DNA of 32,318 nucleotides, from the NCBI RefSeq assembly GCF_913058315.1, contig NZ_CAJXQY010000042.1, forward strand, positions 1 through 32,318, given 5' to 3'. Both the position numbers and the translations under genes were made by a program. Origin of the DNA: an uncultured Alteromonas sp. (GTDB taxonomy: Bacteria; Pseudomonadota; Gammaproteobacteria; Enterobacterales; Alteromonadaceae). The notes beneath the pieces are model-generated. The model saw nothing but the letters and a program-made list of their open reading frames with translations, was not told the DNA's origin and did no database searches. Positions 1 through 32,318 of the stretch are shown here, in pieces; position 1 is the stretch's first letter, and each line of letters opens with the position of its first letter.

Positions 1-313
<313 letters not shown>

Positions 314-364
314 CTAAGTTAAAAGTCCGCTCCAATAGCAGACCGGACCGAACCTTCAAATTTA

Positions 365-2461
365 TTAGCTTCGTGCCTCAATGATTGCTTTCGCCACGTT
401 ATTAGGCGCTTCTGCATAGTTGAAGAACTCCATTGAATAGGAGGCGCGCCCCTGCGTAGCAGAACGCAGGTCAGTAGCATAACCGAACATTTCTGAAAGT
501 GGCACCTTTGCCCGTACAATTTTTATACCGGCCACACCGTCTTCCATACCTTCAATCATACCACGGCGACGATTCAGGTCGCCAACAACGTCACCCATCC
601 AGTCTTCCGGAGTGGTTACTTCAACGTTCATCGTGGGCTCCAGCAAAACAGGATTCGCCTCAGCGGCCCCTTTCTTAAAGCCCATTGAACCGGCGATCTT
701 AAACGCCATTTCAGAAGAGTCAACATCATGGTAAGAACCGTCGAACAAAGTTACCTTTACATCGAGAACCGGGTAACCTGCCAGCACACCATTTTGCGTT
801 TGCTCCTGAATACCTTTGTCCACCGAAGGAATAAACTCCTTTGGAATGACGCCGCCAACGATTTCGTTAACGAACTCATATCCAGCGCCTTCTTCGTTCG
901 GCTCTATGCGCAGCCAGACGTGACCAAACTGGCCTCTACCACCTGACTGACGGACAAACTTGCCTTCGACTTCCACTTTTTTGCGGATAGTCTCGCGGTA
1001 AGCCACTTGTGGATTACCGACATTACATTCAACTTTAAATTCCCGCTTCATGCGGTCAACGATGATATCTAAGTGTAGCTCACCCATACCGGAAATGATG
1101 GTCTGCCCGGTTTCATCGTCAGTTTTCACGCGGAACGATGGATCTTCAGCTGCAAGCTTACTCAGGGCAATGCCCATTTTCTCCTGATCGGCCGTTGATT
1201 TCGGTTCTACGGCAATCGAGATTACCGGATCGGGGAATTCCATACGTTCAAGCGTAATCACATTGTTAGGATCGCACAGCGTGTCACCGGTAGTCACATC
1301 TTTCATACCGATGGCGGCAGCGATATCGCCTGCACGAACCTCTTTTAATTCCTCACGGTCTTTCGAGTGCATTTGCACAATTCGACCAAATCTTTCGCGC
1401 TTGCCTTTCACCGGATTGAACACCGTATCACCGGTATTCACTACGCCTGAGTAACAGCGGAAAAAGGTTAACGTACCCACGAATGGGTCAGTGGCAATCT
1501 TAAAGGCCAGTGCTGAGAATGGTTCGTCATCATCGGCGTGACGCTCACCTTCGCTATCATCCGGCAAAATACCCTTGATTGCAGGTACATCCATGGGTGC
1601 AGGCAAATAACGAACCACAGCATCGAGTACTGCCTGGACGCCTTTGTTCTTAAATGCACTACCACAGGTCGCTAACACAATCTCATTGTTTAGCGTACGA
1701 ATGCGCAGACCTTCATGAATTTCGTCTTCAGTCAGTTCTGTGCCTTCTAAATACTTGTCCATTAACTCGTCGTTGGCTTCAGCCGCCGCTTCAATCATTT
1801 CAGAGCGGTATTGTTCGGCCTTGTCCATCAGATCCGCAGGGATCTCTTCGTAAGTAAAGGTCATGCCTTTATCTTCGGCGTTCCAGTTAATGGATTTCAT
1901 CTTAATCAGGTCAATGACGCCGCTGAACTCTTCTTCAGCACCAATGTTAAGCTGAATCGGTACGCAGTTTGCGCCCAACCGCTTACGGATCTGACCAATG
2001 ACCCGTTCGAAATCCGCTCCGGCACGGTCCATCTTATTGACGAAGACCATGCGCGGAACGTGATATTTATCCGCTTGTCGCCAAACGGTTTCTGATTGAG
2101 GCTCTACGCCTGAAGACCCACAAAATACTACTACCGCTCCATCCAGAACACGTAAAGAACGCTCTACCTCAATGGTAAAGTCAACGTGTCCGGGGGTGTC
2201 GATAATGTTGATGCGATGCTGATCAAACTGTTGCTGCATCCCGGCCCAGAAACAGGTAGTAGCGGCGGAAGTAATGGTAATTCCACGCTCTTGTTCCTGT
2301 TCCATCCAGTCCATGGTTGCTGCACCATCATGCACTTCACCAATTTTATGCGATAACCCGGTATAAAATAGCACGCGCTCGGTTGTTGTGGTTTTACCCG
2401 CATCAACGTGTGCAACAATGCCTATATTCCGATAGCGATCAATTGGGGTCTTACGCGACAT
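365..2461 (-). CDS. fusA: Elongation factor G
   Basis: EF-G is the cytoplasmic translational GTPase that drives tRNA-mRNA translocation and, with RRF, ribosome recycling. At 698 residues it is close to the usual length of about 700. Visible motifs are the P-loop AHVDAGKT (residues 17-24), switch [11 protein letters not shown], the G3 motif DTPGH (about 88-92) and the G4 motif NKMD (about 142). Domain IV carries the [10 protein letters not shown] segment, and the C-terminal domain V ends in [15 protein letters not shown]. The ATG at 2461 follows GAGAGAGATGT, a Shine-Dalgarno-like sequence. Only 24 bases separate it from rpsG upstream, so it is cotranscribed within the str operon. It resembles the canonical EF-G1 type rather than a paralogue, judging from motif integrity and operon position. 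Confidence 0.98.
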
Positions 2462-2485
2462 ACATCTCTCTCAGTTAAACGTTGA

Positions 2486-2956
2486 TTACCAACGATAGTG
2501 TGCGAACGCTTTGTTCGCTTCGGCCATACGGTGAACGTCTTCACGTTTCTTAACCGCTGAACCTTTGTTGTCAGCTGCATCTAACATTTCGGCTGCAAGG
2601 CGTTGAGCCATTGACTTCTCGCCACGTTTACGTGCCGCTTCTACCATCCAACGCATACCTAATGCATTACGACGAACTGGACGTACTTCTACTGGAACCT
2701 GGTAAGTTGAACCACCAACGCGGCGAGACTTAACCTCTACAGTAGGACGAATGTTGTCCAGAGCTTCTTCGAATACATCTAAGTGTGCCTTGCCGGTTTT
2801 TTCAGCAACAATATCAAGCGCACCGTAAACGATTTTTTCTGCAATCGATTTCTTGCCGTCGAGCATTACGACATTCATGAATTTAGCAAGCAGCTGTGAA
2901 CCAAATTTTGGTTCTGGTAGGATTTTACGTTGACCTACGACTCTTCTTCTTGGCAT
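2486..2956 (-). CDS. rpsG: 30S ribosomal protein S7
   Basis: S7 is a primary 16S rRNA-binding protein that nucleates assembly of the 30S head and contacts the E-site tRNA. The 156-residue product starts [20 protein letters not shown] and contains the family segments [13 protein letters not shown] and [19 protein letters not shown], then ends AHYRW. This length matches the short form of the protein. It lies between rpsL (74-base gap) and fusA (24-base gap). In E. coli, S7 is the translational autoregulator of this operon and binds the rpsL-rpsG gap; the equivalent gap here has hairpin potential (see 2957-3030). Confidence 0.98.
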
Positions 2957-3030
2957 CTTCTATTCTCCGTGGAATTCAGGGATAACCCAAAACTCAATTA
3001 ATTCAGTTTGGCCTTACTAACGGAGAACCG
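2957..3030 (-). promoter_or_regulatory. rpsL-rpsG intercistronic region, candidate S7 translational operator
   Basis: This 74-base gap can fold on the mRNA strand: a small hairpin TAACGG-ttct-CCGTTA lies right at the rpsL stop, and a second candidate AACT...GAGTT surrounds GAATTAATT. The rpsG ribosome binding site (CGGAGAATAGAAG) follows. In E. coli the equivalent region binds S7 and couples translation of S12 and S7. Here the role is inferred from position; I did not recognise the specific S7-binding sequence. Confidence 0.3.
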
Positions 3031-3405
3031 TTAAGACTTAGGCCGCTTGGCGCCGTACTTAGAACGGGCCTGTCTACGATCGTTTACGCCAGCGCAGTCA
3101 AGAGTACCGCGAACTGTGTGATAACGAACACCTGGCAAGTCTTTTACACGACCGCCACGGATAAGCACAACACTGTGCTCTTGCAGGTTGTGGCCTTCAC
3201 CACCGATGTATGAAGAAACTTCAAAACCGTTGGTTAAACGCACACGACATACTTTACGAAGTGCTGAGTTTGGTTTCTTAGGCGTAGTGGTATATACACG
3301 AGTACATACACCACGTCTTTGCGGACAAGCTTGCAGGGCAGCAACGTTGCTTTTCTCAACGGGCTTTCTGCGTGGCTTGCGCACTAACTGGTTAACTGTT
3401 GCCAT
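3031..3405 (-). CDS. rpsL: 30S ribosomal protein S12
   Basis: S12 sits at the decoding centre and controls accuracy of tRNA selection. The 124-residue product is nearly collinear with E. coli S12: [12 protein letters not shown] at the start, [11 protein letters not shown] (Lys43/Lys44) and [13 protein letters not shown]. The lysines commonly altered in streptomycin-resistant mutants (43 and the one in RVKDLP) are both wild type, so a sensitive allele is expected. The Asp of VKDLP is the residue methylthiolated by RimO in E. coli. The ATG at 3405 follows TCAGGAGCTAGTTA, a strong ribosome binding site. It is the first gene of the str operon, about 170 bases downstream of the promoter at 3580-3608. 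Confidence 0.98.
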
Positions 3406-3430
3406 TAACTAGCTCCTGATTAAAAACTAC

Positions 3431-3454
3431 AAAAACCCGGGCCTTTGTCCGGGT
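3431..3454 (-). terminator. Terminator-like hairpin in the rpsL leader (possible attenuator)
   Basis: On the minus strand, ACCCGG and CCGGGT form a 6-bp GC-rich stem around an 8-base loop, with TTTTT at the foot and a second T5 shortly after. The structure has the form of an intrinsic terminator, yet it lies about 120 bases inside the transcript from the promoter at 3580-3608 and about 25 bases before the rpsL ATG. It may act as an attenuator, or as a weak second stop for rpoC readthrough. The stem is short, so efficiency is uncertain. Confidence 0.5.
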
Positions 3455-3579
3455 CGATTATTTACGACTTTTATCTCGTCGTCAGACCGTATGCTCGTTA
3501 CGATCCCTGTGACATTGAATCTAAAAACCGTGCCCTGTGTAGATGGCTGATAAGCCTGCTACCATTTTTGGGTCGCGGA

Positions 3580-3608
3580 ATATTAAAGATCAATGCCGGT
3601 GCTGTCAA
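3580..3608 (-). promoter_or_regulatory. str operon promoter (sigma-70)
   Basis: On the minus strand a perfect -35 TTGACA (3603-3608) is followed, after exactly 17 bases, by -10 TAATAT (3580-3585). The bases after the -10, TCCGCGACCC, form a CG-rich discriminator, typical of stable-RNA and ribosomal-protein promoters under ppGpp/DksA control. Transcription should start near 3573 and run through rpsL-rpsG-fusA-tuf. It lies just downstream of the rpoC terminator, so the two operons have separate signals. Confidence 0.85.
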
Positions 3609-3660
3609 GATGTACAAAGGTTAACCACAGAATAAACCGGTATTTAGCCTGTACAGATGA

Positions 3661-3692
3661 CAAAATGGGGCACTACCTTGCGGTAGTGCCCC
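3661..3692 (-). terminator. rpoBC operon intrinsic terminator
   Basis: GGGGCACTACC (3667-3677) and GGTAGTGCCCC (3682-3692) form a perfect 11-bp stem with a 4-base loop. On the minus strand it is followed by ATTTTG. It lies 18 bases past the rpoC stop codon, the expected place for the end of the rplKAJL-rpoBC transcript. Confidence 0.88.
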
Positions 3693-3710
3693 AATCTCTT
3701 TCTTAAGCGT

Positions 3711-6700
3711 TTATTCGTCTGACGATGAACTGTCAGAAGAAACTTCAGCGTTTAACGCTTCGGTCAGTGCCTGTTCAGCTTCCGCTGCAGACACAGACAA
3801 CTCTGCGATTTCTTCGTGGCGACGCTGTGCACGTTTTTCGTGATAAGCGAAACCGGTACCGGCTGGGATCAGACGACCAACGATAACGTTTTCTTTCAGA
3901 CCACGTAAATCGTCTTCTTTGCCCTGAACCGCAGCTTCGGTCAGTACGCGGGTAGTTTCCTGGAACGATGCTGCAGAGATGAAAGACTCTGTAGACAACG
4001 ACGCTTTAGTGATACCCAGTAACTGGATTTCATACAGCGCAGGCAATTTGCCTTGTTTTTCCATTTCACGGTTCGCGATCTTAACCGCAGCCACTTCAAC
4101 CTGCTCGCCTTCCAGGAATTGCGTATCGCCCGGAGCGGTAATCAAACACTTACGCAGCATCTGGCGAATAACTACCTCGATGTGCTTATCGTTAATTTTT
4201 ACACCCTGCAGACGGTAAACTTCCTGAACTTCGTTCACGATGTAGTTAGATACCGCACTCACGCCACGCAGACGTAAGATGTCGTGTGGTGACTCAGGAC
4301 CGTCAGCGATAACTTCGCCGCGTTCTACGTTCTCACCTTCGAACACGTTAAGCTGACGCCACTTTGGAATCATCTCTTCGTATGGGTCGCCATCTTTCGG
4401 CGTGATAACCAGACGTTTCTTACCTTTGGTTTCTTTACCAAAACCAATAGTACCTGAGACTTCAGCCAGGATTGCAGGCTCTTTAGGCTTACGCGCTTCA
4501 AACAGGTCAGCAACCCGTGGCAGACCACCGGTGATGTCACGTGTTTTCGAGCTTTCCTGAGGAATACGTGCCAGCACGTCACCTTCGTTAGCTACCTTGC
4601 CATCGGCTGCTTCAATGGTAGTAAAGCTTGGCAGACGGATTTCCTGAAGACCGAACTCATCGCTCTCAAGGATTAGCTTAGGCTCTTTAGAGTTAACCTT
4701 GGACAGGTCTTTAACCACAACACGGGTCAGACCGGTCAGCTCATCCTGCTGCATCTCAGTGTTTGAATCGTCGATATCAGCAAATGAGATCTTCGATGCA
4801 CGCTCTACGATAATAGGGTGACTATGCGGATCCCAGTTAGCGACCACGTCGCCAGCCTGAACAGCCGCACCGTCATCTACGGTCAGCGTTGCACCGTAAG
4901 GTACTTTATAACGTTCTTTCTCACGTCCCTGCTCATCGGTCATGGTCAGTTCGGTTGAACGAGAAACAATAACCAGTTTACCGTCAGTGTTACGTACAAA
5001 TTTAGCATTATGCAGTTTCAGGTTACCGGCTGTTTTAACCTGTACGCTGTTCTCTGCAGACGCTCTTGATGCCGCACCACCGATGTGGAACGTACGCATG
5101 GTAAGCTGGGTTCCCGGCTCACCGATTGACTGAGCAGCGATAACACCAACAGATTCACCTTTACCGACCATATGACCGCGAGCCAGGTCACGACCATAAC
5201 AGTTGGCACAAACACCAAAGTCGTTTTCACAGGTGATAACTGAGCGAACCATGATTTGATCAACTGAATTAGCTTCAAGTAAATCTACCAGGGCTTCGTC
5301 AAGTAGCGTATTACGCTCAAGCAACACTTCATCAGTACCCGGGATGTAAACATCTTCGGCTACAACACGACCAAGCACTCGCTCACGCAGTGGTTCTACA
5401 ACGTCACCACCTTCAATCAGCGGCGTCATCAGAACGCCGTCGAAAGTACCACAGTCTGAGTTAGTGATTACCAAATCCTGTGCTACATCAACCAGACGAC
5501 GAGTCAGATAACCTGAGTTCGCAGTCTTAAGTGCTGTATCGGCAAGACCTTTACGCGCACCGTGAGTTGAGATGAAGTACTGTAGTACGTTCAGACCTTC
5601 GCGGAAGTTAGCCGTGATAGGTGTTTCGATGATTGAACCATCCGGTTTAGCCATCAGACCACGCATACCAGCAAGCTGACGAATCTGTGCGGCACTACCA
5701 CGAGCACCGGAGTCGGCCATCATATAAACAGAGTTAAATGAGGCTTGCTCTTCTTCTTCGCCTTTAGCGTTGATAACCACGTCAGTTTTCAGGTTATCCA
5801 TCATGGCTTTTGCTACTTTTTCGTTAGCATTTGACCAGATATCGATAACTTTGTTGTAACGTTCACCTGCTGTTACGAGACCGCTCTGGAACTGTTCCTG
5901 AATCTCAATAACTTCGGCTTCGGCCGCGTCGATAATTTCTTTCTTGGCATCCGGGATAACCATATCGTCGATACCAACAGACGCACCCGCGATCATCGCG
6001 TAATGGAAACCGGTATACATAATTTGGTCAGCCGCAATAACGGTATCTTTCAGACCAAGACGACGGTAACAGGCGTTAAGCAGACCAGAGATTTGCTTTT
6101 TACCCATTGCCTGGTTAATGATTTCAAAAGGCAGACCTTTTGGCAGAATCAGCGAGAAAATCGCACGACCAACAGTAGTGTCGGTCAGCGTCACTTTCTC
6201 GGTTTTAGAGCCGTCTTCTGCTACGTCGTATTCAGTAATACGCACTTTAACCCGTGAATGCAGTTCAGCGTTACCGGTACGGTAAGCCTTTTCAGCTTCG
6301 TGCGGGCTGGTAAAGACCATGCCTTCGCCCTGGCCGTTTACTTTATCACGAGTCAGGTAATACAGACCCAATACAACGTCCTGTGAAGGTACGATGATTG
6401 GCTCACCGTTCGCTGGCGACAGAATGTTATTCGTCGACATCATCAGCGCACGGGCTTCTAATTGTGCCTCAATGGTCAGTGGTACGTGTACCGCCATTTG
6501 GTCACCATCGAAGTCAGCGTTATAGGCCGCACACACCAGTGGGTGTAATTGGATCGCTTTACCTTCGATAAGGGTCGGTTCAAACGCCTGGATACCCAAA
6601 CGGTGAAGGGTTGGTGCACGGTTTAACAGTACCGGGTGTTCACGGATAACTTCGTCCAGAACGTCCCATACTTCCGGCGCTTCGCGCTCTACCAGCTTCT

Positions 6701-7892
6701 TAGCCGCTTTAATAGTAGTGGCTAAACCACGGCCTTCTAATTTGCCATAGATAAACGGCTTGAACAGTTCAAGGGCCATTTTCTTAGGCAGACCACACTG
6801 GTGTAAACGCAGTGTAGGACCAACGGTAATTACAGAACGGCCTGAGTAGTCAACACGCTTACCCAGCAGGTTCTGACGGAAACGACCTTGCTTACCTTTA
6901 ATCATGTCAGCAAGCGATTTCAGAGGACGTTTATTAGAACCGGTGATAGCGCGGCCACGACGACCGTTATCCAGTAGCGCATCGACCGCTTCCTGCAACA
7001 TACGTTTTTCGTTACGCACGATGATGTCAGGTGCCGCCAGGTCTAACAGACGCTTCAGACGGTTGTTACGGTTGATAACACGACGGTATAAATCGTTCAG
7101 GTCAGAGGTTGCAAAACGGCCACCGTCCAGAGGAACCAGAGGACGTAAATCCGGTGGTAATACTGGCAATACGGTCATGATCATCCACTCTGGCTTGTTG
7201 CCAGACTGTTGGAATGATTCAAGCAGTTTCAAACGCTTGGTGATCTTCTTACGCTTGGTTTCAGAGTTGATCGATGGCAACTCTTCACGCATAGACGCAA
7301 CATCAGCATCCACGTCAAGGTGCTTAAGCAGATCAAATACTGCTTCGGCGCCCATCTTCGCTTCAAATTCGTCACCGTGCTCTTCTAATGAATCAAGGTA
7401 TTCTTCTTCACTCAGCAGTTGACTACGCTCAAGGGTAGTCATACCAGGCTCAGTAACAACGAATGATTCGAAGTACAGTACGCGCTCGATATCACGCAAA
7501 GTCATATCCAGCATCAGACCGATACGAGACGGCAGAGATTTCAGGAACCAAATGTGTGCAACCGGGCTGGCCAGTTCAATGTGACCCATACGCTCTCGAC
7601 GTACTTTAGTCAGGGTAACTTCAACACCACATTTTTCACAGATAACACCACGGTGCTTCAGGCGCTTATACTTACCGCACAGACACTCGTAGTCTTTAAC
7701 CGGACCAAAGATTCGCGCACAAAAAAGACCGTCACGCTCAGGCTTGAACGTACGGTAGTTAATGGTTTCAGGTTTCTTAACTTCACCAAAAGACCATGAA
7801 CGAATCATGTCTGGTGAGGCAAGACCAATGCGAATATTATCGAATTCTTCAGTCTTGTTTTGTTGTTTTAGAAACTTTAATAAGTCTTTCAC
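3711..7892 (-). CDS. rpoC: DNA-directed RNA polymerase subunit beta'
   Basis: Beta' is the largest core RNA polymerase subunit and carries the catalytic magnesium. The 1393-residue protein is close to the E. coli length (1407). The N-terminal zinc ribbon has Cys70, Cys72, Cys85 and Cys88. The absolutely conserved active-site motif NADFDGD lies in [14 protein letters not shown]. The second zinc site is in the segment [15 protein letters not shown], and the bridge-helix/trigger-loop part includes [16 protein letters not shown]. The start codon is GTG at 7892, preceded by GGGAGAGTATT; E. coli rpoC also starts with GTG. It follows rpoB by 79 bases and ends before the hairpin at 3661-3692. The acidic, serine-rich C-terminal tail ([10 protein letters not shown]) is a lineage-specific extension. 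Confidence 0.98.
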
Positions 7893-7920
7893 AATACTCT
7901 CCCGGCGGAGTCAGTCTCTA

Positions 7921-7940
7921 TGGCCCGGTTACCCGGGCCA
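7921..7940 (-). other. Hairpin in the rpoB-rpoC spacer
   Basis: TGGCCCGG and CCGGGCCA form a perfect 8-bp stem with a 4-base loop in the 79-base gap between rpoB and rpoC. No U-tract follows on the minus strand, so it is not a classical terminator. It may protect or process the mRNA or tune rpoC translation; this is inference from structure only. Confidence 0.45.
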
Positions 7941-7971
7941 ACTCAATCAATTATGGCAACAAACGGCCTGC

Positions 7972-10900
7972 TTAGTTTTCTTCCAGCTCGATATTGATAC
8001 CGAGTGAGCGGATTTCTTTAAGCAGTACGTTGAAGGACTCAGGCATGCCTGGTTCCATTCTGTGATCGCCATCAACGATGTTCTTGTACATTTTGGTACG
8101 ACCGTTAACGTCATCAGACTTAACAGTAAGCATTTCCTGCAGGGTGTACGCAGCACCGTATGCTTCCAGTGCCCACACTTCCATCTCTCCGAAGCGCTGA
8201 CCACCGAACTGTGCTTTACCACCCAGCGGCTGCTGAGTCACCAGGCTGTAAGAACCGGTTGAACGCGCGTGCATCTTGTCGTCAACCAAGTGGTTCAGTT
8301 TCAGCATGTACATATAACCAACGGTAACCGGACGTTCGAATTCACGACCCGTACGACCATCAAACAGGGTAATTTGCCCGCTCTCTGGAATATCCGCCAG
8401 TTTCAACATCGCTTTGATTTCAGCTTCACGTGCGCCGTCGAATACCGGCGTAGCAATCGGAACACCCTTACGCAGGTTGTCGGCTAAACGCAGTACTTCA
8501 TGGTCAGTAAATGTGCCGATATCGACTTGTTTCGGGTTATCACCCAAATCGTACACTTCTTGCAGGAAGCCACGCAGTTTCTGCAGTTCTTCTTGCTCTT
8601 TCAGCATACGGTCGATCTTAACGCCCAGACCATGCGCAGCCATACCTAAGTGCGTTTCAAGGATCTGACCGATGTTCATCCGCGACGGTACACCCAGTGG
8701 GTTCAGTACGATGTCTACCGGCGTACCGTTTTCATCGTATGGCATATCTTCAACCGGAATTACGGTAGAGATAACACCTTTGTTACCGTGACGACCTGCC
8801 ATCTTGTCACCAGGCTGGATATGACGCTTAACAGCCAGGTAAACCTTAACGATCTTCAGTACACCTGGAGCCAGGTCATCGCCTTGAGTGATCTTGCGAC
8901 GCTTAACTTCAAATTTCTTATCGAAATCAGCTTTGATTTCGTCGTGCTGGGCACCGATTTGATCTAAATCGCTCTGCAGATCAACATCTGACAGTGGGAT
9001 ATCAAACCATTTTTCACGCGGCATGCTGTCAAGCTTAGCTTGCTCAACGCCTGCTTTAAGCAGCAGGTTAGCAGCACGTGCGAAGATGCCGTCGGCCAGG
9101 ATATTGAATTCGTCAGACAGGTCTTTCTTAACCTGACGTAACTGCATGTCTTCAATTTCTAGGGCACGCTTGTCTTTTTCTACGCCATCACGGGTGAACA
9201 CCTGAACGTCGATAACCGTGCCGTGTACAGAGTTTGGTACACGTAATGAGGTATCTTTAACGTCAGAGGCTTTTTCACCAAAGATAGCACGTAACAGTTT
9301 TTCTTCCGGCGTCAGCTGGGTTTCGCCTTTAGGCGTTACCTTACCTACCAGAATGTCACCACCCTTCACTTCTGCACCGATGTATACAACGCCGGATTCA
9401 TCCAACTTGCTCAGCGCAGACTCACCTACGTTTGGAATATCAGAAGAAATTTCTTCTGGCCCTAACTTGGTGTCACGAGCGATACAGCTCAGTTCCTGAA
9501 TGTGGATCGTTGTAAAACGGTCTTCCTGAGCAACACGCTCAGAGATCAGGATCGAGTCTTCGAAGTTGTAACCGTTCCAAGGCATGAAAGCGATGCGCAT
9601 GTTCTGACCAAGGGCCAGGTCACCTAAATCCGTAGACGGACCATCAGCCAGTACATCGCCTGCTACAATCGGGTCACCGACGCTACAGGTAGGACGCTGG
9701 TTAATACAGGTGTTCTGGTTAGAACGGGTATATTTGTTCAGGTTGTAAATGTCGATACCTGCTTCACCAGCAAACATCTCATCTTCGTCAACCTTTACCA
9801 CGATACGGCTGGCGTCAACGTAATCGATAACACCACCACGCTTGGCAACAACAGTAACACCTGAGTCGACAGCGATGGTTCTTTCCATACCGGTACCAAC
9901 CAGTGGCTTATCAGCACGCAGAGTAGGTACTGCCTGACGTTGCATGTTAGCACCCATCAAGGCACGGTTAGCATCATCGTGTTCCAGGAACGGGATAATG
10001 CTGGCAGCAATCGAAACGATTTGCTGTGGTGAAACGTCCATGTATTTGATGTCTTCTTTAGGCATCAAAGTGGTTTCACCACGGTGACGACATGGGATCA
10101 GGTCATCAACCAGTTCCATACCTTCAGTCAATGCGACGTTTGCCTGCGCAATCGCGAACTGACCTTCTTCAATCGCCGATAAATAATCAATTTCATCAGA
10201 TACCACGCCATCGACAATGCGACGGAATGGGGTTTCAAGGAAACCAAAGTCATTGGTACGGGCAAAGCTCGCCAATGAGTTAATCAAACCGATGTTTGGA
10301 CCTTCAGGGGTTTCGATTGGACACAGACGACCGTAGTGCGTCGGGTGTACGTCTCGAACCTCAAAGCCTGCACGTTCACGAGTTAGACCACCCGGGCCTA
10401 AGGCAGAAATCCGACGCTTATGCGTTACTTCTGACAGCGGGTTGTTCTGATCCATAAACTGAGACAGCTGTGAAGAACCAAAGAATTCTTTAACCGCAGC
10501 AGAAATCGGCTTAGCGTTGATCAGGTCCTGTGGCATTACGCTGTCAAGGTCACCCAGAGACAGACGTTCTTTCACTGCACGCTCAACACGAACCAAACCT
10601 ACACGGAATTGATTCTCAGCCATTTCGCCTACTGAACGAATACGACGGTTACCTAAGTGGTCGATATCGTCCACTTCATCTTTACCGTCACGGATCAGGA
10701 TCAGCTGCTTCATAACATCAACGATGTCTTGCTTATCCAGCGTACCAGAACCTACCAGTTCTTCACGGCCTAAACGGCGGTTGAACTTCATGCGGCCTAC
10801 TGAAGACAGATCGTAACGTTCATCAGAGAAGAACAGGTTGTCGAACAGCGTTTCTGCAGCATCTTTTGTAGGTGGTTCACCAGGACGCATCATACGGTAG

Positions 10901-12000
10901 ATTTCTACCAGTGCTTCCAGGCGATTCGTCGAACTGTCAATACGCAGGGTATCTGAAATATACGAACCGTGATCCAGTTCGTTAATGTACAGAGTGGTAA
11001 ACTCTTTGATACCTGCCTGGCTTAATGCAGCCAGTGTCTCAAGCGTCACTTCGTCGTTAGCACTTACCAGTACTTCGCCGGTCTCTTCGTTAATATAGCT
11101 TTCGCCATAAACACGACCTGCCAGATATTCAACCGGTACTTCAAGCTCGGTAACACCGGCCTTTTCTAAAGCACGGGTATGACGGGCAGAAATTCGACGA
11201 CCGGATTCAACCAGTACGTTACCTTCACCATCAAGAATATCAAACTGTGCAGTTTCACCACGCAGACGATCAGGAACCACTTCCATCATCATCTTGTTAT
11301 CGGCGATGCGTACCTGAACTTTTTCGAAGAAAGTATCCAGAATCTCTTCGGTGGTCATTTCCAACGCACGTAAGATAATGGTTGCAGGCAACTTACGGCG
11401 ACGGTCGATACGGACAAACAGGTTATCTTTCGGGTCAAACTCGAAGTCTAACCACGACCCACGGTAAGGGATTACACGTGCGTTATAAAGTACTTTACCT
11501 GAAGAGTGCGTTTTACCTTTGTCGTGATCGTAGAACACGCCAGGAGAACGGTGCAGCTGAGAAACGATAACACGCTCGGTTCCATTAATGACGAACGTAC
11601 CGTTCTCTGTCATTAACGGGATCTCACCCATGTACACTTCTTGTTCTTTAATGTCTTTTACAGTACCAGGTGCTGCTTCTTTATCGAATAATACCAGGCG
11701 CAGTTTCACTCTTAACGGCGCGGAGAAGGTTACGCCTCGGATTTGACATTCTTTAACGTCAAATACCGGTTCGCCAAGGCGATAACTAACATATTGTAAT
11801 TCTGAATTGCCAGAGTAACTTTTTATTGGAAAAACAGAGCGGAATGCTGCTTCCAAACCATATTGACCATCCGGATCGATATCAATAAATTTCTTGAAAG
11901 AATCTAGCTGGATTGAAAGAAGGTATGGAATTTCCAATACCTGTGGGCGTTTGCCAAAATCCTTACGGATACGTTTCTTTTCGCTATAAGAGTAAACCAT
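7972..12000 (-). CDS. rpoB: DNA-directed RNA polymerase subunit beta
   Basis: Beta forms one pincer of core RNA polymerase and the rifampicin pocket. I place the start at the ATG at 12000, giving 1342 residues, the same length as E. coli RpoB, with an N-terminus [20 protein letters not shown] that matches the family. The frame is open to an ATG at 12060, but the 20 extra residues do not look like RpoB, whereas TGAGGAACCC precedes the 12000 start as a ribosome binding site. The rifampicin cluster ([18 protein letters not shown] and [14 protein letters not shown]) has the usual wild-type Gln, Asp, His and Ser. Further conserved blocks are [20 protein letters not shown] and [19 protein letters not shown] near the C-terminus. 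It lies downstream of rplL, beyond an attenuator-like hairpin, and upstream of rpoC. Confidence 0.97.
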
Positions 12001-12216
12001 GGGTTCCTCAGCCTGCTGATTTTTGACCCAACCTGTTGTCATAACACTTTTCGACAACAAACTTCCAGTACCCTTTCACAGGGAACAATCAGATAGCATA
12101 CACCAAAAATTAGCCAATTTTTAGTTAACTTGTTGGTTTATTGCTAAATAAATTATTCACAGTGGTGGCGCATGGTGTGTACAGACAAGGGTAATAAACC
12201 GTACACCCTACAGCGC

Positions 12217-12249
12217 AAAAAGGCTGGTGGTTAAAAAAACCACCAGCCT
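12217..12249 (-). terminator. rplL-rpoB intercistronic terminator/attenuator
   Basis: AGGCTGGTGGTT (12221-12232) and AACCACCAGCCT (12238-12249) form a perfect 12-bp stem with an A5/T5 loop, followed on the minus strand by TTTTT. It sits 34 bases past rplL. E. coli has a partial attenuator in the same place that lowers rpoBC expression relative to the ribosomal proteins, and the same role is inferred here. The remaining bases up to rpoB (12001-12216) are AT-rich; I found no confident separate rpoB promoter there. Confidence 0.8.
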
Positions 12250-12283
12250 ATGCCATTTCTGGCAAGCAATCTGCTAGTGCAGA

Positions 12284-12658
12284 TTACTTAATTTCAACTT
12301 CTGCACCAGCTTCTTCAAGCTCTTTTTTCAGTGCTTCAGCTTCTTCTTTGCTTACGCCTTCTTTGATAGCTTTAGGAGCAGATTCAACTACTTCTTTCGC
12401 TTCTTTCAGACCTAAGCCAGTCGCGCCGCGAACTGCTTTGATTACTGCAACTTTGTTGCCACCGAATGAAGTCATAACAACGTCAAATTCAGTTTGCTCT
12501 TCTGCAGCAGCTGCTTCACCAGCTACAGCAGGACCAGCAACTGCAACAGCAGCAGCAGATACGTTGAATTTTTCTTCAGCTGCTTCGATCAGTTCAACCA
12601 GTTCCATTACTGGCATTTCAGCGATCGCGTTTAAGATATCTTCTTTAGTTAGAGCCAT
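12284..12658 (-). CDS. rplL: 50S ribosomal protein L7/L12
   Basis: L7/L12 forms the multimeric ribosomal stalk that recruits and activates translational GTPases. The 124-residue protein has the N-terminal dimerisation helix ([20 protein letters not shown]), an Ala-rich hinge (about residues 38-54) and the globular C-terminal domain with [15 protein letters not shown] and a Lys/Glu-rich end EVEIK. The ATG at 12658 follows AGGAGTTTAGAGAAA. It lies 57 bases after rplJ. Very low base complexity in the hinge is normal for the family. Confidence 0.98.
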
Positions 12659-12715
12659 TTTCTCTAAACTCCTGGGATTAAAATGTTAAAAAAATCAATA
12701 TGCCAAAAACGCCAA

Positions 12716-13234
12716 TTACTTGGTGTCTTTGACCGCCGCCAATACGCGCACAAACTTGCCTGGAACTTCGTTGATAGTACGAACGAATTTCTCGGCAGGT
12801 GCTTTGAAGGTTGCAAGTAATTTCGCAAGCGCTTCGTCGCGGGTAGGCAGAGACGCTACTGCATCCAGTTTTTCTGGACCAAGCAGACCACTACCAATTG
12901 AAAGTGCAGTAACTTTCAGCTTGTCATTGGTTTTACCGAAGTCTTTAAAAAGACGCGCTGCACCGCCAGGTGCATCGATAGAGAAACCATAGATAAGCGG
13001 GCCAGTTAAGGCGCTTTCTAAATCTGAAAATTTGCTTTCTGATAACGCACGTCTTGCCAGAGTATTACGTACAACCTTCAGGTATACGCCTTGCTCACGG
13101 GCTTTAACGCGCAGGTCAGTCAGATCTGCAACTTCCATCCCACGGTATTCAGCAACGGCTACGGATAGAGCGCGAGATGCAACTTCGGAAACCTCTGCTA
13201 CGATCTCTTTTTTTGCTGCTAAACCTAGTGCCAC
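12716..13234 (-). CDS. rplJ: 50S ribosomal protein L10
   Basis: L10 anchors L7/L12 dimers to 23S rRNA and, as the L10-L12 complex, represses its own mRNA. I place the start at the GTG at 13234, giving 172 residues beginning [19 protein letters not shown], which aligns with the family start. Another GTG nine bases upstream (13243) is part of the ribosome binding site AGAGGTGA and is unlikely to be used. Conserved segments include [28 protein letters not shown] and the C-terminal L12-binding helix [14 protein letters not shown] long structured leader precedes the gene (13255-13454). Confidence 0.96.
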
Positions 13235-13254
13235 TGAGTTCACCTCTTAAAATC

Positions 13255-13454
13255 TGATTAAGCAAAAAGAATTACCTAATCAGGGTTCACAGATTGATGA
13301 CTTCACCAATTGAAGCCACCGCTCTACGGTGTTTGTTATCCCAGAGAGTCTGAGTTCAAACCACCGTCTGCGCAGGCTGGTCGATTAAGTAACGCATTGA
13401 ATGTAAAAGTTCTCTTACCTCTTTTACTGCGTTACACCTGCGGTCTAGGACGGG
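13255..13454 (-). promoter_or_regulatory. L10 leader (autoregulatory rplJL mRNA leader)
   Basis: The 290-base gap between rplA and rplJ carries the landmarks of the gammaproteobacterial L10 leader. On the mRNA strand the arm TAGACCGCAGGTG (about 13433-13447) pairs with CCTGCGCAGACGGT (about 13363-13376), enclosing an extended stem GTAACGCA/TGCGTTAC topped by GTAAAAG/CTTTTAC. This is the element bound by the L10-L7/L12 complex in E. coli to repress translation. Further down, CTGATTA/TAATCAG forms a hairpin just before the rplJ ribosome binding site, and upstream GGAGCC...GGCTCC (about 13454-13486) forms another, a possible processing site. The assignment rests on my recognition of the conserved arms, not on a covariance-model search. 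Confidence 0.85.
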
Positions 13455-13533
13455 AGCCAAAATTCGCTTTGCGAGATAATGGCTCCAACCCAAAACCGAA
13501 GAGAATGCCGGTTAAATTAACCAGCAAGGGGCA

Positions 13534-14229
13534 TTACTGACCTACGGTCGCCTTATCAACAGAAACGCCGGCGCCCATAGTGGTGCTCAGACTAACTTTC
13601 TTGATGTAAGTACCTTTAGCAGAAGAAGGCTTAGCTTTCTTCAGTGCTTCCAGTAATGCTTCTAAGTTTTCCTGGATTTGATTGGCTTCAAAAGCAATCT
13701 TACCAATGCTGGCGTGGATGATACCGTTCTTATCATTACGGTAGCGAACCTGACCAGCTTTTGCGTTTTTAACCGCAGTAGCTACGTCTGGTGTTACAGT
13801 ACCAGTCTTAGGGTTAGGCATCAGACCACGTGGACCTAAGATTTGGCCTAACTGACCAACAACGCGCATTGCGTCAGGGCTGGCTACTACTACGTCAAAG
13901 TTCATTTCGCCTTTCTTAACCTGTTCTGCCAGGTCATCCATACCAACGATGTCGGCACCGGCTTCTTTAGCCGCTTCAGCGTTTGCACCCTGAGTGAATA
14001 CTGCAACGCGAACTTCTTTACCAGTACCGTTAGGCAGTACAGTTGCACCACGGACGTTTTGGTCAGATTTCTTTGCGTCGATACCCAGATTGATAGCAAC
14101 GTCTACGCTTTCTGCAAAGTTAGCAGTCGCCAGTTCTTTCAGTAGTGCTAACGCTTCAGAGATATCATACTCTTTGGTCGCATCAACTTTTTCACGAATT
14201 AAACGTGCGCGTTTAGTTAATTTAGCCAT
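13534..14229 (-). CDS. rplA: 50S ribosomal protein L1
   Basis: L1 forms the mobile L1 stalk that helps release deacylated tRNA from the E site, and in E. coli it represses translation of rplKA. The 231-residue protein is close to the usual 234. It starts [20 protein letters not shown] and contains [20 protein letters not shown] and the conserved block [15 protein letters not shown]. The ATG at 14229 lies four bases after the rplK stop, with AGAGGGTTAATCGA as the ribosome binding region, so translation is probably coupled to rplK. Confidence 0.98.
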
Positions 14230-14233
14230 TCGA

Positions 14234-14662
14234 TTAACCCTCTACCTTCAAGCCCATTGAGCGAGCAGAACCCGCAATTGTACGTACTGCAGCGTCCAGG
14301 TCAGCAGCTGTCAGATCCGGCTCTTTAGTCTTGGCAATTTCTTCCAATTGAGCACGGGTAACAGTACCCACTTTCTCAGTGTTAGGACGGCCAGAACCGC
14401 TCTTGATACCAGCCGCTTTTTTCAGCAGGTATGAAGCAGGAGGCGTTTTGGTTTCGAATGTGAAAGAGCGGTCTTCGTAAACAGTAATTTCTACTGGTAC
14501 TGGAGCGCCTTTCTCAAGACTTTCGGTTTTTGCGTTGAAAGCCTTACAGAATTCCATGATGTTCACACCATGTTGACCTAATGCAGGACCAACTGGTGGA
14601 GAAGGGTTAGCAGCACCGGCTGCAACCTGAAGCTTAATTAAGCCTGTTACTTTTTTAGCCAT
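14234..14662 (-). CDS. rplK: 50S ribosomal protein L11
   Basis: L11 forms the GTPase-associated centre with 23S rRNA and is needed for RelA activation. The 142-residue protein has the exact family length. It shows [20 protein letters not shown], the proline-rich [19 protein letters not shown] in the N-terminal domain and the rRNA-binding C-terminal helix ending [12 protein letters not shown]. It is the first gene of the rplKAJL-rpoBC operon, about 85 bases downstream of the promoter at 14753-14781. The ribosome binding site is weak (ACGAGAGCATTTAAA). Confidence 0.98.
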
Positions 14663-14752
14663 TTTAAATGCTCTCGTTAATGGGTCAAACGCCTTGCAGA
14701 TATCGAGATTATCCGCTCAATCGGCTCCCCGGTTCCAATAAAAGGGGCGCGA

Positions 14753-14781
14753 ATTATAGGCTAACAAATAGCCTGATGCAA
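14753..14781 (-). promoter_or_regulatory. L11 operon promoter (sigma-70)
   Basis: On the minus strand, -35 TTGCAT (14776-14781) and a perfect -10 TATAAT (14753-14758) are separated by 17 bases. The discriminator TCGCGCCCC is CG-rich, as in the other two promoters of this block, consistent with stringent control. An A/T-rich stretch with A- and T-runs upstream (about 14790-14826) could act as an UP element. The promoter drives rplK-rplA-rplJ-rplL-rpoB-rpoC. Confidence 0.85.
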
Positions 14782-14821
14782 CCTCTTGTGCAAATTTGTT
14801 TTTTATAGATTACATAAAAAC

Positions 14822-14855
14822 AAAAAAGCCTCACTGCCATACGGCAATAAGGCTT
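14822..14855 (-). terminator. secE-nusG transcript terminator
   Basis: On the minus strand AAGCCTTATTGCC and GGCAGTGAGGCTT pair over 13 positions (two G-U wobbles) with a 4-base loop, followed by TTTTTT. On the plus strand the two wobbles would be C-A mismatches, so the structure is strand-specific for the nusG transcript. It begins 18 bases past the nusG stop. Confidence 0.88.
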
Positions 14856-14873
14856 TGGGTATGTCTTTGCTCT

Positions 14874-15434
14874 TTAACCTTTCTCGACCTGACTGAATTC
14901 CAGCTCGACCGGTGTTGAACGACCAAAAATAAGTACCGATACTTTTACGCGGCTTTTTTCGTAGTCTACTTCTTCTACCACACCATTGAAGTCGGCAAAA
15001 GGACCATCGATAACGCGAACCACTTCGCCCGGTTCGAACAACGTTTTTGGCTTTGGCTTATCCACCGACTCTTCAAGACGGTTAAGAATTGCATCCGCTT
15101 CACGCTGGGAAATTGGCATTGGGCGATCAGAGGTGCCGCCAATGAAGCCCAGTACCCGCGGTACACTTTTCACTAAGTGCCACGAATCTTCGTTCATTTC
15201 CATCTCTACCAGCACATAACCCGGATAGAATTTACGCTCCGATTTACGCTTCTGGCCTGCACGCATTTCGACCACTTCTTCGGTAGGTACCAATACCTGA
15301 CCGAAATAGTCTTCCATTTCATGCATTTTGATGTATTCAAGCAGGGTTTTCTTAACACGAGACTCGTACTGAGAATAAGCTTGTACAACGTACCAACGTT
15401 TTTTTGGTTTGTTCTCTTCAGTCATGTCAGTCAT
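14874..15434 (-). CDS. nusG: Transcription termination/antitermination factor NusG
   Basis: NusG binds RNA polymerase through its N-terminal NGN domain and Rho or S10 through its C-terminal KOW domain, coupling transcription to translation and termination. The 186-residue protein has [19 protein letters not shown] (NGN start), [12 protein letters not shown], the block [14 protein letters not shown] and the KOW segment [20 protein letters not shown], ending [14 protein letters not shown]. The ATG at 15434 is three bases past secE, with GGAG eight bases upstream inside the secE end, so the genes are translationally coupled. An alternative ATG three codons later (15425) is also possible. Confidence 0.97.
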
Positions 15435-15437
15435 GCC

Positions 15438-15815
15438 TTATGCTCCAATACCCGTAATCAATCCAACTACCCAAACCAGAATACCATCAAGGCCCCACAG
15501 TAACAGTGCAGCAATAACGGTTGCCGCCAGTACAATCAGGGTTGTTTGGTTCAGTTCCTGACGCGATGGCCATACTACTTTGCGTACTTCCATACGTGAA
15601 TCTTTAGCAAATGTCAGAAACGCGTTACCTTTCACTGTGGTGGCAGCAACAAAACCTGCAATTGCCACACCGGCTACGGCGCCGAGCGCGCGATATAACA
15701 CTGACAACTCACCATACACATAGTTAGCTGTAATCACACCGGCCAATAAGGCAAACACAATCAGCCACTTAAGTAAGTCCATTGGATTGGATGGATTTTC
15801 CGTTTTTTCGCTCAT
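15438..15815 (-). CDS. secE: Preprotein translocase subunit SecE
   Basis: SecE clamps SecY in the inner-membrane Sec translocon. The 125-residue protein is the long, three-helix gammaproteobacterial form: two N-terminal transmembrane helices (about residues 14-31 and 37-58), the amphipathic cytoplasmic helix with the conserved RMEVRKVVWPSRQELNQTT, and the essential C-terminal membrane helix (about 92-120). It is followed by nusG after three bases. Upstream is tRNA-Trp, with no terminator in the 72-base gap, so the tRNA, secE and nusG probably share a transcript. Confidence 0.97.
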   Translation of the reverse strand: MSEKTENPSNPMDLLKWLIVFALLAGVITANYVYGELSVLYRALGAVAGVAIAGFVAATTVKGNAFLTFAKDSRMEVRKVVWPSRQELNQTTLIVLAATVIAALLLWGLDGILVWVVGLITGIGA

Positions 15816-15887
15816 TTCACGACCCTAGCAATACGGCATATTTCAGTTGCCCGGAGTAATAAACTCTTACGCGCAACCAGATTAATC

Positions 15888-15964
15888 TGGCAGGGGTGGA
15901 GGGACTCGAACCCCCAACCATCGGTTTTGGAGACCGCTGTTCTACCAATTCGAACTACACCCCT
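15888..15964 (-). tRNA. trpT: tRNA-Trp (anticodon CCA)
   Basis: The minus strand gives a 77-base cloverleaf. The acceptor AGGGGTG pairs with CACCCCT and carries an encoded GCCA end; the anticodon loop is CTCCAAA (anticodon CCA) within an ACCG-closed stem; and the T loop is TTCGAGT. It is close to E. coli tRNA-Trp. The mature 3' end overlaps a palindrome, CCAGATTAATCTGG, which has no U-tract and is unlikely to terminate transcription. Its promoter is at 16085-16112. Confidence 0.97.
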
Positions 15965-16084
15965 AAACTCTTCTTTTACGAAGAATAACTACCAGCCTCA
16001 CGGCTAATTTTACTTACACTCACCTTGTGAAGTTTTGACGTCTTTTTTAGAGAAAAAGTGCGGCTTCGCAAGGGAGGGACGCGT

Positions 16085-16112
16085 ATTATACTCAACACAC
16101 TCGCAGATACAA
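16085..16112 (-). promoter_or_regulatory. tRNA-Trp-secE-nusG promoter (sigma-70)
   Basis: On the minus strand, -35 TTGTAT (16107-16112) and a perfect -10 TATAAT (16085-16090) are separated by 16 bases. The bases that follow, ACGCGTCCCTCCC, form a CG-rich discriminator. The start should be near 16078, leaving a leader of about 115 bases before the tRNA. The promoter begins only 30 bases after the stop codon of the flavoprotein gene at 16142. Confidence 0.8.
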
Positions 16113-16141
16113 GCGCTTTGTTAGCGAACGGGGACATCCCT

Positions 16142-17164
16142 TCAAGCGGTAAAAATATGGTGCTGCGTGGCCGTAAAATAATCCCGGAACACATTATTCA
16201 TTTCAGTATTCTCACTGGCACCTTTGATACCAGTGTAAGGATATATTGCCGTTATCCCCTGTGAAATGGTAGCTACCGAGGTACTCGCCGCAGTATGAAC
16301 CTTACTGATAAACGCCTCGGTAAAGGGTGTTTTTTCCCTGACTGCCTGCAAACATTCCCGGGCCAGGCTCTCTACCATCCGGTTAGCATGCTGAAGGATA
16401 TCCGGCAGACTCGGTGATACAGCGGAACTAAGGCCGGAGTTAACTAAGTCAACAAAATGCTCGGCCATACCGATGTAGTTCACCCACAGGGTAAGGTCGG
16501 CAAATACACCAAAGTTTAGCTGATAAACGCTTTGCGGCAGGTACACCTGGTCATAACGAAAACGTTCCAACTCAGATACCTCAGCGTCCGTAACTTTGAA
16601 ACTATGGGTGGCGGTTGCTACAAGCCCCATAGTTTGCCAGTCTTCTACTACTTCGACCTGCCGTGCCGGCACCACAAAGGAAGAAAACTGCGGCTGGCCC
16701 TGGTGATTATTGAGCACCTTACCATCATCCAGCAAGCGAGCATTAAGCGTAAAATGAGTTAAGTAGGGAGCTCCCGTGGCATAACGCCACTGTCCATTAA
16801 GGCGATAGCCTGATGCCGTTTTACAGGCATCACCGAACAGGCCGCCACTGCCGCCAAGCACAACGCGATTATCTACAAACAGCTCAGCGGCAAACTCCGG
16901 CTTTAAATTACCAATAAAGTAATTAGCCCCTGCACACAGGGTGACTGTCCAACCCAGACTGCCGTCTGTTCTGGCTAGGGATTGCAAGATCTTAAGGCCT
17001 TCCAGCAGCTCTGCTTCGAGCCCGCCGAAGTCCCGCGGCACCCATAAATTCCACAAATTGTGCCGGGCTATCCAGCTCAGTGTGGAGGCAGACAATTGGC
17101 GATTTTCTTCGATTTCCGGTGGCGCTGATAAAGGCATTGAAATGTAATTGCTCCGGCGATTCAT
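16142..17164 (-). CDS. Acyl-CoA dehydrogenase-fold flavoprotein (oxidase/monooxygenase-like)
   Basis: The 340-residue protein has the acyl-CoA dehydrogenase/HpaB-DszC fold signature: an N-terminal helical domain with WNLWVPRDFGGLEAELLEGL (about 36-55) and LARTDGSLGWTVTLC (flavin-side helix), a central beta domain with SGYRLNGQWRYATGAPYLTH, and a C-terminal helical bundle ending NNVFRDYFTATQHHIFTA. That last pattern resembles the C-terminal end of flavin-dependent class D monooxygenases. The length is shorter than the usual 380-400 residues and the N-terminal helices look trimmed. Substrate and partner reductase cannot be told; no reductase gene is adjacent. The ATG at 17164 follows GGTGGGAA. 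It stands alone between a repeat cluster and the tRNA-Trp promoter, with no visible terminator. Confidence 0.75.
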   Translation of the reverse strand: MNRRSNYISMPLSAPPEIEENRQLSASTLSWIARHNLWNLWVPRDFGGLEAELLEGLKILQSLARTDGSLGWTVTLCAGANYFIGNLKPEFAAELFVDNRVVLGGSGGLFGDACKTASGYRLNGQWRYATGAPYLTHFTLNARLLDDGKVLNNHQGQPQFSSFVVPARQVEVVEDWQTMGLVATATHSFKVTDAEVSELERFRYDQVYLPQSVYQLNFGVFADLTLWVNYIGMAEHFVDLVNSGLSSAVSPSLPDILQHANRMVESLARECLQAVREKTPFTEAFISKVHTAASTSVATISQGITAIYPYTGIKGASENTEMNNVFRDYFTATQHHIFTA

Positions 17165-17221
17165 TTCCCACCAGTATAAAGGCGCAAGGGTAGATAAAGA
17201 AACATCCTTGCTCTAAAACAT

Positions 17222-17300
17222 CCGTCATCCCTGCACTAATAAAACACCCGTCATCCCCGCACTAAAAACAACCGTCATCCCCGCACGCTCCTGAGCGGGG
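17222..17300. repeat. Intergenic CCGTCATCCC(C/T)GCAC repeats with hairpin
   Basis: Three copies of CCGTCATCCCYGCAC begin at 17222, 17248 and 17272, with A-rich spacers between them. The last runs into CCCCGC...GCGGGG, a hairpin (17279-17300) followed by ATCTCC. This is a short-period array, 24-26 bases, in the 334-base gap (17165-17498) between the ABC transporter and the flavoprotein. Similar CGTCATCCCCGC hairpins occur as dispersed repeats in many bacteria (general knowledge); mobility here is not shown. The rest of the gap is filled by the hairpins at 17378-17526; no gene is supported. Confidence 0.7.
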
Positions 17301-17377
17301 ATCTCCTTGCATGTTATCGTAGTGTCTAATCGACCTTTGCAGAAAGGTAGTTGTGGGCGAGCTAGGCTTCTCAGGGG

Positions 17378-17482
17378 GTCCCGGATATACGCTACGCGTA
17401 TTCCGGGACAGGGGATTTCTTCTCTTATTGGACGAGCCAGCCTTCTCAGGGGGTCCCGGATATCACGTTGTGATTCCGGGAC
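17378..17482. repeat. Two bulged-hairpin palindromes in 75-bp tandem units
   Basis: Hairpin 1 (17378-17409) is GTCCCGGA, a bulged T, then ATACGC, loop TAC, GCGTAT and TCCGGGAC. Hairpin 2 (17453-17482) is GTCCCGGA, a bulged T, then ATCAC, loop GTT, GTGAT and TCCGGGAC. Their starts are 75 bases apart, and the flank CTTCTCAGGGG is repeated before each. The inner stems differ but stay paired, which is compensatory change. The same architecture recurs in the array at 32053-32318. The form resembles REP-type palindromes, which also carry a stem irregularity. Confidence 0.8.
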
Positions 17483-17526
17483 GGGAGGTTTCCTGGTCTC
17501 ATTCGAGACCCAGGAAACCTCCCGTC
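17480..17526. repeat. 21-bp inverted repeat spanning the ABC transporter stop codon
   Basis: The arm at 17480-17500 (GACGGGAGGTTTCCTGGTCTC) is the reverse complement of 17505-17526 except for one bulged C, with a 4-base loop ATTC. The right arm is coding: it encodes the final residues QTGGFLGLE of the exporter, and the stop codon TGA (17499-17501) lies at the loop. The left arm overlaps the end of the preceding palindrome by three bases. Transcribed leftward it would give a very stable hairpin at the mRNA 3' end, but there is no U-tract. Confidence 0.85.
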
Positions 17527-19340
17527 TGGTGAGCCCATAACTTGGCGTAGATGCCGCCTTTTTCCAGTAGTTCCTGGTGGGTACCCTGCTCAACTATTTC
17601 GCCATTATCCAACACCAGTAAGCGATCCATCTGGGCAATGGTGGATAAACGGTGGGCGATAGCCAGTACGGTTTTATTTTCCATCACTTTATTCAGGCAC
17701 TCCTGAATAGCCGCTTCTACTTCAGAGTCAAGAGCGGAGGTGGCCTCATCGAGGATGAGCACCGGCGCGTCTTTAAGCAGTACACGGGCAATAGCAATAC
17801 GCTGGCGCTGTCCGCCGGATAGTTTCACACCACGCTCGCCCACTTGCGCGTCAAACCCGGTACGGCCATCCTTATCGGAAAGCTGCTGGATAAACTCAAA
17901 CGCTTCGGCTTGTTCTGCGGCTTTGATCATCGCTTCATCGTCGGCGTCATTACGGCCGTAGATAATATTATCCCGCACCGAACGGTGCATAAGAGAGGTA
18001 TCCTGAGTCACCATACTAATTTGCGCTCGTAACGACTCCTGATCCACCTGACTAATGTCCTGGCCGTCCAGCAGGATTTGTCCGTCGGTAGTATCGTAGA
18101 AGCGCAGTAACAAGTTCACTAAAGTCGACTTACCTGCGCCCGAACGTCCTACCAGACCCACTTTTTCGCCCGGCTTTATGTTTAAATCCAGATTCTCAAA
18201 TACCGGCACCGGTTGGTTATTGGCCCCCGGGTAACTGAAACTCATGTTCTTAAACTGAATTTGCCCGCCCGTGACACTCACCGCTGGTGCTTTAGCTACA
18301 TTTTTCACGGCAATAGGCTGCGCCAGGGTATTAATACCATCCTGCACTGTGCCTAAATTCTCAAACAGCGAAGCCACTTCCCACATTACCCAGTGCGACA
18401 TGCCATTTAAACGCAGGCATAAGCTCACCGCCAGGGCAATTTCACCAGGTGTCACAACTTGTTGTAACCACAAATACACCGACAAAGCGCCCACACTGAA
18501 GATCAAAATGGCATTGCTCAGTTCTACACAGAATTCCAGAATGGTCACCAGGCGCATTTGGGGATACACGGTATGCAGGAATTTATCCATGCTCTCCTGG
18601 GCATAGCTGGCTTCGCGCTGGCTGTGGGAGAACAGTTTAACCGTAGAAATATTCGTGTAACTGTCGACGATCCGGCCAGTCATTAACGAGCGTGCATCGG
18701 CCTGAAACTGTGACACTTCCTTAAGTTTGGGCACCAGCACCCGCAGGATACCGATGTATATTGCCAGCCAGACCATCAATGGCAATGCCAATCGCCAGTC
18801 AGAGGTAAAGATCAGCACCACCATGGAAATAAAATAAACGCCGATATACACCATTAAATCGAGCAGTTTCATTACCGTTTCGCGCACAGAGAGTGCGGTT
18901 TGCATTACTTTGGTGGCTACCCGACCGGCAAATTCGTTGTGGAAAAAAGACAAACTCTGGCCGAGCAGATAACGGTGCGCCTGCCAGCGGATGCGCATGG
19001 GGTAATTACCCAGGAGCGACTGGCGGGAAAACAGTGAACGCAACAAAATAAAGCCCGGGATCAGCACCACCACCACCACGCCCATTAGAATCAGCGTGCT
19101 GCTTTCCTGCTCAACAAAGGTGGCCCGGTCTTTTTCGGTAAACCAGTCGACCAGCTTGCCCATAAAGCCAAACAGAGTGACTTCAAGCATGGCTACGATA
19201 GCGCTTAGTAGCGATACCGTGAGTAACACGGCCCACATCCCTTTGGTGTAATGCTTGCAAAAAGCCACCATTGTGGTTGGTGGCTGTGTGGGAGGTTCAG
19301 ATGGAAATGGGTTGGTTAATCGCTCAAAAAAAGAAAACAT
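17499..19340 (-). CDS. ABC exporter half-transporter (permease fused to ATPase)
   Basis: The protein is a 613-residue type IV (MsbA/multidrug-like) exporter half that should act as a homodimer in the inner membrane. The transmembrane domain spans about residues 33-340, with hydrophobic helices near 36-60, 84-103, 160-200, 265-295 and beyond. The nucleotide-binding domain follows: Walker A GRSGAGKST (398-406), signature LSGGQ (507-511), Walker B VLILDE (527-532) and the switch His563 in AHRLSTI. The substrate cannot be read from sequence. The gene lies 18 bases downstream of an RraA-family gene on the same strand, so they are probably cotranscribed. Its last codons and stop are part of a 21-bp inverted repeat. 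Confidence 0.9.
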   Translation of the reverse strand: MFSFFERLTNPFPSEPPTQPPTTMVAFCKHYTKGMWAVLLTVSLLSAIVAMLEVTLFGFMGKLVDWFTEKDRATFVEQESSTLILMGVVVVVLIPGFILLRSLFSRQSLLGNYPMRIRWQAHRYLLGQSLSFFHNEFAGRVATKVMQTALSVRETVMKLLDLMVYIGVYFISMVVLIFTSDWRLALPLMVWLAIYIGILRVLVPKLKEVSQFQADARSLMTGRIVDSYTNISTVKLFSHSQREASYAQESMDKFLHTVYPQMRLVTILEFCVELSNAILIFSVGALSVYLWLQQVVTPGEIALAVSLCLRLNGMSHWVMWEVASLFENLGTVQDGINTLAQPIAVKNVAKAPAVSVTGGQIQFKNMSFSYPGANNQPVPVFENLDLNIKPGEKVGLVGRSGAGKSTLVNLLLRFYDTTDGQILLDGQDISQVDQESLRAQISMVTQDTSLMHRSVRDNIIYGRNDADDEAMIKAAEQAEAFEFIQQLSDKDGRTGFDAQVGERGVKLSGGQRQRIAIARVLLKDAPVLILDEATSALDSEVEAAIQECLNKVMENKTVLAIAHRLSTIAQMDRLLVLDNGEIVEQGTHQELLEKGGIYAKLWAHQTGGFLGLE

Positions 19341-19358
19341 CAGGCCTTTTGCTTAATC

Positions 19359-19976
19359 TCAGGTGTCGCTAAACCCCAGCTTGCTGAGGATCGCTTCCAC
19401 ATTGTCATGGTGATTGGCTTGCCACTCATCAAGGGTCATGCTGCTGTCTTTGTCGGCACGTTTTTTCGCAATTTCAAAGGCTTCAGCAGCAGAGGCTTGT
19501 GGGACGACGGCAATACCTTCTTCGTCGGCGACAATGATATCACCGGGATGCACTGTCACACCACCACAGTTAACCGGTTGGTTGAGTGGGTCGACGCATT
19601 TCTTCGCACCGGGTTTGGGGATCACGCCGCGGGCAAATACTGCAAAGCCCATCTCCCGTACTTCGGCTAAATCCCTGATGACACCATCTACCACAAAGCC
19701 GGCTATGCCCCGTCTTTGGGCAATCGCACACACGTTACCACCGGATACGGCAAACTGATCGTCAGCTTCCACCACAATGATATCGCCCGGTTTAGCCCGA
19801 TAAATAGCCGCGTGTAACATCAGGTGATCGCCCGGCTGACACTTTACGGTAAAAGCCGGCCCGGAGATTCTAGGGACCGGCTGCCACAATGAATGAATGG
19901 CATAATCCATAAACTGTTCCCGTGGCAGTGCATCGGCATATTCGCATGTTGAGACAGATGAAAAATCGATGGTCAT
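19359..19976 (-). CDS. RraA-family protein (HMG/CHA aldolase-like)
   Basis: The 205-residue protein belongs to the RraA/4-hydroxy-4-methyl-2-oxoglutarate aldolase family. The typical core is visible: VVEADDQFAVSGGNVCAIAQ (about 68-87), then RRGIAGFVVDGVIRDLAEV (about 88-106) with the Arg101-Asp102 pair that binds substrate and metal in the aldolases, and a GDIIVADEEGIAVVP segment near the C-terminus. Family members are either divalent-metal aldolases or decarboxylases acting on 2-oxo acids, or regulators of RNase E (RraA proper). The retained Arg-Asp and divergence from compact RraA favour an enzyme, but the substrate is unknown. The ATG at 19976 follows CAGGGAGAACGTA. It is the first gene of a probable pair with the ABC exporter. 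Confidence 0.82.
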   Translation of the reverse strand: MTIDFSSVSTCEYADALPREQFMDYAIHSLWQPVPRISGPAFTVKCQPGDHLMLHAAIYRAKPGDIIVVEADDQFAVSGGNVCAIAQRRGIAGFVVDGVIRDLAEVREMGFAVFARGVIPKPGAKKCVDPLNQPVNCGGVTVHPGDIIVADEEGIAVVPQASAAEAFEIAKKRADKDSSMTLDEWQANHHDNVEAILSKLGFSDT

Positions 19977-20116
19977 TACGTTCTCCCTGATAACAAAACA
20001 GATTAAAGAATAACCACTATAACAACCCTGCTTCGATTGAGGAGTAGTTAGCGTGTATTTTCATTATCACTGCCTGTGTTATCTTGGCCTTAAAAGGACG
20101 ATTAACCAACCAGCTC

Positions 20117-20971
20117 ATGACCCTGCCTGATTACCACCTGTTGGCCGCGCTACTTTATTCAGCCTTGTTGCTACTCTGTAGCGGCTCAGCAAAACCTGCT
20201 ATCCGCTATGGCATGCCTGTAGTGGCCGTGTGGTTATCGGTAAATTTCGCCGGCAGCCTGCTGTTTGCTGTGCAGGCAACGGCCTACATTGGCCTTACTT
20301 ATTTGCTTTATCAACAATGCCTGTCAGGGCGGTGGCCGAAGATAATAGCCTGGTTACTGTGGGGCGTATTAAGCGTTGGATTACTCACTCACCTGCTGCC
20401 GGGTTACGGGGGATTACCATTAACCGACAACACCCAGATAAAGGCCAATAGTCTGCCGGCCAGCGTTTATCTGAACACCGACAAGGTACTTATCGCCTGG
20501 GCATTATTACAATGGATACCGGTATGGCAAAAAAATCCCCACACCGCCCCGCACGTGGCAGCATGGGTCAAGCTAACATTACCTTTGCTGGCAATACCGC
20601 TCATCATGCTGCTGGCTGTTCAGCTTGGCTTACTGCAATGGCAACCGGGGTTTTCCGTATTGCTGGTGATAGTCGTCATCTCTAACCTGCTCAATACCTG
20701 TTTTACTGAAGAGTTACTGTTTCGTGGTGCGCTGCAGCATTACCTGCATGAAAAACTCGGGATGTTTGGCGGCCTGGTTATTGCTAGTGGCTTGTTTGGC
20801 CTTGCTCACTTCGCCGGTGGCGGTTGGTATATGGTATTGGCCACACTGGCCGGATTGCTGTACGGCCTGGTTTATCTGCTCACCGGCCGGTTGCTGTGGG
20901 CGGTACTTTGTCACTGGGGACTCAATACCACCCACCTGTTGCTGTTTACCTGGCCCGTGGTGCAGGCCTGA
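20117..20971 (+). CDS. CPBP-family intramembrane glutamic protease
   Basis: This is a multi-pass membrane protein of the CPBP (Abi/CAAX protease and bacteriocin-processing) family. The three diagnostic motifs sit in the C-terminal half: EELLFR (the EExxxR motif), FGLAHF (FxxxH) and HWGLN (HxxxN). Together they form the active site of Rce1-type intramembrane proteases. About seven hydrophobic helices are visible. I choose the ATG at 20117 (284 residues, starting MTLPDYHLL); the frame extends to a TTG at 20084, but neither start has a well-spaced ribosome binding site. It is divergent from the RraA gene and converges with the RidA gene, whose stop is 15 bases away. Its substrate is unknown. Confidence 0.85.
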   Translation: MTLPDYHLLAALLYSALLLLCSGSAKPAIRYGMPVVAVWLSVNFAGSLLFAVQATAYIGLTYLLYQQCLSGRWPKIIAWLLWGVLSVGLLTHLLPGYGGLPLTDNTQIKANSLPASVYLNTDKVLIAWALLQWIPVWQKNPHTAPHVAAWVKLTLPLLAIPLIMLLAVQLGLLQWQPGFSVLLVIVVISNLLNTCFTEELLFRGALQHYLHEKLGMFGGLVIASGLFGLAHFAGGGWYMVLATLAGLLYGLVYLLTGRLLWAVLCHWGLNTTHLLLFTWPVVQA

Positions 20972-20986
20972 TAGCCCCCCTGTTTA

Positions 20987-21508
20987 TTAAGGGCGAACAG
21001 CGGTCACTTCAATTTCTACCAGGTAGTTAGGGTTGGCCAGGCCTGCCACCTGAAAAGCCGAACGGGAAGGTAGATTAGGCTGTTCTTCAGTACCGAAAAA
21101 CTGTTTATAACCACGCATAAAACCAGCGAAGTCCATTTTACCTTCCATCGCCGGATCGCCTACTAAAAACACCTGCATTTTCATTACATCACCCATGGTC
21201 AGATCCAGGCTTTTCAGATTTTCTTCAATGCGGTTGAGCACACTAACGGTTTGCATTTCAGTATCACCATAGGCTTCCATACTGCCCTTAGGCGCATCCG
21301 GGTTGCTGACCCCAGGCACTGAACCACTTAAAAAGACGATGGTGCTGGTAGCCGGCACTTCCGAAGCGCGCAGGATCGGGAAGTCTGACCCAATCAAACC
21401 ATGGCGAATAACCGTTTCCTTGGCCGGCGAAGTGGCTTCTGCGTCATTACATCCGGTGGTGGCAAATACTGCACTTAGCAGCAGTGGAGCAAGGAATAAT
21501 TTTTTCAT
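20987..21508 (-). CDS. Exported RidA-family (YjgF/YER057c) protein, probable lipoprotein
   Basis: RidA-family proteins are trimeric enamine/imine deaminases that hydrolyse reactive 2-imino or enamine intermediates to keto compounds plus ammonia. The 173-residue protein has a signal peptide ending ATTGC (Cys20), a plausible but non-ideal lipobox; Asn at the next position would direct an outer-membrane lipoprotein. The Rid domain follows (about 35-172), with VFLSGSVPG, the central helix QTVSVLNRIEENLKSL and the C-terminal PSRSAFQVAGL, whose Arg149 corresponds to the catalytic Arg105 of E. coli RidA, then VEIEVTAV. Cytoplasmic RidA has no signal peptide, so export is unusual. It is the third gene of the amine oxidase operon, 27 bases after the cytochrome c gene. 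Confidence 0.85.
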   Translation of the reverse strand: MKKLFLAPLLLSAVFATTGCNDAEATSPAKETVIRHGLIGSDFPILRASEVPATSTIVFLSGSVPGVSNPDAPKGSMEAYGDTEMQTVSVLNRIEENLKSLDLTMGDVMKMQVFLVGDPAMEGKMDFAGFMRGYKQFFGTEEQPNLPSRSAFQVAGLANPNYLVEIEVTAVRP

Positions 21509-21535
21509 GTTGTGTTCCTGTATTCTGGTTAGTGT

Positions 21536-21934
21536 TTATCGTTGTGCAATGGTTTTAACGTCATCGGCATCGACCACGTCGGTAAAATGATTACCAAAAT
21601 GGCTGCGGGTGTAATTCACCACTTCAGCAATTTGTTCATCAGACAGGTATTGTTTGAGCGGGGGCATGCCGCCCATGCCGTTGCTGACCATGTATATTAC
21701 ATAAGCGCCTGCGGCCAGTTTGGGATTTTTTGCCAGCGCCGGATACATGCCTGCGCCTTTGGCGCCCTCGGCGTTAGTCATATGACAGCCCTGGCAAATG
21801 GCATGATAAAGGGCTTCTCCGGTCACTTCCTCAAAGTTGGCACCTTCGGAAAACCCGGCGTCATCGGTTGCATACAAGCAAGTACTTACCAACAGCATAG
21901 AACCTGTAATTAAAAACTTTAACGTTTTATTCAT
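21536..21934 (-). CDS. Small secreted c-type cytochrome
   Basis: The 132-residue protein has a cleavable signal peptide (about residues 1-22, ending LYA) and one covalent haem site CQGCH (47-51). The distal ligand is probably Met90 in MGGMPPLKQYLSDEQIAEVV, the usual class I cytochrome c ending. It should be a periplasmic mono-haem electron carrier. It lies 18 bases after a Tat-type flavin oxidase and 27 bases before a RidA-family gene, which suggests it accepts electrons from the flavoenzyme and passes them to a terminal oxidase. Flavin amine dehydrogenases that use cytochrome c, such as NicA2 with CycN in Pseudomonas, are the precedent. Confidence 0.92.
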   Translation of the reverse strand: MNKTLKFLITGSMLLVSTCLYATDDAGFSEGANFEEVTGEALYHAICQGCHMTNAEGAKGAGMYPALAKNPKLAAGAYVIYMVSNGMGGMPPLKQYLSDEQIAEVVNYTRSHFGNHFTDVVDADDVKTIAQR

Positions 21935-21952
21935 GAATGCATCCTCAAGTTA

Positions 21953-23536
21953 TTAATCCACTGTACTCAGGGCTTTCTGGTGGAGTCGTTTAATCGCGTC
22001 GTGGGCCGAAGAGATAGCGCCCTCCTGCCAGGCTGGTAAGTTAGAGGCGTGCTCACCCGCCAGCACCAGACGCCCGTCAACCTGACAAAGGTTTTCATAA
22101 TGCTCTGCACGCTTTTCTTCCGTCCAAAGGCCATAGCAGCCCTGAGTCCAGGGCACACGGTGCCAGCCTACAGAGATACCGTTATCAAACTCCTCGGCAT
22201 ACTGGGGATGAATTTGCTTACCGTATTCCACCGCTTTCTTCACCCGCTCCTGGGGAGTCAGAGAAGTAAATTCAAAGGCGTTAGCGCCCCACACATAAGC
22301 ACCGAGTAACACACCTTTGCCTTTGTCACAGAATTTGGTGCTGGGGTAACTGATATTCGTAATCGGCAAGTTGGTATAGCTCACGCCACCATAAATAGCT
22401 TCGTCCTGCTCCCAGAACCGACGTTTGAACTCCAGACCTACTTTTACCGACGCAGCATAAGGCAGAGAACGGATAGCAGCCTGCATGCCACTGCTGGTCT
22501 GAACCGGAATTTGACTAAGAATAGATAACGGAATAGAACATACACACCAGTCAGCCTGGGCGGTTTTTGCGACGCCCTGCTGTTCGTAGCTAACCGTTAC
22601 ACCGGTGTCACTTTGGTCAATTTTGGTTACTTTGGCGCTGTATTCAATCAAGTCGCCCACGCGCTTTTCAAACGCTTTGGCGATATTATCCATTCCCCCC
22701 ACCGGCTGAAAGATACTGCTTTGGAACTCTATGTCCTGGCCGTTGACTATGTATTTCCAAAGCTCAGACTGAATCAACGCGCTTTGATCGAACAGTTCAC
22801 TGGGCTCCGGCTTGGGTGACAAACCGCCGCCTGGCGGAATGGCAAAACCGCGTCGTAAACTCACCTCATAAGACTTCTTATAATCGCCCTTGTCGGTTAA
22901 TGCGCCCCAGTGGCGCAGCGATTCAAAGAGTTTTTCCCGGTCTTCCAGAGTAAGGGCTTCATCCAACGCGTTTTGATTTAACGCTTTACCCAACAGCTCC
23001 GCGGCATAACCCTGATAATCAGCCTGAACTTCCCGATAACGCTGAGGCTTTCCGCCAAACGCTTTGGTCGAATGGACCATGGCGTTGTAGTTCACCTGAA
23101 TAAAGGGTTCGATAGCAATATTGAATTCATTGATGTAAGACATCACATGGTGATGGTGGTAGGGCACACGCCAGGGGCCAGGGTTAATATAATTGCCTTC
23201 AGCAAACTGGCATTGCTGAGTGACTCCGCCCAGCTCGGTGTAGGTATCACCACCGCGTAATGTCCAGCAGCGCCCGCCGGCGCGGGCATTAAATTCTAAA
23301 ATCTTAACTTTATAACCCGCTTTTCTTAGCTCGTAGGCGGAAGTCATACCAGCCAGCCCGGCCCCCAGTACCAATACCGTTGCGCCTTTTTTGGCCCCAC
23401 CAAGATTCAGCGTACCCGGGTGTGAAGACTCAGCCGCAAAACCCAATGAGGTCATAGCCTGATACATAGCACTGGCGCCAGCCGTTTTACCTATCCAGCC
23501 CAACAAGGCCCGGCGGCTCATAGTGTGATTATTCAA
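21953..23536 (-). CDS. Tat-exported flavin monoamine/L-amino-acid oxidase-like enzyme
   Basis: The enzyme oxidises an amine or amino acid to an imine using FAD. The N-terminus has a twin-arginine signal (MSRRALLGWIGKTAGASAMY), implying folded export to the periplasm. The FAD-binding Rossmann motif is VLVLGAGLAGMTSAYELRKA, followed by the EFNARAGGRC segment. A segment NYINPGPWRVPYHH resembles the GPxRIPxHH block of L-amino-acid oxidases, where a basic residue binds the carboxylate. The C-terminal FAD motif is LAGEHASNLPAWQEGAISSA. I place the start at the TTG at 23536 because AAGGGG lies eight bases upstream; the ATG at 23521 and a GTG at 23611 are alternatives without clear ribosome binding sites. 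It is the first gene of a three-gene operon with cytochrome c and RidA. Confidence 0.88.
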   Translation of the reverse strand: MNNHTMSRRALLGWIGKTAGASAMYQAMTSLGFAAESSHPGTLNLGGAKKGATVLVLGAGLAGMTSAYELRKAGYKVKILEFNARAGGRCWTLRGGDTYTELGGVTQQCQFAEGNYINPGPWRVPYHHHHVMSYINEFNIAIEPFIQVNYNAMVHSTKAFGGKPQRYREVQADYQGYAAELLGKALNQNALDEALTLEDREKLFESLRHWGALTDKGDYKKSYEVSLRRGFAIPPGGGLSPKPEPSELFDQSALIQSELWKYIVNGQDIEFQSSIFQPVGGMDNIAKAFEKRVGDLIEYSAKVTKIDQSDTGVTVSYEQQGVAKTAQADWCVCSIPLSILSQIPVQTSSGMQAAIRSLPYAASVKVGLEFKRRFWEQDEAIYGGVSYTNLPITNISYPSTKFCDKGKGVLLGAYVWGANAFEFTSLTPQERVKKAVEYGKQIHPQYAEEFDNGISVGWHRVPWTQGCYGLWTEEKRAEHYENLCQVDGRLVLAGEHASNLPAWQEGAISSAHDAIKRLHQKALSTVD

Positions 23537-23611
23537 CGAAAAAACCCCTTGTGTTGAAGTAAAAACTGAACGATGCGCAAGTGGATGCACCGCCGGTGCC
23601 AGCTTGTTCAC

Positions 23612-23888
23612 AGACAGGGCTAAACTTATAAAATATACGATTAATTACTAATAATAGACTATTGAGTGAACTTCACGCACAACTCGTGCACAAAAAGAAC
23701 AGTGGTTAACCTTTAATGTGCTAATTCGATGCAAACTAATGCACCCATAAAGAGCATGGTTATTTAGTTGTGCACTGGCACCAAAACATATTCTTTTACA
23801 CTTACACACAGAAAACGGGTAGAACCAATGCCGCCTCGGGTTATGCTGTGGCCAATGAATTTCATACTCACATTAAAAAGGAATTTGC
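23612..23888. promoter_or_regulatory. Divergent intergenic region with repeated TGCA boxes
   Basis: This 277-base AT-rich gap separates the divergent amine oxidase operon and the hydrolase gene. Four TGCA(C/A) boxes start at 23687, 23730, 23740 and 23771, spaced 43, 10 and 31 bases, close to multiples of a helical turn. The first lies in a GTGC-containing direct repeat (about 23676-23691). A shared operator is possible. I did not find a convincing -35/-10 pair for either gene. Confidence 0.35.
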
Positions 23889-24866
23889 GTGATATTAAAC
23901 AAAACACTACTACTCTTATGCTGCCTGATTAGCGCCGGTGTGCAGGCAGCCGCGAAAAATCCCGCCATGAAAGACTGTTTTCGAGGCCCTTTCAGCAGTT
24001 ACGAGTCCTGGAAAGATGTTCTGGCCAGTAAAAAGCCAAATTTTAATGAAAAAGCATTCAGCTGGGCTTTTCCCAAAGAAAAATATGACCGCGTAAAACA
24101 AAACGTAGAGTGCTACGACTTTACTTATGAAGTGGATGGCCTGACCGTTGAAGGCTATTACCTGGCACCGAAACACCGGGACGATAAAACCCCGGTGGTT
24201 ATTTACAACCGGGGAGGCAACGCCGAATTTGGCTATGTTATGTTTGCCAAGAAATTGCTGCTACAGGCTGAACTTGCCCAGGCGGGATACGTCGTGATTG
24301 GTAGTCAATATCGCGGCGCGAGTGCACGATTTATCGAAAATAATGGCGCCGATGAGTTTGGTGGCGCCGATGTGCACGATGTCACCGCGCTGGTTGATGT
24401 ACTGAGCGATATTCCTATGGCCGACAGCAGCAAAATTGCTTTGGTGGGGTGGAGCCGTGGGGCTATGCAGTCTTACCTTGCTGCCAGAGAATTACCTGAG
24501 GTCAAAGCGATTGTTGGCATTGCTGGTGTTGCTGATCTTGAACAAGAACTCAACTGGCGCCCCAAAATGGAGAACGTGTTCCGCGGCCGGATCCCCGACT
24601 ACGACAACAATAAATCTGCCGCTCTCGCTGAGCGCTCCGTCATCAACTGGCTGGACGAATTGCCTGCAGCACCGGTGCTATTGCTTCATGGTAGTGACGA
24701 TAAACGGGTCAATCCGCAGCAGTCGCGCAAGCTATCTTCTGCGCTGGATGACATTGGCCATCAGAATAAACTGGTCATTTACGAGGGCGATAATCATGGC
24801 CTGGTAAAAAACCGACAAGCCATGCAACAGGAAGTCATTGCCTGGCTTAATCAGTATTTGAAGTGA
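23889..24866 (+). CDS. Secreted alpha/beta hydrolase, prolyl-oligopeptidase (S9)-like
   Basis: The 325-residue protein has a signal peptide (about 1-20, ending AGVQA) and an alpha/beta-hydrolase domain. The nucleophile is Ser189 in GWSRGA, the acid is Asp270 or Asp271 in LLLHGSDDKRV, and the histidine is His303 in EGDNHGL. This is the arrangement of the S9 prolyl oligopeptidase/dipeptidyl-peptidase catalytic domain, without its beta-propeller. It is probably a periplasmic peptidase or esterase. The start is GTG at 23889, preceded by AAAAAGGAATTTGC. It is divergent from the amine oxidase operon and converges with the ACT-domain gene, seven bases away. A role in releasing amino acids for the neighbouring oxidase is only a suggestion. 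Confidence 0.82.
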   Translation: MILNKTLLLLCCLISAGVQAAAKNPAMKDCFRGPFSSYESWKDVLASKKPNFNEKAFSWAFPKEKYDRVKQNVECYDFTYEVDGLTVEGYYLAPKHRDDKTPVVIYNRGGNAEFGYVMFAKKLLLQAELAQAGYVVIGSQYRGASARFIENNGADEFGGADVHDVTALVDVLSDIPMADSSKIALVGWSRGAMQSYLAARELPEVKAIVGIAGVADLEQELNWRPKMENVFRGRIPDYDNNKSAALAERSVINWLDELPAAPVLLLHGSDDKRVNPQQSRKLSSALDDIGHQNKLVIYEGDNHGLVKNRQAMQQEVIAWLNQYLK

Positions 24867-24873
24867 TTTAGTA

Positions 24874-25281
24874 TTAGCTGTGTTCGGCGGTCAGCGCTTT
24901 GAGTGCAGCGATCGCCCGTTCAGCATCCGCTTCGGGCACAAAAATATGATCGTGATAAAACGCGGCAATCACATTTGAACTTATCCCCTGCTGGGTTAAC
25001 GCCTTCGACATGGCAGCCGTTAACCCAACCGCCTCCAGGCTGGAGTGGATTTCACAGGTAATGCAGTTAAATACCGTTTCGTAAGCAAAGCCTTCGGCAT
25101 CTGCCACGGACTTTAGCAACACCAGGGTCACCCCTTCCTTTTCGCGGAACATGACCTTAGGATCGAGTCTGACGAACACCTCAGGATCAAGCACCAGCAC
25201 ACTAACGAATACCCAAGATTCGGGCTGAAGTACCGGATTAAGTCCCCCAAGCAGCGTTTGTAAATCTGTTTCCCCTGTCAT
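24874..25281 (-). CDS. ACT-domain-containing protein (ACT_3 type)
   Basis: The 135-residue cytoplasmic protein fits the small two-ACT-fold family of COG3602/ACT_3 type. It begins MTGETDLQTLLGGLNPVLQP, with a central EGVTLVLLKSVADAEG. The C-terminal ACT unit contains the family's GLTAAMSKALTQQGISSNVI and FYHDHIFVPEADAERAIAAL. ACT domains bind amino acids or other small ligands. No regulated partner is fused, so function is unknown. The ATG at 25281 follows AAGGGGAAGTT and lies nine bases after dbpA, so it is probably cotranscribed with pyrC and dbpA. Confidence 0.82.
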   Translation of the reverse strand: MTGETDLQTLLGGLNPVLQPESWVFVSVLVLDPEVFVRLDPKVMFREKEGVTLVLLKSVADAEGFAYETVFNCITCEIHSSLEAVGLTAAMSKALTQQGISSNVIAAFYHDHIFVPEADAERAIAALKALTAEHS

Positions 25282-25290
25282 AACTTCCCC

Positions 25291-26664
25291 TTACAGTTTA
25301 AACGCTCTAACCCGTTTACCTTTAATTTTACCTTCTCGAAATAGCTTTAACGCACGCTTCACACTGCGCCGTTTTACGGCCACAAAACTTTCACTGGCCT
25401 GCACCTTTATTTTACCAATGTCTTCGCCCGGTACATCGGCATCTTTGGTCAGCGCACCAAGGATATCCCCGGGTCGAAGCTTAGCCTTCTTCCCTTCATT
25501 AAGATTCAGGCAAACGAATTCCGGCTCAATAATACGATTAGCATGGAAGCGCAGGCCCTGAGCGCCTTTCTTTTTTAAATCCTGCCCGGTGTGGACCTCA
25601 ATGGCGGCCAGCGCCGAGCCTTCCGCCTCACTCATGAGAGTAAACGCCATCCCCGGCTGCTGTGCCCGACCAGCCCGGCCAATGCGGTGAATATGTGCGT
25701 CTGGATTTTCACTGACTTCATAGTTCACCACGCAGTCGACACCCGCTATATCCAGGCCCCGCGCGGCAACATCGGTAGCTACCAGGACATTTAAGCAGTC
25801 GCTGGCAAAGCGCATTAGCACCCGGTTGCGATCATACTGTTCCATATCGCCCTGAATCGCGGCGACCACAAACCCTTCCTGGGCGAGCATGTCGGCAACT
25901 TCCTGCGTAGTACGTTTCGTCCGGCAGAACACCATGGCACTGTTTGGCTGCTCTGTCGTTAACAGCGCTTTTAACGCATTAAACCGCTGGCTTTCTTCCA
26001 CGGTGTATACCAGCTCACTAACATTAGCGCGCTGTGCAGAATCAACTTTAATGGATTCCGGATCTCTTAAAAAAGCCTGTGCTAATGCCGTTGTCGCATC
26101 GGTGAAGGTCGCTGAAAAGAATAAGGTTTGTACCGGCCCCCGCAGGCCAGCAAAAATCACAGCCAGGTCGTCGGTAAAGCCCATATCCAGCATCCGGTCG
26201 GCCTCGTCGAACACGCGCACTTTTAAGTGCTTAAGGGTAATGCGTTTTTTCTGGATATGATCCATCACCCGCCCCGGCGTGCCCACGATAATGTGGCAAC
26301 CATGTCGCAGTGAGTTAATTTGCGGGCCCATGGGCTGACCACCACACAAGGTCAACACCTTGGCATTTGGCATGTCTTTAGCTAGAATCCGACACTGTTC
26401 GGCAACCTGCTCTGCCAACTCTCGGGTAGGACACAGCACAATGGCCTGCAGGGCATTCTTGTTAATATCCAGTTGCTGTAAACAGCCCACTGCGAATGCC
26501 AGGGTTTTACCAGAGCCAGTTTGTGCCTGCGCCAGTACGTCACGGCCGGCCAGAATGGCAGGCATACTTGCCTGCTGTACAGGGCGCGGCGCGGTATATC
26601 CGGCCCGGGCAATCGCCGATACCACTTCAGGGCGCAGATTGTAGTCGCTAAACAGTTCGCTCAT
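25291..26664 (-). CDS. dbpA: ATP-dependent RNA helicase DbpA
   Basis: DbpA is a DEAD-box helicase stimulated by hairpin 92 of 23S rRNA and acts in 50S assembly. I place the start at the ATG at 26664 (457 residues, MSELFSDYNLRPEVV), which fits the family length. The frame stays open upstream to 26730, but that part overlaps the end of pyrC. Motifs in order are the Q-motif APRPVQQASMP, Walker A AQTGSGKT, PTRELA, the DEAD box VFDEADRMLD, SAT in FFSATF, ATDVAARGLD and HRIGRAGRA. The C-terminal RNA-binding domain has KKAKLRPGDILGALT and DIGKIKVQASESFVAVKR, diagnostic of DbpA. The start is seven bases after the pyrC stop with no strong ribosome binding site, suggesting translational coupling. Confidence 0.93.
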   Translation of the reverse strand: MSELFSDYNLRPEVVSAIARAGYTAPRPVQQASMPAILAGRDVLAQAQTGSGKTLAFAVGCLQQLDINKNALQAIVLCPTRELAEQVAEQCRILAKDMPNAKVLTLCGGQPMGPQINSLRHGCHIIVGTPGRVMDHIQKKRITLKHLKVRVFDEADRMLDMGFTDDLAVIFAGLRGPVQTLFFSATFTDATTALAQAFLRDPESIKVDSAQRANVSELVYTVEESQRFNALKALLTTEQPNSAMVFCRTKRTTQEVADMLAQEGFVVAAIQGDMEQYDRNRVLMRFASDCLNVLVATDVAARGLDIAGVDCVVNYEVSENPDAHIHRIGRAGRAQQPGMAFTLMSEAEGSALAAIEVHTGQDLKKKGAQGLRFHANRIIEPEFVCLNLNEGKKAKLRPGDILGALTKDADVPGEDIGKIKVQASESFVAVKRRSVKRALKLFREGKIKGKRVRAFKL

Positions 26665-26671
26665 AAATAAT

Positions 26672-27703
26672 TTAAGCCAGTTTCCAGTTGAGGGTTTGTC
26701 CGGCAAAGAATGGCACCATTTCAGTGCCATCTGCCAAGGAGACGAGTTCCGGTACCTGCCAGCTTTCTTTTACCAGGGTAATGGTGCCTTCATTGCGCTC
26801 CAGACCATAAAAATCAGGACCGTTATTGCTGGCGAAGTCTTCGAACTTATCCATAGCGCCCAGTTGTTCAAACACCTCAGCGTACAATTCAATAGCACTC
26901 CAGGCGCTATAGCAGCCCGCACAACCACAGGCATTTTCTTTACGATGTTTGGCATGTGGCGCAGAATCGGTTCCCAGGAAGAATTTCTTCGAGCCCCCGG
27001 CGACGACTTCACGCAAGCGAGCCTGATGAGTATTTCGTTTTAATACCGGCAAGCAGTAATTATGCGGGCGCACCCCACCTACCAGTAAATCATTACGGTT
27101 GAGCAGAAGATGCTGCGGCGTGATCGTCGCGCCAACATTGTCACCGTGAGCAAGCACAAAGTCAGCCGCATCGGCGGTGGTAATATGTTCAAAGACCACT
27201 TTCAATGCCGGAAAGTCGTTGACGATCTTCACCATATACTCGTCGATAAACACTTTTTCCCGGTCGAAGATATCCACATGGTTTTCGGTCACTTCACCGT
27301 GAACCAGCAGTAACATGCCGTCTTTTTGCATTTGCTCAAACACCGGATACAGCGCATTGATACCTTTCACTGCAGCATCTGAATTAGTGGTAGCGCCAGC
27401 CGGGTAGAGTTTGCAAGCCGTTACTCCGGCCGCTTTGGCTTCAGTGATGTCTGCCGGAGTCGTTTCGTTAGTCAGATACAGTGTCATCAGTGGTTCAAAC
27501 TGACTGCCATTGGGACGAGCGGCTAAAATGCGTTCTTTGTAAGCCAGCGCCAACGATGCATTAGTGACCGGCGGCACCAGATTTGGCATTACAATTGCAC
27601 GGGCAAAACAGCGGGCTGTGGCCGGAACCGTTTCAGCTAACATTTCGTTATCGCGAAAATGAAGGTGCCAGTCGTCTGGCTGGCGAATAGTAATTGACTG
27701 CAT
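26672..27703 (-). CDS. pyrC: Dihydroorotase (class II)
   Basis: PyrC catalyses reversible cyclisation of N-carbamoyl-L-aspartate to dihydroorotate in pyrimidine synthesis, using a binuclear zinc centre in the cytoplasm. The 343-residue protein starts [20 protein letters not shown] with metal ligands His13 and His15. The carboxylated lysine lies in [14 protein letters not shown]. Further ligand histidines are in LLVHGEVT and FEHITTADA, and the catalytic Asp is in [13 protein letters not shown]. These motifs and the length match E. coli PyrC (348). It heads a compact pyrC-dbpA-ACT gene group. Confidence 0.96.
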
Positions 27704-27746
27704 GGATGGCCCCGAATAATAAACGCATGGTTAAGATCAGTCGCGC

Positions 27747-27755
27747 ATTATAGCA
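27747..27755 (-). promoter_or_regulatory. Probable pyrC promoter (extended -10)
   Basis: On the minus strand TGCTATAAT forms a perfect -10 with an upstream TG extension, followed by GCGCG. The best -35 match, TTACAC, is 19 bases upstream, so activity probably relies on the extended -10. The start would be near 27740, giving a leader of about 37 bases. Between this point and 27917 I see only a weak hairpin, GCGAAA...TTTCGC (about 27783-27802), and no gene. Confidence 0.6.
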
Positions 27756-27917
27756 ACTTTAACAGGTAATAGTGTAATTGAAGCGAAAACTGTTAGTTTC
27801 GCCTGCGTTAAGCGGTGGTTGCCGTCAGTTTACCGGGTTATCGGGACAGATAAGCCGCTTCTGCGCTGCATAAATCGCCTCAACCGAAGCAGCTCAAGTC
27901 ATCTGCTGGTTACCTGC

Positions 27918-28478
27918 TCACTCCGGACGGTGAAGATTGCGCCACCTGCGTTCCAGAACAGTGATGGCAGCGATATACAGCACAATAATTACCAGCGAGA
28001 CAGCCAGAAAACGCTGCTCAGGAAAGACATACCAGGCCGCTACCACGAGCACTGTTCGTAATACACCGTGCACTACGCCTATCCAGTGCTGAATGATCCA
28101 GCTGATTGGCAGCCACATTAACCCGGTAAGCACGCCAATGGTTAACGGCAGTGAGGTGTAATCGGTCATAAAGAATGGGATCGCAATGGCGTAAACCAAT
28201 ACAGCCATACCAACCGAGTACATAAACAGGGTATCAAAAGTATTTTTGGGTCGCGATTTATCCAGAAAGTCTTCGCCGGTAAGTTTTGAGATAAACAACC
28301 CCAGGTACACAATCGATCCGGTGGCGGCGAATGTAAGCAAACTAATGCCAACCGGTCCCAAAAATAATGAGCCAACGGCAACGATAAGCCAGGCAATTAA
28401 TCCGGCAAAAGGGGTCGCGATTAGACGTCGGCTGGCAAACTCAGCGCGCTGTTCCTCCAGACTGCGATATGACGACAT
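27918..28478 (-). CDS. Integral membrane protein, DUF7010-like
   Basis: This is a 186-residue protein from the ATG at 28478 (MSSYRSLEEQRAEFASRRL), preceded by AAGGAGAACAGT, an excellent ribosome binding site. The frame is open to 28559, but that stretch is unlikely to be translated. A short charged N-terminal segment is followed by about six hydrophobic helices (starting near TPFAGLIAWLIVAVGSLFL) and a basic C-terminus (ERRWRNLHRPE). The pattern of an N-terminal QRAEFA-x-RR segment and six helices resembles the DUF7010 family. No catalytic motif is visible and the function is unknown. It stands alone, downstream of the divergent sialidase-like gene. Confidence 0.7.
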   Translation of the reverse strand: MSSYRSLEEQRAEFASRRLIATPFAGLIAWLIVAVGSLFLGPVGISLLTFAATGSIVYLGLFISKLTGEDFLDKSRPKNTFDTLFMYSVGMAVLVYAIAIPFFMTDYTSLPLTIGVLTGLMWLPISWIIQHWIGVVHGVLRTVLVVAAWYVFPEQRFLAVSLVIIVLYIAAITVLERRWRNLHRPE

Positions 28479-28727
28479 ACTGTTCTCCTTATTTTTTCTG
28501 TCAGCATAAAGATTATTGATAGTAAGTGTCTGACAAATATGTAAGAAAGTGTAAAACAACGGGGTTTATTTGATTACCTTAACGTCCTGACTATTTAACC
28601 TTCTATCTGCTATTTCCTGCAACCGGGTTTCATATATTAAACTTTTAAGCGGCATCACAGCGCTGGTATTGCATCTCTGACGGTGGCCGCCTACTTTTAG
28701 CAACCTGAGCTAAATACCGGAATACTT

Positions 28728-29897
28728 ATGCGGTCACTGTTATTGATTTACCTGATGGTGTGGTGTTCACTGACATCAAATGCAAGTTGGTCCGAAGAAA
28801 TAGCGGCGCCGCCCATCCTGCTCATGCAACCAGAACTGCTCCCTCCGGGTACTGACCTGCTGGCCAAATTACCTCAAACAGAACTGGCCACTCACTATCG
28901 TGTTTTTAAGGCCATCGAAAACGAAGCACAATATAACCATGGTGCAGTGCTCTTCCACTTTAACGGCCAGCTTTTTTGCCAGTGGCAATCATCAAAGCGT
29001 GACGAAGATGGCCCGGACACGCATGTCTCGTAAAGTGTTAGCGCGGATGGCCGGCAATGGCAGCCTCCACGTACGCTGGCGGCAATCCGCGATGATGCCA
29101 TAGTGACCAGTGGCGGTTGGTGGTCTGATGGCGACACACTGGTAGCCTTCATCAACGTCTGGCCGACACAGCTGTCGCCTAAAGCCGGGCACACCGAGCA
29201 TGCCATCAGTCGCGACGGCCTGAACTGGTCTTCATTTAAACCAGTGACCGACGCAACCGGTCTACCGCTGCGCGGCATCATTGAACAAGACCTGAAAGCC
29301 CTGCCGTCGGGGCGCATTCTAACCGCCTTTCACCGCCAACCCGGACTCATTGCAACGCCTTACTATACCGACGACCCGCTGGCTATTTCTGGCTGGCACG
29401 CAGGTAAAATTAACAATCTGCCTCATAAAGGCAGTATTAGCCGCGAGCTCGAACCTTCGTGGTTTCGTACACCCGACGGCGAAATTGTGATGACCTTTCG
29501 CGATCAGGCTGGCAGCTTTAAAGTGCTTGCTGCCAAAAGCAAAGATAACGGCGAAAGCTGGACCTCCGCACAAGTAACCAATATTCCGGACTCCCGGGCA
29601 AAACAAAGTGCCGGCAATCTGCCCGACGGCAGCGCTTTTATTGTGAATAATCCCACCGGTAATAAAACCCGCCTGCCTCTGGTGATTATGTTTAGTGATA
29701 ATGGAGAGATGTTTAACCGGGCGATGGTGCTGCGCGGACAGGATCAACTGCCACCGATGCTATTTGAGGGTAAATATAAACGGATTGGTTACAGCTACCC
29801 AAAAAGCTATATCTGGAATAATGCTTTGTGGGTAAGCTACGCCGTTAATAAGGAAGATATTGCGGTCACACGCCTGGCACTGGACCAGCTCCAATAA
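28728..29897 (+). pseudogene. Secreted BNR/sialidase-like protein, interrupted by an in-frame TAA
   Basis: One continuous reading frame of 390 codons is broken by a single TAA at 29031-29033 (codon 102). Before it are a signal peptide (MRSLLLIYLMVWCSLTSNAS) and a segment ending DEDGPDTHVS. Directly after it the frame continues SVSADGRQWQPP, an Asp-box, then AISRDGLNWSSF and AKSKDNGESWTSA, two more Asp-boxes typical of sialidase-type beta-propellers. The homology reads across the stop without a frame change, so this is one nonsense codon, not a frameshift. A tyrosine codon (TAT/TAC) is the likely ancestor. It may be a recent pseudogene, a sequencing error, or a readthrough site; an internal GTG at 29103 could start a truncated cytoplasmic product. 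Exact substrate unknown. Confidence 0.8.
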
Positions 29898-29916
29898 TCA
29901 GTGACTACTGGCTCAG

Positions 29917-31926
29917 TTATGCCAGCAAGCTGCGCAGACTGCGATAAAGCAACTGCAGATCGATTGGCTTGCCAAAATGCGAATTGAATCCCACTTTTAA
30001 ATAAGCACTCACATCCCGGGGAGAGACATTTGCGGTAAGAGCGACTACCGGTAATTGGTTATCACGTTCATTGATCAACTTAAAAGCTTCCAGGCCATCC
30101 ATCTCAGGCATTTGAATGTCCATCAGCACCAGATCAAATTGTGCGCGGGAAACCGCCGAGACGGCCTCCCGGCCGTTTTCAACAAACTCAAGCTCAGCCA
30201 GGGTTGGCTCAAGCATTGATGCCAAAACCAACTGATTGATTTCATTATCCTCAGCAATCAGGATTCGCTTTCCTTGCAGCCGCGGTGGTGCTGAAGCTTC
30301 CGTGCAGATTGCAGGGGCGTTTAGTGAAGCGGAAGTTAAGGGCAGCCGCACCGAAATGTGGCTACCTAGTCCGGGCTGACTTTTCACTTGCAGGTCGCCT
30401 TCCATGAGATTGACCAGGCTAATCGTGATGGACATGCCTAACCCTGTCCCCCCGTACTTGCGGGTGGTGGATGAATCGGCCTGAACAAAACGCTCGAAGA
30501 TGCGTTGCTGTATATCCTCACTCATGCCAATCCCGGTGTCAGACACATTGATCTGCAAACATTGCTGCGCATTGTCATCCCCACACAGCAGTTCCACTCG
30601 AACCCCGCCCTCGTGGGTAAACTTAACAGCGTTGGACACCAGATTTAGTAATATCTGTCGAACTCTTACGGCATCGCCTGACCAGCCATCCGTAAAGTCA
30701 GCCGCGCTCTCCAGAACCAGAGAAATTTGCTTATCCTCAGCTTCAGGCAGTAAATCTCTAATCACTGACTCACTGATTTCCAGTGCCGAAAATGGGGCGT
30801 TTTCAAGCGTCAGCTGATTCGCCTCAATTTTTGAATAATCGAGCACATCATTCACGATCGTTAACAGTGTTTTGGCGGAATATCCGGCCTTACTGACCAG
30901 ATTTTGCAACGTCGGCTCAAGACTCGACTTCGACAGCAGTTGCAGCGTGCCCAGAATACTGTTCATCGGCGTACGAATTTCATGGCTCATGTTGGCCAGA
31001 AACATACTTTTGGCTTTAGTCGCCTGCTCGGCTCTTTCTTTGGCTAACTGCAACTCTTTAGCCCGCTCAACGTTTAATGTGATGTCCTGAAAAGTACCAA
31101 ACAATTTAACACACTGCCCGGAATGCATTTCTACTTCGCCCCTGGACACCACCCACCGGGTCTTGCCCGTAGCGGTAATCATCTGCGCCTTGATATTCCA
31201 CGGCCGGCCTTTTTCAATAGCGTTGGTCACCACTTGCAGAACTTTTTCACGCTGCTCACCTTCAGGGTAGAATGCCAGGGCAGTTTCCATTGAAGGAGTA
31301 TATTCCTGGTCAACCCCATGAATAAGCCGGGTCTGCTCGCTCCACTCTACATTCCCGCTGAGTACGTCCACAGACCAGGTACCAATCTTGCCTACCTTCT
31401 CCAGTTTACTGAGAGTTGCCGCCTGCGCAGATAACTTCTCCATGGCTTCATTACGGGCCATCTCTGCTCCCAGCCATTGGGCAATTAACTCCACATAATC
31501 ATAGGACTCAGGCGGAAACGGCTTAGCCGGGGCCGGCGACGAAAAGTTAACCGTGCCAAACACGTCATCATTCAGATAGATCGGGGCTCCGAGATAAGCT
31601 TCCAGCCCCTGGGCATGATAACAGGGGTGGCTAGCAATTTCTGAATCACCGGCATGGTGAAAACCTGTAGCCTGCTGGGCAGTCAGTGTATGGGTACAGT
31701 AAGTTTCTTCCAGCGTGAAGCTCATGCCCGGCTTGAGTTCCGGGATACTACTTTCAACAAACAGGATAAGGTAATTGTCGTTGGCAATCTGGCTGACAAT
31801 ACCAATGTCCAGGCCAAAAAGCGCACGGCCAAAATCAAGTAATCGGGCGACCTTGGTGTCGAAAGACATCGCCTGATTTTCAACAATATTATGAAACGCC
31901 CGCAATGGATTCACTGGATTCCCCAT
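29917..31926 (-). CDS. Soluble hybrid sensor histidine kinase (GAF-PAS-HisKA-HATPase-REC)
   Basis: This is a 669-residue cytoplasmic two-component kinase with no membrane helix. Domains in order: GAF (about 25-155, with GAPIYLNDDVFGTVNFSS), PAS (about 178-285, GTWSVDVLSGNVEWSE to LFGTFQDIT), HisKA with phospho-acceptor His315 in ANMSHEIRTPMNSILG, HATPase (about 415-530) with the N-box NLVSNAVKF, G1 DTGIGM and G2 GGTGLGM, and a C-terminal receiver (about 553-668) with Asp603 in LVLMDIQMPEMDG, the Thr of ALTANV and Lys653 in FGKPID. No Hpt domain is present, so phosphotransfer onward needs a separate protein. The ATG at 31926 follows CAGGTCATT. It converges with the sialidase-like gene, and no dedicated response regulator is adjacent. 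Confidence 0.93.
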   Translation of the reverse strand: MGNPVNPLRAFHNIVENQAMSFDTKVARLLDFGRALFGLDIGIVSQIANDNYLILFVESSIPELKPGMSFTLEETYCTHTLTAQQATGFHHAGDSEIASHPCYHAQGLEAYLGAPIYLNDDVFGTVNFSSPAPAKPFPPESYDYVELIAQWLGAEMARNEAMEKLSAQAATLSKLEKVGKIGTWSVDVLSGNVEWSEQTRLIHGVDQEYTPSMETALAFYPEGEQREKVLQVVTNAIEKGRPWNIKAQMITATGKTRWVVSRGEVEMHSGQCVKLFGTFQDITLNVERAKELQLAKERAEQATKAKSMFLANMSHEIRTPMNSILGTLQLLSKSSLEPTLQNLVSKAGYSAKTLLTIVNDVLDYSKIEANQLTLENAPFSALEISESVIRDLLPEAEDKQISLVLESAADFTDGWSGDAVRVRQILLNLVSNAVKFTHEGGVRVELLCGDDNAQQCLQINVSDTGIGMSEDIQQRIFERFVQADSSTTRKYGGTGLGMSITISLVNLMEGDLQVKSQPGLGSHISVRLPLTSASLNAPAICTEASAPPRLQGKRILIAEDNEINQLVLASMLEPTLAELEFVENGREAVSAVSRAQFDLVLMDIQMPEMDGLEAFKLINERDNQLPVVALTANVSPRDVSAYLKVGFNSHFGKPIDLQLLYRSLRSLLA

Positions 31927-32052
31927 AATGACCTGATTGATGCCAGACTTCCCCCTATACTCTACAAGAAATAGCCAAAGGTTGCTGAAAGAATTGTTGA
32001 TATTCAGAAGTCGAAATGCAGTTACAGATGGCGACCGGAGTCAAATTTTTGA

Positions 32053-32318
32053 GGAGACCCCGGATAACACCTTTCGGTGTTTCCGGGGTAAAAACAGGCC
32101 AAGTTCAACTTCGATAGATTGCCGGGGAGACCCCGGATAACACCTCTCGGTGTTTACGGGGTAAAAACAGGCTGCGCTCAACTTCGATAGATTGCCGGGG
32201 AGACCCCGGATAACACCTTTCGGTGGTTCCGGGGTAAAAACAGGCCACGTTCAACTTCGATAGATTGCCTGGGAGACCCCGGATAACACCTTTCGGTGTT
32301 TCCGGGGTAAAAACAGGC
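32053..32318. repeat. 73-bp tandem repeat array with bulged hairpins (cut by window edge)
   Basis: Four units begin at 32053, 32126, 32199 and 32272, an exact 73-base period; the last is cut by the window end. Each unit starts GGAGACCCCGGATAACACC and has a 33-base hairpin: ACCCCGGA, one bulged T, AACACC, loop TTTC, GGTGTT, TCCGGGGT. The linker TTCAACTTCGATAGATTGCC is conserved, with changes near AAACAGGC. Copies 1 and 4 have perfect stems; copies 2 and 3 each have one stem mismatch. No coding frame is supported. The array lies upstream of the hybrid kinase, and its true length is unknown. Confidence 0.9.

Follow-up and report, generated by a model that had tools for sequence, protein, structure and literature searches.

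Three closely spaced genes of the window, the 32,318-nucleotide stretch of DNA from an uncultured Alteromonas sp. that was analysed here, encode a flavoenzyme, a cytochrome c and a protein of the Rid family. The locus raises the question of whether these proteins work together outside the cytoplasm, the first oxidising a substrate, the second taking up the electrons and the third hydrolysing the imine, and whether such a set has been described before. The first-pass annotation had proposed this division of labour and knew of no description of the set.

Gene order and predicted proteins

The coordinates collected in Table 1 bear out the compact arrangement noted earlier, with three minus-strand genes separated by 18 bases (flavoenzyme and cytochrome c) and 27 bases (cytochrome c and Rid). 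The L-amino acid oxidase (LAAO)-type, cytochrome c and Rid genes are adjacent and co-directional, as in the lao-cccA-ridA operon. The longest open reading frame of the flavoenzyme, which has a GTG start at 23611 (552 aa), was set aside, since the relatives favour the TTG at 23536. In fact, one related locus (L012; loci are given as L numbers) has an ATG at the codon aligned with this TTG, two others (L003 and L016) have an ATT in place of the next internal ATG, and the motif AAGGGG lies just 5' of the TTG. Therefore, the TTG is the better-supported start.

Table 1. Positions of the three genes and of the flavoenzyme start region in the window
Feature	Position	Strand	Length	Observation
Rid gene	20987-21508	-	173 aa	PF01042 (Ribonuc_L-PSP), E 1.4e-15
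Cytochrome c gene	21536-21934	-	132 aa	PF13442 (Cytochrome_CBB3), E 3.8e-13
Flavoenzyme gene	21953-23536	-	527 aa	PF01593 (Amino_oxidase), E 2e-63
Flavoenzyme start region	23519..23536	-		TTG at 23536; next in-frame ATG 23521-23519; aligned start codons of ten related loci

Signals (Tat, Sec-like and those of Rid proteins) were called throughout by eye and from hydropathy. The flavoenzyme carries the Tat-type region SRRALLGW, with the twin arginine at residues 8-9 (by eye) and a stretch of modest hydropathy (0.64); its SRRALL motif and its Amino_oxidase match agree with the earlier description of a Tat-signal flavin amine oxidase-like enzyme. The solved structure nearest to the flavoenzyme is 2jae, the L-amino acid oxidase of Rhodococcus opacus (E 3.4e-91, aligned over residues 46-522 of 527), which is not known to have a cytochrome partner, and the next solved matches are ancestral tetrapod LAAOs (E 3.4e-42). 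Among the best 60 of 100 matches, no chain named as an amine oxidase did better than E 3.3e-13, apart from 5ts5, called simply 'Amine oxidase' (E 1.3e-28). Arg123 and Tyr414, the counterparts of the pair that binds the substrate carboxylate in LAAOs (the labels 'Arg84' and 'Tyr371' were not found in the papers searched), are present in 96/96 and 93/96 aligned rows, respectively, window included, with Phe in the other three rows at the second position. Since the LAAO matches are the strongest and this pair is conserved, L-amino acids are the likely substrates. The amines or amino acids proposed earlier can be narrowed in this sense: amines in general are disfavoured by the 2jae match and the Arg/Tyr pair, and a NicA2-like amine enzyme was set aside because the LAAO matches are far stronger.

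Lys365 is also found in 96/96 aligned rows, window included. This residue and others near the flavin were considered as markers to tell oxidases from dehydrogenases, and were rejected, because the corresponding lysine occurs in both classes alike and sequence is stated not to tell the two apart (Akram et al., 2025, PMC12224317, in the part of the paper available).

The cytochrome c is of class I, with one CXXCH motif (CQGCH at residues 47-51) and a Sec-like signal (by eye), and the single haem recognised at first sight is confirmed. Among solved structures it comes closest to the cytochrome subunits of fructose and alcohol dehydrogenases (E 3.9e-10 for the best match), which receive electrons from dehydrogenases facing the periplasm. 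A Tat signal on the flavoenzyme (by eye) and a Sec-type cytochrome c gene, here 18 bases downstream, are the two features from which cytochrome c-using flavin amine dehydrogenases are predicted among NicA2 relatives.

The third protein had been called a RidA-family protein with a lipoprotein-like signal. The family holds, and so does the signal, MKKLFLAPLLLSAVFATTGC, which is lipobox-like (by eye); the RidA subfamily does not, as the match to TIGR00004 gives 40.2 bits against a cut-off of 106.25. The best solved relatives are instead the Rid3 proteins PSPTO3006 (E 1.8e-38) and PFL1385 (E 1.9e-32; PDB 9bka and 9bkc), and the catalytic-type Arg is found in PSRSAFQV. This Arg was identified by pattern in 82 of 85 rows, two of which represent one place, and by eye in the other three. 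From these similarities, the protein is a Rid3-like one with predicted imine deaminase activity. An exported Rid protein is not unique to this operon, an idea that we rejected: three of the five Rid-family proteins of the window genome bear signals (by eye), two of these depending on a GTG start, and signal-bearing Rid proteins also occur there away from LAAO genes.

Distribution of the gene trio and of the export signals

In the genus of the window, the flavoenzyme was found at E 1e-20 or better in five of 36 genomes, counting that of the window. Among 32 loci of the genome collection, the cytochrome gene is adjacent in 29, the Rid gene in 18 and both in 16, in one of which (L017) the flavoenzyme frame is split. 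The joint occurrence in 16/32 loci indicates that the trio is more than chance. The cytochrome gene is lacking at L029, where the contig ends 183 bases past the gene, and at two loci of Neisseriaceae (L034 and L035), where no CXXCH frame was found in the flanking DNA examined, though a Tat signal and a signal-bearing Rid protein are kept. The RraA-like, CPBP protease, esterase, ACT, dbpA and pyrC genes that neighbour the trio do not look like parts of the module: they have other functions and were matched in 10/32 loci, all Alteromonadaceae-type (L013 lacks the CPBP gene, and L015 lacks the esterase), and the 22 others, some of which have short flanks, gave no match.

In an even sample of 398 Pseudomonadota genomes searched at a threshold of E 1e-40, the flavoenzyme was found in 27 genomes, at 31 places. 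Where its identity is at least 41%, a cytochrome c gene is adjacent at 20/20 places and a Rid gene lies within 1.5 kb at 14/20. No Rid gene was found within this distance at the other six, so that Rid is not obligatory there. The 11 more distant places comprise three with a two-haem cytochrome in the middle position (L006, L056 and L057) and eight with none, and Rid is found in eight of the 11; at three distant relatives (L055, L060 and L065), a Tat LAAO and a signal-bearing Rid protein occur with no matching cytochrome gene nearby. The order of the trio is reversed at L063. Annotated copies of the trio also occur on plasmids, in Microvirga ossetica and Sulfitobacter indolifex (four of 101 matching plasmid records were examined), and plasmids of Deinococcus radiodurans and Rhizobium tropici carry LAAO and cytochrome genes with no Rid annotated beside them in an incomplete gene table. 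The conservation in relatives that had been asked of the gene trio is therefore found.

Rid signals are lipoprotein-like in the window group and of an ordinary cleavable type in most others (by eye). An N-terminal signal was seen on Rid (by eye) at 20 of the 22 Rid-bearing places of the 398-genome sample. The two without it, L061 and L062, come from a single genus, and there the hydrophobic stretch of the flavoenzyme Tat region is broken by charged residues. When this genus was scanned, the flavoenzyme was found in 50 of 199 genomes and at 51 places, since two of the 52 match rows are halves of one split gene. A degraded Tat region goes with a Rid protein without signal at 24 places, and an intact-looking Tat region with a signal-bearing Rid protein at 26; no mixed case was observed among the 50 Rid-bearing places, one place having no Rid. 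L093 and L117 are one place (G560), with a Rid protein without signal, and the gene of L077, a degraded-Tat place, contains a stop codon. The charge counts of intact and degraded Tat regions overlap at 4, so the two groups were separated partly by inspection of the sequences, and the Rid signals of L035, L042, L053 and L065 were read by eye. On the LAAO tree of 96 rows, from which duplicates or broken genes (L001-L004, L017, L045, L063, L066, L090, L093 and L117), L056 (missed by the pattern) and 13 near-copies were left out, the switch is a single change and counts as one evolutionary event. In the same genus, a cytochrome gene matching that of the window was found only at L116, and 25/51 places keep the Tat signal and the signal-bearing Rid protein with no matching cytochrome gene nearby; at L072, L076, L077 and L085, a frame with a CXXCH motif lies within 1.5 kb of the LAAO gene and does not match the window cytochrome.

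The matched signals suit, and do not prove, the view that Rid has to sit where the imine forms, and they offer a simple comparative argument for Rid proteins acting locally on imines. No report of such matched signals was seen among the papers listed in searches of the open-licence PubMed Central literature.

Electron acceptor and alternative readings

We consider it probable that the operon encodes a system for dehydrogenating L-amino acids in the periplasm, complete with a cytochrome and an imine deaminase of its own. The FAD enzyme would fold in the cytoplasm, leave it by the Tat route and oxidise L-amino acids, yielding 2-imino acids. Two electrons would then go, singly, from the reduced flavin to the cytochrome c of the operon, which would send them on to a terminal oxidase, and the Rid3-like protein would turn the imino acid into 2-oxo acid and ammonium at its site of formation. 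The window genome has matches to TatC and CcmF and three to COX1 (one full-length and two partial), and is therefore equipped to export by Tat, to mature cytochromes and to dispose of electrons at a terminal sink. The substrate range, the cytochrome as the true acceptor and the physical export are all three what we infer. The gene conservation and the papers on relatives are best read as supporting the sequence of events proposed at the outset, in which oxidation, electron removal and imine hydrolysis all take place outside the cytoplasm, with the dehydrogenase step as a prediction. Among the papers listed in searches of the open-licence PubMed Central literature, none was seen that measures electron transfer to its own cytochrome from an LAAO of the clade to which the window enzyme belongs.

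The flavoenzyme may instead be a periplasmic L-amino-acid oxidase that reduces O2 to H2O2, the cytochrome then serving to remove peroxide or having some other function. We hold this to be unlikely, with a small but real chance. It would suit the closest solved relatives being named L-amino acid oxidases, the distant loci L055, L060 and L065, the 25 places of the L061/L062 genus that likewise do without a matching cytochrome, and the observation that Tat enzymes lacking an adjacent CytC gene mostly reacted fast with O2 when assayed, with one exception (PMC12224317, available part). It fits poorly with the cytochrome gene being adjacent at all 20 sampled places of at least 41% identity, with the rule, from the same source, that a Tat signal plus an adjacent CytC gene predicts dehydrogenase activity, and with earlier ccm mutants of Gluconacetobacter diazotrophicus, which made about 5% of the wild-type IAA (as cited in the accessible text of Rodrigues et al., 2016, PMC5053998). 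Against the dehydrogenase reading we also counted the six Rid gaps among the 20 close places, the absence of a CXXCH frame at L034 and L035, the matched signals being one event, and the signal-bearing Rid proteins elsewhere in the window genome.

A periplasmic amine dehydrogenase of the NicA2/Pnao type, rather than an amino-acid one, would share the superfamily, the Tat signal and the adjacent cytochrome, and is very unlikely in view of the gap between the LAAO matches and those of the amine oxidases, 5ts5 apart, and of the conserved Arg/Tyr pair. Moreover, when the G. diazotrophicus counterpart was disrupted, with two Tn5 insertions, IAA was undetected and tryptophan was left unused in the medium (PMC5053998, same portion). 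That the three genes are mere neighbours, with Rid serving another exported enzyme, could account for the close relatives without Rid within 1.5 kb and for the two further signal-bearing Rid proteins of the window genome. We judge this extremely improbable, as the trio recurs in distant Pseudomonadota, on two plasmids and once in reversed order, and the transcripts of all three genes were lowered together in one G. diazotrophicus Tn5 mutant (PMC5053998, in the text at hand). If electrons really go to the cytochrome, as in the dehydrogenase system that we favour, a widespread group that databases call 'monoamine oxidase' would consist of respiratory dehydrogenases, which gain energy and do not make peroxide.

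Comparison with known systems

The three-part set is not undescribed, as had been supposed. The available part of Rodrigues et al. (2016, PMC5053998) reports lao-cccA-ridA (GDI2456-2454) of G. diazotrophicus PAL5, in which the LAAO bears a Tat signal, describes the cluster as conserved in Caulobacter crescentus and Xanthomonas, and puts forward the hypothesis that the cytochrome c and RidA are helpers of the LAAO. Of four papers found in the open-licence PubMed Central literature in which LAAO, RidA and cytochrome c appear together, this is, going by titles and the opening lines of the abstracts, the only one on the bacterial operon, and the label lao-cytC-ridA was found in no paper searched. 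The window operon resembles it in the adjacency of the three families and in the Tat signal on the LAAO, a match made by description and not by sequence; the described operon differs in its alphaproteobacterial host and is tied there to the production of IAA from tryptophan. Gluconacetobacter was not among the 120 matches listed in the protein search, which included other Acetobacterales (Acidisoma and Roseomonas, the latter presumably of this order).

Other known systems share parts of the set. In Chlamydomonas, the periplasmic LAO1 is paired with the RidA protein LAO2/RIDA; this system is eukaryotic and makes H2O2, and the accessible text mentions no cytochrome partner and also cites the G. 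diazotrophicus cluster (PMC10805672). Niehaus (2015, PMC4433059, available part) reported that genes for RidA, and in some cases for Rid3, lie in clusters with those for flavin amine oxidases. PFL_1385 and PSPTO_3006, assigned to Rid3, deaminate in vitro the imines that snake LAAO forms from Leu, Gln, Phe, Met and His (PMC5619798, likewise in part). They are the nearest solved relatives of the window Rid protein, and PSPTO_3006 (E 1.4e-84) and PFL_1385 (E 4.2e-96) are matched by the products of Rid genes that lie directly beside LAAO genes (L110 and L068). Unlike the window Rid protein, those resembling PSPTO_3006 have no signal, and unlike the window operon, the PSPTO_3006- and PFL_1385-type loci examined have no matching cytochrome gene alongside. 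Both Rid3 proteins gain a concrete candidate partner enzyme from this comparison.

The cytochrome c-using flavin amine dehydrogenases represented by NicA2 and Pnao, over 100 of which were predicted among NicA2 relatives from a Tat signal and an adjacent CytC gene and representatives of which were assayed (Akram et al., 2025, PMC12224317, available part), share with the window operon the Tat signal and the adjacent Sec cytochrome c. That set differs in having been gathered by BLAST with NicA2, and neither 'Rid' nor 'L-amino acid oxidase' occurs in the main text of the paper. We lean towards the view that the LAAO-type enzymes form a further cytochrome c-dependent dehydrogenase lineage outside the NicA2-centred set, with a dedicated, co-localised Rid3 protein; where the flavoenzyme is cytoplasmic the Rid protein would be so too, hence the clean-up would take place in the compartment of the imine. 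The window operon is a well-supported further example of the kind described in G. diazotrophicus and no new system, the matched flavoenzyme and Rid signals being one modest new point.

Rid proteins outside LAAO operons

Operons of the L-amino-acid-oxidase-type flavoenzyme (LAAO) are not the only setting of putatively exported Rid proteins, as two further cases are encoded in the window's own genome (L121 and L122). Each begins with a signal-like stretch only if a GTG start is used, and one of the two stretches is lipoprotein-like. No flavoenzyme gene was seen near either locus in the short flanking stretches examined.

Coordinates of the further Rid proteins and of the two-haem cytochromes
Feature	Locus	Position	Remark
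Rid-family protein, window's genome	L121	G000:C164:760-1098	signal-like N-terminus if GTG start used
Rid-family protein, window's genome	L122	G000:C155:4381-4695	signal-like N-terminus if GTG start used
Two-haem cytochrome	L006	866-1483	middle of operon
Two-haem cytochrome	L056	3054-3674	middle of operon
Two-haem cytochrome	L057	831-1490	middle of operon

Variation among related loci

In three distant relatives (L006, L056 and L057), a two-haem cytochrome of 206-220 aa takes the place of the single-haem one. Loci L047 and L051 carry a frame with three CXXCH motifs upstream of the LAAO gene, and the downstream single-haem cytochrome is also present. The trio order is inverted (Rid, cytochrome, LAAO) in genome G210 (L063 and L119:4915-7967), where it adjoins a second LAAO-cytochrome pair encoded on the opposite strand. 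A split frame or internal stop disrupts the LAAO gene in relatives L017 and L077 and in genome G560 (L093/L117).

Neisseriaceae loci

At two Neisseriaceae loci (L034 and L035), a Tat LAAO occurs together with a signal-bearing Rid protein, and no CXXCH frame was found in the locus DNA examined. Nature thus offers, in these loci, a setting in which an O2-using form of the LAAO system could be tested.
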